A DNA stretch of 64,000 nt from Gemmataceae bacterium (lineage in GTDB: Bacteria; Planctomycetota; Planctomycetia; Gemmatales; Gemmataceae). Position numbers and translations under genes: made by a program. How positions within the stretch are numbered: the stretch's first letter is position 1; every line of letters starts with the position of its first letter. Positions 1 to 64,000 of the stretch are shown piece by piece. The notes under the pieces are model-generated. The model saw only the letters and a program-made list of their open reading frames with translations. It made no database searches and had not been told where the DNA came from. The stretch spans positions 1-64,000 of the forward strand of contig SIAQ01000003.1 of assembly GCA_009697105.1 (NCBI GenBank). Direction: 5' to 3'.

Positions 1-231
1 TTGGCAAGGGCGAGACTACCCAAAAAATCCCATGGCGCCCAGCCACGAATCACCCCTGGCGAAAAGGGTTCAAGAAGAAAGCATAGAGAAATGTATGCGG
101 ACATTTCTAATGCAACGAAAATGGGGACATTTCTATTGCGGTGCGACATATCCCAGCCCTTGGGCTTGAGGCCGCAGATTCCTACAATTTCCCTTGACAG
201 TATCTGTTTAACACCAAGGGACTTCTCGATC
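1..231. other. Upstream region of ilvC with possible insertion-sequence end
   Basis: The frame of ilvC stays open to the window edge, but this stretch does not read like protein and the family begins at 232. Two copies of a gacatttcta-type word lie near 99-110 and 126-136, the second running into a gcggtgcgaca-like tail. On the reverse strand this resembles a TGT-starting terminal inverted repeat of an IS481-type element. No transposase is visible, so this could be a relic end or chance. A TTGACA hexamer at 194-199 has no convincing -10 partner. Confidence 0.3.
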
Positions 232-1296
232 ATGCGAAAAATTCAGATTGGCAATTGCAGCGAAAACGTCGTCGAACGGTCCGACTACCCGCCCGAACGC
301 ATCAAGGCAATCCTCGGCAACGAAACCGTCGCCGTCCTGGGCTATGGCGTTCAGGGCCGTGGGCAGTCGCTGAACATGAAAGACAACGGCATCAACGTCA
401 TCATCGGCCTGCGCGAAAACAAAGGCAAAAGCTTTGACCTCGCCGTGCAGGACGGCTGGGTCCCCGGCAAGACGCTGCTGTCGCTCGAAGATGCCGTGAC
501 GCAAGGCACGATCATCCAGTATCTCCTCTCCGACGCCGGCCAAAAGGACCAATGGCCCAAGCTGAAACCGTTGCTCACCAAGGGCAAGGCGCTCTACTTC
601 TCGCACGGTTTCAGCATCGTCTACAAAGAGCAGACCAACGTCATCCCGCCGCCGGACATCGACGTCGTTCTCGTCGCGCCGAAGGGATCGGGCACGACGG
701 TGCGTCGCCTGTTCCTCGAAGGCAAAGGCATCAACGCCAGCTATGCGATTCATCAGGATGCGACGGGCAACGCGCTCGACCGCTGTCTGGCGACGGGCAT
801 CGCCATCGGCTCGGGCTACATGTTCGAGACGACCTTCCAGAAGGAAGTCTTCAGCGATCTCACCGGCGAACGCGGCGTGCTCATGGGCGCGATCTACGGC
901 CTGTGGCTGGCCCAATACGAAGTGCTGCGCGAGCACGGGCATTCGCCTTCCGAAGCGTTCAACGAGACCGTCGAGGAAGCGACGCAATCGCTCTATCCGT
1001 TGATTGCCGAGAATGGCATGGACTGGATGTACGCGAACTGCTCGACGACTGCCCAGCGCGGCGCCCTCGACTGGTTTAAGAGGTTCCGCGATTGCTCGAA
1101 ACCGGTATTCGAGCAGCTGTATCAGAGCGTCGCAACGGGCGTGGAAACGAAGCGCGTGCTTGATGTCAACAGCAAACCCGACTATCGCGAGCAGCTGGAG
1201 AAGGAGCTGAAGGAAGTCGCCGCCAGCGAGATGTGGGTCGCCGGCCAAGTCGTGCGTTCACTGCGTCCAGAGCGGATGGCGAAGTCGAAGGGATAG
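232..1296 (+). CDS. ilvC: Ketol-acid reductoisomerase (acetohydroxyacid isomeroreductase)
   Basis: Catalyses the NADPH- and Mg-dependent isomerisation and reduction of acetolactate or acetohydroxybutyrate, the second common step of valine, leucine and isoleucine synthesis. The predicted 354-residue protein has the Rossmann motif GYGVQG at 37-42, the SHGF segment at 124-127, and the metal-binding region with DLTGERG at 209-215 and acidic residues in FNETVEE near 243-249. The ATG at 232 is chosen because family similarity starts there and AAGGGA lies just upstream; the open frame to position 1 is ignored. It is slightly longer than the shortest class I enzymes. The partner enzyme gene ilvD is in the same window about 34 kb away, so the pathway genes are dispersed. 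Confidence 0.95.
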   Translation: MRKIQIGNCSENVVERSDYPPERIKAILGNETVAVLGYGVQGRGQSLNMKDNGINVIIGLRENKGKSFDLAVQDGWVPGKTLLSLEDAVTQGTIIQYLLSDAGQKDQWPKLKPLLTKGKALYFSHGFSIVYKEQTNVIPPPDIDVVLVAPKGSGTTVRRLFLEGKGINASYAIHQDATGNALDRCLATGIAIGSGYMFETTFQKEVFSDLTGERGVLMGAIYGLWLAQYEVLREHGHSPSEAFNETVEEATQSLYPLIAENGMDWMYANCSTTAQRGALDWFKRFRDCSKPVFEQLYQSVATGVETKRVLDVNSKPDYREQLEKELKEVAASEMWVAGQVVRSLRPERMAKSKG

Positions 1297-1365
1297 GGAA
1301 TTGCAGATTCAGATCGAAATTGCCGGGCGTGGATGCAGCGATGATTTACATGAAGGGGAACTATC

Positions 1366-1641
1366 ATGACATTTTCAGTGATCGTGCATTCGACGCCTGG
1401 GCAATTCGCGGCTGCAGTTCTTGGCGCACCGGAAGTGAATGCAACGGCTCCTTCACGTGCCGAAGCCCTCACGGCGCTTGAATCCGCAATCGAAAAACGA
1501 GTCCAGCAAGGAGAATTGCTCAACTTGGAGGTTGGCCGAAAGGGCGTTGCTGCATTTGCCGGAAAATATCGTGATGATCCAACGTTGCAGGATATCTGCG
1601 ACGAAGCCTACAGGGAACGGGACGCGGACGTGCGCGAATGA
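1366..1641 (+). CDS. Putative antitoxin (HicB-like/VapB-like) of a PIN toxin pair
   Basis: Encodes 91 residues with no signal peptide or membrane segment. The start is preceded by AAGGGGAA at suitable spacing. The stop overlaps the start of the following PIN-domain gene as ATGA, the tight coupling expected of a toxin-antitoxin operon. The N-terminal half, with a strand-like MTFSVIVHS start and a later SRAEALTALESAIEKR helix, resembles HicB-type folds. The family name is an inference; the antitoxin role rests mainly on context. Confidence 0.6.
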   Translation: MTFSVIVHSTPGQFAAAVLGAPEVNATAPSRAEALTALESAIEKRVQQGELLNLEVGRKGVAAFAGKYRDDPTLQDICDEAYRERDADVRE

Positions 1642-2057
1642 AGGCATTTGACACTGACATCCTGACGCAAATAATGCGCGGCAATCCGGTGTTTACCGAA
1701 CGCGCCGCAGAGGTTCCCGTTGCCGAACAATCGCTGCCAGTCGTGGCGGCTAAAGAGATATTGCGAGGCAGGCTCAACGCCATTCGCCAAGCCGAAGCGG
1801 GGAAAGGCAAACTGACGATCGAGCAGGCTTACGAGTATTTTCAACTTGCGCTTTTGGATCTTCGTGAGTTACCGTTACTTTCCTATAACGCTCATGCAGA
1901 GACCCAATATGAGACATGGCGGGCGCGGAAACTCCGTGGCTCGACGCATGATCTACGGATCGCAGCGATTTGCATCGTTCATTCGGCAACGTTGGTGACA
2001 CGAAATTGCCGAGATTTCGAGCATATTCCGGGACTTGTCGTTGAATTCTGGGAATGA
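1638..2057 (+). CDS. VapC-type PIN-domain ribonuclease toxin
   Basis: Encodes 139 residues with the PIN-domain layout: an N-terminal acidic motif (FDTDIL, residues 4-9), a central helical stretch carrying an acidic KEIL segment, and a C-terminal HDLRIAA motif followed by LVTRNCRDFEHIPGL, where VapC families place their last catalytic acids. PIN toxins cleave RNA, often tRNA, and are neutralised by the cognate antitoxin encoded just upstream, here overlapping by 4 nt. All expected acidic positions seem present, so the toxin is probably intact. The target cannot be inferred. Confidence 0.8.
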   Translation: MKAFDTDILTQIMRGNPVFTERAAEVPVAEQSLPVVAAKEILRGRLNAIRQAEAGKGKLTIEQAYEYFQLALLDLRELPLLSYNAHAETQYETWRARKLRGSTHDLRIAAICIVHSATLVTRNCRDFEHIPGLVVEFWE

Positions 2058-2061
2058 CGCA

Positions 2062-2364
2062 ATGCTAAATCCGCCTGATGAAACAACTTCAACCGAAGCC
2101 GACGTTTGGGAACCCGCCATGCCTTCGCCCGATGCCGCGGGTTGCTATCCAGCCTTGGCAGCGATGGCGGTTTCGCTGGTACGCGACATCATCCGCTCTC
2201 GCCGCCGCCTGGGATTGTCGCAGGCTGAACTCGCTCAGCTTGCTCGTATCTCCCAACAGACGCTGGATTGTATCGAGCGCGGGACCAACAACGCCAATAC
2301 CAAAGTCGTAGAAAAGATCGAACACGCCCTGAAACAGGCCCAGGCTGAAGCGAAATCGGAGTAA
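2062..2364 (+). CDS. XRE-family helix-turn-helix regulator
   Basis: Encodes a 100-residue protein with a single helix-turn-helix near residues 40-92. LGLSQAELAQLARIS followed by a recognition-helix-like QQTLDCIERGT is the classical Cro/XRE pattern. I prefer ATG 2062 over the TTG at 2035, which would overlap the toxin gene. It starts 5 nt after the VapC-like stop, so it probably shares the toxin-antitoxin transcript and could autoregulate it. The first 30 residues are low-complexity and acidic. It ends 8 nt before the secreted redoxin gene. Confidence 0.75.
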   Translation: MLNPPDETTSTEADVWEPAMPSPDAAGCYPALAAMAVSLVRDIIRSRRRLGLSQAELAQLARISQQTLDCIERGTNNANTKVVEKIEHALKQAQAEAKSE

Positions 2365-2372
2365 CAACAACC

Positions 2373-2984
2373 ATGAAACACAAACTCATCACCCTTGCTC
2401 TTGGTCTGTTGTTGCTCGCTCAGGCTTTCGCCGGCGACGACCAGAAGCCGCTGAAGATCGGCGATCCGATCCCCGGTTGGTCGAATCTGCCTGGCGTCGA
2501 TGGCAAGAAGCACGCGCTGGCCGATCTCAAGGACAAGGACGTCATCGTCGTCGTGTTCACGTGCAATAGCTGCCCGATCGCGGTTGGGTACGAGGATCGC
2601 CTGATGGCGTTTCAGAAAAAGCACTGCGGGCCGGGCAAGAAGGTCGCGCTGATTGCAATCAACGTCAACGTCATTCCCGAGGACCGCATGCCGCAGATGA
2701 TCGAACGCGCGAAGTTTCGCGGCTTCGAGTTTCCCTACCTGTTCGATGAGACGCAAAAGATCGCGAAGGATTTCGACGCCGACATGACGCCGGAGTTCTT
2801 CGTGTTCGGCAAGAATCGCAAGCTTGTATTTCGCGGGGCGATGGACAACACGAGCATCGCAGCCAACGTGAAGGACAACTATCTCGACCCCGCCGTGGCC
2901 GCGGCGCTCAAGGGTGAACGTCCGAAGGTTGACGAGACGATCGCCCGCGGCTGCCGCATCCGCTACGTGCGGAAGCGCCCGTAG
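2373..2984 (+). CDS. Secreted thioredoxin-fold redoxin (AhpC/TSA-like)
   Basis: A 203-residue protein with a Sec signal peptide (residues 1-20, ending AQAFAG). The thioredoxin-like domain begins around IGDPIPGW, and its redox motif is CNSCP near residues 65-69, in the place where peroxiredoxin or TlpA-like proteins carry their active cysteine pair. It probably acts in the periplasm in thiol-disulfide exchange or peroxide reduction; the substrate is unknown. PEFFVFGKNRKLVFRGAMD matches the cis-proline and beta-strand end of the fold. The gene is convergent with the spermidine-synthase fusion, and the two stop codons are one base apart at a large palindrome. Confidence 0.8.
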   Translation: MKHKLITLALGLLLLAQAFAGDDQKPLKIGDPIPGWSNLPGVDGKKHALADLKDKDVIVVVFTCNSCPIAVGYEDRLMAFQKKHCGPGKKVALIAINVNVIPEDRMPQMIERAKFRGFEFPYLFDETQKIAKDFDADMTPEFFVFGKNRKLVFRGAMDNTSIAANVKDNYLDPAVAAALKGERPKVDETIARGCRIRYVRKRP

Positions 2985-3051
2985 TTTAGCCGCTCGCCTG
3001 TGGCGAGCGCGTTGGCGTGATGACCGCGCTCGCCACAGGCGAGCGGCTAAA
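2985..3051. repeat. Intergenic palindrome, family C (27-bp perfect arms)
   Basis: Arms 2985-3011 and 3025-3051 are perfect inverted copies around a 13-nt loop. Each arm is itself nearly palindromic (cgctcgcc-tgt-ggcgagcg), so it can fold as one long hairpin or two small ones. It lies between convergent genes and overlaps the 3' end of the minus-strand gene, whose last codons and stop come from it. The same family recurs at 36652-36722. Confidence 0.9.
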
Positions 3052-5910
3052 CAACACAGCGATCAACTCCGCGAAGCCATAGACGACAGCAAAGGCCAAC
3101 AGGATCGCCAGCATCGCCACGATAAACGTGCCCCAGCGTTCTTCGCTGCGCAACGCCGACAGCGGGCGAAACTGCTCGTCCGACCATAAATGCTCGCTAC
3201 CGGAACGGATTCCGCCCTTGCGATTCGGCAACTCGAAACGCTCCATCTGCCCGGCGTCGAGCCATTTTTTCATGATCTCACCGTTGCGTGTAAGCAACAC
3301 CCAGTTCGATGCTGAAAATGCCGGATGGCGCACATCTGGATCTGGCACGGCCTTGACCACCTCAAAGGCGATGCCCAACTTGGCGGCATTTACGTGCAGC
3401 ACCTTTTCAAGCTCCATGTGTCGATTGGAAACGTGCAAGCAAACGACGCCTTCCGGCGCGAGGCTGTTGAAGTAATCCTCGATCGCTTCCAACGTCACCA
3501 TGTGCGGCGGAATCGAGTCGGAGTTGAACACATCGACGAAGATCGCGTGGTAGAATCGCTCCCGACCCGGTTTCGCCAGCACGCGTCGGCCATCGCCCCG
3601 AGTTATCGATGCGTGCACGCCGCGGTCCTTGGCCTTTTGGTAGAAGTGAAACGTAGGCGGCACATTCTCCGACATCGCGGCGATGGCGGGATCCAACTCA
3701 AACGCATCGACGCGCTGATACGGATGGCCATACGCGAACATCGTGCCCACGCCTAGCCCGACCAGCGAATACGGCGGCTCCGACCACGCACTGGTGAGCG
3801 CCGCCGCCGGAAACGCCAGGCCGGACGCGAACGACGCATTCGCCCCGACCAACGAGGCGGCGAGTCGCACGTCATCGGCGGCATTGTCGGGGTTGTCGTG
3901 CGTCCAAATTCGCGGGTTCCCGGCGGCCTTGATGTTCCAATCGACACGCGTAAACCAGTGCAATCGCTGCATGACCCGCCCCGCCGGCCCGCCACGATGG
4001 TAGTACATCGTCGGATACCGTTCGAGCCGTGCGGGGCTGACGATCGCGCTGCCCTGGTGTACGCTGCCCTGGACCAATGTTCGTTCGGTAAAGTTCAGCG
4101 CCTGCTCGTTACTTTTTCGCTCGACAACCTTGTGGATGCCATACCGATTTCGGCCTTGGATAATGAGCTTTTCGTCCGTCTTGCGCGATGATTGCCCAAT
4201 CCAGGCGAAGAGCACAATCCCCGCCAACGCGAGGCCGAATCGCACCGGCCTGGCAACAAAAGAAAACGCCAGCATTAATGTGATCACGAGCGGCAGATCG
4301 ACAAGCAAATTCACGAACGCACTCCACCCTCCAAGTCCAAGCGCAGGTGGAGCGGGCGGGAAGGCGACGCGTAGAAAGAACAGCCCGATCGCCGTTCCGA
4401 CGGCCATCAACGGCAGGGCCAGATCGAACCCGATCGTCATCCGTCGTTTCGCCGGATGGGGTTCCTTTGCATCCGCCTTTTGCCTTGGCAGCACGAGCCT
4501 TGCAAGCACATAATCGCTCAGGCCGCTCGCCGACCAGGGAACGCGCAACATTGACGCCAGCGCCATCAGGAATCCGAACTCGAGATAGCCCCACGAAAAG
4601 AACCACGGGACGATGAAGAGTTGAAACGCCCCACCGACCAGCCCGCCCAGCGCCATCCCAACGTGATACCGAGTCAGCGATTCGACGGCGGGCCGATCGC
4701 GCGCCAGCATGTCGAGGCAGAGCCGCATGCTCCAGTAGCAGAAGGCGACGTTGACCAAAATGTTCGGCGACCGCATGCCCGGAAAGCGAAAGAGGTTTGC
4801 TTGCACCAGCACGGCGGCGATCGCGGCGAGCGGTTGCACGACGGTGAGCCATTTCGACGGCGTCAACAGCATCAGCAAAAACGCCAAGCCGCACAGCGTC
4901 GTAACGAGCGGTTTCTCAGGCAACGCCCACGGGCTTTGATTCAGAATGGTGACGGCGAGCACGCCGAACACCGCCGCCCAGGCCAAGCCAAGACCGATGT
5001 GCAGCATCAGCGAGACCGCGAATTTCCCGGTATCAAATGGCGCCAGCCGCCCAAACGCCTGGCTGAACGCCAGCAGATACAGCGCGAACGGCACCGCCCA
5101 CAGCACTGGCGCCGGCGCGACATCGAGAGTCAAATAGTCGCTGGCCGCCATCATCAACGCCACGGGAACCGCCGACGCGAATAGCCAATACGCCTGGCGG
5201 GACCACGTCGCTCCGCCACGCTCGCCGATCATCGGTGTCGTGTGATCGGCAGGTTCCATCTCGGCATTCCGAGGCGAGCGCCAGAGCACGATGGCCGTGG
5301 TGAATAGCAGGACCGCAAGCGCGATCAACGCCAGCTTCCACGCTAGCCATTGGGCATAAAGCGGCACGTTCGGTTCGATCAGCAACGAATGGATGACCAG
5401 TGCCATCAACGCGCCGAGATTGCCGGCGACGATCAGGAAATAGGGATCACTCGCCCTGGGATGCTCGATATGCGCGAACCAGCGAATCAGCAGCGGTCCC
5501 ATAGCAGCGAGCGTCAGGAACGGCACGCTGACGGTGACAATCAACAGCGCGAACGTACTGAGAACGGGATAACGATCGATCGTGTTGAGCCGACCCGCGA
5601 AATCGCTAAGCGGAGAATCGCCGATGATGCCGACCAAACAGAGAACAGTCGCCGCTAGCAGCAAGACGAACTGCAGCCAGGGCCGCCAGCGCAGGAACTT
5701 CGTGCGATGCGTGAGCGCGACGTAAATGCAAGCGACCAACCAACCGGCCTGAAAGAAGACGAGGGAGGCGTTCCACGCCAGAGCGTTGCCGCCGAGATGT
5801 GGCAGAAGCGTACGCCCGATCATCGGCTGCATGACGGTCAACAGGGCCGCATTCAGAAACAATGCGAAACCGAACAACAGCGTTAACCAGCCGGCGGCAA
5901 CAGATGACAT
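2986..5910 (-). CDS. Polytopic membrane protein fused to spermidine-synthase-like domain
   Basis: 974 residues in two parts. Roughly the first 590 residues are hydrophobic, with many predicted membrane helices starting at WLTLLFGFALFLNAALLTV. The C-terminal part (about 700-870) is a Rossmann-type spermidine/spermine synthase-like domain: GLGVGTMFAYG (SAM-binding loop), AFELDP (acidic strand end) and VDVFNSDSIPPH, where aminopropyltransferases place the DxxSSDxxP segment. Such fused MFS/spermidine-synthase-like proteins are common in bacteria, and their substrate is generally not established. The last approximately 20 residues are translated from the palindrome at 2985-3051. It is divergent from the DUF1501 gene. 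Confidence 0.8.
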   Translation of the reverse strand: MSSVAAGWLTLLFGFALFLNAALLTVMQPMIGRTLLPHLGGNALAWNASLVFFQAGWLVACIYVALTHRTKFLRWRPWLQFVLLLAATVLCLVGIIGDSPLSDFAGRLNTIDRYPVLSTFALLIVTVSVPFLTLAAMGPLLIRWFAHIEHPRASDPYFLIVAGNLGALMALVIHSLLIEPNVPLYAQWLAWKLALIALAVLLFTTAIVLWRSPRNAEMEPADHTTPMIGERGGATWSRQAYWLFASAVPVALMMAASDYLTLDVAPAPVLWAVPFALYLLAFSQAFGRLAPFDTGKFAVSLMLHIGLGLAWAAVFGVLAVTILNQSPWALPEKPLVTTLCGLAFLLMLLTPSKWLTVVQPLAAIAAVLVQANLFRFPGMRSPNILVNVAFCYWSMRLCLDMLARDRPAVESLTRYHVGMALGGLVGGAFQLFIVPWFFSWGYLEFGFLMALASMLRVPWSASGLSDYVLARLVLPRQKADAKEPHPAKRRMTIGFDLALPLMAVGTAIGLFFLRVAFPPAPPALGLGGWSAFVNLLVDLPLVITLMLAFSFVARPVRFGLALAGIVLFAWIGQSSRKTDEKLIIQGRNRYGIHKVVERKSNEQALNFTERTLVQGSVHQGSAIVSPARLERYPTMYYHRGGPAGRVMQRLHWFTRVDWNIKAAGNPRIWTHDNPDNAADDVRLAASLVGANASFASGLAFPAAALTSAWSEPPYSLVGLGVGTMFAYGHPYQRVDAFELDPAIAAMSENVPPTFHFYQKAKDRGVHASITRGDGRRVLAKPGRERFYHAIFVDVFNSDSIPPHMVTLEAIEDYFNSLAPEGVVCLHVSNRHMELEKVLHVNAAKLGIAFEVVKAVPDPDVRHPAFSASNWVLLTRNGEIMKKWLDAGQMERFELPNRKGGIRSGSEHLWSDEQFRPLSALRSEERWGTFIVAMLAILLAFAVVYGFAELIAVLFSRSPVASAVITPTRSPQASG

Positions 5911-6098
5911 GCGAGCCTCGAATTCAGCGCATCAGCGTTAGTCCCAATTGTTCAAGGACCATTGTACGATCACGCGCCGCAACTGTTCACCGCTTGCAGG
6001 AGCATCTTTTTCACTTGCAGGGCGAGGCAAAACAATCAGTTGGCATTCGAGGGAAAATCTGTTATTCTCAACACCATCACCAATATGAGGGATGGATC

Positions 6099-7172
6099 AT
6101 GGAAAACTCTGACTTTTCGCGTCGCGATTTTCTCCGCACAGGCGCCGTTGCCGCTGGCGCCGCGACGATCACCGCGACGGCCGCCGAGGCATCCCCGGGA
6201 ACGGGCCAGGCCAAACGCTGCATCCTGCTGATGCTCGTCGGCGGGCCGAGTCAGCTGGAGACGTTCGATCCGAAACCGAACGCGCCGGCGGACATCCGTG
6301 GCCCGTTCCGTGCGATTCCAACGAGCGTGCCCGGCGTGCAGTTCGGTGAGCAGTTGCCGTTGCTGGCGAGCTTGGCCCATCGGTTCGCGCTAATTCGAAC
6401 GGTGTATCACGACGCATCCGAAGTGCACGAAGCCGGTTTGCAATTACTTCAAACGGGTCGCTTGGCCGCACCCGGCATGGACCCGCCGCACATCGGCAGC
6501 GCCCTGGCCCAGCGCGGCTCGGGGCCGTTCGTCATGCTACCGGCGCGGATCGGTTCTCTCGGTTTGAACGTCAGCCACGGGCAGGGCGCCGGATCGCTGG
6601 GCGTCGCTTGTGAACCTAGCGTCGAGTCGGCATTCACGCAGCATCTCTCGGCAGCGCAGCGTGATCGCTATGGCAAGACGCCGTTCGGCGACGCCTGTGC
6701 CCGGGCAGTGCAGCGGAGCGAAGCAGGGGCGGGTTGTGTCGTCGTCAATATGTTCGACAGCGTCTACGACCGCGTGACGTGGGACTGCCATGCTGATCGC
6801 CGAGCGTTTCCGAGCACGCTGGACGACTATCGCCGCACGCTCTGTCCGATGTTTGACCGCGCTACCGCAACGCTCTTGGAAGACCTGCGCGAACGTGGCA
6901 TGCTGGACGAGACGCTCGTCGTCGCCATGGGCGAGATGGGCCGAACGCCGAAGTTGAACGCGAACGGCGGCCGCGATCACTGGACGCGCTGCTGGTCAAT
7001 TATGCTGGCAGGTGGCGGCGTTCGCGGCGGTGCGATCATCGGCGCGAGCGACGCGCTGGCAGCCGAACCGACGCAGCGCCCGGTGTCGTGCGCGGAGGTC
7101 GCCGCGACGATTCGCGCGGCACTTGGACTGCCGGAGAGTGGTGCGACGGCGGTGCGCGAGGTGATGGGGTAG
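6099..7172 (+). CDS. DUF1501 secreted protein (Tat signal), sulfatase-like fold
   Basis: Encodes 357 residues beginning with a twin-arginine signal, SRRDFLRTG at 6-14, followed by an Ala-rich hydrophobic stretch. The body has the DUF1501 pattern: LLMLVGGPSQLETFDPKPNAP, then EMGRTPKLN and GRDHWTRCWS near the end, which resemble metal-binding segments of alkaline-phosphatase/sulfatase-like enzymes. The catalytic activity of DUF1501 proteins is not settled. I chose ATG 6099 because the Tat motif follows directly; the longer frame from 5862 overlaps the divergent gene. It is shorter than the second DUF1501 protein in the window and has no DUF1553 partner next to it. Confidence 0.85.
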   Translation: MENSDFSRRDFLRTGAVAAGAATITATAAEASPGTGQAKRCILLMLVGGPSQLETFDPKPNAPADIRGPFRAIPTSVPGVQFGEQLPLLASLAHRFALIRTVYHDASEVHEAGLQLLQTGRLAAPGMDPPHIGSALAQRGSGPFVMLPARIGSLGLNVSHGQGAGSLGVACEPSVESAFTQHLSAAQRDRYGKTPFGDACARAVQRSEAGAGCVVVNMFDSVYDRVTWDCHADRRAFPSTLDDYRRTLCPMFDRATATLLEDLRERGMLDETLVVAMGEMGRTPKLNANGGRDHWTRCWSIMLAGGGVRGGAIIGASDALAAEPTQRPVSCAEVAATIRAALGLPESGATAVREVMG

Positions 7173-7235
7173 CGATCTCTCAAGCGGGTGGTATATTGGT
7201 CTAGAGGCGAATCCAATTTCCAAGGGTCTATAATT

Positions 7236-7529
7236 ATGCCAGCAATCGCAGCCGTTGAACGTGATGTCGAAATATTGTCACGCGTACTCGCCAATAACGA
7301 CGAGCGTTTTCCCGCAAGTATTGCAAAGTACCTACTTACGCTTGGATTCGACGAACAGGACAAGAATCGCATGCACGAGTTAGCGGTTCGCAACCAGGAA
7401 GATGGCCTATCCGAAAACGAAAAAGCAGAGCTACATGCCTACGCCCGCATGAGCACGGTGCTCTCGATCATCAAATCCAAGGCTCGCCGGCAATTGAATG
7501 TTCGCTCGACGAAAAAGTTCGACGCCTGA
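7236..7529 (+). CDS. Small helical protein, first gene of an HNH nuclease module
   Basis: Encodes 97 residues, hydrophilic and mostly helical, with no recognised catalytic motif. AAGGG precedes the ATG. A TATAAT-like sequence also sits immediately before the ATG and would be too close for a promoter of this start. The gene ends 7 nt before, or overlaps, the HNH nuclease gene, so the two are probably co-transcribed. The sequence does not reveal whether it is an immunity or antitoxin partner or an unrelated accessory protein. Confidence 0.6.
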   Translation: MPAIAAVERDVEILSRVLANNDERFPASIAKYLLTLGFDEQDKNRMHELAVRNQEDGLSENEKAELHAYARMSTVLSIIKSKARRQLNVRSTKKFDA

Positions 7530-7536
7530 GGCCGAT

Positions 7537-7932
7537 ATGGAGAAGGCATCGGTAGGTCGAGTTTGGAGTCGAGCGCTTTCACGCTGCGAATATTGCCTGA
7601 TGCCGCAGGAAGGCGACGACGCACCGTTTGAAATCGACCACGTTATCGCGAAAAAACATGGGGGAAAAACGACGAGCAACAATCTCGCGCTCAGTTGTTT
7701 CTATTGCAATTCATTCAAGGGACCCAACATCGCTGGATTTGATCGAAAGAGAATGTGCGTCGTACCACTCTTCGATCCACGCCAGCAAAAATGGGTTCGC
7801 CATTTTCGTTGGCGAAACGGCGTGCTCATCGGCCGCACATCGGTTAGACGTGTTACGGTCGATGTGCTGAATATTAATGACGCCTTGCGAGTCGAGCTTC
7901 GTCGACAGTTGGCAAGGGAAGGTTTGCTCTAG
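7537..7932 (+). CDS. HNH endonuclease
   Basis: A 131-residue protein containing a complete HNH core: a zinc-binding CEYC pair, the IDHVIAKKHGG segment (beta-beta-alpha metal site with D-H and downstream H), NNLALSC, and a second FYCNSFKG cysteine pair. HNH enzymes nick or cut nucleic acids with a bound metal ion. The C-terminal part (FDPRQQKWVRHFRW) is conserved in many small stand-alone HNH proteins. Start ATG 7537 has a GAGG at good spacing; ATG 7498 is an alternative that would overlap the previous gene by 32 nt. The biological target is not evident. Confidence 0.85.
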   Translation: MEKASVGRVWSRALSRCEYCLMPQEGDDAPFEIDHVIAKKHGGKTTSNNLALSCFYCNSFKGPNIAGFDRKRMCVVPLFDPRQQKWVRHFRWRNGVLIGRTSVRRVTVDVLNINDALRVELRRQLAREGLL

Positions 7933-7938
7933 GCCTAC

Positions 7939-7958
7939 GGTCAATTCGCATATTGACC
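7939..7958. terminator. Small perfect hairpin after the HNH gene
   Basis: ggtcaat (7939-7945) and attgacc (7952-7958) form a perfect 7-bp stem with a 6-nt loop, 6 nt after the HNH stop. There is no T-tract, so intrinsic termination is uncertain. Confidence 0.3.
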
Positions 7959-8024
7959 GAGGCAACAGAATACGAATCATCAGCGCTCGTGTGGCGAATC
8001 GCAAGGAACGGCGGGATTACGAAG

Positions 8025-8260
8025 ATGGCAAGTTCCCCTAATGACCCCCACAAGCCTCCGACGACGAATTGCGTCCCGAGTATGACTTCCGCGCGATGCG
8101 TGGAGCGGTTCGTGGCAAATATGCGGCGCGCTACCGAGAGCGTCTGCGCATCGTTCGATTGGCGGACGATGCGGCGTCGGCTTTCGCGAACGAGATCGAA
8201 GTGAACGCGGCCCTGCGTGAATATTTGCGAAATCGACCGACGGTCGAAACCTCGGCGTGA
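8025..8260 (+). pseudogene. Frameshifted small antitoxin-like gene
   Basis: From ATG 8025 one frame reads MASSPNDPHKPP and then loses sense; from 8069 another frame reads RPEYDFRAM-RGAVRGKYAARY-RERLRIVRLADD-AASAF followed by VNAALREYL. Together they make a typical small antitoxin of about 75-80 residues (MASSPND start, EYDF-x-VRGKYA core). The two halves are in different frames, and a single base missing near 8055-8065 would explain it. Translation from the TTG at 8069 would give a 63-residue protein without the N-terminus. No intact toxin gene lies next to it. It may be a real decayed gene or a sequence error. Confidence 0.6.
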
Positions 8261-8288
8261 GAATCATTTCGTTTGTGTGTGACTGGCT

Positions 8289-8337
8289 GCCGGACGCGCA
8301 AGCAACGGTGAAACGCCCCGTCGCTTGCGCGTCCGGC
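8289..8337. repeat. Intergenic palindrome, family B (20-bp arms)
   Basis: Arms 8289-8308 and 8318-8337 are inverted copies with one mismatch and a 9-nt loop, in the gap between the antitoxin remnant and the convergent DHH gene. The gccggacgcgcaagc core is shared with 10364-10420, 32091-32137 and, more loosely, 21765-21826 and 61099-61159. Confidence 0.85.
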
Positions 8338-8347
8338 TAACGATTCC

Positions 8348-9439
8348 TCACCCCAAGTTCCGCAGCATTTCGCCGCGCGGGACCAGGCGTCGGCCTCGGG
8401 GTTCTTCGATGTGCAGCGCTTTGAGCAAGCGTTTGCGAAACTCGCTTTGCACTTGCTCGATCGCGCTTGGCGACACGCTCGGCAGCGGGATGAAACCGCC
8501 GGCGCGGCGATCATGTCCGCCTGCTCGGCCACCCATTTTTTGCACGACTTGGCGGAGAATCTCGCCCGAATGGGCTCGGGCAACATTCGTGCGCATCGAC
8601 AGGAACAGCTTGCTATCGTTCACGCCGGCACAAATCGCCCACTGGATCGATTCGTGCCGAATGAGAAAATCGACACACTGTGAGCACAATTCGGGGTTCG
8701 GCAGATCGTTGACCCAGCTAATCAAGAGATTATCGTAGATGAAGGAGCTTTGCAGAGCCTGGAGCAGCGTCTCGTAAAAGGCTTCGGGAAGCGGAGCGTT
8801 CTTGATCTTGGCAATGCTGTCACGATCGATCAGCGGATAGAGCAGTTGAAGGGCCGACTCGTCGAGTGGACTGGCCTCACGTGGGTAGCCGTTCAGTTCG
8901 GTCTCGATGCCGTAGTAAAGACTGGTCGCCACATGTTCTGGGATGGGGACTTCCTGCTCGACGAGATATTCCGTTATTAGCGAACAGGTCGCTCCGACGC
9001 CTCGGCGAATATCCAGAAACGGGATGCCGGCTATTTCGCCAGGCGTTTGATGGTGATCGATGACGGCGAAGATCGTCGCCTCGCCGTTGAACGAATGCCG
9101 GCCTGTCTTCGGCTGGCTGTCGAGCATAAGGACGGCTTCTTCGTCGCACCAGGCGATTTGCTCGATCGGCGTCAGATCGATGTCCAACGTCTCGACCATG
9201 ACGCGATTTTCCGCTCGGCAAATCGGGCCGTCTTGCGTGATACGGGTCGGGATGCCGACGCACACCTCAATGAGGTGAGCCAGCCCGACCATGCTACCGA
9301 TGCTGTCCGGGTCCGGGTGGACATGGGAAACGAGCACGGCGCTTTCGTAATCCGCAAGACCGGCGAGAAGCCGATCCGACCGGCGATGATAGGCACGAGT
9401 TTGCGCCCGACCACCGGCTGCAACAGTTTCGCGAGGCAT
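8348..9439 (-). CDS. DHH/DHHA1 phosphoesterase (NrnA-like)
   Basis: 363 residues. Motifs of the DHH superfamily are intact: HVHPDPDSIGS at 39-49 (metal-binding Asp residues), MLDSQP near 105-110, the DHH triad at 128-130, and the DHHA1 signature GGRAGGHDRRAGG near 305. NrnA-type enzymes degrade nanoRNA or short oligonucleotides, or dephosphorylate pAp; related GdpP-type proteins cleave cyclic di-AMP but carry extra membrane and PAS domains absent here. It is therefore likely cytoplasmic. The gene is convergent with the antitoxin remnant and stands alone. Confidence 0.85.
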   Translation of the reverse strand: MPRETVAAGGRAQTRAYHRRSDRLLAGLADYESAVLVSHVHPDPDSIGSMVGLAHLIEVCVGIPTRITQDGPICRAENRVMVETLDIDLTPIEQIAWCDEEAVLMLDSQPKTGRHSFNGEATIFAVIDHHQTPGEIAGIPFLDIRRGVGATCSLITEYLVEQEVPIPEHVATSLYYGIETELNGYPREASPLDESALQLLYPLIDRDSIAKIKNAPLPEAFYETLLQALQSSFIYDNLLISWVNDLPNPELCSQCVDFLIRHESIQWAICAGVNDSKLFLSMRTNVARAHSGEILRQVVQKMGGRAGGHDRRAGGFIPLPSVSPSAIEQVQSEFRKRLLKALHIEEPRGRRLVPRGEMLRNLG

Positions 9440-9636
9440 ATTCTTGGCCCAATAACGCCAGCCTTCTCAGCCATCATTCTACTCGGCATGTATACAAAAG
9501 TACATGCGTCTTTAGAAATTGGCTGAATCAAATCCACCCCTTCATGGGTCCGCCAGCGTTGTCCTTACCTTCATGCCTCATGTCCATGGCATTTTCGTAT
9601 TGTAGCAAAAATTAGGCGAGTCAGGGATTTTTCCGA

Positions 9637-10074
9637 TTATCCAACCGATTCCACTTCCATTTGTGCCAATCGTTCCCACAGTTCCGCAGATACCGGCATC
9701 ACGGACAATCGCGAAATCCGTAGCAGCTCCCAGTCCGCGAATACCGGGTCAGTTTTGATCCGCGCCAAGGTAATTGGCTGGTCCCAACGCCGCACAACCT
9801 TCACCTGCACGACGACCGATTTCGGGTCATCGCAATTAGGATCCGACTGTGGACCCGCTACGACCAGCATTTCTCCGATAATCGCTTTTTCCGATCCCGT
9901 GTGGTAATATAGCACCCGATCGCCGACCGTGACGGCCCGAAGGTGCTGGCGGGCGAGAGCGTTGTTCACGCCGTCCCACCACGTGGTGTCATCGCGTTCG
10001 AGATCGGCGAAACTGTAGCAGGACGGCTCCTGCTTGAACAGCCAACCGTTCGCAGATCTTTTTCGTTTCGCCAT
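9637..10074 (-). CDS. EVE domain protein
   Basis: A 145-residue single-domain protein. The EVE (PUA-like) family signature is clear: WLFKQEPSCYSFADLERD at the start, then TTWWDGVNNALARQHLR, VGDRVLYYHTG and a central RRWDQPITLARIK. EVE domains bind modified bases in DNA or RNA, and stand-alone bacterial forms are close to eukaryotic Thy28/THYN1. I start at ATG 10074, which opens with MAKRKRS right before the conserved domain; the longer frame to 10140 adds a non-conserved leader. It is divergent from the type VI secretion genes with a 500-bp gap. Confidence 0.9.
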   Translation of the reverse strand: MAKRKRSANGWLFKQEPSCYSFADLERDDTTWWDGVNNALARQHLRAVTVGDRVLYYHTGSEKAIIGEMLVVAGPQSDPNCDDPKSVVVQVKVVRRWDQPITLARIKTDPVFADWELLRISRLSVMPVSAELWERLAQMEVESVG

Positions 10075-10363
10075 CAGCTGGATACCTGTCTTTTTGTATG
10101 CATTGCGAATCCAACGCGGAACAAATGCCAATGCTAACAAGCGTGGTTCCGGTTCGCAAGAGCGGCGTGTTCCCTGAAGGCGATTATTACTCGCGCGGAC
10201 AAAGGAGACTTACATTTGCGTAATGACGGCAACGTGGTGAAAGCCTGCGTTGTTTGACGGCAGCGCCAGGCACCAATGCCGCCGGCCGATTGTTGATTTA
10301 CGGAAGCGCGGACGTATTGGTTCCGAGCGGTGAATGCTGATGCAATCCACAAAAGTCGCATTA

Positions 10364-10420
10364 CGAGCCGGACGCGTAAGCGACGGACTGGAGAAATCCG
10401 TCGCTTACGCGTCCGGCTCG
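10364..10420. repeat. Intergenic palindrome, family B (24-bp perfect arms)
   Basis: Arms 10364-10387 and 10397-10420 are perfect inverted copies around a 9-nt loop, with a cgagccggacgcgtaagcga core. It lies in a divergent gap, about 150 bp before tssK, so it cannot be a terminator for either flanking gene. Confidence 0.9.
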
Positions 10421-10458
10421 TCCTTTTGTCGTCGGCGTCATTATCGTTCGCCGAACCT

Positions 10459-10492
10459 GGACTTTGAAACAAGCAAACTTGGAACTTCTGAC
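10459..10492 (+). repeat. Direct repeat copy 1, upstream of tssK
   Basis: A segment of the type ttgaaac-x-agcaaacttggaacttctga occurs here and, in slightly longer form, at 13021-13060 upstream of tssM. Both copies are on the same strand and in the leader of a secretion gene. Confidence 0.6.
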
Positions 10493-10573
10493 TGTACTTT
10501 CGGCGTGGTCGGCGTAAACTTTTCTATATTACGAACGGAAAACTTCCTTATATTTGGCGGAACACGTCATTCC

Positions 10574-12064
10574 ATGACTGTGCGTTCGGTTTCATCGGTA
10601 CTTTGGCAAGACGGTATGTTCATGTGGCCACACCACATGCAGCAGGAGGACCGTTGCCATGCCGAGCGCCTGCGCCTGAGTCATCGTTGGAACACCCACC
10701 ACAATTGGGGCCTTCGTGAACTGGAATGGGACGCCGACGCTTTCCAAAGCGGTCGGCTCGAAATCGTGCGTCTGCAAGCGCGGATGCGCGACGGTACCGT
10801 TGTCGACGTGCCAGCCGAGAGGCGCCTGCCAACGCTCGACTTGAAAGAGTTGATGATCGGCAAGGACCAGATTCGGCTCTACTTGGCCATCGCCATGGTG
10901 AACGCGACAGGCCCCAACGTGTTAGCCGGACGCGCATGCGACGGTGAGACGACCGACTCGAGCGAAGGAGCCGAGCCGATCACGACGCGCTATCGAGCCG
11001 AGGAGTTTGAGGTCGCCGATGAGAACGATGGCGCCGATCCGAAAACCTTGGCGTTTCGGACGCTGAACCTCAAGCTGCTCGTGGATGTTCAAGAACACAC
11101 CGGCTATGAGGTGCTGGAAATCGCCCAGTTCAAGAAAGCAAGCAGCGACGACGATTCGCCGCGATTCGACGAATTCTACATCCCTCCGGTCCTCGCTTGT
11201 GATGCCTGGAAGCCTCTCGCAGAACAGATTTTGCAGATGCTCTATCATCACCTGAGCAGCAGGATGGACAAGCTCGCGGCCAAGGCCCTGACGCGCGGCA
11301 TCACGTTCGAGACGCAGAACCCCGGCGACAATAAGCTCCTGGGTCGATTGGCGGTGTTGAACGAGTCGACGGCCGTCCTGAACACGCTGGCCTTTGCCAA
11401 GGGCGTTCATCCGTTCACGGCATATCTGGAGCTTTGTCGGCTGGTCGGGCAGTTGTCGATCTTCCGCGATAACTATCGCGTCCCCAAGCTGCCTCGCTAC
11501 GATCATGACGATTTGGGCACATGCTTCTTCCGTGTGCGTTGCTTCCTGGAAGAGGACAACGACACCGTCGCCTATGAGGAGCGCGACTTCATCGGCCAAG
11601 GCCTGCGCATGCAGGTAGCGATGGAACCCGTCTGGCTTGCGCCGGCCTGGCAACTCTTCGTCGGCGTGCGAAGCCCTCTGGCGGCGGCGCGCGTCATCGA
11701 TCTGTTGACCACGCCCGGCGAACTCGACATGAAGATTGGCAGCGGCAATCGCGTCGATCAGATGTTCATGCGCGGCATCGAAGGTCTGGAGTTCACGCAT
11801 GCGCCGCTGCCGCCGCGGGTTCTGCCGATGATGTCCGATTTGACCTACTTTCAGGTCAGCCGTGATTCACAGCAGGCCGAATGGGCCAGCGTGCAAGAGT
11901 CGCTGGTCCTGGCAATCCGCGTCAATGATACACGACTCGCCATCGGCCCCAGCAGGAACCTCGATGGCGAGTGTACCTTGTCCCTCAAGGCCAACGAAGG
12001 GCACGCCGCCACGACCATGCAGTTTTCGCTGTTCGTGGTTCCGGGCGAGGCGACGGCAAGCTGA
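10574..12064 (+). CDS. tssK: Type VI secretion baseplate protein TssK
   Basis: 496 residues. The N-terminus carries the TssK hallmark VLWQDGMFMWPHHMQQEDR (residues 8-26), and the conserved pattern continues through LREL, DLGTCFF and PLAAARVIDLL to the C-terminal domain, which in characterised systems contacts the membrane complex. TssK links the baseplate wedge (TssEFG) to the TssJLM membrane complex. The length is somewhat above the usual 440-450. ATG 10574 is the start that puts the hallmark near the N-terminus; the frame to 10334 reads through the palindrome. It is followed by tssL after 124 bp containing an inverted repeat. Confidence 0.9.
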   Translation: MTVRSVSSVLWQDGMFMWPHHMQQEDRCHAERLRLSHRWNTHHNWGLRELEWDADAFQSGRLEIVRLQARMRDGTVVDVPAERRLPTLDLKELMIGKDQIRLYLAIAMVNATGPNVLAGRACDGETTDSSEGAEPITTRYRAEEFEVADENDGADPKTLAFRTLNLKLLVDVQEHTGYEVLEIAQFKKASSDDDSPRFDEFYIPPVLACDAWKPLAEQILQMLYHHLSSRMDKLAAKALTRGITFETQNPGDNKLLGRLAVLNESTAVLNTLAFAKGVHPFTAYLELCRLVGQLSIFRDNYRVPKLPRYDHDDLGTCFFRVRCFLEEDNDTVAYEERDFIGQGLRMQVAMEPVWLAPAWQLFVGVRSPLAAARVIDLLTTPGELDMKIGSGNRVDQMFMRGIEGLEFTHAPLPPRVLPMMSDLTYFQVSRDSQQAEWASVQESLVLAIRVNDTRLAIGPSRNLDGECTLSLKANEGHAATTMQFSLFVVPGEATAS

Positions 12065-12067
12065 AGA

Positions 12068-12168
12068 GTCCCTGGTCCTTAGTTCGTGGAAAGAAGTCAT
12101 CGCGCATCGGCATTGTGATTCTTGATCCCTGACCTCTATCTATGGACCACGGACTAAGGACCAAGGAC
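12068..12168. repeat. Imperfect inverted repeat between tssK and tssL
   Basis: The segment 12068-12089 (core ggtccttagttcgtgg) and 12147-12168 (core ccacggactaaggacc) are inverted copies with a 57-nt spacer. It is of a different type from the GC-rich palindromes. Confidence 0.7.
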
Positions 12169-12188
12169 GGCGAAGCAGAGTTGTAACC

Positions 12189-12926
12189 ATGCGCAAAGAA
12201 ATCGCCGATTTCGTTTTTCCCGTAATTCGGGCGGCCGTCGAGTATAAGGAAGGGCTGCGCTCCAACGAAAGCGTTTGGCGCTCGCGCTTTGGCGAATGCC
12301 AAAAGAAGTTGCTTGCACTGCTCTTGGCTCCCGTTCCCGATTCGCTGCGGCCTGATGTCCTGGGCGACCCACGTTTGGTCGACGCCAGCGGCGGAACCAC
12401 CCAAACCGGCTTTCTCGGCATCCGCTATGCCCTGGCCTGTTGGCTTGATGATATCTTCATTCTTGATTCCATCTGGAATGAACAGTGGAACGCGTTCAAG
12501 ATGGAGTACACGCTTTACAAACTGAACAAACGCAACACTGAATTCTGGGAGCAGGCCATGCGTTCGCAGACGCGGCCGACGCGCGATGCGCTCGAAGTGT
12601 ATTATCTTTGTGTCATGCTCGGATTTCGCGGCAAGATGAGCGAAAAGCCGGTTGAACTCAATGCCTGGCGTGACGCCATCCAAACGCAGATCACCGAACC
12701 GGAAGCACGCATTTATGTCCCGCCGCAAGGATTGGTGGTCCCGCCGACGGTCGATAAGACATTGGCAGGTTCACAGAAATTACAGACTTGGCTGAAGCGA
12801 TTCACGATTGCCGGTGCCCTCACCCTCGCCGTCGTGGCGGCGCTTGCGGTATTCACCATCGCCCCGTGGGTGAGCCAAAAATCTCGCGATGGATCGGAAA
12901 CGCGCAAGCAATCGAAGTCGGATTAG
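12189..12926 (+). CDS. tssL: Type VI secretion inner-membrane protein TssL (DotU/IcmH)
   Basis: 245 residues. The cytoplasmic DotU domain shows RYALACWLDDIFI at 79-91 and YYLCVMLGFRGKM at 138-150, matching the conserved RYAL-x-DE and YLCL-x-GF-x-G patterns. A single C-terminal membrane helix lies at about 205-226 with a short tail and no peptidoglycan-binding extension. In known systems TssL pairs with TssM in the inner membrane and recruits TssK. Here it lies between tssK and tssM on the same strand, as expected. Confidence 0.9.
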   Translation: MRKEIADFVFPVIRAAVEYKEGLRSNESVWRSRFGECQKKLLALLLAPVPDSLRPDVLGDPRLVDASGGTTQTGFLGIRYALACWLDDIFILDSIWNEQWNAFKMEYTLYKLNKRNTEFWEQAMRSQTRPTRDALEVYYLCVMLGFRGKMSEKPVELNAWRDAIQTQITEPEARIYVPPQGLVVPPTVDKTLAGSQKLQTWLKRFTIAGALTLAVVAALAVFTIAPWVSQKSRDGSETRKQSKSD

Positions 12927-13020
12927 CCGACGATACAAGTCGGCAAGTTGCTGGTTGCAAGTTGATCCATGTGAAGTCATGAATTACCTGCTTGGCAATT
13001 AGTAATCGTTGCCGCCTGGC

Positions 13021-13060
13021 GACCTTGAAACCTGAAACATGCAAACTTGGGACTTCTGAA
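13021..13060 (+). repeat. Direct repeat copy 2, upstream of tssM
   Basis: Matches the element at 10459-10492 through ttgaaac, gcaaactt and gacttctga, with a short insertion. It ends about 25 nt before the tssM start and therefore overlaps its leader. Confidence 0.6.
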
Positions 13061-13085
13061 CAGGTCGATCCTCGGAGTTCGCGAT

Positions 13086-14735
13086 ATGCAACAATTCTTT
13101 GGTGCGTTCTGGGGACGGATTGCCAACGCCGTCAAGAACGTAACCACCCTCGTTGTTCGCGACACGACTGGCAAGGTCGTCGGCGGCGCGATGAGCCGGA
13201 TCAACAAGGTGATCTGGGCCATTGTGACATGGCTGATTCTGCTGACTCTCTTCGTCGCCTTTGAATACGCGCTTTATTACTTCAACGACGCCATCAATCT
13301 GGGCCGCTGGCTGCCGGCGTTCACGCCGCGGCTGAAACCTTTTTACGCGCCGTTGCTCGGTCTGATCGTCATTCTCGTTGGCGTGGTCCTCTATTTCTTT
13401 TTCGCGACCTGGGAAGGCGAACAAGACGAATCGCCATTCCCCGACATCGACGCAGCTTGGGAAACGGCGATGGAGGCCGTCGCCAAGGCGGGTATCGTGC
13501 CGCATCAGGTGTCGCTATTTCTCGTGCTCGGTCGGCCCGAATCGGCTGAGACTAACATGTTCGACGGCGCTGGCGTCAAATGGGTCGTCAAGCACTCGCC
13601 GCCGGATGCCAACGCCCCGATTCATGTCTACGCGGAAAAGGAAAGCTCGCCGAAGTCGGCGCATCCCGGCGCGATCTACGTCACATGCCGGGGCGCATCG
13701 GTGTTGGGCAAGCTGGCGGGTATCTTGGCCCGCGACGAGACCGTGCTGCCCGCCGCCATCGCCGCCGATGACGGTCTGGAACACGCCGACGCCACCGTCG
13801 GCGCATTCGACCGCGACGCACTTAAAGCCCGCGAAGTCGTGGCGGCGTCACTGGGACGCGAAGCCACCGTGCTCGAAAAACGCAAAGCCTACCGCGCCGA
13901 TCGAGGCAAACCGCTCGCCAACGATTTGCTGGCCGACAACGACGAAGTTACCCGCCTCAAAGCGAGGCTCGCGCATCTCTGCCGTTTGATCACGCGGGAA
14001 CGCCAATCCGAATGCGCCGCCAATGGCATCCTCCTGCTCATCCCCCTGGCCGGCACGGATACCTCCGGCGAGGCCCTGTTGACCGCCCAGGCCTGTCTCG
14101 AAGACCTGACGACGGCTCGAACCGAAATGAAGATCGACTGCCCCGTCGTCAGTCTACTGGTTGACCTGGAAGACCTGCCCGGCTTCAAGGAATTTCTCAG
14201 TCTGCAGCGCCTGAAGGAATTGTCCAGCCGTCGCGGTGGCAGCTTCCCGATGGCGACCCGCATGACCGCGGACGAGATTCGGCGACACCTTCGCACTTCG
14301 CTGTCGTGGATCTGCACGACCTACATGCAGGACAGCGTCTATTCGGTTTTTCAGACCGAGACCGAAGCGAACAAGGAAGTCTCGCCGCTCTTTTTGCGAA
14401 ACTCGCGCCTGACGCTGCTGTTGACGGAACTGAACGAACGAGCCGACGCAGTGTGCGACATCGTCACGTCCGCCATGATGCCCGAGAGAGAGTCGATGTT
14501 CCGGTATTCAGGATTCTACATCGCTGCGACCGGCGCCGTCGGCGTGCAAGGCTTCATCGCCGGCGTATTTCAAAAATTGGTCAAGGAACAGGCAAGCGTA
14601 ACCTGGACACAGTCCGCGCTGGATGCCGATGCCGAGGCATATCAATTGGCCGGTTCCTATGCGACGGCAACGTATCTTCTACTTCTGTTCATCGTCGTGA
14701 TGATTGCGGGAGCAGGGTATTACGTTTTCCGTTGA
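13086..14735 (+). CDS. tssM: Short TssM/IcmF-like protein lacking the periplasmic half
   Basis: 549 residues from ATG 13086 (GGAG upstream; the TTG at 13047 is not needed). Two membrane helices at about 41-66 and 85-107 are followed by a cytoplasmic domain of about 415 residues, then a last helix at about 525-548 and the stop. The cytoplasmic part follows the IcmF layout: SLFLVLGRPESAETN at 143-157 sits where other TssM proteins have a Walker A loop but lacks GKT, and NGILLLIPLAG and SLLVDLEDLPGFKEF match later conserved strands. Typical TssM proteins are about 1,100 residues or more and continue into a large periplasmic region after the third helix. Here that region is absent, so this is either a minimal variant or a related protein. 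Assignment rests on order and layout. Confidence 0.7.
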   Translation: MQQFFGAFWGRIANAVKNVTTLVVRDTTGKVVGGAMSRINKVIWAIVTWLILLTLFVAFEYALYYFNDAINLGRWLPAFTPRLKPFYAPLLGLIVILVGVVLYFFFATWEGEQDESPFPDIDAAWETAMEAVAKAGIVPHQVSLFLVLGRPESAETNMFDGAGVKWVVKHSPPDANAPIHVYAEKESSPKSAHPGAIYVTCRGASVLGKLAGILARDETVLPAAIAADDGLEHADATVGAFDRDALKAREVVAASLGREATVLEKRKAYRADRGKPLANDLLADNDEVTRLKARLAHLCRLITRERQSECAANGILLLIPLAGTDTSGEALLTAQACLEDLTTARTEMKIDCPVVSLLVDLEDLPGFKEFLSLQRLKELSSRRGGSFPMATRMTADEIRRHLRTSLSWICTTYMQDSVYSVFQTETEANKEVSPLFLRNSRLTLLLTELNERADAVCDIVTSAMMPERESMFRYSGFYIAATGAVGVQGFIAGVFQKLVKEQASVTWTQSALDADAEAYQLAGSYATATYLLLLFIVVMIAGAGYYVFR

Positions 14736-14746
14736 CCATCAATTTC

Positions 14747-14779
14747 GTTTAGCCTCGCTGCGCCAGCGGAGCATGACGC
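14747..14779. repeat. Half element, family F
   Basis: tttagcctcgctgcgccagcgg-type sequence resembles one arm of 46046-46111 but has no complete inverted partner. It lies directly after the tssM stop. Confidence 0.5.
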
Positions 14780-14843
14780 GTCAACTCGCTTCGTGTTTTC
14801 TTAGAAATCCTTGGTCAAAGTTACAGATTTGGCGTGTTCTTAT

Positions 14844-14904
14844 CAGAGCCGCGCACCGAGTAGGCGGCTTTTTTTTGGACTGTTTATTTCGTGCGCGGTT
14901 CTGA
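14844..14904. repeat. Intergenic palindrome, family G, enclosing a terminator
   Basis: cagagccgcgcac (14844-14856) and gtgcgcggttctg (14892-14904) are inverted copies with one mismatch, framing an AT-richer centre. The right arm supplies the last codons of the minus-strand hydrolase. The gcgcacgaaataa word is shared with 56899-56968. Confidence 0.75.
14847..14876 (+). terminator. Rho-independent terminator of the tss trio
   Basis: agccgc (14847-14852) pairs with gcggct (14864-14869), and eight T residues (14869-14876) follow. It lies 112 nt after the tssM stop. This is the only classical intrinsic terminator that I recognise clearly in the window. Confidence 0.7.
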
Positions 14905-15756
14905 CTCGACGGTAGCGGCTTCGTTACGAATTCGCCGCGCCCGCGCGGGATCGAACAGTGGGAAAATGTACTCGCGCAAATAGTTCGGGGCATAGGTGCC
15001 GAAGTGCCCGCCGTTGTGTCCCAAGGCGCGGTCTTTGGGCGTCCAGGGATGCTGGCTGAGTTTGTGCTGCGATTCGGGGTCGGCAGCGAAAAAGCGGTCG
15101 CCGAACCCGACACGGCCGGCACTTTTCGTCCGCAGCCGGTCGGACGTACCGATGAGCCGAGTCGCCAGGCCGAGATAGATATAGTCATGTGGGCTGTAGT
15201 GAACATGCACTCCGTGTGCGACTCGCCGAAGGGCTTCGCGCAGGTCGTATTTGTAGGACAATGACGGTGAGAGCAGGATCAGGTCGTCGATCGTTTCCGG
15301 CGGAAGCGTCTCGACTGCGGTCAACACCACAAGAGAGCCGGCGCTATGCCCGGCGAGGAAAGTGGGCCGATCGGGATTGGCGACGCGATGGGCGAGAACG
15401 ATCTCCGCCAAGCGTCGGCCTTGCATGCGGGCGTAGGCGTAATCAGTTTGATCTGCGTAGATGCGATTGTTGCCATGCGACCACTGAAAGGTAACGACAT
15501 CGATCGGATAGCCATCGCGATCGAGGACGTTGTGAAGCGTTTTCGAGGTGAACTGAAAACCGCCGGCGCCGTCGGCGACAAAGACGGTCGCGGGCTTGGC
15601 CTCGAATCGCATCGGCTTGGAGTCGATGACCTGCGGAAACGCTGCGGCGCAGCCCGTTAGCATCGGCGCGATGAAGAGGGCGGCCAACAAGCCATGCCAA
15701 CCAATCTGGCGGATGTGTCGGAAAATAGCAGATGCCTCCGTGAATCCGATTGACAC
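14884..15756 (-). CDS. Secreted or lipid-anchored alpha/beta hydrolase
   Basis: About 290 residues. The catalytic region shows FLAGHSAGSLVVL (nucleophile elbow GHSAG), and an earlier VVTFQWSHGNNR and a late HNGGHFGTYAP supply the expected serine-hydrolase layout. Near the N-terminus LLAALFIAPMLTGC looks like a lipobox. The start is uncertain: the open frame to 15849 reads through the palindrome at 15784-15847 and is unlikely, so I use GTG 15756, which has no strong ribosome-binding site. The C-terminal residues and stop come from the family G palindrome. Substrate unknown. Confidence 0.7.
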   Translation of the reverse strand: MSIGFTEASAIFRHIRQIGWHGLLAALFIAPMLTGCAAAFPQVIDSKPMRFEAKPATVFVADGAGGFQFTSKTLHNVLDRDGYPIDVVTFQWSHGNNRIYADQTDYAYARMQGRRLAEIVLAHRVANPDRPTFLAGHSAGSLVVLTAVETLPPETIDDLILLSPSLSYKYDLREALRRVAHGVHVHYSPHDYIYLGLATRLIGTSDRLRTKSAGRVGFGDRFFAADPESQHKLSQHPWTPKDRALGHNGGHFGTYAPNYLREYIFPLFDPARARRIRNEAATVESEPRTK

Positions 15757-15783
15757 TAGGTAAGTTGTAGCAGTTGCATTATT

Positions 15784-15847
15784 GATTTCTGCTTGCGGCT
15801 TAGCGTTCGAACAATACCCTGCGAACGCTAAACCGCAAGCGGAAATC
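15784..15847. repeat. Intergenic palindrome, family A (26-bp arms)
   Basis: Arms 15784-15809 and 15822-15847 are inverted copies with two mismatches and a 12-nt loop, with the cttgcggcttagcg core. It lies in a divergent gap, between two gene starts. Confidence 0.9.
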
Positions 15848-15964
15848 AAGAATGGCTACTCGTCTCATTCCGGCAAAATTGCAGATGCGATTGACGGGCA
15901 GGTTGGCGAACGGTTACACTATGCCCTTAGGATTACTGCGCATCGCATCGCAAAGGACCGCGTC

Positions 15965-16858
15965 ATGTTCCGCAAACTGCTTCTCGCGATTCTTCTCGTC
16001 GCGCCGCTAGGCCTTTTCCCACTCCTTCGGCACAAGGAAGAGTCGGTTGACCCGCCCTATGTCCCGCCCGTAGTCGATCCGCTGACGCAAGACAAGCGAA
16101 ATATCTTAGCCTGTTTCGCCATTTCCCCCAGTCAGTCATTTCCCATGACTTTGCCGTGGAAGCCTCTTTTCGTTATCGGCGAGGAACGCTCTAAAATGTT
16201 AGAGGAATTGGCCAGGAATAAGCCAGTTGAATTCCTTCAAGCTAGCCTAGATAAATACGACCGAGACGTGAAGGGCTACCGATTGCTGTTTTTGAAGCAG
16301 GAGCGGGTCAATGATAAGCTGCGTAATCCCGAGGAAATCGTGATTCATTTCCGCGAGGAGCCGTTCAGCGTGCATTTCAAATGGCTAAAAGGAGTGGAAC
16401 TCGCAACCGCCACACTCTATGTGAAAGGCGAGAATAATGACAAACTCATCGTACGATCCTTCATTGGATTCCAAATGACCTTCGACGTGAATTCGCCTAG
16501 TGCCAAGGCCACGAGTCGATTTCCGATTACGCAATTCGGCTTCCGCCACGCCGCGAAAAACACGCTCAATAGTATCCGTGACGCCCAGAAACGGGACAAG
16601 CTGCACTTGAAATACGAAGGCATCCAGCGGCTGAAACAAGTTGATCGGCTCTGCTACGTCCTCGTCCGCGACCCCTACGATCCACCCGAAGACGATGGCA
16701 TTGCCAAGATGACGATTTACATCGATATGGAAACGCTGCTTCACGTCGGCTACGAGTTGCGCGACGCGAAAGGCGAAACGATCGCTGACTACTACTTCCG
16801 CGACATCGAACTAAACCCGACATTTAACGCGAAGCAATTTACCAACAAGGGATTGTAA
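15965..16858 (+). CDS. DUF1571 family exported protein
   Basis: 297 residues with an N-terminal hydrophobic segment (RKLLLAILLVAPLGLFPLL) that is a signal peptide or anchor. The body has the DUF1571 features: a repeated Leu-Asp-x-Tyr opening (QASLDKYDRDVKGYRLLFLKQE, trimmed here to its key residues L-K-Y-Y), an outer-membrane-lipoprotein-carrier-like beta pattern, and ending DIELNPTFNAKQFTNKG. The family is common in planctomycetes and has no established function; the fold may bind a lipophilic ligand. ATG 15965 is chosen because the signal starts there. Confidence 0.75.
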   Translation: MFRKLLLAILLVAPLGLFPLLRHKEESVDPPYVPPVVDPLTQDKRNILACFAISPSQSFPMTLPWKPLFVIGEERSKMLEELARNKPVEFLQASLDKYDRDVKGYRLLFLKQERVNDKLRNPEEIVIHFREEPFSVHFKWLKGVELATATLYVKGENNDKLIVRSFIGFQMTFDVNSPSAKATSRFPITQFGFRHAAKNTLNSIRDAQKRDKLHLKYEGIQRLKQVDRLCYVLVRDPYDPPEDDGIAKMTIYIDMETLLHVGYELRDAKGETIADYYFRDIELNPTFNAKQFTNKGL

Positions 16859-16864
16859 AGAATC

Positions 16865-16916
16865 TGCTTGCCATTTAGCGCTCGCGTGTCGTCATGCGAG
16901 CGCTAAACGACAAGCG
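16865..16916. repeat. Intergenic palindrome, family A (22-bp imperfect arms)
   Basis: Arms 16865-16886 and 16895-16916 contain tttagcgctcgc and gcgagcgctaaac cores with a few mismatches. It fills the gap between the convergent DUF1571 and DUF1080 genes, 6 nt from each stop codon. Confidence 0.85.
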
Positions 16917-16921
16917 AGACA

Positions 16922-18046
16922 TCACTTCAACTCGCGAATAAACAGATTGCGAAACTGCGCCGCTTCGCCTTGTTGGCGGAGCGCGATTGGACCGGCGGTC
17001 GGCGCTTTGTCCAATTTAATATCGCTGACGCCCTTGCCATTGATGCTGACGCTGACGCCGTTGCCCTGGACACGCACGAGCGCGCGGCTCCAGCCTTTGC
17101 CCGTTGATTCCAGGTTCATGGCTTTGCCCGATCCGCCCGGGTTCAGGATAAGGCTGGCTTTCGATTTGAAATCGCAAATCAACTCGAAGCTGCCGAACGA
17201 TTTCTCGGTGGCGAGGCTTGCCGTTGCGTATGTCGCTTTGCCGTCGCAGTTGAGCACGCCGTCGCGCATGATCCAATGTTTCTTGTGCATGTCGGTCGCC
17301 TTCCAACCGTTCAGGTCGAGGCCGGTGAAGAGGCAGGTGAAGCCCTTGTCTTCGTCGCAAATCTCGCTCGCCTTCGGATTCGTGCTTGGCAGTTCCTTGA
17401 GCTTGATGTTCTTGAAGCGGCACTCCGAGCCTTCGGATTCGAGAGCGAGAAAGCCCTTGCGCGGGTTCGACTCCGTCACGCCCGAGACTTCTTTGCCATT
17501 CACGGCCAATTTGAGCACGCCGTTGTTGGCCATGACGCGATAGTGGTTCCATTCGTATTCGCCCTTGCAAACATTCTCAATGGGCAGACAGCGTTCCCAA
17601 CCCTTGGGGTGTGCCCGATCGGGCTTGCACTTCGCACCCCAGATGCTGAAGAGGTCGCCATGGCTTGTGTAGGTGTCCTTGACGTTGAGATTGACGAGAA
17701 CCTGCACTTCGATGCTGCGCGTATAGCCCGTGCCGAGGGCGGGAATCGGGTCGCCCCAGACGAACAGGCCGGAGTTGCCGACCGCGCCTTTTTTCTCGGG
17801 AGCATGGAACCATTCAAATTCGAGGACGAAGTTCTCGTACATGCGGTCGGTGCGCAGGTAGCCGGTCGGTTTGCCGGTGGTGATAATCATGTTGTCTTTG
17901 ACATACCACGTGCTCGGCGCGCAATTAACGTTAACCCAGCCGCTCAGGTCCTTGCCATTGAAGAGCGACTTGAACTCGCCATCCTGGGCGCGAACAGACC
18001 CCAGGCCGAGCGACAGAAGTACGGCGACAGCGATACGACGATGCAT
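16922..18046 (-). CDS. Two-domain DUF1080 (3-keto-disaccharide hydrolase-like) protein
   Basis: 374 residues with a signal peptide (1-20). Two DUF1080 concanavalin-like domains follow: the first begins FKSLFNGKDLSGWVN, the second FTCLFTGLDLNGWKATD. Each ends in the FKNIKLKEL or FRNLFIREL pattern typical of the family. DUF1080 domains are placed with 3-keto-glucoside/disaccharide hydrolases, so a periplasmic role in sugar breakdown is plausible but not shown. GGGAGG lies before ATG 18046. A half palindrome lies directly upstream. Confidence 0.85.
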   Translation of the reverse strand: MHRRIAVAVLLSLGLGSVRAQDGEFKSLFNGKDLSGWVNVNCAPSTWYVKDNMIITTGKPTGYLRTDRMYENFVLEFEWFHAPEKKGAVGNSGLFVWGDPIPALGTGYTRSIEVQVLVNLNVKDTYTSHGDLFSIWGAKCKPDRAHPKGWERCLPIENVCKGEYEWNHYRVMANNGVLKLAVNGKEVSGVTESNPRKGFLALESEGSECRFKNIKLKELPSTNPKASEICDEDKGFTCLFTGLDLNGWKATDMHKKHWIMRDGVLNCDGKATYATASLATEKSFGSFELICDFKSKASLILNPGGSGKAMNLESTGKGWSRALVRVQGNGVSVSINGKGVSDIKLDKAPTAGPIALRQQGEAAQFRNLFIRELK

Positions 18047-18082
18047 GAGAGAGCCTCCCGAGTGAAGTTGATGATTCCCGCA

Positions 18083-18110
18083 TTTCCGCTTGCGGCTTAG
18101 CGCTCACGTT
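18083..18110. repeat. Half element, family A
   Basis: ttccgcttgcggcttagcg-type arm identical in wording to the left arms at 51185 and 55463, but with no right arm following. It looks like a decayed or truncated palindrome. Confidence 0.65.
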
Positions 18111-18142
18111 GCCCACAAGTTTATTCACCGCAGAGAACGCGA

Positions 18143-19795
18143 TCACTGTTTCCCCTTGAACAGCACGGTCGCCGCCTGTGAATTCGTGATTTTCGATTTC
18201 TCGCGTTCTTCCTGCAGCCGCTGTCCTTGTTTACGAAGATGCAGCCCAAGAATGACCAGCGTGATCGACCATAGCACGCCAAAGAGTAGCGGACCAAGCG
18301 TCAGGTCGAGCACGATGATTGGTCCCAGGATGAAGAACGCGACGCCAAACGCGTAACAGCGTCCCCAATAGTTCGCGCCCATGACGAAAAACGCCAGGCC
18401 CGAAACGAGTGCAATAAACGGGTAGGGCAGAAGTTCCGGCAGATACTTTTGCATGCGAACGTCCGCTGGAGTACTCAACGCGTCGACACGAATCAGCAGG
18501 CGCGTCACGAGCACGACGAAGAAATAGGTCGTGAAGTAACCGATCCAGATCGACCATAACTCGCGCTCCGCCGCGCTCGTGGGCAGCAGTTGGCTGCGGC
18601 GATTGTACCAGAACAACAGTCCCAGCAGCACGAACTGTAGGAATCGCGCGACAGTGATAAAGGGCATGGGCAACTCGGCACGGACGAAGCCGAATACCGC
18701 GACATGTTCGGTGAGCACCACCATTGCCATCACGAGGACCATCGAACTCCAAGCCGAAAAATCGGCGGTGTGCTGATCGCGATCGAGCGTGTGTGCCAGC
18801 CGATCGATGACGTTGAAGCTGCGCGCCGTGATCGATTCACCGTCCAGGTAGCGCTGCAAATCCTCGCCCAACTCCTCGGCCGAGGCGTAGCGCAGCGTTG
18901 GCTCCTTTTCCAGGCATTTCAAGCAAATCGTTTGCAGATCATGATCGATCTTGGGATTCAACAACACCGGCGGCACAGGCTCGTGATCGATGACTTGCAT
19001 GACGGTATCAAGCGGCGTTTCGCCGCGAAACGGCGGGCGACCCGTCATCAATTCGTACAGGATGGCACCGAGGCTATAGACATCGGTCGTCGGCCCGAGT
19101 TCGGCGATCCTGCCCTGGGCCTGTTCCGGCGACATGTAGCTTGGCGTGCCGAGCACCGTTCCGGTTCGCGTTTGCCCAGTGTCGAGACCGAGGCGTTTGG
19201 CCAGGCCGAAGTCGGTGATGTGCGGCTCGTCATCGGCGTCGATCAGGATGTTCGTCGGCTTCAGATCGCGATGCAAAATGCCGTTCTTGTGCGCGTAATG
19301 CACAGCCCGCGCCAGGATGCGCACGTAGCGCGCCGCCGACTTGCCTGCAAGAGGCCCGTCCACAATCCGTCGATCGAGGCTTTCGCCGTCGATGAAATCC
19401 ATCGTGAAATAATGCTGCCCTTCATGCTGATCGACATCATGGACGGCAACGATATTGGAGTGTTGCAATCGCGCCGCCGCTTCGGCTTCAGCGCGGAATC
19501 GACCGACATCTTCCGCATTGGCGAGCCGGCCGGCGAGGATCATCTTCAGTGCTACGACTCTTCCCAGCGTAAGCTGACGGGCACGATAGACAACGCCCAT
19601 GCCGCCCTGGGCGATCTGGGAGAGAATTTCGTATTCGCCGAACCGTTGTCCGACATAGGGCGCCAGCCCAGCTGCATTCCTGGCATCGTTTTGTAGGGGA
19701 ATCGATTCGCCTGGCGCCACGCGGGTGAGGTCGAGCACCGTCGCGCCTTGATCAGCGAGTTCGGTCATCGGCTTGCTGTCGGACGGCTGCGCCAT
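18143..19795 (-). CDS. Membrane Ser/Thr protein kinase (PknB-type)
   Basis: 550 residues. The kinase domain spans about 53-310: glycine loop QGGMGVVY (63-70), catalytic Lys in VVALKM (K84), HRDLKPTN (175-182), DFGLAK (195-200) and GTPSYMSPEQ. All catalytic residues are present, so it should be active. Residues about 340-520 form several membrane helices with short loops instead of the usual PASTA or WD repeats, so its sensor part is membrane-embedded. It probably phosphorylates cytoplasmic proteins on Ser/Thr; targets unknown. The next gene upstream on the same strand is a 160-residue hypothetical protein. Confidence 0.9.
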   Translation of the reverse strand: MAQPSDSKPMTELADQGATVLDLTRVAPGESIPLQNDARNAAGLAPYVGQRFGEYEILSQIAQGGMGVVYRARQLTLGRVVALKMILAGRLANAEDVGRFRAEAEAAARLQHSNIVAVHDVDQHEGQHYFTMDFIDGESLDRRIVDGPLAGKSAARYVRILARAVHYAHKNGILHRDLKPTNILIDADDEPHITDFGLAKRLGLDTGQTRTGTVLGTPSYMSPEQAQGRIAELGPTTDVYSLGAILYELMTGRPPFRGETPLDTVMQVIDHEPVPPVLLNPKIDHDLQTICLKCLEKEPTLRYASAEELGEDLQRYLDGESITARSFNVIDRLAHTLDRDQHTADFSAWSSMVLVMAMVVLTEHVAVFGFVRAELPMPFITVARFLQFVLLGLLFWYNRRSQLLPTSAAERELWSIWIGYFTTYFFVVLVTRLLIRVDALSTPADVRMQKYLPELLPYPFIALVSGLAFFVMGANYWGRCYAFGVAFFILGPIIVLDLTLGPLLFGVLWSITLVILGLHLRKQGQRLQEEREKSKITNSQAATVLFKGKQ

Positions 19796-19837
19796 TTCAG
19801 ACTCACGGTTCGGCGGAAGGATTCGTTTCGGTAGAGT

Positions 19838-20320
19838 TTATCCAAGGCCGACCTTCCCGCCAGTGCCGGATTTCGTTCGCTCGTCCACAGGCCAAAGACG
19901 CAGGCCGAAGCCGCTGAAGTCGATCCACTCGACGGGTTCGCCATCGTCGAGGTCGCCACGTTCGATGCCGGCCCGCAAATAAATCCACAGGCAGGCGACA
20001 TCGCTGGCGTGATCGTAGCCGTGCTCGTCAGTGTCGCCTTCAAACAACCAGCGATAAACGCGGCGTTCCTTGCCAAACGTCGTGGCTTCCTCCTGCCAAC
20101 CCTTGAGCAAGCGGGTCATATTGTGCTGTGCTTGTTTCCAGGCAGCGACGGAGGTGAGTTGCACGCGCAGCTCGTCCGGCCCGGTTTCGAGCGTGACGCC
20201 GTCGATCTGCTTGATCTCATTGAACAGGCGATGTTCAAGGGCCGATGCCCGCCAGGGCGTCCAGAGATTGCAGGTGATGTGCGATGCCTGAAATTGCAGG
20301 CCGTGGAATTCGATTTGCAT
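19838..20320 (-). CDS. Hypothetical soluble protein
   Basis: 160 residues, no signal peptide or membrane helix. It is rich in Trp, His and charged residues and ends with a Gly/Lys-rich tail. I do not recognise the family. It lies 42 bp upstream of the kinase gene on the same strand and may share its transcript. Codon pattern and lack of alternative frames with known motifs support it as real. Confidence 0.55.
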   Translation of the reverse strand: MQIEFHGLQFQASHITCNLWTPWRASALEHRLFNEIKQIDGVTLETGPDELRVQLTSVAAWKQAQHNMTRLLKGWQEEATTFGKERRVYRWLFEGDTDEHGYDHASDVACLWIYLRAGIERGDLDDGEPVEWIDFSGFGLRLWPVDERTKSGTGGKVGLG

Positions 20321-20462
20321 GAGGGTTCACCAGGAGTCAGGAGTCAGCGATCCATGCCGCATGAGCGTTCGGCCAATTCCTTTTTTGCGAAATTGGGCGC
20401 TTGCATTGTGCCTTGCGTCTGTCTAACATGTCACCTTGCGATTATTGTACAGGAGCAACGAT

Positions 20463-21746
20463 ATGAATCTGTCGGTTCGCAACAAACTTTCGGTAATGAT
20501 GTTTCTGGAGTTCTTCATCTGGGGCGCGTGGTTGCCATTGATTTTTGGCTATCTGCCGAGTCTCGGATTCTCCGATCTTGAAAAGTCCTGGGTGCTCAAT
20601 GCGTTCGCCCTGGCGTCGTTCACGGCGATGTTTTTCAGCACGCAGTTTGCGGATCGCACCTTCGCGGCGGAACGCTTCCTCGCCTTTAGCCATTTAATCG
20701 GCGGCCTGGCCATACTTGGATTGGCGTTTGTGCAAGACTTTTGGCCGTTCTTCGGTTTGATGCTAGTGCATTCGCTGTTCTATGTGCCGACGATTTCGAT
20801 CACGAATTCGATCGCGTTCACCAATCTGAAGGACGCGAAAAACGATTTCGGCCTCGTGCGGTTATGGGGCACGATCGGCTGGATCGCCGCCAGCTGGCCG
20901 TTTGTGTTTCTGCTGGTGGACTGGGACCAGGTGCCGGCGTTCGGTTCCGTGGGATTCGTCGATTGGCTGGGGGCCGCTCTCGGGAAAGCAAAAACGGGGG
21001 GCGCGCTTCAAGAAGCTACACGTTACACTTTCGTTGCATCAGGTGTCGCCTCGTTATTGCTGGCCGCCTTCAGCTTGATTCTGCCGCATACACCGCCGAA
21101 GCCGGCGCAGGCTGGCGAAGGCCAATTCGCCTGGCTCGATTCCTTGAAACTATTGCGATCGCCGTTCCTCCTGGTGTTATTCGTTGTAACCTTCTTCGAC
21201 GCGGCAGTTCACCAATGTTACTTCATGTATACCGGCGATTTTCTGAAGAGCGTCGGTATTCCCGCCAATTGGGTCATGCCCGTCATGAGCATCGGGCAGT
21301 TCGCGGAAATCGGCACGATGGCGATTCTCGGCGCGTGTCTTAAACGCCTCGGCTGGCGCGTCACGATGACCATCGGCATTCTCGGCCATACCGTTCGCTT
21401 CGGTATTTTCGCACTGGCGCCAGAACCCTGGTTGGCGGTTTCCGTAAACGTGCTGCACGGTATCTGCTATGCGTTCTATTTCGCAACCGTATATATCTTT
21501 GTCGATGAGTTCCTACCGAAGAACTCGCGATCGAGCGCCCAGGGGCTATTCAACTTCCTGATACTCGGCGCCGGTCCGTTTGTGGGAACGTTCGTTTGGT
21601 CATATCTTGGCAGTGTCTTCAAGTCAGAATCTGGGGTCCAAGATTTCCGCTCGCTCTTCCTCGCGCCGTCGTTAGTAGCCCTGGTGGCGGCGGCGATTTT
21701 GTTCCTCTTTTTCCATCCACCGAAATCCGCCCAGCCGCCGCATTAG
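20463..21746 (+). CDS. MFS transporter of the nucleoside:H+ symporter type
   Basis: 427 residues with about 12 membrane helices. The start MNLSVRNKLSVMMFLEFFIWGAW (key residues N-L-M-F-W-G-W) and VRLWGTIGWIAASW near residue 135 match the NupG/XapB group of proton-coupled nucleoside transporters, which carries a characteristic WG-x-IGWI motif. It would import nucleosides across the inner membrane. AGGAG precedes ATG 20463. A perfect 26-bp palindrome follows 18 nt after the stop. Confidence 0.8.
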   Translation: MNLSVRNKLSVMMFLEFFIWGAWLPLIFGYLPSLGFSDLEKSWVLNAFALASFTAMFFSTQFADRTFAAERFLAFSHLIGGLAILGLAFVQDFWPFFGLMLVHSLFYVPTISITNSIAFTNLKDAKNDFGLVRLWGTIGWIAASWPFVFLLVDWDQVPAFGSVGFVDWLGAALGKAKTGGALQEATRYTFVASGVASLLLAAFSLILPHTPPKPAQAGEGQFAWLDSLKLLRSPFLLVLFVVTFFDAAVHQCYFMYTGDFLKSVGIPANWVMPVMSIGQFAEIGTMAILGACLKRLGWRVTMTIGILGHTVRFGIFALAPEPWLAVSVNVLHGICYAFYFATVYIFVDEFLPKNSRSSAQGLFNFLILGAGPFVGTFVWSYLGSVFKSESGVQDFRSLFLAPSLVALVAAAILFLFFHPPKSAQPPH

Positions 21747-21764
21747 GAATGCTAGTCCGCAGAC

Positions 21765-21826
21765 TTCAGAGCCGGAAGCGTGAGCGACGGTCAACATACA
21801 CCGTCGCTCACGCTTCCGGCTCTGAA
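21765..21826. repeat. Intergenic palindrome, family B (26-bp perfect arms)
   Basis: Arms 21765-21790 and 21801-21826 are perfect inverted copies with a 10-nt loop. It lies in a tandem gap and ends 28 nt before the next gene's ATG. Confidence 0.9.
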
Positions 21827-21853
21827 GAACAAGAACTTCCACGGGGCATTCCC

Positions 21854-22867
21854 ATGCCGGTCGTTGCCACCTGCTCGCATTGTTCGGGCAGAGTCAAAGT
21901 GAAGGACGAGTTGATCGGAAAGTCGGTCAAATGTCCGAAATGCGCCACGCCCTTCAAGGTCGCTGCCGAGGCGCAGGAATCCTCCACGGAAACCGCCGTC
22001 ACCGAGAAGAAGCCGGCGCACGCCAAAACGACGATGGGGAACACCACATCGAAAACGTCGTTAGCCAAGGCCAGCCCGCCGCCGATGCCTGCCGAACCGA
22101 AAAAGAAAGCCGCCTGGGATAAAGCCAAAGACGACGACGAAGCCAAGGAAGCCGACAAGTTCAAGGCGAAGTCGGCCAAGAAAAAGCAGAAGAAGGACGA
22201 CGACGAGGCATTCGACGAATTGCTGAACACCACGCAGCTGCCCGATGCGGTGAAAGTGCGCGTGCATGAGGAGATTGGCCTGAAAGAAACCGGCGTCTGG
22301 GTCGGTCAGCCGGTGCCGAAGATCATGATGGTCCGCGCCATTCCGAAGATATTCGCCGCGGTGTTCATTACCTGTTTTCTGTCGATATTCGCCGGCGTGG
22401 GGTTGCTCGCGGGGCTTGGCTTGCCGCCGTTGATCGCCATCCCGACGCTAATTGTCCTCGACCTGATCGCCGCGATGTTTTGGGCCGTCCTCTTCGTCTT
22501 CATGGATCGCAAAGTCGCGCTCGCCACGGCCTATGTGGTGACGAACAAGCGCTGTATCGTTTTCCAGGGCCGCTGGTTCATACCGCCCGAAGTCGAGAGC
22601 GTCTACCCCGACCTACTCACGCACATGCGCCGCCTGGCAACCTGGTTTTTCGGCAGCGAAGCAGGCGACATAGTCTTCCGCAGCGTCACCACCATCACCA
22701 CCACGCACCGCCAACGCGGCGGCTCCAGCACCTCGTCGAGCACGGTGTACTATGGCTTTCTCGGCATCGCCAGCATGGACGAAGCCGAGAACATCATCCG
22801 CAACGCGCTACTTCGCGACGACGATGATGACGATGATCGCCCGAGAAAGAAAAAGAAAAGGGCCTGA
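21854..22867 (+). CDS. Zinc-ribbon membrane protein
   Basis: 337 residues. The N-terminus is an MJ0042-type zinc ribbon with C7-x2-C10 and C27-x2-C30. A Lys/Glu/Asp-rich, low-complexity linker (about 40-125) follows, then two or three membrane helices (about 160-215), a YVVTNKRCIVFQG strand pattern typical of PH-like bPH2/YdbT-type domains, and a C-terminal Asp tract followed by a Lys-rich tail. Planctomycetes have many such ribbon-linker-membrane proteins without assigned function. ATG 21854 is chosen because the ribbon begins at once; upstream reads through the palindrome. Confidence 0.75.
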   Translation: MPVVATCSHCSGRVKVKDELIGKSVKCPKCATPFKVAAEAQESSTETAVTEKKPAHAKTTMGNTTSKTSLAKASPPPMPAEPKKKAAWDKAKDDDEAKEADKFKAKSAKKKQKKDDDEAFDELLNTTQLPDAVKVRVHEEIGLKETGVWVGQPVPKIMMVRAIPKIFAAVFITCFLSIFAGVGLLAGLGLPPLIAIPTLIVLDLIAAMFWAVLFVFMDRKVALATAYVVTNKRCIVFQGRWFIPPEVESVYPDLLTHMRRLATWFFGSEAGDIVFRSVTTITTTHRQRGGSSTSSSTVYYGFLGIASMDEAENIIRNALLRDDDDDDDRPRKKKKRA

Positions 22868-22881
22868 TCATCCCGTTCATT

Positions 22882-22970
22882 ATGTCGGCACATCTTCAAA
22901 TTCGACGGCGATTCGGGCGACTCTGACAATCGGCTTGCCCACGAGGATTTTCGGGCCAACTTGAATATCG
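22882..22970 (-). pseudogene. DUF433 antitoxin remnant
   Basis: On the reverse strand one frame reads VGPKILVGKPIVRVARIAVEF followed by EDVPT and a stop. This aligns with residues 9-30 of the intact DUF433 protein encoded at 24190-24423 (VDPKILVGKPIIKGTRMSVEF). No start codon or C-terminal half is present. It is a truncated copy 1.2 kb from the complete gene. Confidence 0.7.
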
Positions 22971-23023
22971 ATTTGTGACGGGCAAAAGGCCCCTTATCTC
23001 GCAGCCGTTGCGTCGCCTGAAAG

Positions 23024-23626
23024 TCACGACCGCAGTGCGAGCTGGCGGTTTCGCCACGCACGGAGAACAACGCACATGAAAACGGCAACAAACAGCACGA
23101 ACGGCGAGCAATTGACGATCTCAGCGAGAATCACTTCCCAGGTATGCCAACCGATATGCTCGGCGTTCAGCTTGCGGTCATCAATCGTTACGGCAAATCG
23201 AATTGGACGCGGGCGGTGTTGTGGAAACGTTGATCCGTCACGAGTGAGTAGCGGGCCCACCTGGAGTGTCCCCTCAGGAATAGCGCGAATCCACGCATCG
23301 GTATGCCCTTTTCCGGTTGGCGCCGAAACGCGACTATCGCGAGGAACGGCGAAGAGATAGAATTCGGTCACTTCGCTGATTTCTTTCTCACGCAGCGTAA
23401 GGCGAATAGGTTCCGGGCCAATCCGTTTCAAGTGAAGCGTCCGATACCCGCCATTCTCTCGATATCCGTACTTCAAATAAAAATCATAATCTGGGTAGTC
23501 GCGCAAATTGTCGAACGCAAAAGTTAGCTCTCGTTTTCTGACCGGAGAATAGGCTTCCGCTACTCCCACGAACGTTAGAACGATCAGTACGCCGCCGATG
23601 GTGCGAATCCAGATTGGTAACGGCAT
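23024..23626 (-). CDS. Hypothetical exported membrane-anchored protein
   Basis: 200 residues with an N-terminal signal or helix (IGGVLIVLTFVGVAEA) and a second hydrophobic helix near the C-terminus (PFVLFVAVFMCVVLRAW) followed by a basic tail, so most of the protein should be outside the cytoplasm. The central part is a soluble beta-rich region with no motif I recognise. It stands alone between the zinc-ribbon gene and the toxin-antitoxin pair. Confidence 0.55.
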   Translation of the reverse strand: MPLPIWIRTIGGVLIVLTFVGVAEAYSPVRKRELTFAFDNLRDYPDYDFYLKYGYRENGGYRTLHLKRIGPEPIRLTLREKEISEVTEFYLFAVPRDSRVSAPTGKGHTDAWIRAIPEGTLQVGPLLTRDGSTFPQHRPRPIRFAVTIDDRKLNAEHIGWHTWEVILAEIVNCSPFVLFVAVFMCVVLRAWRNRQLALRS

Positions 23627-23655
23627 GATTCGTCAACTTCAGTATAGACGTGCCC

Positions 23656-23738
23656 GACAAAAGTCAAATTCCGTCCGCGGCTGAAGAGGCATTCAGGCTT
23701 CCTCGCTGACGCTTCAGCCGCGGAAATCCAGTTTTGTC
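23656..23738. repeat. Intergenic palindrome, family E, internally rearranged
   Basis: Outer arms gacaaaa and ttttgtc plus ccgcggctgaag and cttcagccgcgg pair, but the left arm lacks a cgtaagcga block present on the right as cgctgacgc. It appears to be a partly deleted version of the element at 41167-41252. Confidence 0.7.
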
Positions 23739-23793
23739 AGCGATGTCATTATTCACTGAAAAAACAAAATAGCTGCCCATGATTTGAATAAGG

Positions 23794-24180
23794 TCAGGAC
23801 ATCGCTTGCGAGGCTTCATCACCGCCACGTTGCAACAATCGCATGCATATGCGGTTGCCGGTCACCACGGAGAACTTCCCCTCCCAATCGCTACGCGATT
23901 CGATTGCCTCGATTGTTCGTTGACAGGCGATATCCTTGTCTGCACCCGAAAGTCGCACCAGTATGACGCCGGATTCCGCTGGAAGGCCCAATCGAATCGC
24001 CAGTTCGCCGAAATCTTTGTCATGCGTTAGAACAATCCGCTTCTCTGTTTGAGCCCTGGCGAGGATGATGTCATCCGCTTGACCCCGCATTGATTCCTTC
24101 GCCGAGAGCACGTCATGCCCGTTCTTTCGCAGCCCATCCATGATCGTTTTTGCCACATTCTCGTTTGCCAAAAATTGCAT
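23794..24180 (-). CDS. DUF5615 PIN-like toxin
   Basis: 128 residues. The start MQFLANENV and DIILARAQTEKRIVLTHDKDFGEL carry the acidic residues of DUF5615, a PIN-like ribonuclease family that is usually encoded next to DUF433. It lies 9 nt after the DUF433 gene on the same strand, the standard toxin-antitoxin arrangement. Active-site residues appear intact. Confidence 0.85.
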   Translation of the reverse strand: MQFLANENVAKTIMDGLRKNGHDVLSAKESMRGQADDIILARAQTEKRIVLTHDKDFGELAIRLGLPAESGVILVRLSGADKDIACQRTIEAIESRSDWEGKFSVVTGNRICMRLLQRGGDEASQAMS

Positions 24181-24189
24181 TGTTGAATA

Positions 24190-24423
24190 TCACCCCGTTG
24201 GCAACAAGTAGACCTTTTCCGAGCGCAGAACCTCACTCGCATAGGCTAAACACGCCTGAATGTCGGCCGGTTGCAAGTGGTCGTACTCTTGCAATATCTG
24301 CTCATTTGACCAGCCGTTGCCCAGCAGGTCAACGATAAATTCAACCGACATGCGAGTACCTTTGATGATCGGTTTGCCGACCAGTATTTTCGGATCAACG
24401 ATGATGCGATTGTGCCAATTCAT
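24190..24423 (-). CDS. DUF433 antitoxin
   Basis: 77 residues with the typical opening IIVDPKILVGKPIIKGTR and the helical segment NEQILQEYDHLQPADIQACLAYA, which forms a winged or ribbon-type helix-turn-helix. The family is the antitoxin partner of DUF5615 proteins, encoded immediately downstream. A degraded second copy lies at 22882-22970. Confidence 0.85.
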   Translation of the reverse strand: MNWHNRIIVDPKILVGKPIIKGTRMSVEFIVDLLGNGWSNEQILQEYDHLQPADIQACLAYASEVLRSEKVYLLPTG

Positions 24424-24484
24424 GTCTGTCGTCCTCCAAGTTTCCGTTCATTATACTCGCAAGTTACGTAGCCTTCCGTCCGCG

Positions 24485-27400
24485 TCACTCCCCCTTCCCC
24501 TCCTCCTTCGGCAACTTCAATATCCACTCGCGGAATAGGGCGACGGCGGCTTCGTCTACCACGCGCGTCGTCAGGGGCGGCATGTGGCCTTTGTCGCGGT
24601 GCGAGATGCGGTGCAGCATCACCGAGCGTTCCGGATGACCCGGGGCGACGATCTTCGCGTCCTTTAGGCCGAACGTGTCGTGCACCGGTTTCGCATTGAT
24701 GACCTTCATCTGGTCCAGCGTCTTCGTGAACTCCAGTTCCATCGCCGAATTCCCGCCGCCGGCCTCGACGTGGCACTGAGCACAATTGCTGTGCAGGTAC
24801 GAGCGCACCCGCGCCGTCAGGTCTGCCTTCTTGTCGTACGGATCGACGAGCCTCGGCGTGTCTTCGGGCCGAAATGGCAGCAGCGTCGATTGTGTCGGCG
24901 TCCGTTGATCGCGTGTCGCCGTTCGCCGTGCGATTTCGTCGTTGATTTCCTTCGTCGTGCGGCCCTTCGATTTTAGATCCTGGCGCATCTTGTCGATCGT
25001 CGCCGTGCTCCAGTTGAACTTGTTGAAAACGCCGAGCCGCTCGAAGACCGCGAGTTGATTCTCTTTGGCGGTGCCGTAATCGTGAACGTGATTCATCTGT
25101 AACTCGGTGAAGCCGAGCACGTAATTCGCCGCCCGGCTGTGGCAGACCATGCACTCGGATCGGCTGGGGTAATGCCAGTTCAGCTTCTTCTCGCCGGTCT
25201 TGGTTTTGATGATGACCTCACGGTCCGCGCCTTTGCCTTCGACGAGTGTGCCTTCGGTTTCGTCGTCGTTCCAGGCGTAGGAGTAGCCGTACCATTCCTT
25301 GCCCTGACGAGCGAGGAATCGCGTCTCGATCCAGCGGCGTGATGTCGGATCGCCTTCGATTGTGTCGAAATAGAACGACTTCACGATCACCGTCTGGTCG
25401 GGCAAATCCCAACCGCGGGTTTTGCGGTAGTCGATCTTCGCGCCGGCGGGCAACCCCAGCCAGCGCTGCTTGGCGGTGCCATCGGACCAGAGCACGGCAT
25501 TGACGGAGTACGGGATCAGCGAATCCTGCATCATGTGGCCCTTCACCGATTTGAACAGGCCGCTCTCGCTCAGCTTGCGCGGGAAGGTCGTTTTGAATTT
25601 CTCCTTCGGCGTCGGCACGAGCGTGTAGAGTCCGCCGAGGTCGCCGCGCTGGAAGTCGGCGATGAGGATTTCGCCCTTGGTGTCCATCCCGAAGCCGGTG
25701 ATGGAGAGCCGAGTATCGGCGATTTCGCGGTGCGAGACGACTTTCTCGCCGTCGTGTTTAACGGCCCAGACTTTGCCGGTGGAGTAGTCGCCGTAGATGT
25801 AATGCCCGACGAGATCGGGATGGCGCTTGCCGTAATAGACGATGCCGCCGGTGAGGGAGCGAGCCTCGGAATGATGATGCTCGACAGTCGGCTTGGTCAA
25901 CGGCACCGGTGCGAGCTTGCGCGTGAGGTAGAACGGATGGCTGCCCTCGGTGACGCTCCAGCCGTAGTTATCGCCCTTCTTGACGAGGAACGCTTGCTCG
26001 TAAACGTCCTGCCCATTCTGCCCGACCCAGACATGCCCGGTCTTGGCATCGACACAAGAGCGCCAGGGATTGCGCAGGCCGAGCGCCCAGATTTCGGGGC
26101 GGGCGCCTTTCATATTGACAAACGGATTGTCCTTGGGAACCGAGTACATCTTGCCCGGTGCCGGATTATCGACATCGATACGCAACACCTTGGCGAGGAG
26201 CGACGACATTTCCTGGCCGACGAGATCGGTGTCGGAGTCGGATGTGCCATCGCCGGTCGTGAAGTACATCATGCCGTCGTGTCCGAAGACGGGGGCGGCG
26301 CCGTTGTGGCCATTCGATTCGACTTCGATGATCGTCTTTTCCGAGCCTGGAATGATGGCGTATGGCGCTTTCGTTTCCATCGTCAATCGAGTGAGGCGAG
26401 TCTTTTTCTTGACCTTGGGTTCATCCTTTGACTTAACCCCGCCGAAGATGGGCCGCGTGCCGTTGTTGCCGACGTAGATATAGCCGTTCTCTTTCCATTT
26501 GGGGTGGAATTCGAGTTGGAAGAGGAGATCAGGCGATTCGAGCCAAAGGTCGAGCGTTTCGACGTCGGCCTTGTCCTTCATGCGATAGATTTTGCTCGAC
26601 GTGCCGGTATTGGGCATCGTGATGACGAGCAGCTCATCGGTACCGGGGATGACGTGGGTGATCGAAACGAAGTCCAGCTTGGCCTTCGGGTAGACTTTTT
26701 GGATTTGGTACGGCGGCGGGCCGTCGGGGAAGCCGACGACTTTCGAGGTCGTCAGCGGCACGAATTTCTCCGGGCCTCGCGGCGTTGCCGTCTTTGTCTT
26801 TTCCGGGCCGACGAATACCAGCGTTGCGTAGTCTTCGTGCTGATGGAAGCTCCGCTGCGTGAGCGGTGCGCAGGTTGAGAGTTCCGGGCCTTCAAAATCG
26901 ACGGAGTAATCATATCGGCACAGGGCGAACTTCCATTTCTCGTCGGGCGCTGGCCGACCGCCGGTGGCGAGAAAATCGGTCCACGGAATCTTGCCTTCAA
27001 CGGACCAGCCTTCGTCCTTGTCGGTCCACTTGTTGAGCGTGCCGCGAAGATTTACTTTCGCTTCGACGTGGAACTTGTCTTGATTCTTGAATCGATCAAA
27101 TCCGCCGGACCCGCGGCGAGGCAGGAAAACGTCGAGCACCGCACCGGCAGCGTTGACCTGGAACTCGTAGTAGCCAGGTTTGTCGTCGGCAGGCTTGAAG
27201 AACAACTCGAACACATCATTGTTCCAGAGCATGCCGTTGTGTGTGGTGATGTCGGCATAGAGGTCGCTGTCCTCCATGTCGGCAAAAAAATAGAGGTTGT
27301 CGCGATCCCACAGCAGCTTGGCCTTGGTCTTGGTCTTCGCGAGGCGAGCTTTGTCGCCCATCCAAGGGAGGTAGAAATGATCAATGACCTGGGCATGCTT

Positions 27401-27568
27401 CCATTCAGGGTCGGTTCCTTTGCCGGTGATCTTGATAGTATGGTCCGTCCAACGGCACTCGAATGTGGTAGTCGGCGGTTTCACGGCCGGCTGCCCGACG
27501 AGCAGCGCATCGCCGACGAAGGCCGCAGGAATGATTGCGAGCAGAGCAAAATAAGCACGGTGTAGCAT
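24485..27568 (-). CDS. Secreted glucose/sorbosone dehydrogenase fused to diheme cytochrome
   Basis: 1,027 residues with a signal peptide (1-27). Three parts: a carbohydrate-binding family-9-like domain (about 33-250, RWTDHTIKITGKGTDP and GYYEFQVNAAG); a PQQ-type sugar dehydrogenase beta-propeller (about 280-610, with GHDGMMYFTTGDGT, PEIWALGLRNPWR and YIYGDYSTGKVWA); and a C-terminal region similar to SO_2930-type diheme proteins (about 640-1,020) with CMVCH near 804 and CAQCH near 928. The combination would oxidise a sugar or alcohol outside the cytoplasm and pass electrons to heme c. The cofactor is inferred from the fold. Confidence 0.85.
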   Translation of the reverse strand: MLHRAYFALLAIIPAAFVGDALLVGQPAVKPPTTTFECRWTDHTIKITGKGTDPEWKHAQVIDHFYLPWMGDKARLAKTKTKAKLLWDRDNLYFFADMEDSDLYADITTHNGMLWNNDVFELFFKPADDKPGYYEFQVNAAGAVLDVFLPRRGSGGFDRFKNQDKFHVEAKVNLRGTLNKWTDKDEGWSVEGKIPWTDFLATGGRPAPDEKWKFALCRYDYSVDFEGPELSTCAPLTQRSFHQHEDYATLVFVGPEKTKTATPRGPEKFVPLTTSKVVGFPDGPPPYQIQKVYPKAKLDFVSITHVIPGTDELLVITMPNTGTSSKIYRMKDKADVETLDLWLESPDLLFQLEFHPKWKENGYIYVGNNGTRPIFGGVKSKDEPKVKKKTRLTRLTMETKAPYAIIPGSEKTIIEVESNGHNGAAPVFGHDGMMYFTTGDGTSDSDTDLVGQEMSSLLAKVLRIDVDNPAPGKMYSVPKDNPFVNMKGARPEIWALGLRNPWRSCVDAKTGHVWVGQNGQDVYEQAFLVKKGDNYGWSVTEGSHPFYLTRKLAPVPLTKPTVEHHHSEARSLTGGIVYYGKRHPDLVGHYIYGDYSTGKVWAVKHDGEKVVSHREIADTRLSITGFGMDTKGEILIADFQRGDLGGLYTLVPTPKEKFKTTFPRKLSESGLFKSVKGHMMQDSLIPYSVNAVLWSDGTAKQRWLGLPAGAKIDYRKTRGWDLPDQTVIVKSFYFDTIEGDPTSRRWIETRFLARQGKEWYGYSYAWNDDETEGTLVEGKGADREVIIKTKTGEKKLNWHYPSRSECMVCHSRAANYVLGFTELQMNHVHDYGTAKENQLAVFERLGVFNKFNWSTATIDKMRQDLKSKGRTTKEINDEIARRTATRDQRTPTQSTLLPFRPEDTPRLVDPYDKKADLTARVRSYLHSNCAQCHVEAGGGNSAMELEFTKTLDQMKVINAKPVHDTFGLKDAKIVAPGHPERSVMLHRISHRDKGHMPPLTTRVVDEAAVALFREWILKLPKEEGKGE

Positions 27569-27679
27569 GGCGGTAATCCCGCAAAAGTGGCGAGGTTATG
27601 GTGTGCTGGTAGAGGTTATCAGATGAAGCGGCCGCTGCCAAGCAAAAACAGCGAAAAAAATGCGGAGCCAATTTGGGCC

Positions 27680-27706
27680 CTTCCGCTTGCGGGTTAGCGC
27701 TCACTA
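27680..27706. repeat. Half element, family A
   Basis: Left-arm-type sequence (cttccgcttgcgggttagcg) without a complete right arm; a right-arm-like piece occurs only at 27841-27855. Confidence 0.6.
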
Positions 27707-27768
27707 GGCGCGATTCTAACGCTGAGCCCGGACTGGAACGCAATAACACGCCTCGATTCAAACGAAAA

Positions 27769-27802
27769 CGGCGTGAGTGAAGATTGCTCTTCATTCACGC
27801 CG
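27769..27802 (-). terminator. Hairpin after the DUF1553 gene
   Basis: cggcgtgagtgaaga (27769-27783) and tcttcattcacgccg (27788-27802) form a 15-bp stem with one mismatch and a 4-nt loop, about 62 nt downstream of the DUF1553 stop. No T-tract, so rho-independent action is uncertain. It shares no wording with the palindrome families. Confidence 0.5.
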
Positions 27803-27825
27803 CCGATTCTTGGAATACAATCGTC

Positions 27826-27849
27826 CGTTCGCGCGAGATCGCGCGAACG
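27826..27849. repeat. Short palindrome, family A variant
   Basis: cgttcgcgcga-type arms (27826-27849), nearly perfect, run into a gcgaacgctaaacgac right-arm word at 27842-27857. It lies 14 nt from the DUF1553 stop. Confidence 0.7.
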
Positions 27850-27863
27850 CTAAACGACATCGA

Positions 27864-30398
27864 CTATTGCACCAGGATGAATTCCTTGGTGTTAATCAAC
27901 GCCCAGATGATGTTCTCGTAGGCGAGTTGACGGCTCTTCGCGTTGCGTTCGATGTTCGTCATTGCAACATCCATCTGCGCGACCGAAGGTTGGCGACCGA
28001 ACGCCCATACGAAGAGTTCGGCGACCTTTTCACGGTCGGGGCGAGCGTCCTTCATCATTTGATCCGACCGGCCGCCCAGGCGTGACAGCTTGGTCTGGAT
28101 TTCCTGCGAGTTCAACAGATGGAGCACCTGCGCCAGGTTCGCCTCCGCGACGCGTTCGCATTCGCATGCGCTGATGCGTTGCGGACGGCCGAACACGTCA
28201 AGGAAGTAGGACGGGAACGATTCGTCAGGCAACATGATCGCACGATTCGGCGCGAACCGATCCGTCGGCAACCCCGCGAAATTCGCCGGGCTGTTCGTCA
28301 CCTGCGACACCGCATCGAACAACACCTCGGCCGACATACGGCGAGGATAGTAGCGAGCGAATGCCTTCTTGTCGTTCTTGTTGAACTCGTTCGGCATCGC
28401 GGAGAGTTGATACGATCGGCTCTTCACGAGCTGCTTGACCAGGTGCTTCAGGCTGAACTTGTTTTTGATGAAATCCTCGGCCAGCGCGTCGAGCAATTCC
28501 GGGTTGGACGGCGGGTTCGTTACGCGCATGTCGTCTACGGGATCCACGAGGCCCTTGCCGAAGAAGTGGGCCCAGTAGCGATTGACGACGGCGCGAGCGA
28601 AGAACGGGTTTTTCGCATCGACCATCCAATCGACGAGGTGCGTGCGTGGATCATCGCCGGATTTGAGGTCAACCGGCGGCGCGTCGAGCGCTCGCATGAC
28701 GGCGACTTTCCCGTTTCGCGTGTTGACGACGGTGCCCGTGCCCTTGTTGAAAATAATCTGACGGCCTAGGGCGGGGTTCTGGACAATAGCGCCCAAGTTC
28801 GCGCCGGGCTTACGGCCAATCTGGGAGAAGAACGCGGCCATGCCCCAGTAGTCGTCCTGGCTCCACTTTTCGTAGGGGTGGTGATGGCATTGCGCGCAAG
28901 CCACGCGAACGCCGAGGAACAGCTGACAAGCGTCATCGACAAACTGTTCGGGCTTTTGCAGATCGCGATACCAAACGCTCGGCGGCGCTTTGGATTCATC
29001 GCCGATCGCTGCCAAGATTTCGCGGGTGAACTGATCGTATGGCTTGTCCGAGGCGATGCTCTCGCGAATCCAGTTGTGGAACGCGAACGTGCCAAACGCG
29101 CGTTGCGGGTTGTTGACCCCACGGCGCACGCGCAACACATCCGCCCAGCGATTCGCGAAGTAGTAGCTGTATTCCGGCGTTTCGACGAGTTGATCGATCA
29201 ACTTTTCGCGTTTGTCGGCGCTCTTGCTGTCGAGGAAGTCCTTGACCTGTTTCGGCGTCGGCAGCGTGCCGGTGACATCGTGAAATACCCGGCGAACGAA
29301 AGTTTCGTCGTTAGCGAGGTCGGACGGCACGATGCCAAGCTCTTGCCATTTCTTCTGAACATGCTTGTCAACGATCGTGCGATGTTCAAAGGCGTAAGTC
29401 GGAATCTTCAGGCCGGAGGGCACAGTGGCACGGAAGGTAGCGACCGAGCCTTGGTAGCGTGCCATGATCGCTGCTTCACCGCTCATTTCGAGCGAGCGAA
29501 CGAGAGCGCTGCCATCAACGACAGCGATGTCGGGGTCGTTGCTCTCGTACTGAGCACGTTGGGTGACGTCGACCGTCGTGCCGTCGCTGTAATGAGCGAT
29601 GACGGCGAACTGCTGACGATTGTTGCGGTTGATGATGCGTTGTTCGGGGAAGACGGTGATCTTCGTGACTTCGAGGTCCTTGCCGTCGGAGAACGGCGTG
29701 CCGCCGGCGATCCAGCGACGGATGAGTTTGTATTCATCGGACCCGATGTCCATGCGTTTGCCGCCGGCGTGGGCCATTTGGCCGGAGGCTTTGGTCAGCA
29801 GCATGCTGAATTCGGGTGAAGTGACCATGAGGCGTCGCCCACGGTTTTCTTTGACGAGCGTCATGTAGTCGAGTTCGGGAACAAAGCCGAGCAGCGACAG
29901 CGCGAAGCCGTTCTGTCCGCCGGATTTGCCATGGCAGCCGCCGCCGTTGCAACCGAGCTTGGTGAAGATCGGCACAATGTGGTTGGAGAAGCTGATCGGC
30001 AGGCTTTGGTCCATCGCGTCGGAGGTCAGCTTCACGGTGATGCTGTTGTTGCCGAACTTCGCGGTGATCGTCGTCGAACCATTGGCCAACGGGATCACGC
30101 GGCCCGACGTGGTGACGCGGGCGATTTTCGGATCAGCGATTTCGAACTGCGAGTCACCCGATAAATCTTGGTACGATCCATTTTGCAGGATGCCCGTGAC
30201 GATCAGCTGGCGTGAGTCATCTTCGCCGGTGAGTTTGAATTCGGACGGGAAACCTTGTAGTTCCTTGACCTCGGCCGCAGTCGGGAGTTTGATGGCGTCG
30301 AGGTCTTTCTTCGGGGCGGTTTTTTCGCCCTGGGCAACGATCGGCGAGACAAGCAATGCGCTAAGTCCCAGGACTAGCGCCGGCAGATATTTTCGCAT
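27864..30398 (-). CDS. DUF1549/DUF1553 secreted cytochrome-like protein with Ig-like domains
   Basis: 844 residues with a signal peptide (1-22). In order: an Ig-like domain (about 60-130, ADPKIARVTTSGRVIPLANG), a cytochrome-like segment LGCNGGGCHGKSGGQ (C150-C155-H156), a second Ig-like domain (about 250-345), DUF1549 (about 360-560, with CAQCHHHPYEKWSQDDYW), and DUF1553 (about 590-840, AVVNRYWAHFFGKGLVDPVDD and NSQEIQTKLSR). These proteins are characteristic of planctomycetes; a heme-linked role outside the cytoplasm is assumed. ATG 30398 begins the signal peptide, and the frame beyond it runs into the neighbouring gene. The DUF1501 gene lies upstream on the same strand. Confidence 0.9.
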   Translation of the reverse strand: MRKYLPALVLGLSALLVSPIVAQGEKTAPKKDLDAIKLPTAAEVKELQGFPSEFKLTGEDDSRQLIVTGILQNGSYQDLSGDSQFEIADPKIARVTTSGRVIPLANGSTTITAKFGNNSITVKLTSDAMDQSLPISFSNHIVPIFTKLGCNGGGCHGKSGGQNGFALSLLGFVPELDYMTLVKENRGRRLMVTSPEFSMLLTKASGQMAHAGGKRMDIGSDEYKLIRRWIAGGTPFSDGKDLEVTKITVFPEQRIINRNNRQQFAVIAHYSDGTTVDVTQRAQYESNDPDIAVVDGSALVRSLEMSGEAAIMARYQGSVATFRATVPSGLKIPTYAFEHRTIVDKHVQKKWQELGIVPSDLANDETFVRRVFHDVTGTLPTPKQVKDFLDSKSADKREKLIDQLVETPEYSYYFANRWADVLRVRRGVNNPQRAFGTFAFHNWIRESIASDKPYDQFTREILAAIGDESKAPPSVWYRDLQKPEQFVDDACQLFLGVRVACAQCHHHPYEKWSQDDYWGMAAFFSQIGRKPGANLGAIVQNPALGRQIIFNKGTGTVVNTRNGKVAVMRALDAPPVDLKSGDDPRTHLVDWMVDAKNPFFARAVVNRYWAHFFGKGLVDPVDDMRVTNPPSNPELLDALAEDFIKNKFSLKHLVKQLVKSRSYQLSAMPNEFNKNDKKAFARYYPRRMSAEVLFDAVSQVTNSPANFAGLPTDRFAPNRAIMLPDESFPSYFLDVFGRPQRISACECERVAEANLAQVLHLLNSQEIQTKLSRLGGRSDQMMKDARPDREKVAELFVWAFGRQPSVAQMDVAMTNIERNAKSRQLAYENIIWALINTKEFILVQ

Positions 30399-30540
30399 GC
30401 AATAAGCTCCTGCAAAATGCGATGTTATGGCGGGATTTCGGAAACGGAACGACCCAGACAGCAACAAAGGGATCGGGAACCGGCGGACCTGATCGGTTCC
30501 TTGATTCCTGATCCCTGGGTGGCGAGGTAACAACTCGTTG

Positions 30541-30573
30541 AGCGCTCGCGCCACCAAACGATGGACGAGCGCT
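30541..30573. repeat. Short palindrome, family A variant
   Basis: agcgctcg (30541-30548) and cgagcgct (30566-30573) pair, and the right side continues as gctaaacg like other family members. It lies 23 nt from the DUF1501 stop, in the gap before the DUF1553 gene. Confidence 0.7.
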
Positions 30574-30595
30574 AAACGTAAACACAAACGGGTTA

Positions 30596-31873
30596 TTATA
30601 CCAGTTCGGAAACGAGTTCGCGGTTCTCGACGATGTGGATCGGACGGCCCGTTCCATTCAGGAACGTCGTGGCCGGGTCGATGCCGATCGTGCGATACAG
30701 CGTTGCGAGAACTTGCGGAACGTAGTACCGGCGTTCTTGCGGGCGTTCGCCGCGAGCGGTGCTCGTGCCGATCATTTGGCCCATTCGCATGCCACCGCCG
30801 GCGACAAGCGCCGACATGACAGGCGACCAGTGATCGCGACCGGCGTTGTTGTTGACGCGCGGCGTACGGCCGAATTCGCCCCACATGACGACGACGGTGT
30901 CATTCAACAAGCCGCGTTCGTGCAGATCGCCAACGAGCAGCGACAGGCCCTTATCGACCTGGGGCAGCTGGCGACGCAACGAGACAAAGTTTTGGCCGTG
31001 AGTGTCCCAGCCGCCGATCGACATGGTGACGCAGCCGACGCCGGATTCGACGAGGCGACGCGCGGTGAGGAACTGCTCGACGCCTTGGTAGCGGGAGCGC
31101 GAGGCCTGGCCTTCGCGGGTCAGGTCGAGCGCGTTGCGAACGCCACCCGAGGTGACCATTTCAAAGGCGCGGGACGTGAAATTATCCAAGCCGGCGGCGT
31201 TGGCATCGACTTCGCGGTTCAGGCCGTCGAACGACTCGAGCATCGAGCGGCGGTCGGACATACGGTCTTGCGGAACCGTCGTCAGCTGGCGGAGGTTCTC
31301 AATGCCAGGGCCTTGCGGCGAGAACGGACGGTGCTGAATGCCGAGGAACCCTGGTTCCGTGCCGCGTGACATGCCACGCAGGCTGACATACGCGGGAACC
31401 GAAGATTGACCATTGCGAACGCGGGAAACGACCGAGCCGAACGACGGATGGTTGGCGGTCATGTTTTCGCGTTGGCTTTTGCCCGTCATCACAAGGCTGT
31501 CGGAATGTTCGTCAACGGAAGCGATGGAACGGATGGCGGCGAACTTGTCCCACATCGCGGCTTGCAGCGGGAAATGTTCGCAAATCTGAGCGCCGGCCAC
31601 GTTCGTTTGGATCGGACGGAACTCGCCGCGGAATTCGGCGGGAGCGTCCGGTTTGAGATCATACATGTCCATGTGTGACGGGCCGCCGGGCAGATAAATC
31701 ATGATCGCCGATTTCGGCCGCGTCGGAGCCGCTTGCGGAGCGTTGCTGGCGTCCGCGCGAGCGCGGAGTATGTCAGCCAGCGTCAGGCCGGCACCGAAAG
31801 CACCGATCTTCATGAAGTTGCGGCGTGAGATGCCGTCACAGAAACATTGCTTGGCACCTTGAAACGAAAGCAT
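30596..31873 (-). CDS. DUF1501 family protein, partner of DUF1553 gene
   Basis: 425 residues. A short Cys-containing leader precedes a Tat-like segment, CDGISRRNFMKIGAFGAGL (SRR at 16-18). The body carries the DUF1501 features IMIYLPGGPSHMDMYDLKP, SIGGWDTHGQNF, GEFGRTPRVNNNAGRDHW and MIGTSTARGERP. It is full length, unlike the shorter protein at 6099-7172. It lies upstream of the DUF1553 gene on the same strand; such pairs are widespread in planctomycetes and may act together outside the cytoplasm. A GAGGGGGGAAG ribosome-binding site precedes ATG 31873. Confidence 0.9.
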   Translation of the reverse strand: MLSFQGAKQCFCDGISRRNFMKIGAFGAGLTLADILRARADASNAPQAAPTRPKSAIMIYLPGGPSHMDMYDLKPDAPAEFRGEFRPIQTNVAGAQICEHFPLQAAMWDKFAAIRSIASVDEHSDSLVMTGKSQRENMTANHPSFGSVVSRVRNGQSSVPAYVSLRGMSRGTEPGFLGIQHRPFSPQGPGIENLRQLTTVPQDRMSDRRSMLESFDGLNREVDANAAGLDNFTSRAFEMVTSGGVRNALDLTREGQASRSRYQGVEQFLTARRLVESGVGCVTMSIGGWDTHGQNFVSLRRQLPQVDKGLSLLVGDLHERGLLNDTVVVMWGEFGRTPRVNNNAGRDHWSPVMSALVAGGGMRMGQMIGTSTARGERPQERRYYVPQVLATLYRTIGIDPATTFLNGTGRPIHIVENRELVSELV

Positions 31874-31907
31874 CTTCTTCCCCCCTCGAAAAAGCGTAAC
31901 TAGGGCG

Positions 31908-31938
31908 CAAAGGTAAGACTCTAACCTTTGATCTTACC
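31908..31938 (-). promoter_or_regulatory. Mutually exclusive hairpins in the leader of the DUF1501 gene
   Basis: caaaggt (31908-31914) pairs perfectly with acctttg (31924-31930), and ggtaaga (31912-31918) pairs perfectly with tcttacc (31932-31938). The two stems share the ggt, so only one can form. The site is 35-65 nt upstream of the minus-strand start. It may be an operator or attenuator-like switch. Confidence 0.4.
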
Positions 31939-32090
31939 CTCAGAATCAGCATATGGCAACGTCGATTATTCAAAAAAAATTTCAAAAACTTCTTTTTCTG
32001 TTTGATTTTCGCCAATGCCGTAATCTGGGAAAGCTAGTCCGATCTTGGTGATTGGATCGATTTTCAGGCTCGTCGGTTTTTCCCATTAGA

Positions 32091-32137
32091 CCGAACGCGC
32101 AAGCGACGGTGAAGCACCACGTCGCTTGCGCGTTCGG
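32091..32137. repeat. Intergenic palindrome, family B (18-bp perfect arms)
   Basis: Arms 32091-32108 and 32120-32137 are perfect inverted copies with an 11-nt loop. It lies in a divergent gap about 145 bp from the next start. Confidence 0.9.
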
Positions 32138-32282
32138 CTAACGGTGAGGTTTCGATCATGTCAATAAATCGGATGCGAACGCAGATTTTGTTACCCTCTC
32201 GAGGCTGTTTCCCTTATGCTGAACATTAATCGCTGTTCCAATTGTAACGGGCGAAACAAGAAACACTCGGGGGGCCAACATC

Positions 32283-34835
32283 ATGAAAATGCACCGTCTT
32301 TATTTCGCGGTCGTCGCGTTCGGGTTGCAGCTGCAGGCGGGTTTTACCTTGGCGCAATCGCCAGTAGCCGTGCCGCGACTCAACCATGTCATGCCAATGG
32401 GCGGGCAGGCCGGCTCGACATTTGAACTCAAGGTCATTTGCCAGGACGCCGAGTTAGAAGGGCTCCACTTCAACTTCCCCGGCGTCACCGCGGTTTCCGC
32501 CGGCAGCGAGAAAACGACGATCCCGACGCCGATTCCGATGAAGAAGGTTGTCACGCCGAAAACGCCGCAGGGCTTGGTCACGCACCGCTTCAAGGTCACG
32601 CTCCCCGCCAACGCGCCGCTTGGCATCCAAGACGTGCGCGTTGTGAGCAAGGGCGGCGTCAGCAATCCGCGCGCGTTCGTCGTCAGTGATACCAAGGAAT
32701 TCGTCGAGGAAGAACCCAACGACGACGTGCCGAAAGCCCAGCGCATCGAACTCAACTCGACCGTAAACGGCGTTATCCTCACGCCGACCGACGTCGATTA
32801 TTACGTTTTCGCCGGCAAGAAAGGCCAGCGCGTCGTATTCGCCTGCCTATCGACCAGCATCGACAGCCGACTGCAGACGATGCTTCAGGTTTACGGCGCC
32901 GACGACAGCTATCTCGGCAGCAATCGCGGCTATTCTCAAAACGACGCCGTCTTCGACGCCACGCTCCCCGCCGACGGCGACTATTACGCCCGCGTCTTCT
33001 CGTTCTCCTATACCCAGGGCGGCATCGATAACTTCTACCGCTTGACCGTGACCACCAATCCCTGGATCGACGCCGTCTTCCCGCCCGTCGTCGAACCGGG
33101 CAAGGAGTCCAAAGTCACGGTCTATGGCCGCAATCTGCCCGGGGGCAAGCTCGACTCCAGCATCGTACTCAATGAACGTGTGCTCGAAAAGCTCGAAATC
33201 ACCGTGAAACCCAGTTCCGATGCGAGTGCAGGGCAGCGACTCGCCTACAGCGGCTTCGTGGCACCGCCGGGGTCGATGATTGATGGCTTCGGTCTGCGTG
33301 TCAAAGGTCCATCGGGCGAGTCGAATGCCTACCTGATGACCTACGCCTCGGCTCCTGTTGTGCTTGACACCGGCGATAACGATAGCCAGGCCAACGCCCA
33401 GAAAATCAGCGTGCCATGCGTCATCGCGGGTCGCATCGAAAAGAAAGGCGACCAGGATTGGTATGCGTTTACCGTCAAGAAAGGCCAGAAGGTGAACATT
33501 GAGGCGTTCGGCGAGCGCCTGGGTTCGCCCGTCGATCTCTATTTCCAGCTGCGTGACGCGGGAGGCCTGCTCCTGAGCGAGCAGGACGACAACATCGAGA
33601 TCCTGTCGCCGCAGTTTTACACACGAAACGACGATCCGCCGCAGTATCGTTTCGTTGCCACCGCCGATGCAACCTATTATCTCAAAGTGACGACGCGCGA
33701 TGCGTTCACGCTGTCCGGTCCGCGCCATCTCTACACGGTACGTATCACCACGGACGAGCCGGACTTTCGCCTGGTGGCGATGCCACGAAACAGTCTCGCG
33801 CCTGACAGCGTGATATTGAATCAGGGAGGCGGGGCGGCCTTCCAAGTTTACGTTTGGCGACTGGGCGGATTCAACGAAGAGATCACCATCGAAGGCCAAA
33901 ACCTGCCGGCGGGAGTCGCGGTCAGCGCCCAGAAGATTCCGTCCGGCGTCAAAGTCAGCATGCTCGTTGTGCACGCCAATGTTGGCGCCGCCGATTTTGT
34001 CGGCGGCCTGAAGATCATCGGATCGGCGACGGTCGATGGTAAAAAGCTCGTCCGCGAAGTCCGCGCCGCAACGATATCCTGGCCCGTTGCCGCCGTCAAT
34101 ACGCCAACCATCACCCGGCTCGATCGTGAACTCGTTGTTGCGGTCCGCGCCAAGGCGGCATACCAATTGGTTGCCGGTGGCAAAGAGATCGTCAAAGCCC
34201 AGGGCGAAGCAATCTCCATCCCCGTCAAGCTGAATGCGATCGGCGAATTCAAAGGCAGCGTGCAGGTGGCCGCACTTAATCCGCCACCGGGACTCGTGTC
34301 GCAGAGCGCGACCTTAACAATGGCCCAAGCCGGCGGCACGGTGACGCTTGACGCCAAGGCTGTCGCTGGTATCCAACCCGGCAGCTACACGATCTTCTTG
34401 ATCGGGCAGACCCAACCGATCAATCCCAAGGCACAACCCGCCAAGGGCATGGCCGGGCCGCCGAACATCGTGCAGATTTCCACGCCGATTACGCTGATTA
34501 TCGTCCCGAAGCTGCTAGCCAAAGTGACGGCGACACCGCTCGCCGCCAAGGGTAACCTCGGGAAGGACATCGAAATCACCGTCCGCGCCGCCCGCCAGTA
34601 TGACTTGCCGATTGCGTTCAAGGTCGAGCTAATTCTGCCGCCGACCGCCAAGGGCATCAGCGCCAAGGAAGTCACGATCAAAACTGGCGAAGACGAAACG
34701 AAGCTCATCGTGAGCATCTCGCCGCAAGCCCAGGTCGGCGCCGCTCAGGGCCTGACGATCCGTGCGACCGCAATGTTCAACGGTAATATCCCGATCGTCC
34801 ACGAAACCAAGGTGACGCTGTCGATCGCGAAGTAA
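32283..34835 (+). CDS. Secreted PPC-domain repeat protein
   Basis: 850 residues with a signal peptide (1-24, ending TLAQ). It has two pre-peptidase C-terminal (PPC) domains: about 140-245 (EEEPNDDVPKAQRIE, DVDYYVFAGKKGQRV) and about 355-500 (DTGDNDSQANAQKI, DQDWYAFTVKKGQKV). They are separated by an Ig/IPT-like region (PPVVEPGKESKVTVYGRNLPGG) and followed by several beta-sandwich domains. No catalytic domain is visible, so this is likely a structural or binding protein on or outside the cell. It is monocistronic, with ilvD downstream. Confidence 0.8.
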   Translation: MKMHRLYFAVVAFGLQLQAGFTLAQSPVAVPRLNHVMPMGGQAGSTFELKVICQDAELEGLHFNFPGVTAVSAGSEKTTIPTPIPMKKVVTPKTPQGLVTHRFKVTLPANAPLGIQDVRVVSKGGVSNPRAFVVSDTKEFVEEEPNDDVPKAQRIELNSTVNGVILTPTDVDYYVFAGKKGQRVVFACLSTSIDSRLQTMLQVYGADDSYLGSNRGYSQNDAVFDATLPADGDYYARVFSFSYTQGGIDNFYRLTVTTNPWIDAVFPPVVEPGKESKVTVYGRNLPGGKLDSSIVLNERVLEKLEITVKPSSDASAGQRLAYSGFVAPPGSMIDGFGLRVKGPSGESNAYLMTYASAPVVLDTGDNDSQANAQKISVPCVIAGRIEKKGDQDWYAFTVKKGQKVNIEAFGERLGSPVDLYFQLRDAGGLLLSEQDDNIEILSPQFYTRNDDPPQYRFVATADATYYLKVTTRDAFTLSGPRHLYTVRITTDEPDFRLVAMPRNSLAPDSVILNQGGGAAFQVYVWRLGGFNEEITIEGQNLPAGVAVSAQKIPSGVKVSMLVVHANVGAADFVGGLKIIGSATVDGKKLVREVRAATISWPVAAVNTPTITRLDRELVVAVRAKAAYQLVAGGKEIVKAQGEAISIPVKLNAIGEFKGSVQVAALNPPPGLVSQSATLTMAQAGGTVTLDAKAVAGIQPGSYTIFLIGQTQPINPKAQPAKGMAGPPNIVQISTPITLIIVPKLLAKVTATPLAAKGNLGKDIEITVRAARQYDLPIAFKVELILPPTAKGISAKEVTIKTGEDETKLIVSISPQAQVGAAQGLTIRATAMFNGNIPIVHETKVTLSIAK

Positions 34836-34855
34836 ATTCTCGACATCCGGGTAGG

Positions 34856-34938
34856 CAAGCCCAGAGGTGAGGTACTCCGAACCTCTGGGATGATGTCGCG
34901 CCATCCCAGAGGTTCGGAGTACCTCACCTCTGGGCTTG
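34856..34938. repeat. Intergenic palindrome, family D (37-bp perfect arms)
   Basis: Arms 34856-34892 and 34902-34938 are perfect inverted copies with a 9-nt loop, the longest in the window. Each arm contains a nested cccagaggt/acctctggg pair. It ends 29 nt before the ilvD start. A diverged copy lies at 60094-60174. Confidence 0.95.
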
Positions 34939-34967
34939 TTTCAATATCCAATCGCGAGGCCAAGATA

Positions 34968-36641
34968 ATGTCCGACCAACGTCACAGCTTAATCACCACC
35001 GGCGGCATGAGCCGAGCGCCGAATCGCGCGATGCTGCGCGCCGTCGGCTTCCTCGACGACGACTTCGATCGCCCGATGATCGGCGTCGCCAATCTCCATT
35101 CCGACATCACGCCGTGCAACGCCCATCTCAATCGGCTCGCCACCAAGGCGCTCGAAGGCATCCGCGCCGGCGGGGGCGTGGGCCAAACTTTCGGCGCGCC
35201 AACGGCGTCCGACGGCATCATGATGGGCCATCAGGGCATGCGCTACTCGCTCGTGTCGCGTGAAGTCATCGCCGACTCGATCGAAGTCGTCGCCGGCGGC
35301 ATGAATCATGACGGTGTCCTGGCGCTCGGCGGGTGCGACAAAAACATGCCCGGCTGTCTCATGGCGATCGCCCGCCTCAACGTGCCCAGCATCTTCGTCT
35401 ACGGCGGCTCGATCCTGCCCGGCGTCGGCGATGACGGCGATATCGACATTGTCTCCATCTTCGAAGCCGTCGGACGCTTCCAAGCCAACAAGCTCAGTGC
35501 CGAGGGCGTACACAAAGTCGAATGCGAAGCCTGCCCTGGCGCCGGTTCGTGCGGCGGCATGTATACCGCGAACACCATGAGCTCAGCGATCGAAGCGATG
35601 GGCATGTCGCTGCCGTACGACGCCAGCTACCCCGCCGTCTCCGCCGCCAAGGACAGAGAAACGTTCTTAGCGGGAAAACTCTTAGTATCGCTGATCGAGA
35701 AAGGCATCAAGCCACGCGACATCATCACGCGCAAGTCGCTGGAAAACGCTTACACATTCGTGCTCGCGCTAGGCGGCTCGACCAACGCCGTGCTGCATCT
35801 GATGGCGATCGCTCGTGAAGCCGAAGTGGCCTGGACGCTCGCCGACTTCGATCGCCTCGGCGACCACGTGCCCGACCTGGCCGACCTCAAGCCCGGCGGT
35901 AAGTACGTCATGTTCGATCTGCACAAAGCCGGTGGCACGCCCGCAGTCATGAAGGCGTTGCTCGAAGCCGGCTACCTCCACGGCGACTGCATGACCGTCA
36001 CCGGCAATACTCTCGCGGAGAACCTCAAAAACGTGCCCAGCATCTATGCCCGCGAGCAGAAAGTCATCAAGCCGATCAACGCACCAATGCATCCCACGGG
36101 CCATATCATCATTCTCAAGGGCAACCTCGCGCCGGACGGCGCCGTCGCCAAAGTCGCGGGACTCTCGAAGCGCAACATCACCGGACCTGCCAAGGTCTTC
36201 GACGGCGAGGAAGCCTGTTTCGCGGCCCTGCAAGCGCGCGACATCAAGGCGAGCGACATCGTCGTCATTCGCGGCGAAGGCCCGATCGGCGGACCCGGCA
36301 TGCGCGAAATGCTCTCCGTTACTGCGGCGCTCTCAGGCCAAGGTCTCGGCGAACACGTCGGCCTCATCACCGATGGCCGATTCTCCGGCGGTTCGCGCGG
36401 CCTGGTCGTCGGCCACGTCTCGCCGGAAGCATTCGCAGGCGGACCGATCGCGCTGTTGAAAACGGGCGATATCGTCACCATCGACGCGGACAAGAAAGAC
36501 GTGTCGGTCGCGCTCAGCGCCGATGTGTGGGCCAAACGCAAAGCCGAATGGAAGCAACCGCCGCCTCGCGAAAAACGTGGCGTATTGGCGAAGTACGCGA
36601 AGACGGTGAGTTCGGCATCGGAGGGGGCGATAACGTCGTGA
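34968..36641 (+). CDS. ilvD: Dihydroxy-acid dehydratase
   Basis: 557 residues. It dehydrates dihydroxyisovalerate and dihydroxymethylvalerate in valine and isoleucine synthesis. Cluster ligands C50 (DITPCN), C123 ([10 protein letters not shown]) and C195 (GAGSCGG) are in the arrangement of [2Fe-2S] dehydratases, with K124 next to C123 as the usual carbamylated lysine. [21 protein letters not shown] near 480 is the family signature. ATG 34968 is chosen because upstream sequence reads through the palindrome. Together with ilvC it supports a complete branched-chain route; the other pathway genes are not in the window. Confidence 0.95.
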
Positions 36642-36651
36642 TCGCCGCCCG

Positions 36652-36722
36652 CGTTTAGCCGCTCGCCTTTGGCGAGCGCGGCCCTGTACCGTCCGCGCTC
36701 GCCAAAGGCGAGCGGCTAAACG
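36652..36722. repeat. Intergenic palindrome, family C (30-bp perfect arms)
   Basis: Arms 36652-36681 and 36693-36722 are perfect inverted copies with an 11-nt loop. Each arm is again self-complementary (gctcgcc-ttt-ggcgagc). It shares the wording of 2985-3051, with ttt for tgt in the centre. It is in a tandem gap 10 nt after the ilvD stop. Confidence 0.95.
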
Positions 36723-36827
36723 AATCGATTATTTTCTGCTGGCGTTTCTGGCCGTCCGCATGTTACAATCCACCCATCTCAGTCGTCGTATCCACGCCCG
36801 CTTTCACGTTCTCGGAAAGGACATCTC

Positions 36828-38345
36828 ATGGCATCGCTTCAAAAACTTCTGCTGTCCGCGCCGATCGTTCGGGTGTTGCTGGCGCTCCTCGTGTTGATTG
36901 TCTCAACGAGGGAAAGCGAGGCGAAGAAGATGTTCATTCCGCGGTATTCGTTTAAGATCGATGAGCAGGCGTTGCCGAAAGACCCGCTGTTGCAGGCACT
37001 ACCGGGCACAGTGAAGCTGCCATCGATACTCAACGAGGAGCTTGCGCTCGTTCCGCAATTGATGTTCATGACGCCGCTCGACAAAAAGCTGGAGTTCTTC
37101 AAATCGCAAGAAGAGATGGCCCATGTGCTGGCCAAGATCAACCACCTCAACAAGAAAGAACGCGACGGCTTCTTGAAAGTCTACCTCGCCAAACGCGATG
37201 ACCTGCGCGGCTTGCCGTTCCGCATGGGTGACGATTGCAAAACGGACGAGAAGCAAGCGTTCCTCTTCGGCCGCGCCGTCGCTTTCGTGCAACTAGCATT
37301 GCAAACCTCTCATGAAACTTTGCTTGAAGAACATGTAAAAAGTCAGCCAAAGGATGCGAGCCAAAAGGAACTCGACTCGGCGTTGAAAAAAATGGACGAT
37401 AATGCCCGATCGAAACAGTTTTGGCAGGACTTGAGTGCCAAGACGTTCGCGGTTTGGCTCAAGGAAAATGCGCCCACGGTACAGCAATCGCCCGATGCCA
37501 TCGATCGCGCCGTCGTGGCGGCACTCATGCAAATGATCACGCCGAAGCACGCAGCGTACAAGACAGGGATGGTGCGTTACTTGGCCACGATCAAACAACC
37601 CGATGCCACGGCGGCGCTGGTGAAGCTTGCAATCTATCCGCCGGAAGCGAATGTGCGCACGGCAGCGATTGATGCCTTGAAATCACGCCCGTACAGCGAC
37701 TATTCCAATGCCGTGATGGCTGGTTTCCGCTATCCATTGCCTGTGATTTCCAAACGAGCCGCCGACGTGCTTGTTCAGACGAAAAACACGTCGGTTCTCG
37801 ATGATCTGGTAACCGTGCTTACGGAACCCGACCCGCGAGCGCCGAGGACAAGAAACGTTGACGGAAAGCATGTTTCCGTTGTGCGCGAGATGGTGCGCAT
37901 CAACCATCATCACAATTGCCTGATGTGCCATGCGCCGAGCAATACGCCCGATGTTCCGCAAGGCGTCCTGACGGCGCCGGTCGCATTGCCGAGCGACGCC
38001 CTACCCTCCGCAGTCCACGGCTACGGCAGCGGATTATCGCCCGACATCTTCGTACGGACCGACATGACCTACCTTCGGCAAGATTTCTCGGTAATGATGA
38101 ACGTGGAGAATGCGAAGCCGTGGCCTGAAATGCAGCGATTCGACTTCTTCGTCCGCACACGCGACGTCACACCGGCGCAGGCAGCCGAGGCCACGAAGCT
38201 ATTGGCAACGCAAACGCCGTCGAACCACGCCGCGGCCCAGTACGCCCTGCGCGAACTGACTGGGCAAACGCCGACGAACCCGTCGCCAAGCTCGTGGCGG
38301 AAGATCATTGCCGCGAGGCAGGAACGAATCGATCCTTATGTGTAG
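36828..38345 (+). CDS. Exported HEAT-like protein with CxxCH motif
   Basis: 505 residues with an N-terminal hydrophobic signal (LLALLVLIVSTRESEA). The middle contains helical repeats of the HEAT type (ATIKQPDATAALVKLAIYPPEAN, trimmed; VRTAAIDAL), and NCLMCHAPS near residues 364-370 is a single heme c-binding motif. The protein is probably periplasmic. I do not recognise a named family beyond this. GGAAAGG precedes ATG 36828, and the same GGAAAGGA leader word occurs before the next gene. Confidence 0.7.
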   Translation: MASLQKLLLSAPIVRVLLALLVLIVSTRESEAKKMFIPRYSFKIDEQALPKDPLLQALPGTVKLPSILNEELALVPQLMFMTPLDKKLEFFKSQEEMAHVLAKINHLNKKERDGFLKVYLAKRDDLRGLPFRMGDDCKTDEKQAFLFGRAVAFVQLALQTSHETLLEEHVKSQPKDASQKELDSALKKMDDNARSKQFWQDLSAKTFAVWLKENAPTVQQSPDAIDRAVVAALMQMITPKHAAYKTGMVRYLATIKQPDATAALVKLAIYPPEANVRTAAIDALKSRPYSDYSNAVMAGFRYPLPVISKRAADVLVQTKNTSVLDDLVTVLTEPDPRAPRTRNVDGKHVSVVREMVRINHHHNCLMCHAPSNTPDVPQGVLTAPVALPSDALPSAVHGYGSGLSPDIFVRTDMTYLRQDFSVMMNVENAKPWPEMQRFDFFVRTRDVTPAQAAEATKLLATQTPSNHAAAQYALRELTGQTPTNPSPSSWRKIIAARQERIDPYV

Positions 38346-38437
38346 CCTCCACAAATGGTAATTCCACTTGTCGCGAATATCATTTCCCGTGAGACCCAGC
38401 GATTTACTTTTTTCAGGTTTTCGGAAAGGATAGCTTC

Positions 38438-39214
38438 ATGTCTCTCCGCATACTCGCAATCGGTATGATTTTTACGTGCTTGGCGTTCCAACCAGCTACG
38501 CTGATCGCGCAAACCAAAGACGCACTAAAGAAAACCGACGAGAAGAAAGACGAACCCGCCAAGTCCGATGAGAAAAAGCCCGATCCCAATAAGGCGGAGG
38601 AAAAAAAAGAGCCCGTCTACACGTTGTTGAAAACGAAATTGAAGACCTACGAAGAGGACCTCGCCAAGATTCGCTCTTCCATGATAAAGGACGTGGAAGT
38701 CGAGGAGAATCGTATTGATGACATCATGGCGAAGTTAGAAAAGGCTCGCATCGATTCCATGAAGCTCAAGGATTTCAAGACCGCGAACGAGATCTTTGGC
38801 CTCGCCAGCAAACTCCGCAGCGAGCGACTGAAGATTCACATGCTCCGCACGGAAATCGATCGCAAAGTCAACCCGACAGGTGGCTTCAACATCCCCGTAC
38901 GAAAGCTCAACGAGGAGGAACGCGTCGGCATCAGCACGAGTGCGCCATCGTCGGTGCTCGCGCAGCAGCTTGGCTTGAAGAAAGATCACGGCATTGTGAT
39001 CGAACGCGTCGAACCGAACTCCGCCGCCGACAAAGCAGGGCTGAAGAAGCACGATGTTCTCGTAAAAATCGACGGCAATCCCGTCGCGGGTAACCCGTTC
39101 GCCCTTCGCAAGCAACTCGCGCAGCTCAAGGCGGACGCCGCTGTTGAGGCGGTCGTGATTCGTGGCGGCAAGGAAGAGACAATCAAAGGTTTCACAGTGC
39201 CGGCGCCGAAATGA
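38438..39214 (+). CDS. Exported PDZ-domain protein
   Basis: 258 residues with a signal peptide (1-24), a Lys/Glu/Asp-rich stretch (25-60), a predicted helical coiled region (about 60-145), and a C-terminal PDZ domain (about 165-255) with GIVIERVEPNSAADKAGLKKHDVLVKIDG. There is no protease domain, so it may be an adaptor. It lies 92 bp downstream of the CxxCH gene, and both have a ttcggaaagga-type leader, suggesting related expression. It is convergent with the second kinase. Confidence 0.8.
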   Translation: MSLRILAIGMIFTCLAFQPATLIAQTKDALKKTDEKKDEPAKSDEKKPDPNKAEEKKEPVYTLLKTKLKTYEEDLAKIRSSMIKDVEVEENRIDDIMAKLEKARIDSMKLKDFKTANEIFGLASKLRSERLKIHMLRTEIDRKVNPTGGFNIPVRKLNEEERVGISTSAPSSVLAQQLGLKKDHGIVIERVEPNSAADKAGLKKHDVLVKIDGNPVAGNPFALRKQLAQLKADAAVEAVVIRGGKEETIKGFTVPAPK

Positions 39215-39236
39215 TGGGCGATGCATGATAGCAGGA

Positions 39237-40895
39237 TCATCCGCCTAAAAACCACGAGATGGCAGTGCCGACGAGGGCGACGAGGACGACGAGGCAGACG
39301 AGGCCGACGAGAACAGGGGTCCAGGCGGACAACTTAGCTTTGAGAATGCCAAACACGTAGCGTAAATTGACACGCCAAGCAGAATCCTCACCTTTATTCT
39401 CTTCCTGTTTCTGCTTTGCGCATTCCCGTTCGATTTCTCTGGTCTTATTGCCCCGAGAACTGGCTGTCTTTTGGTCCGCGATCTTTTTGGTCATCTTGCT
39501 CATCGCGGCGCCTTGAAACTCTTTGAACGTTGCCAATGCGCGAAACCCTTCCTCGGGGTTTTGGCTGACCCGGACCGTCGGCTTGATGGTGCCGTCGGAG
39601 AGCATTTTCTTCAGTTGGGGCGTGGTGTAGCGGATCGTGGTGATCGTGCCCGAAGCGTTTACCTTTTGAATGTACCAGGTGTTTGGATCGAGTACCACGC
39701 CAGCGGATTTCACGAAATCAACATCGGCCCGCGATTTGGCGACGGTTGTCGAAATGAGACTGGTTCTCGCCAACTCGTCGCAATCGCTTTCGCGGATGGT
39801 GTTGGCAGCGCTCTGGGTGGTGAAAGAGATGTCCGCGGACGCCAAATCCAGGCCTTCAAGGTCGGCGACCAATTCGTCGCAGCTTTGGTAGCGATTCTTC
39901 ACATGCTTGGCTGTCATTTTGAGTAAGAACAGATCCAGCCGTTCCGGTACGTCGGAGTTGGCCTGGCGGGCGGGTGTAAACGTGCCCGATTCCTTGGCCT
40001 TGAGTACGTCAATCAGCGTGCGACCGACAAAGGGCGGCTGCCCCGTTAGGAATGCGTAGAGCGAACAACCCAGGGCATAGATATCGGAACGCCCGTCTAT
40101 TTCTTTGGCATTGCGCGCCTGCTCCAACGGCATGTACCACGGCGTGCCGACTGCGTGCCCCGTCTGCGTTAACGACATATCATCGTCGCTCAGCTTCACC
40201 ATACCCAAGTCGGCGACTTTCACGATGCCCCTTTTTGTGAGCAATATGTTTTCCGGCTTGATGTCGCGATGCACGACCCCTTGGCTGTGGGCATAGGCGA
40301 GCGCTTTGGCGCAGTCAATCGCGATGCGAATCGCGTCGGCGACCGGGAATCGCTTGAGCTGATTCAGCCATTTCTGCGTGTTACTCCCAGACACATATTC
40401 CATCGCGACGTAGTGGCAACCTTCGGCAAAATCTACCGCGTACGCCTGGATAATGTTCGGATGGTCCAGCTGGCCCATCACCTGGCCTTCGCGACGAAGT
40501 CGCTCGACCAATTTCGGTATCTTCGCGACGTGCGGGAACAGTATCTTGAGAGCGACGATACGATTGTTGAAACTCAGCTGCCTCGCCTTGTAGACGGCGC
40601 CCATCGCGCCTTCGCCAAGCTTTTTGATGAGTTGAAAGTCGCCCAGTTTAAGAATATCCTTACCCAGCACTTGGGAGGGCGACAGTTCGGTAAGATTCGA
40701 CGGACCGCCCGTAGGCGCATCGGATACTACGCGTGTGGAACCGAGCTCATTCCACCGGGGATCGTTTTCTTCAGGCGTGGTAGTATCGCCGTTTCGCACG
40801 AGCTTGCTCTCAGATGTTGATGGAGAAATCGTACCGACACTGAGTTCGGTCCGACGCTTTGCTGAACCCAATTTCGCAGGCACCTGTGTTTCCAT
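39237..40895 (-). CDS. Ser/Thr protein kinase with GYF-like domain and C-terminal anchor
   Basis: 552 residues. Kinase domain about 86-355: GEGAMGAVY (94-102), VALK (K117), HRDIKPEN (209-216). The metal-binding loop is DLG (229-231) rather than DFG, and the activation segment has GTPWYMPLEQ with P for the usual S. Residues about 400-455 begin WYIQKVNASGTITTIRYTT, a GYF-2-like pattern seen in other planctomycete proteins. A single membrane helix at about 525-548 ends the protein, so the kinase domain is cytoplasmic on a C-terminal anchor. ATG 40895 has AGAGGG upstream. Confidence 0.85.
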   Translation of the reverse strand: METQVPAKLGSAKRRTELSVGTISPSTSESKLVRNGDTTTPEENDPRWNELGSTRVVSDAPTGGPSNLTELSPSQVLGKDILKLGDFQLIKKLGEGAMGAVYKARQLSFNNRIVALKILFPHVAKIPKLVERLRREGQVMGQLDHPNIIQAYAVDFAEGCHYVAMEYVSGSNTQKWLNQLKRFPVADAIRIAIDCAKALAYAHSQGVVHRDIKPENILLTKRGIVKVADLGMVKLSDDDMSLTQTGHAVGTPWYMPLEQARNAKEIDGRSDIYALGCSLYAFLTGQPPFVGRTLIDVLKAKESGTFTPARQANSDVPERLDLFLLKMTAKHVKNRYQSCDELVADLEGLDLASADISFTTQSAANTIRESDCDELARTSLISTTVAKSRADVDFVKSAGVVLDPNTWYIQKVNASGTITTIRYTTPQLKKMLSDGTIKPTVRVSQNPEEGFRALATFKEFQGAAMSKMTKKIADQKTASSRGNKTREIERECAKQKQEENKGEDSAWRVNLRYVFGILKAKLSAWTPVLVGLVCLVVLVALVGTAISWFLGG

Positions 40896-41421
40896 GCAAC
40901 CCTCTAAGCGGCTAATCATCTTAACGCCGACGGCGTCATGCTTCGCAAATCCATCGCGAAGAATGGTGGTTCTTCCACATTCCTCCTAAGCCGCATGAAG
41001 TATAGCACAGCCTTTTCCGAGAACGGTCGGTTTCGCCCGCATAAACCGAAAAACCGGCAACTTCCGTCAAAACCACCGATCATGCATTCGTTGGCGCGAC
41101 CTGCATTGATAATTCTACCAGAAGAATGAACGAGCTACCAATCAGGACAACTTTGACGCCACCCTCAAAAGTCGATTTCCGAGGCTGAAGCGTAAGCGAG
41201 GCGGCCTGAATGCCTCGCTTACGCTTCAGCCCCCGACGGAAAATCGACTTTTGATGGGCGCGTCAACTTTGTTTCAACAATCCATTTGCGAAATTGACCG
41301 GCATTCTGACCAAGAGACATGTGCATGAGCGCAAATATTGGGTCGTTTTTCAAGACTACAGATGAGGATGCGAATATATCCAAGCGGATTTCGGCAGCCG
41401 CCACCTGATTGGTGATCCAAT
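40896..41421. other. Gap upstream of the kinase gene
   Basis: 526 bp. It holds the large palindrome at 41167-41252. A GTG-started 61-codon frame on the minus strand (41219-41404) begins 17 nt after the lipoprotein stop but ends inside the palindrome and has no recognisable motif, so I do not call it. The kinase promoter must lie between about 40900 and 41160; nothing clear is visible. Confidence 0.5.
41167..41252. repeat. Intergenic palindrome, family E (two nested pairs)
   Basis: Inner arms ggctgaagcgtaagcgaggc (41183-41202) and its inverse (41212-41231) are perfect; outer arms aaaagtcgattt (41167-41178) and aaatcgactttt (41241-41252) are also perfect, with a short unmatched step between. 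A related, degraded copy is at 23656-23738. Confidence 0.9.
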
Positions 41422-41865
41422 CTATTTTGACATCAGCTTGACATCGAAGGTAATTGACCGACTATTTGGCTCGACGTTCAAGACCAGGCCGCTCGATCTT
41501 GCGTTTTGGTATTTTTGCGGCAGAAAGCTGATAACTGGCTTGCCTTCCATATTTGGCGCGGATTGCCAACAGTCGACGCGAAGGAGGTACTTACCAGGAA
41601 GTAGGCCATCGCCAGGCATAAAGGTTTTGACCTTGTAGCTCCCCGCCGCATCAAATTCCGCCGTGCCAGGTCGCGAAAGTCCTTGCGTGTGGTCTGGGTC
41701 CGACGTGAAATAGATGAACCCTGGCCCGGGCACTTTGGCGCCGTCCACGGTCACGGTTCCCTGCACTGGAATGCACTGCGGCGAATTCGAGCAGCCAGGC
41801 AACAAGTTCACGACAAACAACATGATCGTCCAAACAAGGCGCTGCCCAGCATGATTCGCGAGCAT
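41422..41865 (-). CDS. Planctomycete-type lipoprotein with regulatory-like beta domain
   Basis: 147 residues. The signal ends in LLPGCSNS, a lipobox (C at about 25). The remainder, CIPVQGTVTVDGAKVPG onward, matches the small beta-sandwich (carboxypeptidase-regulatory-like) proteins that often follow DUF1559 genes in planctomycetes. GGGGG lies before ATG 41865. It lies 90 bp downstream of the frameshifted DUF1559 gene on the same strand. Function unknown. Confidence 0.8.
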   Translation of the reverse strand: MLANHAGQRLVWTIMLFVVNLLPGCSNSPQCIPVQGTVTVDGAKVPGPGFIYFTSDPDHTQGLSRPGTAEFDAAGSYKVKTFMPGDGLLPGKYLLRVDCWQSAPNMEGKPVISFLPQKYQNARSSGLVLNVEPNSRSITFDVKLMSK

Positions 41866-41955
41866 TGAAAAACCCCCTTGCGGATGGATCAGAATTCACA
41901 CGCCCGTTCGCAATCGTTTCAGAGCTTCCGGCTCTGAAGATCAGACTTTCGGGAA

Positions 41956-42880
41956 CTACGGCAACGAGCACGTCTCACCGCCGGCGCGCGAGCCCAATTC
42001 ATTGTAGACACGATAATCGATCGTCTGCGCGACGAAGTGCACGCTGCCATCCCCCATGGCAAAGTTCGCGCCACCGAGGTGCTCGCTCTTATAGCCGCAG
42101 GTCCGATACCAATTGGTGTCCACGGCATCTTCCATGTGGTTGAGCGGAATCGACGTGCCGGACAGGGGGAAATTTTGGCTATAGAGTCCCATGAACGTGC
42201 ACCCCTTGGGCAAGGTCTCGCCGACCATGAACGTGTTGGACAATCCATCGGTCACGCTGGCCGACTCGAATCGTCGTCACGTCCGTTCGTCCGAACATGC
42301 CAGCGAACGTCCCAGCGGGCGATCCGCCGCCTGCTGCAGTGCCGAAGTTCCAACCCTGGCAGCAATAATTCGTCGGCGCCGGGGTTCCGTTTGCGCAGAA
42401 GGGACATTGGTCCATATGCGTCGGCCCCATGCTCGCCGGATACCACAGGGCATGCGCCGGTGAAGCGTTGTGAGCCGCAAAACGCGTCATGATCGGATTT
42501 CCCGCAGCGGGATCGCTTCGGCAAATGAACATCGGTACGACTTGTTGCACTACGGCAGCATTGACGGCGTTTTTCAGTCCCGTGGCGATCGTTAGATTCA
42601 ACGAACTCACCAGGTTTCCCTGATCCGCATAAGGCATGATATCCAAAGTCCAGTTGGGGCCGGTGGGGGTGCAACATACCCCAGTCCCGAAGGGGAAGCG
42701 TTTGTTGGCACTCTCGTAAGTGTACAGCGCCATGGCGATCTGCTTCAAATTATTTTGGCACTGTAACCTGGAGGCGGACTCGCGCACCTTCTGCACCGCA
42801 GGAACGAGCAGGGCGATCAGAATCGCGATGATGGCTATCACCACCAACAATTCGATGAGGGTAAATCCGCGTCGTTTCAT
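41956..42880 (-). pseudogene. DUF1559 pilin-like protein, frameshifted
   Basis: The N-terminal part reads [19 protein letters not shown] (type IV pilin-like prepilin motif) and continues through [16 protein letters not shown] to about 42270. The C-terminal part is in another frame: [19 protein letters not shown], then ANFAMGDGSVHFVAQTIDY, the usual DUF1559 ending, to the stop at 41956. A single missing base near 42263-42275 would join them into one protein of about 308 residues. It is preceded by GGAG. It may be a true pseudogene, a programmed shift (unlikely) or an assembly error. DUF1559 proteins are exported and very numerous in planctomycetes. Confidence 0.8.
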
Positions 42881-43071
42881 GCGTCAGCTCCGTACTCGCC
42901 TCGCCTCGTCTTTCGTTTTATTCTACCAGCTTCTCGCGGGGCATGGCCAACATTTCCGGCCCGACGCCAGAATTTCTGGATTGGCCCTTCGCGAACGATT
43001 TGTTGAGGTTGCTCTTGGCAGGGAGCACAGATATCGCGATGAGGAATTAAGAACGAGGAATGAGACGTCAG

Positions 43072-43257
43072 GAATTCGGCCTGTCACAGGACCTGATTCC
43101 GCTGATCGTCTCGATTACCGAGGGGATTGAAGCCATGACTTGCTATCGTCCGTACCGCCCGGCGATGCTGTCGGATCGTGCGTTCATGGAGCTTGTCAAC
43201 AAAACGGAAACTCATTTCGACCTGAACGCCGTCTATGACATAGCCCGCCATAAATAG
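43072..43257 (+). pseudogene. HD-GYP domain C-terminal remnant
   Basis: One frame reads LSQDLIPLIVSITEGIEAM followed by TCYRPYRPAM and, later, TETHFDLNAVYDI. This matches the end of HD-GYP phosphodiesterase domains (GE-x-IPL-x-ARI-x-DAFDAMTSDRPYRPAM, then THFDP-x-V). The catalytic HD and GYP segments that should precede it are absent from the 170 bp upstream. It is most likely a gene fragment. Confidence 0.65.
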
Positions 43258-43321
43258 CGGGCCACATGGAAAGAACGAATTACACCAATATATGGTCGGC
43301 AGAACAATTCGCCCGAAATCC

Positions 43322-43699
43322 CTACCGCGGCGCCACGCGCGGACCGCACAGCGAACCGGGCGGGCACGACTCGCCGAAGAAACTGCGGCATGATCCAAAT
43401 ATGAAGCGTGCCTCGTAGCGCCAGTTGGCGCAGCCGGCGAAGAACGAGTCGTTTTCGCAACCCAGGCCGTGATTGTTGAGCATCCGCCGCACCGCATGGT
43501 TCGCCGACTGCGGATAGGTCTTGGGTACGAACGGCATCCCGAAATTCGGTTGGTGCCCGGGTTCGTATTTTGCAGCCGGCATGAGAAGCACCTCAGGCGC
43601 CGCCTCGCGGTTAGTCTGTTGGGCCGGCGTCCGGTTCGTCCACATGCCGACGACAACCATCAAGCTCAAACCAAGTCGAACGGTCCATATGCACATCAT
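43322..43699 (-). CDS. Small secreted Cys-containing protein
   Basis: 125 residues starting MMCIW, followed by a hydrophobic signal peptide (VRLGLSLMVVVGMW, ending near PAQQ). The C-terminal half has six cysteines (CENDSFFAGC, GSCRSF, ESCPPGSLCGP), suggesting disulfides. GGAGAG lies 6 nt before ATG 43699. I do not recognise the family. It is convergent with the HD-GYP remnant. Confidence 0.6.
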   Translation of the reverse strand: MMCIWTVRLGLSLMVVVGMWTNRTPAQQTNREAAPEVLLMPAAKYEPGHQPNFGMPFVPKTYPQSANHAVRRMLNNHGLGCENDSFFAGCANWRYEARFIFGSCRSFFGESCPPGSLCGPRVAPR

Positions 43700-44001
43700 G
43701 TCAACTCTCCGCAGGTAATCGGATATTTGCCGGTGAGGGGCGAAAATCACTGGTAACTTAGACTATCGGCCACCGGCGCGATACCAGGTTATTGGGATAA
43801 TTCCGTAACCTCCATGATCCGCGAAAATTAGCGAAACCTTGCCTCTTGTGACGATTGTAATGTGGCACGACGCTCCGCGTCGTAGACCTTATGACGCGGT
43901 GCGGCTTGCTACATTTCATCGTTACAATCAGCAGAATTGACATAACCATTTTCTTGACCTACGTTTTATCACGAAACATTTTCTCTTTTCGGAGGCGAAT
44001 C
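43700..44001. other. Intergenic region with a hairpin and a possible promoter
   Basis: About 300 bp. acgacg/cgtcgt form a small hairpin around 43867-43883. TTGACA at 43937-43942 and TACGTT at 43960-43965 with a 17-nt spacer could be the promoter of the small membrane protein at 44002. Nothing else seen. Confidence 0.4.
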
Positions 44002-44112
44002 ATGACCAATGGTGTTCTGTTCGGTGTTACCTGTACGTGCCTGGTTGTCGGAATCTATTTCTTTTTCGTTCGGCCTCGGCCGGACGAAAACACTTCAAAC
44101 CGGCAAACGTAG
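44002..44112 (+). CDS. Small single-helix membrane protein
   Basis: 36 residues: MTNGVLFGVTCTCLVVGIYF followed by a basic, polar tail. One membrane helix at about 4-24. CGGAGG is well placed before ATG 44002. The clear ribosome-binding site and membrane-protein composition support it. It is unrelated to any family I know. Confidence 0.5.
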   Translation: MTNGVLFGVTCTCLVVGIYFFFVRPRPDENTSNRQT

Positions 44113-44173
44113 AATGTTCGTAGAAGGGCAGGGTGCTCCCGTCTCCCTGCCGTCCGCGAACCTCGGTTGATTA

Positions 44174-45307
44174 ATGATTCCGATTTACCTCGACAATAAC
44201 GCCACGACTGCCTTGCATCCCGAAGTCTGGGAGGCGATGCGACCGTACCTTCTCGTTACGCCTGGCAACGCCGCCAGCACGCACCGCTTCGGTCGGCACG
44301 CACGTCAAGCCGTCGAGGAGGCCCGTGAGCTCGTTGCGAAACTGCTCGATGCGTCGCCGGAAGAAGTGCTGTTCACCAGCGGCGCGACCGAAGCGAACAA
44401 TCTCGCCATCCTCGGCGCCATCCCACCCACACCTGGTTCGATCCTTACCAGCAACATCGAGCATCCCTGCGTGCTCGAACCGATTCGCATGTTGGTAGAG
44501 CGCGGCTACACTCGCCAAGATATTCCCGTGTCGGTCGATGGTATCGCAACGATCCAGAATCTGCCGATCCCCGATGATGCACGTATGGTCGCGGTGATGC
44601 TTGCGAACCACGAGACCGGTGCGGTTCAACCCGTCGAAATGGTCGCGCGTCAGATTCCGCGTGGCGTCGTGTTTCATTGCGACGCGGCGGCTGCTGCGGG
44701 AAAGATGCCGATCTCGTTTCGCCAGCTGGGCGTCTCGACTCTCACGATAAGCGCCCACAAATTTCACGGACCGCAGGGCATCGGCGCGTTGCTCGTGCGC
44801 AAGGGCGTGAAGCTGCGCCCGTTGCAGTTCGGCGGCCACCAGCAACAAAGTCGACGACCCGGAACTGAGCCGACCGCGCTTGCCGTCGGCTTGGCGACCG
44901 CGCTGAACCTCGCCATGCGCTCGCTTGAGGGCAACCGCGCCAAATTGCTAAGCTTGCGCGATCGATTCCTCGCAATGATCCGGTCCGGCGGGGCTCCGGT
45001 CGTATTGAATGGCCCCGAAGTCGGCGGGTTGCCTCACGCTATCAATCTCTCGTTTCCCGGCTGTGCCGCCGACATACTCTTGATGCGGCTCGATCTGGCT
45101 GGAGTGGCGTGCTCGACGGGTTCGGCCTGTTCGAGCGGTTCGCTGTTGCCGTCGCCCGTCATCGCCGCGATGGGTAAGCCCGATATCGAATTGCGCTCCG
45201 CACTTCGGTTCAGCCTGGACGCAACGCTCAGCGTAGCCGAGGTCGACGAGGCAGCCCGGCGGATCGTCGATTGCGCCGGTAAATTGCGTAGGCATGCAAT
45301 CGAATAG
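44174..45307 (+). CDS. Cysteine desulfurase (NifS/IscS family)
   Basis: 377 residues. PLP enzyme that removes sulfur from cysteine for Fe-S cluster or other thiolation pathways. Markers: YLDNNATT at 5-12, the PLP lysine in SAHKFHG (K196), and the catalytic cysteine in TGSACSSG (C319). No other isc/suf genes are adjacent, so I do not assign a specific paralogue. Its stop codon is the first base triplet of the palindrome at 45305-45367. It is convergent with scpB. Confidence 0.9.
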   Translation: MIPIYLDNNATTALHPEVWEAMRPYLLVTPGNAASTHRFGRHARQAVEEARELVAKLLDASPEEVLFTSGATEANNLAILGAIPPTPGSILTSNIEHPCVLEPIRMLVERGYTRQDIPVSVDGIATIQNLPIPDDARMVAVMLANHETGAVQPVEMVARQIPRGVVFHCDAAAAAGKMPISFRQLGVSTLTISAHKFHGPQGIGALLVRKGVKLRPLQFGGHQQQSRRPGTEPTALAVGLATALNLAMRSLEGNRAKLLSLRDRFLAMIRSGGAPVVLNGPEVGGLPHAINLSFPGCAADILLMRLDLAGVACSTGSACSSGSLLPSPVIAAMGKPDIELRSALRFSLDATLSVAEVDEAARRIVDCAGKLRRHAIE

Positions 45308-45367
45308 CCGCGACGCGCTAGCGAATCGCAAACGTCGAACCCTCGCTCCGCTGGCGCGTCGCCGCTA
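45305..45367. repeat. Intergenic palindrome, family F (imperfect)
   Basis: tagccgcgacgcgctagcg-type left arm and ctggcgcgtcgccgcta-type right arm pair with about five mismatches. The left arm supplies the stop codon of the cysteine desulfurase. Same family as 46046-46111. Confidence 0.8.
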
Positions 45368-45372
45368 AACAA

Positions 45373-46029
45373 TCAACTCGGTTGCAGCTGCTGTGCATTC
45401 GGAAGTTCATTTAGCGATTTCAAACCAAATACCTGCAAGAAGCGCTTCGTTGTCCCATACAAAACCGGGCGGCCGAGCGACGCGTCGCGACCAACGATCT
45501 TCACGAGGCCTTTTTCCATGAGCAGGCGTAGCGTTTCGCCACAATGGACTCCGCGGATCGATTCAATGTCGGCTCGCATGATCGGTTGACGGTAAGCAAT
45601 GATGGCAAGCGTTTCGCGCGAAGCGGGGGTCAGCTTCAGATCCTGCTGGCTTTTGCGAAGCGATGTCAGCCAGCGGTGGTAAACCGGGCGCGTCATCAAT
45701 TGGAACCCGCCGGCAAGTTCTTCCAACTCAAACGCGGATTCACCACGGTCGTACAAATCATGCAATGTTTTCAACGCCTGGCGAACGGCTGCGACATCGG
45801 CCATGCCGGTCACTGGCACGAGTTTCCGCACGGGCAGCGGCTCATCGGCGATCAGCAGTACTGCTTCGAGAACTGCCAACGCGGCATCGCGGGCCAGCGG
45901 GTCGGATGCTGCTACTTCGCGATTTTTTCCCGCAACCTGGCGATACACGCTCGGAACCGAGTGGTTTCGCGGCATATGGCGCGGCGGCGTGAAGCGATGC
46001 AAGAACGAACGGGGTGCGATGGTACGCAT
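45373..46029 (-). CDS. scpB: Segregation and condensation protein B
   Basis: 218 residues. Two winged-helix domains after a basic N-terminal extension of about 45 residues. RETLAIIAYRQPIMRADIESIRGV and GRPVLYGTTKRFLQVFGL are ScpB hallmarks. ScpB works with ScpA and SMC to condense and segregate chromosomes; scpA and smc are not next to it. An upstream in-frame Met could shorten the protein. Confidence 0.9.
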   Translation of the reverse strand: MRTIAPRSFLHRFTPPRHMPRNHSVPSVYRQVAGKNREVAASDPLARDAALAVLEAVLLIADEPLPVRKLVPVTGMADVAAVRQALKTLHDLYDRGESAFELEELAGGFQLMTRPVYHRWLTSLRKSQQDLKLTPASRETLAIIAYRQPIMRADIESIRGVHCGETLRLLMEKGLVKIVGRDASLGRPVLYGTTKRFLQVFGLKSLNELPNAQQLQPS

Positions 46030-46045
46030 CGATTTCTCCGATTTC

Positions 46046-46111
46046 GTTTAGCCGCGACGCGCCAGCGGAGCGCCGGATCACTCGCGATCCGCTGGCGCGT
46101 CGCGGCTAAAC
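46046..46111. repeat. Intergenic palindrome, family F (27-bp arms)
   Basis: Arms 46046-46072 and 46085-46111 are inverted copies with one mismatch and a 12-nt loop, between the divergent scpB and nuoH genes, about 100 bp before nuoH. Confidence 0.9.
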
Positions 46112-46212
46112 AGGGCGAACGCCAATGTTCCACTAGACGCGCACGGGGTTCCCAAATAAAGTAACGGCCATCCTACACAACGACCAACGTCGGCGAACCA
46201 GGAGCCTGGACT

Positions 46213-47454
46213 GTGCTCAAATGGCTGTCGGAATTTTGGAACTCGAACGCGACCTACGTGCTCGCGATCATCGCCGCCAACTTGCTCATCGGCTTCATGC
46301 TCGTTCACGCCATCTTCTCCGTTTGGCTAGAACGGAAAGTCGCCGGTCGAATCCAGGACCGTCTCGGCCCCACGCGCGTCGGCGGCAAATTCGGCTGGCT
46401 GCAAACACTCGCCGACGGCATGAAGCTCCTCGTTAAAGAGGATAGCATCCCTGCCTCCGCAGATCAATTTCTCTTTCGCCTTGGCCCCTATATCGTCCTA
46501 CTCGGCTCGTTTTTGGCCTTCATTGCTTTGCCTTTCGGCGACGGCGTCATCGCCCGTGATATGAACATCGGCCTATTCTTCATGCTCGCCATCATGTCGA
46601 GCGAAGTGTTCGGCATCATCCTCATCGGCTATGGTTCGGGCAGCAAATGGTCGCTGTTCGGCGGCATGCGTGAAGCGGCCCAGATGATTAGCTACGAAAT
46701 TCCCATGGCCCTGTGCGTGCTCGTGCCCGTCGTCGTTGCCGGCAGCATGAACCTCAGCGAAGTCGCGAAGCAGCAGTCCGGCATATGGAACTGGTATATT
46801 TTCCACGACCCGTTCACGTTCTGCGCGTTCTGGACCTACTTCACCTGCGCAATGGCCAGCTGCAAACGGGCGCCGTTCGATCTTGCCGAGGCGGAAAGCG
46901 AACTCGTCGCCGGCTTCCATACGGAATACAGCGGCTTCCGCTGGCTGGTCATCTTCATGGCCGAGTATGGCAGTATGTTCGCCGTCAGCGGCATCGCGGT
47001 TATCATGTTCCTCGGCGGCTGGAGCCTGGGTTTGCCGTTCGAGCTAACCGACTTCTTCGGGACCACGCTACACCTGGGATTCTTCGGCGTGGTGATTGGC
47101 AACATCATCAACGTCAGCGTCTTTATCGTCAAAGGCTGGTTCCTGGTGTTCGTAATGATGTGGGTGCGCTGGACGCTGCCACGGTTGCGCATCGATCAAG
47201 TCATGATGATGTGCTTGAAATATTTGATTCCGATCGGCTGTGTGTTGCTGGCCGGCGTGAGCGTATGGGTTTTGTTTGTGCCGATAATTCTGCAACAAAT
47301 CGTCGGTTGGCTGTTGTTCATCCTGAGCCTGGCGGGATTGGGCTATATGGGATTCCAACTGCGGACATGGTCGAGTGCGCTGCCCGGTGCCGGCATGCCG
47401 GGCATGTGGCGAATGGAAGGCTTGCCGGGGTATCAAGGGGCGACGAAAAACTAG
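46213..47454 (+). CDS. nuoH: NADH-quinone oxidoreductase subunit H
   Basis: 413 residues with about 8-9 membrane helices, starting at GTG 46213. The conserved ERKVAGRIQDRLGPTRVG (residues about 36-53) and the quinone-cavity region with AEAESELVAGFHTEYSG, then FMAEYG and RWTLPRLRIDQ, are present. Subunit H lies at the junction of the peripheral and membrane arms of complex I. It is longer than the approximately 330-residue standard; the last 40 residues are extra. nuoI, the usual next gene, does not follow. Confidence 0.95.
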   Translation: MLKWLSEFWNSNATYVLAIIAANLLIGFMLVHAIFSVWLERKVAGRIQDRLGPTRVGGKFGWLQTLADGMKLLVKEDSIPASADQFLFRLGPYIVLLGSFLAFIALPFGDGVIARDMNIGLFFMLAIMSSEVFGIILIGYGSGSKWSLFGGMREAAQMISYEIPMALCVLVPVVVAGSMNLSEVAKQQSGIWNWYIFHDPFTFCAFWTYFTCAMASCKRAPFDLAEAESELVAGFHTEYSGFRWLVIFMAEYGSMFAVSGIAVIMFLGGWSLGLPFELTDFFGTTLHLGFFGVVIGNIINVSVFIVKGWFLVFVMMWVRWTLPRLRIDQVMMMCLKYLIPIGCVLLAGVSVWVLFVPIILQQIVGWLLFILSLAGLGYMGFQLRTWSSALPGAGMPGMWRMEGLPGYQGATKN

Positions 47455-47465
47455 CGGGTTCGGTA

Positions 47466-47524
47466 TTTCGCTTGCCGTGTAGCGCTCGGCATATTCCGCG
47501 CGAGCGCTAAACGGTAAGCGGAAA
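47466..47524. repeat. Intergenic palindrome, family A, between nuoH and nuoJ
   Basis: Arms 47466-47488 and 47501-47524 share agcgctcg/cgagcgct cores, with outer cttgccg and cggtaagcg steps. It lies in the position where many nuo clusters have nuoI. Confidence 0.85.
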
Positions 47525-47539
47525 ACAGGAAGATGTTTC

Positions 47540-48214
47540 ATGTTCGACGCAGAGATGTTCATGTTTTGGTTGATCGCATCCCTAACGGGGCTGTGCGCCA
47601 TCGCCACTGTGATTACGCAGAACATCGTCCGTTCTGCGACCTGGCTCCTGTTCACGCTCGCGGGCACGTCGTCGATCTTCTTTCTGCTCGGTGCGGATTT
47701 TGTGGGCGCGATTCAGCTGTTGATCTACGTCGGCGGCACGATGGTGTTGGTCGTGTTTGGTGTTATGCTGACCGCCCAGGGGCCGTTCGTCAACATGCGA
47801 ACCAGCGGGGCGGAATGGGCGATTTCCATCGTTGCCGGCCTGATGCTGTTGGGTGTGCTGTGCTTTGGCTTGACTTCATTCCAAAAACTGCCGACGGGTG
47901 AGGCATTAGCCAAGGCGAATGAGGCCCACAGCAAACAGCGAAAAGCGAACGATCCGAAGACGTCCACGCATGCATCGACGATTGGTCAGGCACTATCAGG
48001 CGTTGGCTACGGGCCGATTTACAAGCGCATGCCCCCGCTGTTGCCGACGAAGGACGCCAAGGGAAACCTGGTAACGCTACCGGGGGCGCCAAGGGAGACG
48101 GAGCGAATTCACTACCTGCTGCCGTTCGAAATCGTCTCGGTACATCTCCTAGTTGTGCTCATTGGCGCCGCCTACTTGGCCCGAGCGAAACGCCGACGAG
48201 GAGGCAAAGCATGA
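47540..48214 (+). CDS. nuoJ: NADH-quinone oxidoreductase subunit J
   Basis: 224 residues. The family core is SIFFLLGADFVGAIQLLIYVGGTMVLVVFGVML. Five helices are expected. A hydrophilic insertion of roughly 60-70 residues (about 112-180) rich in Lys, Pro and Thr separates the fourth and fifth helices. NuoJ transmits the coupling signal in the membrane arm. The stop overlaps the nuoK start by ATGA. Confidence 0.9.
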   Translation: MFDAEMFMFWLIASLTGLCAIATVITQNIVRSATWLLFTLAGTSSIFFLLGADFVGAIQLLIYVGGTMVLVVFGVMLTAQGPFVNMRTSGAEWAISIVAGLMLLGVLCFGLTSFQKLPTGEALAKANEAHSKQRKANDPKTSTHASTIGQALSGVGYGPIYKRMPPLLPTKDAKGNLVTLPGAPRETERIHYLLPFEIVSVHLLVVLIGAAYLARAKRRRGGKA

Positions 48215-48528
48215 GCGAAGGTGTTGCCCTGTATCCCTATCTTGTGTTAGGTGCGTTGCTCTTCACCTGTGGCGTCATTTGCATGGCGACCAAGCGCAAC
48301 GCCATCGGCGTGCTCATCGGCGTCGAACTGGTGCTGAACGGTTCGAATATCAATTTCGTGGCGTTCTCACAATACAACCCCGACTTCCAGGTCGAAGGCA
48401 TGATTTTCGCCTTGTTTGTCATCGTCATGGCGGCAGGCGAGGCGGCCGTCGCCTTGGCCATTGTGCTTAACTTCTACAACAATCACTCGACAGTCGATGT
48501 AGACAGCGCGGAAGAGTTGAAAGGATAA
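48211..48528 (+). CDS. nuoK: NADH-quinone oxidoreductase subunit K
   Basis: 105 residues, standard length, three helices. GVLIGVELVLNGSNINFVAF and FVIVMAAGEAAVALAIVL include the conserved buried glutamates of the proton channel. It overlaps nuoJ by 4 nt and is followed by nuoL 3 nt after its stop, so translation is probably coupled. Confidence 0.95.
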   Translation: MSEGVALYPYLVLGALLFTCGVICMATKRNAIGVLIGVELVLNGSNINFVAFSQYNPDFQVEGMIFALFVIVMAAGEAAVALAIVLNFYNNHSTVDVDSAEELKG

Positions 48529-48531
48529 TCA

Positions 48532-51174
48532 ATGCCCGATTTTGCGGATAAACCGGGTTTGTTGTACGTGCTGGCCACGCTTCTGCCGGTCGCATCGTTC
48601 ACGATCCTCCTGCTCTGGGGCGCGCTCCGCTGGGCGTTGCGTCCCTACGCCACGGACAATGCCACCGTCGACGGTATCTTCCAGGCAATCGGCGGCGAAG
48701 TTCCAGGCCGCGCGCCGGCGTACGTCGCCACGGCTGCCATCTTCCTCTCGTTCTGTTGCGCGCTGATCGGATTCGTGACGTTTCTCGGCGACGCGCCGAA
48801 GCTGCATCGCCTCGAACACGCTTTGCGGGACGCCGTCGCCAAGCATGCGAAAGCGCATGATGACGAGAATGAGCCGAAAAAAGATCAGTCGGAAAAGGAT
48901 GCTAAAGCCGAGGGTGAAGGTAAGCATAAGAAACCGGATGAGATAGCTGCGGAGTTACGAAAAGAGCAAATCCGCTGGCAGCACTCCTGGCAGTGGGCTC
49001 GCGTCAACACGTCGCAGATCGCCGATGCCGACCGTGGCACGATTCTGACACTCGGTTTCCGCATCGACATGCTCTCCGCCGTCATGTTCATGATGGTGAC
49101 GTTTATCGCGACGTTGATCCATCTGTTCTCGATCGGCTACATGAGCGACGAGCTTAAGAAAGAAGTCGAAGATCACGAAGTCCACACTGCACATGGCCAT
49201 TTCCATCGCCGCGGGCGCTTTGGCCGATTCTTCATGTACCTGTCGCTGTTCTGCTTCTCGATGCTCAACCTGCTCTTGGCGGATAACCTGTTTCAGATCT
49301 TCGTCAGCTGGGAACTCGTCGGCATCTGCTCGTTCCTGCTGATTGGCTTCTACTTCGAGCGGACGAGTGCGTCGAACGCGTCGAACAAGGCATTCATCAC
49401 CAACCGCGTGGGCGATGCCGGGTTCATCGTCGGCATGTTGATTCTTTGGACCTACTTTGGCTCGTTCAACTTTGAACAGATATTTACGCAGGTGCGATGC
49501 CCACATAACGATACGCACGGAGAGATCGTCCACGATGGCAAAAAGCTTGGCGCAACGCTGGTGCGAGTGAATTTGGATTCCGTCACGGAAGATAAGCGTG
49601 TGGGCAATTGGCAACGTTATAAACTGGTTCCCAACGGCTCGCACGTGCTCATCATGCCGCGAGAAATTCCGGGCCATTATCATGGACCGCAAGACGGCGT
49701 GCGAGCGTTTGTTCAGCCCAAGAAAAATCAACTCGGAGCGATCCCGTATTGGCTGCTCACGCTCGCCGGTCTCGGCATTTTCCTCGGTTGCGTCGGTAAG
49801 TCGGCCCAGTTTCCGCTGCAAGTCTGGTTGCCGGATGCGATGGAAGGCCCGACGCCCGTCAGCGCCCTGATCCATGCGGCAACGATGGTGGCGGCGGGCG
49901 TGTACCTCGTCGGACGCTGCTATCCGCTGTTCACGCCGGATGTGTTGTTGACGATTTCGTATGTCGGCGCGATCACGCTGTTCGTCGCCGCCACGATCGC
50001 GGTGGTCATGACTGACATCAAGAAAGTGCTCGCCTATTCGACCGTCAGTCAGCTTGGCTACATGATGCTCGGCTTGGGCGTCGGCGGCTGGACCGCAGGC
50101 TTGCTACACCTGCTCACGCATGCGTTCTTCAAGGCGTTGCTCTTCCTCGGTTCCGGTTCGGTCATCTATGGCTGCCATCACCAGCAAGACATGGGCAAGA
50201 TGGGCGGGCTTTATCCGAAGATGAAGATCACCGCGCTGACGATGCTTATGGGCGTCTTGGCGATTTCGGGCACGCCGTTCTTTTCTGGCTGGTACAGCAA
50301 GGACGAGATTCTCGCCGGCGCGTTTGGCTACTTCATGGTCAACAAGCAACACTTCCTGCTGTTCCTGTTGCCCTTGTTGACGGCGGGTATCACGACGTTC
50401 TACATGTTCCGCATGTGGTTCCTGACGTTCACGGGCAAGCCGAAAGACGACCATGTCCACGAACATGCTCACGAATCGCCTTGGCCGATGACCGTTCCGC
50501 TGATCCTGCTGGCGATTCTCAGCGTCTGCGTGGCGTGGGGTTGGCCTCTGCATAAACCGCAGAACAGTTGGCTGGGGCATCAACTGCACCACTACAGCCA
50601 GCCGAAGACTGTGACCGATCCGGATTTGCGTGACGATCACGGCGACCTGATCCCTCTCGACGCCGATCTTGTTGCCGAGAACAAGGCGGCGATCCAGCAT
50701 CACTCGATCGTCGGCATGTTGGCAATCGCCGTGGTGGCGATCGGCCTGGCGTTCGCACTGGCGCTGTACTACTTCGGGGCGTTGGATCCCAATGAAGCCA
50801 AGGAACAGTTTCCCGGTGTGCATCGCTTCCTGCTGCAGAAGTGGTACTTCGACGAGCTCTACAGTGTAGCGATCGTCCGGCCCGGTTTGACCATCGCTCA
50901 CTGGTGTCGCAACTTCGATACCCACGTGGTCGATGCCTTTGTGAATCTAGTCGGCAAGTGGAATATTGTCGCCTCGTACTGGAGTGGTCGATTCGACAAG
51001 GGCATCGTCGATGGCTTCGTAAATCTGATCGCCGACGTTTCGTTCACATCGGGAAATTGGCTGCGCAACGTACAGACAGGTTACTTGCGAAGCTACATCC
51101 TGTTCCTCGCCCTGGCAGGAATGGCAGTGTGGATTCTGCTTTACGCCTGGGCCGGCACGCTGTTCGGCGGGTGA
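48532..51174 (+). CDS. nuoL: NADH-quinone oxidoreductase subunit L with insertions
   Basis: 880 residues, against about 610-650 in common bacteria. The antiporter core is intact: LADNLFQIFVSWELVG, WLPDAMEGPTPVSALIHAATMVAAGVYL, DIKKVLAYSTVSQLGYMMLG and LTHAFFKALLFLGSGSVIYG. Insertions: about 90-150 (Lys/Glu/Asp/His-rich), about 318-400 (hydrophilic, VRCPHNDTHG to FVQPKKNQ) and a His-rich loop around 635-650 (DDHVHEHAHESP), plus a polar loop near 690-720. These lie between helices and should face the aqueous sides. Confidence 0.9.
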   Translation: MPDFADKPGLLYVLATLLPVASFTILLLWGALRWALRPYATDNATVDGIFQAIGGEVPGRAPAYVATAAIFLSFCCALIGFVTFLGDAPKLHRLEHALRDAVAKHAKAHDDENEPKKDQSEKDAKAEGEGKHKKPDEIAAELRKEQIRWQHSWQWARVNTSQIADADRGTILTLGFRIDMLSAVMFMMVTFIATLIHLFSIGYMSDELKKEVEDHEVHTAHGHFHRRGRFGRFFMYLSLFCFSMLNLLLADNLFQIFVSWELVGICSFLLIGFYFERTSASNASNKAFITNRVGDAGFIVGMLILWTYFGSFNFEQIFTQVRCPHNDTHGEIVHDGKKLGATLVRVNLDSVTEDKRVGNWQRYKLVPNGSHVLIMPREIPGHYHGPQDGVRAFVQPKKNQLGAIPYWLLTLAGLGIFLGCVGKSAQFPLQVWLPDAMEGPTPVSALIHAATMVAAGVYLVGRCYPLFTPDVLLTISYVGAITLFVAATIAVVMTDIKKVLAYSTVSQLGYMMLGLGVGGWTAGLLHLLTHAFFKALLFLGSGSVIYGCHHQQDMGKMGGLYPKMKITALTMLMGVLAISGTPFFSGWYSKDEILAGAFGYFMVNKQHFLLFLLPLLTAGITTFYMFRMWFLTFTGKPKDDHVHEHAHESPWPMTVPLILLAILSVCVAWGWPLHKPQNSWLGHQLHHYSQPKTVTDPDLRDDHGDLIPLDADLVAENKAAIQHHSIVGMLAIAVVAIGLAFALALYYFGALDPNEAKEQFPGVHRFLLQKWYFDELYSVAIVRPGLTIAHWCRNFDTHVVDAFVNLVGKWNIVASYWSGRFDKGIVDGFVNLIADVSFTSGNWLRNVQTGYLRSYILFLALAGMAVWILLYAWAGTLFGG

Positions 51175-51184
51175 GGTTGAAACG

Positions 51185-51242
51185 AACCGCTTGCGGCTTA
51201 GCACTCGCAAGATGTCACGCGAGCGCTAAGCCGCAAGCGGTT
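51185..51242. repeat. Intergenic palindrome, family A, between nuoL and nuoM
   Basis: Arms 51185-51208 and 51219-51242 are inverted copies (one mismatch, 10-nt loop). It begins 11 nt after the nuoL stop. Confidence 0.9.
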
Positions 51243-51281
51243 AGAAATAATGACGCCCAAACGATAAATGAGATTGCTTCC

Positions 51282-53219
51282 ATGCGTGTAATTGAACCTG
51301 ATTTGATCTGGATGTCGATTTGCATTTTCTTGCCGAGCGTCTTCGCGCTGGCGCTGCTGTTCTTCCGGAAAGGTACGGAAGAATGGATGCGCTGGTTTTC
51401 GCTCGTGGGCACGGCGGCGACGTTCGTCGTCAGCATGTGTATATTCACGCAGTTTACGCACATGCTCGATACGGTGCGCGATCAAGAAGCCGCCAAGAAG
51501 GCCCAGGCACGACCTCTGGGGGCGGCCAGTTCGCTGGCGGCACGCAATGAGGAATCCTATGACAGCGAAGCGAAGAGCCAGCCCAAAAGCCCGGACGATC
51601 TGCATGCCCGCTGGTGGTGGATTCCTCGTTTCAACATCGATTACTACATCGGCGTCGATGGCATCAGTATGCCCATGATCCTGCTGACCACGGTGCTGTT
51701 CTTCCTGTCGATGATCGCCAGTTGGGGCATCAAGAAGCATGTCAAAGGGTATTGCATGCTGTTTCTGGTGCTCGAGACGGGCGTCCTGGGTACGTTCTTT
51801 GCGCTCGACTTTTTCCTGTTCTACATCTTCTGGGAAGTGATGTTGTTGCCGATGTACTTCCTCATCGGCATCTGGGGCGGACCGCGACGCGAGTATGCCG
51901 CCATCAAATTCTTCCTCTACACGCTGTTCGGCTCCGTGTTCATCCTGATCGCGATGCTTGGCTTCTACTTCACCGATGTGCAAGATTTCGTACACAAGGA
52001 AATGCTCGCCAAACAAAAACAGGTCGTGGTCGGCAAGGAGCCCGAAGCTGCTCCCAAGGATGCGAAGGATGCCAAGAAGAAGAAGAAAGATGTAAAACCG
52101 GCGGAAGTCGCCAAGGTTGCACCGAAAAACGAAGAAGTGCACACGTTTGACATCGTCGTCTTGGCACGCGTGGGCTATGCCGCGATGCGCTGGCTTAATG
52201 TCGAAAGCGATCCCGAGGGACGCCAGAAATTCATCCAGGAGATCGTCGATCGGCGAAACGATGGCACGTTGTCTGCCGACGTCGAACGCCGGATGGGGCA
52301 GGCGTTCTTCAGCAAGACGTTTCAGATCGTGATGTTTCTATTTCTGTTCGTCGGCTTCGCGATCAAGGTTCCGGTGTTCCCGTTCCATACGTGGCTGCCC
52401 GACGCCCACGTCGAAGCTCCGACGCCGATCTCAATGATCCTGGCGGGCATCCTGCTCAAACTCGGCGGGTACGGCATCATACGCATCGCGTACCCGATCT
52501 GCCCATGGGCGGCCCATTATCTCGCCTGGTCCTTGTGCGTACTGGCGATGATTAACATCATCTACGGCGCCTTTGCGGCGATGGCCCAGACCGACTTCAA
52601 GAAACTCGTTGCCTACAGCTCCGTCAGCCACATGGGCTACGTGCTCCTCGGCATCGCGGTTTGGCCAGAGAGCGGCGCCAATTCATGGGCCTGGGGCATG
52701 AACGGAGCCATGTACCAAATGATCGCTCACGGCATCAGCTCGGCCGGCATGTTCTTCTGCGTCGGTGTCATCTACGACCGTGCCCATCATCGCAACCTCG
52801 ACAACTTCCGCGGCCTGATGGAGCCGATGCCACTTTACTGCGGCATCAGCGCGGTGATCTTCTTCGCCGGGCTGGGCTTGCCAGGTTTGTGCGGCTTCGT
52901 CGGCGAGTTCTTCGTCGTCATGTCAACCTGGAACTTCGCACCCGTGGACTACCCGAACGCCGGCCGAGTGTTGGCGCTGCTGTCGGCGTTGACGGTCGTC
53001 ATCACGGCCGCGTATATCCTTTGGACGCTGCAAAGGGTGTACCTGGGGACGAATCCGGCCTACAAGGATTACGAAGACATCACCCTCCGCGAACTGCTGT
53101 GCATCGTTCCGCTGGTGATCCTCGCCGTGGTGCTCGGCATTGCTCCGTCGCTGGTGTTGAACTGGATGGAACCGCACGTAACGTACCTGGTCGATTCCCT
53201 GGTGCAGGCGAATCTGTAG
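51282..53219 (+). CDS. nuoM: NADH-quinone oxidoreductase subunit M with insertions
   Basis: 645 residues, against about 480-510 typically. Antiporter core: FIFWEVMLLPMYFLIGIWGG (trimmed: FFLFYIFWEVMLLPMYF), PVFPFHTWLPDAHVEAPTPIS, ILLKLGGYG and DFKKLVAYSSVSHMGYVLLG. Insertions: about 60-110 (polar, after the second helix) and about 240-345, which starts with an Ala/Lys/Asp-rich run (KEPEAAPKDAKDAKKKKKD) and continues as a helical segment. ATG 51282; upstream sequence reads through the palindrome. Confidence 0.9.
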   Translation: MRVIEPDLIWMSICIFLPSVFALALLFFRKGTEEWMRWFSLVGTAATFVVSMCIFTQFTHMLDTVRDQEAAKKAQARPLGAASSLAARNEESYDSEAKSQPKSPDDLHARWWWIPRFNIDYYIGVDGISMPMILLTTVLFFLSMIASWGIKKHVKGYCMLFLVLETGVLGTFFALDFFLFYIFWEVMLLPMYFLIGIWGGPRREYAAIKFFLYTLFGSVFILIAMLGFYFTDVQDFVHKEMLAKQKQVVVGKEPEAAPKDAKDAKKKKKDVKPAEVAKVAPKNEEVHTFDIVVLARVGYAAMRWLNVESDPEGRQKFIQEIVDRRNDGTLSADVERRMGQAFFSKTFQIVMFLFLFVGFAIKVPVFPFHTWLPDAHVEAPTPISMILAGILLKLGGYGIIRIAYPICPWAAHYLAWSLCVLAMINIIYGAFAAMAQTDFKKLVAYSSVSHMGYVLLGIAVWPESGANSWAWGMNGAMYQMIAHGISSAGMFFCVGVIYDRAHHRNLDNFRGLMEPMPLYCGISAVIFFAGLGLPGLCGFVGEFFVVMSTWNFAPVDYPNAGRVLALLSALTVVITAAYILWTLQRVYLGTNPAYKDYEDITLRELLCIVPLVILAVVLGIAPSLVLNWMEPHVTYLVDSLVQANL

Positions 53220-53225
53220 TGGCCT

Positions 53226-53281
53226 GCTTGCCGTTTAGCGCTCGCGACATCCCACGCGAACGTTAATCGGCAGTCGGCAAG
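53226..53281. repeat. Intergenic palindrome, family A, degraded, between nuoM and nuoN
   Basis: gcttgccgtttagcgctcgcg (53226-53246, written here as two halves gcttgccgttt + agcgctcgcg) and a right arm around cgcgaacgttaatcggcag have several mismatches. It lies 6 nt after the nuoM stop. Confidence 0.75.
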
Positions 53282-53324
53282 AGAACTCCCTGATCCTCGC
53301 TAGCGTGACCGCGAGTTTAACCCT

Positions 53325-55010
53325 ATGAATGAACGTTTGGCTACTCTGCTGCAACTCTCCTTGGGTTTGGACGCTGCCGCGTTTATGCCTGAGCTGTTGC
53401 TGTGCGGCGGAATTGTGGTACTGCTGTTGATGCGCCTCATGCCAAGGTACGATCGCGACAACCTCGGCTGGATCGCACTCGCGATCGCCGGCTTCGCATG
53501 CTACCAGGCCTGTTCGCTCTGGTTCGAGATGCCGAGCTTCGTTGGCCGAAGCACGCTCGATCCCGATACGAAATCGACCGTCCTGTTTGGCGGCATGCTC
53601 GTCGCCGATTCGTTTTCGGTCTTCATCAAGATATTTCTCCTCGCATTCGTGACGCTGGTGATCCTACTCACGCTGCTCACCGGCATTCCCGACACCGAAG
53701 ACTCCGCGGATTTCTACGTGCTGATCTTCGGCTCGACCATCGGTATGTCGATGATGGCCTCGGCGAATCACCTGCTGATGGTCTTCATCGCCATCGAAAT
53801 GACGAGCTTGCCCAGCTATGCCCTCGCCGGTTTCTTGAAAGGCCGACGGCAATCGAGCGAGGCGGCCCTGAAGTACGTCGTCTACGGCAGCGGGGCCTCG
53901 GGCGTCATGCTCTATGGCATCAGCCTGCTCGCTGGATATTGCGGGACGGGCTATCTCCCCGACATCCTCGCCAAACTCAGCACGCCGGGAACGCTGGGCG
54001 AACCGGTCATCGCGCTGGGCGTGGCGTTCTTGCTGCTGGGCATCGGTTTCAAGCTGGCGGCGGTGCCATTCCATTTCTGGTGCCCGGATGTATTTGAAGG
54101 CGCCGCCGCCGAGGTCGGTGCGTTTCTGTCGGTCGCGTCCAAGGCTGCTGCCCTGGCGCTGCTGGCTCGCATCTCGCTGGGCATGGCCGGGTTGACCAAC
54201 GCTGTCGCCGATCCCGCCGTCTGGTCAAAGGCCGTCGATTATTTGGTCCCCGTGCTCGCTGTCTTCGCGATTATCACGACGACCTTCGGCAACCTGGCGG
54301 CGTATGGCCAAACCAATCTCAAACGCCTGCTGGCCTATTCGACGATCGCTCACGCCGGCTTCATGATGATGGGGCTGGCGACGATGACGCGTGACGGCGC
54401 CGGCGCGGTGCTCTTCTATCTCGTCGTTTACCTCTTCATGAACCTCGGTGCGTTCGCCGTCGTCGCGTTCATCCGCAACTTGACGGGGTATGAAGACATC
54501 ACCTACCTGCGCGGCTTTGTGCAGCGCTCGCCGTTCTTGGTCATCATGCTGGGCGTGTTCTTGCTCAGTTTGCTCGGTCTGCCGCCGCTGGCGGGATTCT
54601 CAGCGAAGTTCCAGATCTTCGCTGTCGTCTTCGATTCCGCGCGGATGTTCGCCGAGCATGACAAACCGAAGCTGGCCTGGACGATGTACGTCGTACTTGC
54701 CGCGGGCGGTTTGAATACCGTGTTGGCGCTGTTCTACTATGTGAAGGTGCTGAAGGTGATGATTCTGGAAAAGACGCTCGAAGAGGTCGAAAGCCGCCCG
54801 GTTGAAGCGAAGCCGAATCCAAGCATTCACGCTGCGTACCTCGCGCTATTGGCGGCGGTCATCCTCGGCTTGGGCATCATCTGGGATCCGCTCGCTCGCA
54901 TTTGCTACGGCACGCGCGATCCCAGCGTGGTGTCGGCGATCGATTCGTTCCGCGAGGTGCCAGCGGTCAAAACCGCGCCGCCGGCCAACCCAACCGCTAA
55001 AGCCAAGTAA
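53325..55010 (+). CDS. nuoN: NADH-quinone oxidoreductase subunit N
   Basis: 561 residues with about 14 helices. EMTSLPSYALAGFLKG, KLAAVPFHFWCPDVFEGA and NLKRLLAYSTIAHAGFMMMG are the antiporter-type motifs with the channel glutamate and lysines. It is longer than the usual 480-500, with a small extension at the C-terminus (SRPVEAKPNPS). It completes the membrane arm L-M-N. The next gene starts 10 nt after its stop. Confidence 0.95.
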   Translation: MNERLATLLQLSLGLDAAAFMPELLLCGGIVVLLLMRLMPRYDRDNLGWIALAIAGFACYQACSLWFEMPSFVGRSTLDPDTKSTVLFGGMLVADSFSVFIKIFLLAFVTLVILLTLLTGIPDTEDSADFYVLIFGSTIGMSMMASANHLLMVFIAIEMTSLPSYALAGFLKGRRQSSEAALKYVVYGSGASGVMLYGISLLAGYCGTGYLPDILAKLSTPGTLGEPVIALGVAFLLLGIGFKLAAVPFHFWCPDVFEGAAAEVGAFLSVASKAAALALLARISLGMAGLTNAVADPAVWSKAVDYLVPVLAVFAIITTTFGNLAAYGQTNLKRLLAYSTIAHAGFMMMGLATMTRDGAGAVLFYLVVYLFMNLGAFAVVAFIRNLTGYEDITYLRGFVQRSPFLVIMLGVFLLSLLGLPPLAGFSAKFQIFAVVFDSARMFAEHDKPKLAWTMYVVLAAGGLNTVLALFYYVKVLKVMILEKTLEEVESRPVEAKPNPSIHAAYLALLAAVILGLGIIWDPLARICYGTRDPSVVSAIDSFREVPAVKTAPPANPTAKAK

Positions 55011-55020
55011 GGAACCGAGC

Positions 55021-55452
55021 ATGATGGACGCACGCGGCTATGCACTAATCGCACGGATCGTGTCGATGGGGTCCGCTTCCCTGTTGCAATACGTCATCGA
55101 CTCGGCACCCTGGTCAGCCGCGACTTCGGCGCCGGCGTTGCAAAAGATAGGCGAAATCGCGCACGAAGAGCGCGACCGCATCGCCAGCTTTCTGCGCGTC
55201 TTGCAAAAACAACACCTGCGCCGGCCCGCGCTGGGCGCGTATCCCTCACACTTCACTACGACAAACTTCGTATCGATCGGTTACCTAGTCCCTCGGCTCA
55301 TAACCGAACACGAACGCGAAGTCGCCGAGCTGGAATCGCACCTGCGTAACTTTGAGGACGAAGCGATCCGCCCCCTCGCCGCCGGCTACCTCGACCTCAA
55401 ACGCGCCCACCTGCAAACGCTGAAAGACTTGGCCAAGCCCGCGTCGGTATGA
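55021..55452 (+). CDS. Small helical, ferritin-like protein downstream of nuoN
   Basis: 143 residues, predicted four helices, no signal. EIAHEERDRI (about 42-52) and ITEHEREVAELE (about 97-108) place Glu and His residues on two helices in a way that resembles ferritin-like or rubrerythrin-like diiron sites, but the full ExxH pairs are not certain. It starts 10 nt after nuoN and is likely co-transcribed, so it may support complex I or redox homeostasis. Function is inferred only. Confidence 0.55.
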   Translation: MMDARGYALIARIVSMGSASLLQYVIDSAPWSAATSAPALQKIGEIAHEERDRIASFLRVLQKQHLRRPALGAYPSHFTTTNFVSIGYLVPRLITEHEREVAELESHLRNFEDEAIRPLAAGYLDLKRAHLQTLKDLAKPASV

Positions 55453-55462
55453 TCTGCCATAG

Positions 55463-55516
55463 CCGCTTGCGGCTTAGCGCTCATTGTGTCCCCTGCGAGC
55501 GCTAAGCCGCAAGCGG
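55463..55516. repeat. Intergenic palindrome, family A (20-bp perfect arms)
   Basis: Arms 55463-55482 and 55497-55516 are perfect inverted copies (ccgcttgcggcttagcgctc) with a 14-nt loop. It begins 11 nt after the stop of the previous gene. Confidence 0.9.
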
Positions 55517-55557
55517 AAATTCGGAGAAGCGAACCGAAACCCATTCGCGAGGCCGAC

Positions 55558-56760
55558 ATGAAACGCTATCGCACCTGGACGCTCACCGATGTCGTCAACG
55601 ATTTCTGGATTGAGAACTTCTCCACCGGCAGCGATCGTCTCGCGCTCGGCACGCCACACCACTGGTCGCTCCGTAAACGTACCCTTCGCGGCGGGCTGCG
55701 CGACGGCATCGACCTCATCGAAGTCGATAACGGCGTACTTTCCTATTCCATCCTGCCCACGCGCGGCATGAGCCTCCTACGCGGCCAATTCAAGGACATC
55801 CACCTCGGCTGGAAGGCGCCCATGCACGGCCCCGTCCATCCACGCAATGTCAATACCTCGGATCGCGGCGGCATCGGCTGGCTGACCGGGTTCGACGAAT
55901 GGCTGACCCGTTGCGGCCTCGCGTCCAACGGCCCGCCCGGCGAAGACGTCTACACCGACCGTCAAGGCCGCTCACGTCGCGATCTTCTAAGCCTGCATGG
56001 CCGAATCGCTAATCAGCCGGCCTACTACGTCGAGGTCCGCGTCGGGCTGGACCCGCCGTACGAAATCAGCGTCACCGGTCAAGTCGAGGAAGGCGGCCTG
56101 TTCTATCCGCATCTCGTGCTGACGACGACCTACACGACCGTGCCCGGATCGAATCGCGTCGTGATCCACGACCATGTCGAGAATCGCGGCGCCGAGCCGA
56201 CGGAGATGCAAATCCTGTATCATTGCAACCTCGGTCAACCGTTGCTTGGGGCGGGCAGCCGAGTCGTCACGCCGATTCGCGAAGTGTCGCCGATCAACGC
56301 ACGGGCGGCGGAAGGGATCGACACGCTGGAGACCTACGCCGGCCCGCAGCCCGGTTTCGTCGAGCAAGTCTACTGCTACGATCTCCTGGATGATGCGACG
56401 GGCCGCACGCTGGCGATGCTGTACAATCACTCGTCGGATCGCGGCATCGTGCTGCGGTTTAATCGCCAGGAATTGCCGTGCTTCACGGTGTGGAAGAACA
56501 CCGGGGCAGTGGAAGACGGCTTCGTCACCGGCATCGAGCCGGCGACAAACTTCCCGAACTTCAAGTCGTTCGAGCGCCAACAAGGCCGCGTCGTGACGCT
56601 CCCCGCCGCCAGCCATTGGGAGGCGACGTGGAGCATCGAAGTCCACGACAACGCCGCCGGCGTGACCGACACGCTCGCCGAAATCGTCAGCCTGCAATCG
56701 CAAGCGAAAGCCATCGTGCACCGCAATCCGCACGCGAAATACTCGGCGACGGCGCAGTGA
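55558..56760 (+). CDS. DUF4432, aldose 1-epimerase-like protein
   Basis: 400 residues, cytoplasmic (no signal). The DUF4432 pattern is clear: SYSILPTRGMSLLRGQ early, and PTEMQILYHCNLGQPLLGAG and LPCFTVWKNTGAVEDGFVTGIEPATNFPN later. These are galactose mutarotase-like beta-sandwich proteins; a role in sugar ring interconversion is possible but unproven. ATG 55558 starts the conserved part; the earlier frame reads through the palindrome. Confidence 0.85.
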   Translation: MKRYRTWTLTDVVNDFWIENFSTGSDRLALGTPHHWSLRKRTLRGGLRDGIDLIEVDNGVLSYSILPTRGMSLLRGQFKDIHLGWKAPMHGPVHPRNVNTSDRGGIGWLTGFDEWLTRCGLASNGPPGEDVYTDRQGRSRRDLLSLHGRIANQPAYYVEVRVGLDPPYEISVTGQVEEGGLFYPHLVLTTTYTTVPGSNRVVIHDHVENRGAEPTEMQILYHCNLGQPLLGAGSRVVTPIREVSPINARAAEGIDTLETYAGPQPGFVEQVYCYDLLDDATGRTLAMLYNHSSDRGIVLRFNRQELPCFTVWKNTGAVEDGFVTGIEPATNFPNFKSFERQQGRVVTLPAASHWEATWSIEVHDNAAGVTDTLAEIVSLQSQAKAIVHRNPHAKYSATAQ

Positions 56761-56898
56761 TTAGGGGCGTGGGAATCGTGATAGGTTAATTTATGTATAA
56801 TGACTCCCAGCTCATCTTCTTCCTCCCGATTCATTGCCCTGGTCGCACACCCCAGGTACGCTGCGCGAATCCAGCGGTTTGAAATGCAACCGCCCAGT

Positions 56899-56968
56899 GC
56901 CGCGCACGAAATAAGCGGTTGGAGGACACCGTCGACGGTGGATTCCAACCGCTTACTTCATGTGCGGC
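56899..56968. repeat. Intergenic palindrome, family G (25-bp arms)
   Basis: Arms 56899-56923 and 56944-56968 (gccgcgcac-gaaataagcggttgga and its inverse) have three mismatches, with a small inner ccgtcgacgg palindrome. It lies between convergent genes, 18 nt before the minus-strand stop at 56987. The gcgcacgaaata word is shared with 14844-14904. Confidence 0.85.
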
Positions 56969-56986
56969 TCTGACGGGAGAAGTTGC

Positions 56987-59900
56987 CTACTCCTTACGAA
57001 ACATCTTGTGGCTGCGGTCGCCGCGTGAGTACAAATACGCAGCCAGGTCGAGGATTTCGTCGCGGGTGAAGGTGTCGATCAGGCCCTCGGGCATCTGCGA
57101 GACTTTCGAGTGCGTGATCGATTCCACCAGGTTGCGGTTGACGGCGACGAGCTTGTTCGGGTCGAACATGTCGATGCTGATCGTCATGTTGTCGCCAGCC
57201 AGATTGACGACGCGGCCCGTGATCTGCCGGCCATCGGTTGTGTTGACGATGATGGCGGCGTACTGGTCGCTGACGACTTTGCTCGGCTCGATGATCGATT
57301 CGAGCAGGTCGCGCGGGCCGAACCGCCCGATGACTTGCGTCAGGTCTGGCCCCAGGCCGCCACCTTCGTTGGCGAAGCGATGGCAGACGAAGCATTTCGC
57401 CTCGCCGAACAGGTTTCGGCCCTGATCGAAGTTGCGATTTCCCAGGCCTTTTTCGACGATCGGCAGCAGTTCCTCGACGGTGTACTTCTTCACAAACGGC
57501 CGTTGCTTGAAGGTGAATTCCGGCGCGGTCGGCTTCGGCGTCACATCGAGCACGGTCTTCAGGGCGTTGCGCTCTTCTTCGTTGAGCGACATCTTGATGG
57601 CATCGGTGCGGATGTTGCGCAGGAAGCCGTGGAAGCTGTTGCCTCCGCGATAATTGGCGGCTTTGTGGAACCAGTTGAAATATTCCTCGCGCTGCTTGAT
57701 CGACCAGCCCGTTTTGACGGTGCGCAGCGAAAGGGCGTATTCGATCTGGTCCTCCTGCGTCGGCGATTTGGCGAGCAGGTCGAGCGACTTGGTAAGAGCG
57801 CCCGGTGTTTCGAGGTGGGAGAGAATCTTGCAAATCTCGGTATTCACTTCACGCTCGGCTGCGGGATAGAGCGAGAGCAGGCGTTTGCCCACGCTGGTGT
57901 TGACATTGGCCTCGCCGGTGCCGAGACGGACGTAGGCGAGCTGATAGGCGCGAAGCAGGTCGATCTTTTGCGGCGTGGTGAGTTTGGCGAAGTCGATGCC
58001 GTTGAGGCCTTCGAGGATGTTCGCCTGTTTCGCTTTGACGTTGAGCCGAGCGAGCGCGATCGAAGAATGGATGCGAGCGATCGGATCGGTTTCGGCCAGG
58101 GCCTTCGCTTTCCAGGTCGCGGGGTCTTGGAATTCGAGCACGGTGCGGGCGGCATAGCGCAGGAAGCGGTCTTTGTGGTTTAAGAACGGCCAAGCCGTCT
58201 GCACCGCCTTGGGGTCTTGCTTGCCGTAGAACTTTTCGAGATTCTTGCGGGCAACTCGATCAAGCGAAATTTCAATCCTGCCAGTTTCGGGCGGTTCGGT
58301 CGATTCCTTGCCGATGTAGGTCACGCGATACAGGCCCGACATCGTGTTACGGCCGCCGATCGTGAAGTAGAGCGCGCCGTCTTTCGGATTGACGATAACA
58401 TCGGTGAGCGGCAACGGCGAGCCGTTGAGGAACTCTTCGAGTTCGCCGGTGTAGGACGCGCCGTCTGCTTTCATGTGGAGAGCATAGAGTTTGCCATAGC
58501 TCCAATCGCACAGAAAGAGAGACTCTCGATACTTGACCGGGAACTTGGCGCCATAGCCGAAGGCGATGCCGCACGGGCTGCCGGGGCCGACGTTGACGAC
58601 GGGCGGCAGGTTGTCGGGATGATACTCGTACATTTTGCCTGTACCGCCACGCCAGCCGAATTCGCTACCGGGGACGGCATGGCAAACGCGGGTCGGGCGA
58701 TACCACGGTAGGCTCATGTCCCATTCCATGTCGGAGTCGTAGGTGAAGAGTTCGCCGTCACGGTTGAAGGCGATGTCGAATTGATTGCGATAGCCGACGG
58801 AGATCATTTCCCATTTCTTGCCAGCGGGATCGGTTTTGTAGACGCAGCCGCCCGGTGCCATGACGCCGACGGCATGGCCGCTGGCATCCCACAGACGCGG
58901 GACGAGGAAATCTTCGCCCCAGATCGGCGGCACGGTCGTCGTATCGGTTTTGACGGGCTTGGTGTGGTTGCCAGCGATGACGTAGAGCGACTTGCCGTCG
59001 GGTCCGATGGCGACAGCGTGGGGGCCATGCTCGCTGGAGCCTTCCATTTTGCGGAGCAATTCCTTCGTGTCGAGCACGTCGTCGTTCTTGGACGAGGTGA
59101 CGCGATAGAGGCCGCTGTCGTATTTCTTGCCGCGATTGACGACGACGTAAAGCGAGTCAAAGGCCCAGACGAGGCCCTGGGCTTCGCCGAGATCGACGGG
59201 CAACTCCTCGACTTTGGTGTCGTCGGCCTTGCCATCGAGCGCGGGCGGTGTGACGCGATAGAGTTTGCCGTACTGGTCCGACGTGATGAGTCGGCCCTTC
59301 GGATCGACGCAGAGGTTCACCCACGAGCCTTGCGTCTGGCGTGGCACGCTGTACAGCAGTTCGACTTTGTAATCCTTCTTGACCTTGATGAGTTCGATCG
59401 GCGTGGCGGTTGCCTTCTTGATTTTGACAACGTCCTGCAACGCGGTCTCGTTGACCTTGTCCCAAGGCTTCGCGCCGAGTTTGCCGACGACGACGGCGTT
59501 CTTCCAGGCGATGTCGTCGAAATCGATATTCTGCCAGCCCTTGCCCGCAGAGCTTGCGACTTTCCACGTGCCATCGGTGGCGAGGACGATCGTTTGCTTT
59601 TTCGAGTTGTCCATGACGACGCGCAGCAGCAGCCCGGCCACGCCATCGGTGTTGTGGGCTTTGACGGCGACGACATTGCGGATCGGTTCGTCGGTCTTCG
59701 TCGGATTGGCGAGCGCGTCGGTGACTTCACGGAAGACAGGCGTCTCCCATTCGTCGGAGGAGATGATCTCTTTGCCGTTGATGTAGACGGTCATGCTGTT
59801 GTCGCAGGTGCCATAGAGCTTGGCGCTGATGACGCGATAGCTGAGGCTGATTTCCTTGCGGAAGTAAACGGTCTGCTTCGGCTTGGCCTTGGCGTCGAGC

Positions 59901-60025
59901 CAAATCCAGTGGGTGGCCGCCTTGGGGTTCGCCTTCACGCCCTGAGCGTCGAGCGACCAATTTTTCGACGACGCCAGGGCCGCCAACACAACGAAACCGA
60001 CGAGAACTTTACGCAACGTGGCCAC
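56987..60025 (-). CDS. PVC-type heme-binding CxxCH protein
   Basis: 1,012 residues with a signal peptide (1-19). In order: a galactose-binding-like N-terminal domain (about 35-170, FRKEISLSYRVISAKLYGTC); a membrane-bound dehydrogenase-type beta-propeller (about 215-560, DYKVELLYSVPRQTQGSWVNLCVDPKG, trimmed, and PHAVAIGPDGKSLYVIAGNH); a helical HEAT-like region (about 590-850); and a C-terminal cytochrome domain with KCFVCHRFANEGGGLGPDLT (CxxCH near 878). These fusions are typical of planctomycetes and related phyla. They are thought to oxidise an extracellular substrate, with unknown specificity. Confidence 0.9.
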   Translation of the reverse strand: MATLRKVLVGFVVLAALASSKNWSLDAQGVKANPKAATHWIWLDAKAKPKQTVYFRKEISLSYRVISAKLYGTCDNSMTVYINGKEIISSDEWETPVFREVTDALANPTKTDEPIRNVVAVKAHNTDGVAGLLLRVVMDNSKKQTIVLATDGTWKVASSAGKGWQNIDFDDIAWKNAVVVGKLGAKPWDKVNETALQDVVKIKKATATPIELIKVKKDYKVELLYSVPRQTQGSWVNLCVDPKGRLITSDQYGKLYRVTPPALDGKADDTKVEELPVDLGEAQGLVWAFDSLYVVVNRGKKYDSGLYRVTSSKNDDVLDTKELLRKMEGSSEHGPHAVAIGPDGKSLYVIAGNHTKPVKTDTTTVPPIWGEDFLVPRLWDASGHAVGVMAPGGCVYKTDPAGKKWEMISVGYRNQFDIAFNRDGELFTYDSDMEWDMSLPWYRPTRVCHAVPGSEFGWRGGTGKMYEYHPDNLPPVVNVGPGSPCGIAFGYGAKFPVKYRESLFLCDWSYGKLYALHMKADGASYTGELEEFLNGSPLPLTDVIVNPKDGALYFTIGGRNTMSGLYRVTYIGKESTEPPETGRIEISLDRVARKNLEKFYGKQDPKAVQTAWPFLNHKDRFLRYAARTVLEFQDPATWKAKALAETDPIARIHSSIALARLNVKAKQANILEGLNGIDFAKLTTPQKIDLLRAYQLAYVRLGTGEANVNTSVGKRLLSLYPAAEREVNTEICKILSHLETPGALTKSLDLLAKSPTQEDQIEYALSLRTVKTGWSIKQREEYFNWFHKAANYRGGNSFHGFLRNIRTDAIKMSLNEEERNALKTVLDVTPKPTAPEFTFKQRPFVKKYTVEELLPIVEKGLGNRNFDQGRNLFGEAKCFVCHRFANEGGGLGPDLTQVIGRFGPRDLLESIIEPSKVVSDQYAAIIVNTTDGRQITGRVVNLAGDNMTISIDMFDPNKLVAVNRNLVESITHSKVSQMPEGLIDTFTRDEILDLAAYLYSRGDRSHKMFRKE

Positions 60026-60333
60026 GTCCGATCTCCCCGAAATGTGAAACGAAGTAATTTGGCTCCCGTCCGAAGTTGTGGAGATGGAGGTGAAAGCCCA
60101 AGGGTGAGGTACTCCGAACCCTTGGGATATTCCAAAGCGATCCCAGGGGTTCGGAGCACCTCACCCCTGGGCTTGATCCATAATCCACAATTTTGGTGCA
60201 GTGCCCATGATCGCATTGATGCTAGTGTATCGGTTCTCGGTCAAGCGAACAAATTTCGGCGGGAATGCGGGGATTTTCGTGTAAGATAGCGGAAGGGCGT
60301 TGACACGCTTGGCGACACTGAAAGGGATGATTG
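60026..60333. other. Divergent gap upstream of the Uma2 gene
   Basis: 308 bp. It holds the palindrome at 60094-60174. A short AT-rich stretch around 60200-60290 could contain the promoter of the plus-strand gene. No other gene seen. Confidence 0.5.
60094..60174. repeat. Intergenic palindrome, family D (34-bp arms)
   Basis: Arms 60094-60127 and 60141-60174 are inverted copies with about four mismatches. The wording (gtgaggtactccgaacc, nested ccctggg pair) matches the perfect element at 34856-34938. Confidence 0.9.
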
Positions 60334-61068
60334 ATGGAAGCTGCGACACTACCGATGCCGCCGATTGGGATGCCGAATGTCTGGGCGTCGCCCGAGCCGC
60401 GTCGGCCTGCGGTCTTCATTCAGGAATCGGTGCTCATCCCCGACTGGATCGTCGATCACGAGACGTTTCGCACCTGGGCGACCTCGGCCGATTGCCCTGA
60501 GAAAAGTCGCGTTTCATTCATCGGCAACATGATCTGGGTGGACTCCAGCATGGAAGATTTCTTTAGCCACAACCAAGTCAAAACCGAGTGTACTGGAGTG
60601 CTTGGTCCCTTATCCAAGACCGACCAACTAGGCTATTTCGGGTCCGATGGCAACCTGTGGACCAATCGCGAAGCGGGCATCTCAACGATTCTCGATTCAC
60701 TCTTCTTCACCTATGCATCGCTCAAATCAGGCCGCATGAAATTAATTGCGGGAGCGCGGCGCGGTTACGTCGAGGTCGAAGGCACGCCGGACATGATCCT
60801 GGAAATCGTCAGCGATACGTCCGAGCAGAAGGATACGACGATCCTGAAGGCGAAATGCGAGAAGGCGGGCGTGAGCGAATATTGGCTCGTCGATGCGCGT
60901 GGATTTCAAGTACGGTTCGAGATTTGGCGACTGCACGAAGCCGCGTATACCTGCACGCCGACTGCCGATGGTTGGCAGGTATCGTCGGTGTTCCGGCGGT
61001 CGTTTCAGCTGCGACGCGAGAACGATTCGCTCGGCAATCCCCGGTGGAATCTGATGGTTCGGCAGTAG
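60334..61068 (+). CDS. Uma2-type (DUF820) nuclease-fold protein
   Basis: 244 residues. The second half has the family pattern: GTPDMILEIVSDTSEQKDTTILKAKCEKAGVSEYWLVDARG, that is, the PD-(D/E)xK-like core with P-D, E-I-V-S and the following helix K-x-Y-x-G-V-x-E-Y-W. Such genes are numerous in planctomycetes and cyanobacteria; nuclease activity is generally assumed, not shown. ATG 60334 directly follows a TTG; AAAGGGA lies upstream. Confidence 0.8.
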   Translation: MEAATLPMPPIGMPNVWASPEPRRPAVFIQESVLIPDWIVDHETFRTWATSADCPEKSRVSFIGNMIWVDSSMEDFFSHNQVKTECTGVLGPLSKTDQLGYFGSDGNLWTNREAGISTILDSLFFTYASLKSGRMKLIAGARRGYVEVEGTPDMILEIVSDTSEQKDTTILKAKCEKAGVSEYWLVDARGFQVRFEIWRLHEAAYTCTPTADGWQVSSVFRRSFQLRRENDSLGNPRWNLMVRQ

Positions 61069-61098
61069 ACCGAATCATTGTTTACGCGCACGACAAAG

Positions 61099-61159
61099 TA
61101 CGAGCCGGAAGCGTAAGCGACGGATTTCTCTAGTCCGTCGCTTACGCTTCCGGCTCGTA
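61099..61159. repeat. Intergenic palindrome, family B (26-bp perfect arms)
   Basis: Arms 61099-61124 and 61134-61159 are perfect inverted copies with a 9-nt loop, with the cgagccggaagcgtaagcga core. It lies between convergent genes and ends 18 nt before the minus-strand stop. Confidence 0.95.
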
Positions 61160-61177
61160 AAGCGACGTTCGTCGGCA

Positions 61178-62065
61178 TTACTCCGCCGCGTGCTTGCCGA
61201 GAAACGCCTGTAGTTCCGCGAAGAACTCCGCGGGCAGCGGGTCGTTGTGGCCGGCGCCGTGCATCGTGTGGAATTGGCGCGGTTCGTTGGCGCTGGCGAA
61301 GAGGCGTTCGCCGTGCGAGTACGGGATTATTTCGTCGGTCGTGCCGTGCCCGATGAAGATCGGGCGATTGCACGATTTCAATTTATTCTTGCTTTCAAAT
61401 CGATTCCGCACGAGTACGCGGGTCGGCACGGGGAGCCACCAGAACATTTCGGACGCGACGTCCGGCACGGAAGTGAAAGTCTTAACGAGAATCAGTGCGC
61501 GATGATCGCGTTTGCAGGCGACTTCCGTGATGACTCCGCCGCCCAGCGACGCGCCGTAGAGCAGCACTTTTTGCGCTGGGATTTTTTGCTCGCCGATGAT
61601 CCAGTCATATGCCGCCTCGGCGGCGGCGTAACAGCCGGCCTCGCTCGGGCTGCCCTCGCTTTTGCCGTAGCCCGGATAATCGACGATCAGCACCGACACG
61701 CCAAGAATATCATGCAGTTTGATGATTGACGCGCCACGATGGCTGAGGTTTCCCGCGTTGCCGTGGCAGTAGAGCATCGCGCCCTTGGCATCCTTGGAGG
61801 TGCACCACCAGGCATGGATTTTCGTACCGTCTTTGGCGGTGAGCGTCACATCGATGATCGTCGGCATGGGACGCGTTCGTCCCGACGGCGCGGCAGGTGG
61901 ATCGATCCAATGTTGCGCAACCGTGGTTGGGTGGAAGAGCAGACGATTTTCAAGAAATATCAGCATAACGGCCAATCCCACATACGCGCATAGCAAATAG
62001 AGAATGAAGCGCACCCACGGTCGATGCCATAACGCGGACTTCGGTTCGGGAGCGGACGTTGTCAT
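61178..62065 (-). CDS. Membrane-anchored alpha/beta hydrolase
   Basis: 295 residues. An N-terminal membrane helix (about 17-37, FILYLLCAYVGLAVMLIF) is followed by an alpha/beta hydrolase: MLYCHGNAGNLSHRG (oxyanion region), VLIVDYPGYGKSEGSP, nucleophile elbow LLYGASLGGGVITEVA (GASLGG), and HGTTDEIIPY plus AGHNDPL for the acid and base. This is the ABHD13/BEM46 layout. It starts 9 nt after the lnt stop on the same strand, so the two are probably one operon; a role in envelope lipid handling is conceivable. Confidence 0.85.
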   Translation of the reverse strand: MTTSAPEPKSALWHRPWVRFILYLLCAYVGLAVMLIFLENRLLFHPTTVAQHWIDPPAAPSGRTRPMPTIIDVTLTAKDGTKIHAWWCTSKDAKGAMLYCHGNAGNLSHRGASIIKLHDILGVSVLIVDYPGYGKSEGSPSEAGCYAAAEAAYDWIIGEQKIPAQKVLLYGASLGGGVITEVACKRDHRALILVKTFTSVPDVASEMFWWLPVPTRVLVRNRFESKNKLKSCNRPIFIGHGTTDEIIPYSHGERLFASANEPRQFHTMHGAGHNDPLPAEFFAELQAFLGKHAAE

Positions 62066-62074
62066 GATTTCACC

Positions 62075-63967
62075 TCAGCCCACCGCAGTTCGCCGACGTT
62101 TTCGTACATAGCCCCACGCCGCTGGACCGAGGATCGCCAGCCAGCAACCGATCGGCAGCCAATCGCCTACAACGGCATACAGACTCACTCGTCGATCGAT
62201 CGGCACCGACGCGTTGACCACGCCGGCGACCTGTTTGAATTTGCTCCAATCGCCACTCGGCATCTCCGGGTAGCGCATCGATTCATCGCGAATGTTCCAC
62301 ACGGGCGGTTCCGTGCCCGCGTAATGCGTCTGCTTGAGCACGCGGCCATTACCATCGATGACCACGGAGATACCCATATTCACCGCGCGAACCAACGCCC
62401 GCCGGCATTCGACGGCGCGGAATCGGCTGACAGCGAGGTGCTCTTCGTGTTCGTAGGTTCCGTCGAACCAGCCGTCGTTCGAGATGTTGACGAGAAAATC
62501 GACCGGCGGGCCATCGTGGCTATCCTCCAGATACCGCCGGGCGAGGAACGGATCGCTGTCCTCAAAACAAATCAACACGCCGAACGTGTACTTGCCGACC
62601 TTGAACCGCGTAAACTTTTCGCCAGGCTGCACGCTGTAATCATATTCATACGGTGCGAGGGCGTTCATGAACGGTATCCAATCTTTGAGAGGCACATACT
62701 CGCCGAACGGGACGCGGTGCATCTTGTCGAAGCGATCGGTTACCTTTCCCTTTTCGTTCAAGTAAATCGCCGAGTTGTAGCGTTTGTGCTTACCGTAATC
62801 ATCGAGATAATGGGAATTGACACCAATGAGCTGCGGGATGTTATTGCACGTTCGACTGATGCCGGCGAGGCGCTCGCGAATGCCGATCTCGAGATCGCGC
62901 CATTCCGCCGGCAGGCGCTCGGCGGGAAACTTGGGCGATACCTGGAACCACGGCGCCGGGTAGCTAGTTTCCGGCCAAATGACGAGATCGGGCAGCCGCT
63001 CGAAATTGTGCGTTGCGCGAGCGCAGAGCATCGAGAGATGCTTCTCGGCGTCATGCGCGGAACAGCCGTCGTTGTCCGGATCGCCGGCATCGTTGCGGAT
63101 ACGCTGATCGAGATTGCTCTGCAACAGGCAGATGATCGGCCCCTGCGTGAACCGCGCGTCGCTCATGCGCATAACGCCATACGCGAAAACACTGATTAGC
63201 AAAAACGCCAGAGCCGCGCCTTCGAGGATCATATTGCGGCGGAACGTCCAGTCCTGAAGGAACCCGCGATTGAGCAGTTCGACGCTCGCATATTGGCGGT
63301 GCGGCTCGAGTTCCTGCTGCTGAAACCACTGCTTGATTTCCGGCTGTTGATAGAGAAAGTCGAACAGAAAGCCATTGACGGCGGCGACGACGAGACTGAC
63401 GCCGTAGACGCCGGCGAGATCGGCGATCTGGATCATCGTCAGCCAGTGGTGCTGCGTATGCGCGAGGTAGAACCACGCGAATCCGGTCATCAGAAACGAC
63501 CGCACATATTCCAGCGCAACCCAGATCAACGGCACGGTGACAATCATCGGCAGGCGGCGACGATCCAGCCAGCGAATCCCGAACAACGCCGCGGGCATGT
63601 ACAACGAGCAATAGACCGCAAGCGCTATCCATGTGAAGTACATTCGCCAGTCGGCCACGTGCATCCACTGCAACGTCGGTACGAAGAACGCCAGACCGGT
63701 GAGCCAGGCACAAAGATACAACACCTTCGGCTTCGCTTGTGCACGCACCAACAACAGGAACGGCACCAGCGCGACCCAGCCGAAAATATAGCCCAGCGAG
63801 AGCGGGTAGAACGACAGCCAAAGCAACCCGCCGCTAAGCAACGCGGCGCCTACTAGCAACCGTGTCCCGCGCGCAGCCGGTGCCGGCGCCGTTTTGGTCG
63901 CAGGTTGCGGCATCGACGCGGGAGCCACCGTGGTTATTGCTGTTGGTTCCATGATTCCTGTCGCCAT
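62075..63967 (-). CDS. lnt: Apolipoprotein N-acyltransferase
   Basis: 630 residues, longer than the approximately 510 of E. coli Lnt, with a 40-residue Pro/Ala-rich N-terminal extension and a longer linker. Membrane helices occupy about 38-260; a nitrilase-like domain follows. The catalytic triad is complete: Glu in LVIWPETSYP (E333), Lys in RFDKMHRVPFGEY (K415) and Cys in GVLICFEDSDP (C467). It adds the third acyl chain to lipoproteins in the inner membrane. ATG 63967 is preceded by a near-perfect AAGGAGGT; the frame beyond it is ignored. Confidence 0.9.
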   Translation of the reverse strand: MATGIMEPTAITTVAPASMPQPATKTAPAPAARGTRLLVGAALLSGGLLWLSFYPLSLGYIFGWVALVPFLLLVRAQAKPKVLYLCAWLTGLAFFVPTLQWMHVADWRMYFTWIALAVYCSLYMPAALFGIRWLDRRRLPMIVTVPLIWVALEYVRSFLMTGFAWFYLAHTQHHWLTMIQIADLAGVYGVSLVVAAVNGFLFDFLYQQPEIKQWFQQQELEPHRQYASVELLNRGFLQDWTFRRNMILEGAALAFLLISVFAYGVMRMSDARFTQGPIICLLQSNLDQRIRNDAGDPDNDGCSAHDAEKHLSMLCARATHNFERLPDLVIWPETSYPAPWFQVSPKFPAERLPAEWRDLEIGIRERLAGISRTCNNIPQLIGVNSHYLDDYGKHKRYNSAIYLNEKGKVTDRFDKMHRVPFGEYVPLKDWIPFMNALAPYEYDYSVQPGEKFTRFKVGKYTFGVLICFEDSDPFLARRYLEDSHDGPPVDFLVNISNDGWFDGTYEHEEHLAVSRFRAVECRRALVRAVNMGISVVIDGNGRVLKQTHYAGTEPPVWNIRDESMRYPEMPSGDWSKFKQVAGVVNASVPIDRRVSLYAVVGDWLPIGCWLAILGPAAWGYVRKRRRTAVG

Positions 63968-64000
63968 TGCGGACCTCCTTGCCCGGAATTCCATTCACGT

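What the first reader, a model, noticed from the sequence alone, without database searches (positions are those of the whole stretch)
10574..14735. Isolated TssK-TssL-TssM trio with a shortened TssM
The order tssK-tssL-tssM is that of type VI secretion clusters, but no tssB, C, E, F, G, H, hcp, vgrG or tssJ is nearby: EVE is on one side and a hydrolase on the other. The third protein keeps the N-terminal helices and the IcmF-like cytoplasmic domain, but ends right after a third helix. The large periplasmic part that binds TssJ in known systems is missing. The position of the P-loop reads GRPESAETN, with no GKT/S. This could be an outer-membrane-independent membrane platform, perhaps suited to the unusual planctomycete envelope or used for a non-secretion purpose.
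Basis: partly seen in the sequence, partly recalled or inferred. Interest (0 to 1): 0.8.

Follow-up and report, generated by a model that had tools for sequence, protein, structure and literature searches.

The report
Class-wide short TssM, detached TssKLM block
The three genes make the inner-membrane docking platform of a bacterial harpoon (type VI secretion system) whose other genes lie elsewhere in the same genome, and in this whole class of planctomycetes the platform's main protein has lost the part that normally reaches the outer membrane, so these harpoons must cross the cell envelope in an undescribed way.

Summary
The trio is real. TssK (10574-12064), TssL (12189-12926) and a 549-residue TssM (13086-14735) match curated models, and no other tss gene was found on the 113-kb contig. 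It is not a lone oddity or a frameshift. The same genome carries a T6SS operon (A-C-Hcp-E-F-G-K-L-M) whose TssM is also short (526 aa), plus a VgrG/PAAR/TssABC cluster that has TssK but no TssL or TssM nearby. Short TssM is the rule in the order and class: nearly all of 60 sequences end 0-22 residues after the third membrane helix, and none has a Walker A motif at the P-loop site. In the order, none of 102 genomes has the TssM periplasmic domain (PF06761) or TssJ, although short TssM tracks the baseplate gene tssF (46 shared genomes, P = 8e-18). Other classes of the phylum have TssM of about 1,100-1,700 aa with Walker A. K-L-M blocks remote from the tail genes are common in the order. Best reading: a duplicated K-L-M docking platform for T6SS tails encoded elsewhere, anchored in the inner membrane only. 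Envelope proteins found beside T6SS loci are untested candidates for the missing part. New variant of a known kind; no description found in the library searched.

The parts
10574..12064 (+). tssK, 496 aa
   Evidence: TIGR03353 253 bits over cut-off 100, PF05936 E 5e-70; solved TssK structures E 1e-22
12189..12926 (+). tssL (DotU family), 245 aa, one C-terminal membrane helix
   Evidence: PF09850 71 bits over cut-off 27; below the cut-off of TIGR03349
13086..14735 (+). short tssM (IcmF family), 549 aa, ends one residue after the third helix
   Evidence: PF14331 35 bits over cut-off 25; three hydrophobic helices; 98% identical orthologue in G066
13209..13265 (+). TssM helix 1 (residues 42-60)
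   Evidence: hydropathy scan
13353..13409 (+). TssM helix 2 (residues 90-108)
   Evidence: hydropathy scan
13530..13556 (+). degenerate P-loop site GRPESAETN (residues 149-157), no Lys, no Thr/Ser at the motif positions
   Evidence: alignment to GPPGSGKST of long TssM; class-wide loss
13962..14534 (+). IcmF-related N-terminal domain PF14331 (residues 293-483)
14673..14729 (+). TssM helix 3 (residues 530-548), end of protein
   Evidence: hydropathy scan; conserved end in the order and class

Best explanation
The trio is a second copy of the membrane-docking module of a type VI secretion system. TssK links a baseplate (TssEFG-VgrG) to TssL and to the cytoplasmic domain of TssM in the inner membrane, so that a sheath and tube encoded at other loci of the genome can assemble and fire from there. 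In this class of planctomycetes TssM stops after its third helix, its P-loop is degenerate and no TssJ is found, so the platform spans the inner membrane only; crossing of the periplasm and outer membrane must be done by other proteins or by the spike alone. Shown: gene identities, class-wide architecture, co-occurrence with tssF, frequent separation of K-L-M from the tail genes, other T6SS clusters in the same genome, purifying selection. Inferred: physical docking, inner-membrane-only topology, and which tail the trio serves (perhaps the C116 cluster, which has TssK but no nearby TssL or TssM).
For: Curated family scores; other T6SS clusters in the genome, one with an equally short TssM; 57/56/45% identity to that K-L-M; short TssM in 53 of 102 order genomes with no long one, PF06761 and TssJ in none; short in all class members of the phylum sample with a TssM, long in other classes; ends 0-22 residues after helix 3 and no Walker A at the P-loop site; homology to long TssM over residues 51-480, E 1.8e-12; co-occurrence with tssF, Fisher P 8e-18; K-L-M remote from the tail cluster in several genomes including single-contig ones; dN/dS 0.10-0.20 against the G066 orthologues.
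Against: No experiment. The genome is a draft, so tail genes and a partner TssL/TssM of C116 could sit in unassembled sequence. A T6SS without a trans-periplasmic channel has no experimental precedent known to me, so either an undetected partner exists or the machine differs. A divergent TssJ or periplasmic protein could escape PF12790 and PF06761.
Confidence: 0.75

Rival explanations
1. Relic: the trio is what is left of a second T6SS operon whose tail genes were lost, and it is now redundant or decaying.
For: It is a block paralogue within the genus and lies away from tail genes; the genome already has a complete K-L-M. In the trees it groups, with weak to moderate support (91/59 and 92/86), with the K and M of a full operon in the congener G065.
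Against: All three frames are intact in two species with dN/dS 0.10-0.20 and conserved flanks. Detached K-L-M blocks are common in the order even where there is only one.
Confidence: 0.15
2. Repurposed platform: TssKLM anchors something other than a T6SS tail (non-secretion use).
For: Loss of P-loop, periplasmic part and TssJ; no tail genes on the contig. Seven order genomes have a TssM match without a tssF match.
Against: Short TssM tracks tssF, and the same short TssM sits inside complete T6SS operons. TssK, the baseplate adaptor, is kept with it.
Confidence: 0.06
3. Split TssM: the periplasmic half is supplied by a separate gene that has diverged beyond recognition, so a canonical trans-envelope channel still forms. 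Casp and p876, single-helix proteins with large and probably periplasmic parts, would be the candidates.
For: The cytoplasmic half is well conserved. Casp and p876 lie beside K-L-M or other T6SS genes in many genomes.
Against: No PF06761 over cut-off in the genome or order. A profile of the periplasmic part of long TssM finds nothing in the T6SS-related loci fetched outside the long-TssM genomes themselves. Casp and p876 are caspase- or VWA-like or unmatched, not TssM-like. The genome-wide test covered PF06761 only, not PF06744.
Confidence: 0.12

Closest known systems
TssJLM membrane complex with TssK, type i T6SS (enteroaggregative E. coli; PMC3213119, PMC4604203)
   Same: TssK, TssL and the three-helix cytoplasmic part of TssM; adjacent gene order (J)-K-L-M
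   Different: E. coli TssM is 1,129 aa with a 744-residue periplasmic part that binds TssJ; here the protein ends at helix 3 and there is no TssJ
Long TssM of other classes of the same phylum (L109-L118, L166-L171)
   Same: Same phylum, adjacent K-L-M genes, homologous cytoplasmic domain
   Different: Open frames of about 1,100-1,700 aa with Walker A; some have PF06761 and TssJ, others neither
Acinetobacter T6SS without TssJ (PMC10564176)
   Same: No TssJ; compensation by lineage-specific envelope proteins
   Different: Acinetobacter keeps a TssM periplasmic domain, which the paper links to crossing the outer membrane; here that domain is absent
Bacteroidota T6SS type iii, TssNQOPR membrane complex (PMC10781749)
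   Same: A phylum-level replacement of the canonical membrane complex; genes often split over several loci
   Different: Type iii has no TssL or TssM at all; here both are kept in shortened form
Citrobacter rodentium TssM1 length variants (PMC4256274)
   Same: A TssM without its C-terminal domain is made
   Different: That one is cut far downstream (residue 807) and a full-length form is restored by slippage at a poly-A run; here there is no poly-A run and no downstream frame

Membership tests
TssK (T6SS baseplate adaptor) | Equivalog model TIGR03353 over cut-off | tested here: met
   253 bits against 100
TssL / DotU | PF09850 over cut-off, one C-terminal helix | tested here: met
   71 bits against 27; helix 207-225; TIGR03349 below cut-off
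TssM / IcmF | IcmF-related N-terminal domain PF14331 and three membrane helices | tested here: met
   35 bits against 25; all 17 relatives scanned match; helices
TssM / IcmF | Walker A motif (present in many TssM) | tested here: not met
   GRPESAETN at the site; absent there in all short TssM examined
TssM / IcmF | Large periplasmic part (PF06761) that binds TssJ | tested here: not met
   protein ends at helix 3; no PF06761 over cut-off in the genome or order
type i T6SS | Sheath, tube, baseplate, spike genes in the genome | tested here: met
   TssA, B, C, E, F, G, Hcp, VgrG found on C167 and C116; an unscanned 96-aa PAAR-like ORF
type i T6SS | TssJ lipoprotein | tested here: not met
   PF12790 in 0 of 102 order genomes including the own one
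type i T6SS | TssH (ClpV) | tested here: inconclusive
   ClpV-like AAA+ frames are seen by motif in loci of related genomes; the own genome was not searched
type iii T6SS (Bacteroidota) | No TssL/TssM; TssNQOPR instead | tested here: not met
   TssL and TssM-like proteins are present; TssNQOPR were not searched for
type IVB secretion IcmF/DotU | IcmH/DotU equivalog score | tested here: not met
   NF038228 18.9 bits against a cut-off of 50
T6SS secretion activity | Hcp release or contact-dependent killing | not testable with these tools
   needs an experiment

The most novel reading that the evidence does not exclude
A whole class of planctomycetes runs T6SS from an inner-membrane-only TssKLM platform, with the periplasm and outer membrane crossed by a different set of proteins (single-helix caspase-like proteins, a secreted Ig-like protein, and a barrel-like/HEAT-repeat pair) that replaced TssJ and the TssM periplasmic domain; spare K-L-M blocks act as interchangeable docks for tails encoded elsewhere.
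Probability: 0.3. Interest if true: 0.85.

Novelty: new variant of a known kind. Interest (0 to 1): 0.68.

Why it matters
TssM and TssJ are held to form the channel through which the T6SS tube leaves the cell. A class-wide lineage that keeps sheath, tube, baseplate, TssK and TssL but has no TssM channel and no TssJ makes it directly testable what the trans-envelope channel is needed for and what can replace it. It also means that annotation which requires tssJ, full-length tssM or one contiguous cluster will undercount T6SS in planctomycetes.

Tried and rejected
Frameshift or slippage at the stop: rejected. Assembly artefact: rejected, same end in a sister species and across the class. Periplasmic part encoded elsewhere: none with PF06761 genome-wide nor by a custom profile in the T6SS-related loci; PF06744 was not searched. 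Solved structures of TssM by sequence: no hit. Foldseek of the AlphaFold model (mean pLDDT 69): only G-domain proteins such as FeoB at E 0.026, not significant. AlphaFold of the barrel-like protein failed (pLDDT 31), so it rests on sequence features alone. One alignment was too diverse for the genome-contig scan; a closer one gave 9 loci, used for record names and the structure alignment. Rfam over the locus: nothing. GTDB class and order names are not shown by the genome tool; near-identical and related records are titled Singulisphaera, Gemmataceae and Planctomycetota.

Full report
WHAT IS THERE. The window carries three co-directional genes: tssK 10574-12064, tssL 12189-12926 and a 549-residue tssM 13086-14735. 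TssK passes its curated model by a wide margin (TIGR03353 253 bits against 100; PF05936 E 5e-70) and finds solved TssK structures (E 1e-22). TssL passes PF09850 (71 bits against 27) but is below the cut-off of TIGR03349. TssM passes PF14331, the IcmF-related N-terminal domain (35 bits against 25). No other tss gene is seen on the 113-kb contig. The flanks are an EVE-type and a DHH-type protein on one side and a hydrolase on the other (names read from sequence, not scanned).

THE REST OF THE GENOME. The genome (5.4 Mb, 187 contigs, 92% complete) is not short of T6SS genes. Contig C167 has TssA-TssC-Hcp-TssE-TssF-TssG-TssK-TssL-TssM, and this TssM is also short (526 aa). Contig C116 has TssK, a caspase/VWA protein of 1,679 aa, an 876-aa protein, a 622-aa secreted protein, ImpE, VgrG, DUF6931, a PAAR-like ORF, TssC, TssB and TssA, with no TssL or TssM. 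In the sister species G066, contig C140 carries the matching end and continues C-Hcp-Hcp-E-F-G, again without K-L-M; that C116 continues in this way is inferred from shared genes. Contigs C116 and C167 each run into a contig end. The window trio is a block paralogue of the C167 trio (57, 56 and 45% identity). In the TssK and TssM trees the window, C167 and congener sequences form one clade.

THE SHORT TssM IS A CLASS TRAIT. In 102 genomes of the order, 53 have a TssM match and no long one was found; PF06761 is over cut-off in none and TssJ is found in none. In a phylum sample of 392 genomes every TssM in the window's class is short (open frames 542-611 aa), while in other classes most open frames are 1,000-1,700 aa, with a few shorter ones that may be fragments. 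PF06761 and TssJ are over cut-off in 36 and 43 genomes of that sample. None of the 16 class genomes with short TssM has either, and these include single-contig assemblies of 97-100% completeness. Of 43 order sequences all but one (G009, possibly frameshifted) end 0-16 residues after the last hydrophobic helix, and the 17 added sequences end 1-22 residues after it. No short TssM has Walker A at the P-loop site; two of 60 match the motif elsewhere in the frame. The long TssM of other classes carry GxPxSGK[S/T] or a similar motif there. Profile comparison of short and long TssM gives P 97.7% and E 1.8e-12 over window residues 51-480, with GRPESAETN on GPPGSGKST. So the P-loop and the periplasmic part are both gone in this class. 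TssJ absence is not unique to it: some other-class genomes with TssM of about 1,500 aa also lack PF06761 and TssJ.

IT BELONGS TO THE T6SS. Across the order short TssM and tssF occur together in 46 genomes, TssM alone in 7, tssF alone in 3, and neither in 46 (Fisher P 8e-18; related genomes are not independent). The three with tssF only are 56-75% complete. K-L-M blocks stand apart from the tail cluster in many genomes. In single-contig G010 the nearest tssF is 0.3 Mb away, and in G012 2.8 Mb; tail clusters of G009, G010, G012, G052, G053, G094, G095 and G099 carry B, C, E, F and G (A in some) without K-L-M within the stretch read. In other classes K-L-M also form a contiguous block, and Boyer et al. 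noted J-K-L-M as a conserved gene group and T6SS clusters in Rhodopirellula baltica (PMC2660368). A detached trio is therefore ordinary here. The window trio is under purifying selection against its orthologue in G066: dN/dS 0.10 (K), 0.20 (L), 0.20 (M), with conserved flanks.

HOW IT PROBABLY WORKS. In E. coli the baseplate contacts the membrane complex (TssG with TssM residues 82-360: PMC4604203; TssK as the main linker is general knowledge), and the 744-residue periplasmic part of TssM reaches TssJ (PMC3213119). The docking parts are kept here and the channel part is gone. The most likely mechanism is an inner-membrane platform that recruits a baseplate encoded elsewhere. How the tube crosses the periplasm and outer membrane is open. 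Candidates come from genes that recur at T6SS loci: (i) Casp and p876, in most complete frames with one N-terminal helix, a positively charged N-flank and a large, presumably periplasmic part, beside K-L-M or other T6SS genes in more than ten loci, and p622, secreted with weak Ig-like matches; (ii) a pair of a barrel-like protein with a signal peptide (PF13557 just over cut-off in one member and below in another, C-terminal RxRF/Y in most) and a signal-peptide HEAT-repeat protein, near T6SS genes in about ten loci. Their genome-wide frequency could not be tested, so the association is a lead only.

LIMITS. All evidence is comparative. The genome is a draft, the class name is inferred from record titles, a divergent TssJ could be missed, and PF06744 was not searched. 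The library searched (ten searches, open-access papers only) mentions T6SS in planctomycetes (PMC5394234, PMC6461901, PMC2660368), but nothing was found on short TssM; this does not prove novelty.

Noticed in passing
L010:243-2871, L012:2472-5267, also L051, L056, L071, L073, L085, L133, L163: A pair of genes near T6SS genes: a signal-peptide protein with a barrel-like C-terminus (PF13557 weak or at threshold) and a signal-peptide HEAT-repeat protein. Possible outer-envelope partners of the T6SS; genome-wide frequency not known.
   Followed up: partly
L011:9028-18873; L127:2599-12149; also L052, L055, L076, L080, L081, L138, L151, L154: A module of a caspase/VWA protein (about 1,600-1,800 aa), a second large single-helix protein and a secreted protein recurs beside TssK or K-L-M in the order and, more weakly by score, in the class.
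   Followed up: partly
window 10466-10491 and 13034-13059: A 26-bp word occurs before tssK and before tssM (2 mismatches), kept in the G066 orthologue and not found elsewhere in the own-genome stretches read. It reads like heptamer-type repeats; a regulatory role is possible.
   Followed up: partly
window 12068-12089 and 12147-12168: A 22-nt inverted repeat (91% complementary, 57 nt apart) between tssK and tssL, made of heptamer-like words that also occur in the C116 cluster.
   Followed up: partly
L166-L171: In other classes, TssM-like proteins of about 1,500-1,700 aa with Walker A, adjacent to TssK and TssL, in genomes without PF06761 or PF12790 matches: a third TssM type whose periplasmic part is unassigned.
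   Followed up: partly
L080:7323-10741: Genome G044 has two tandem short TssM genes beside one TssL and one TssK.
   Followed up: no
window 10574-12064 against L070: tssK differs from its G066 orthologue much more at silent sites (dS 0.27) than tssL and tssM (0.04), with identical blocks in between, which suggests recombination.
   Followed up: partly
L097:9869-11659: A short TssM beside TssG, TssF and TssE on a contig filed as an Alphaproteobacteria MAG; either misbinned planctomycete DNA or transfer.
   Followed up: no
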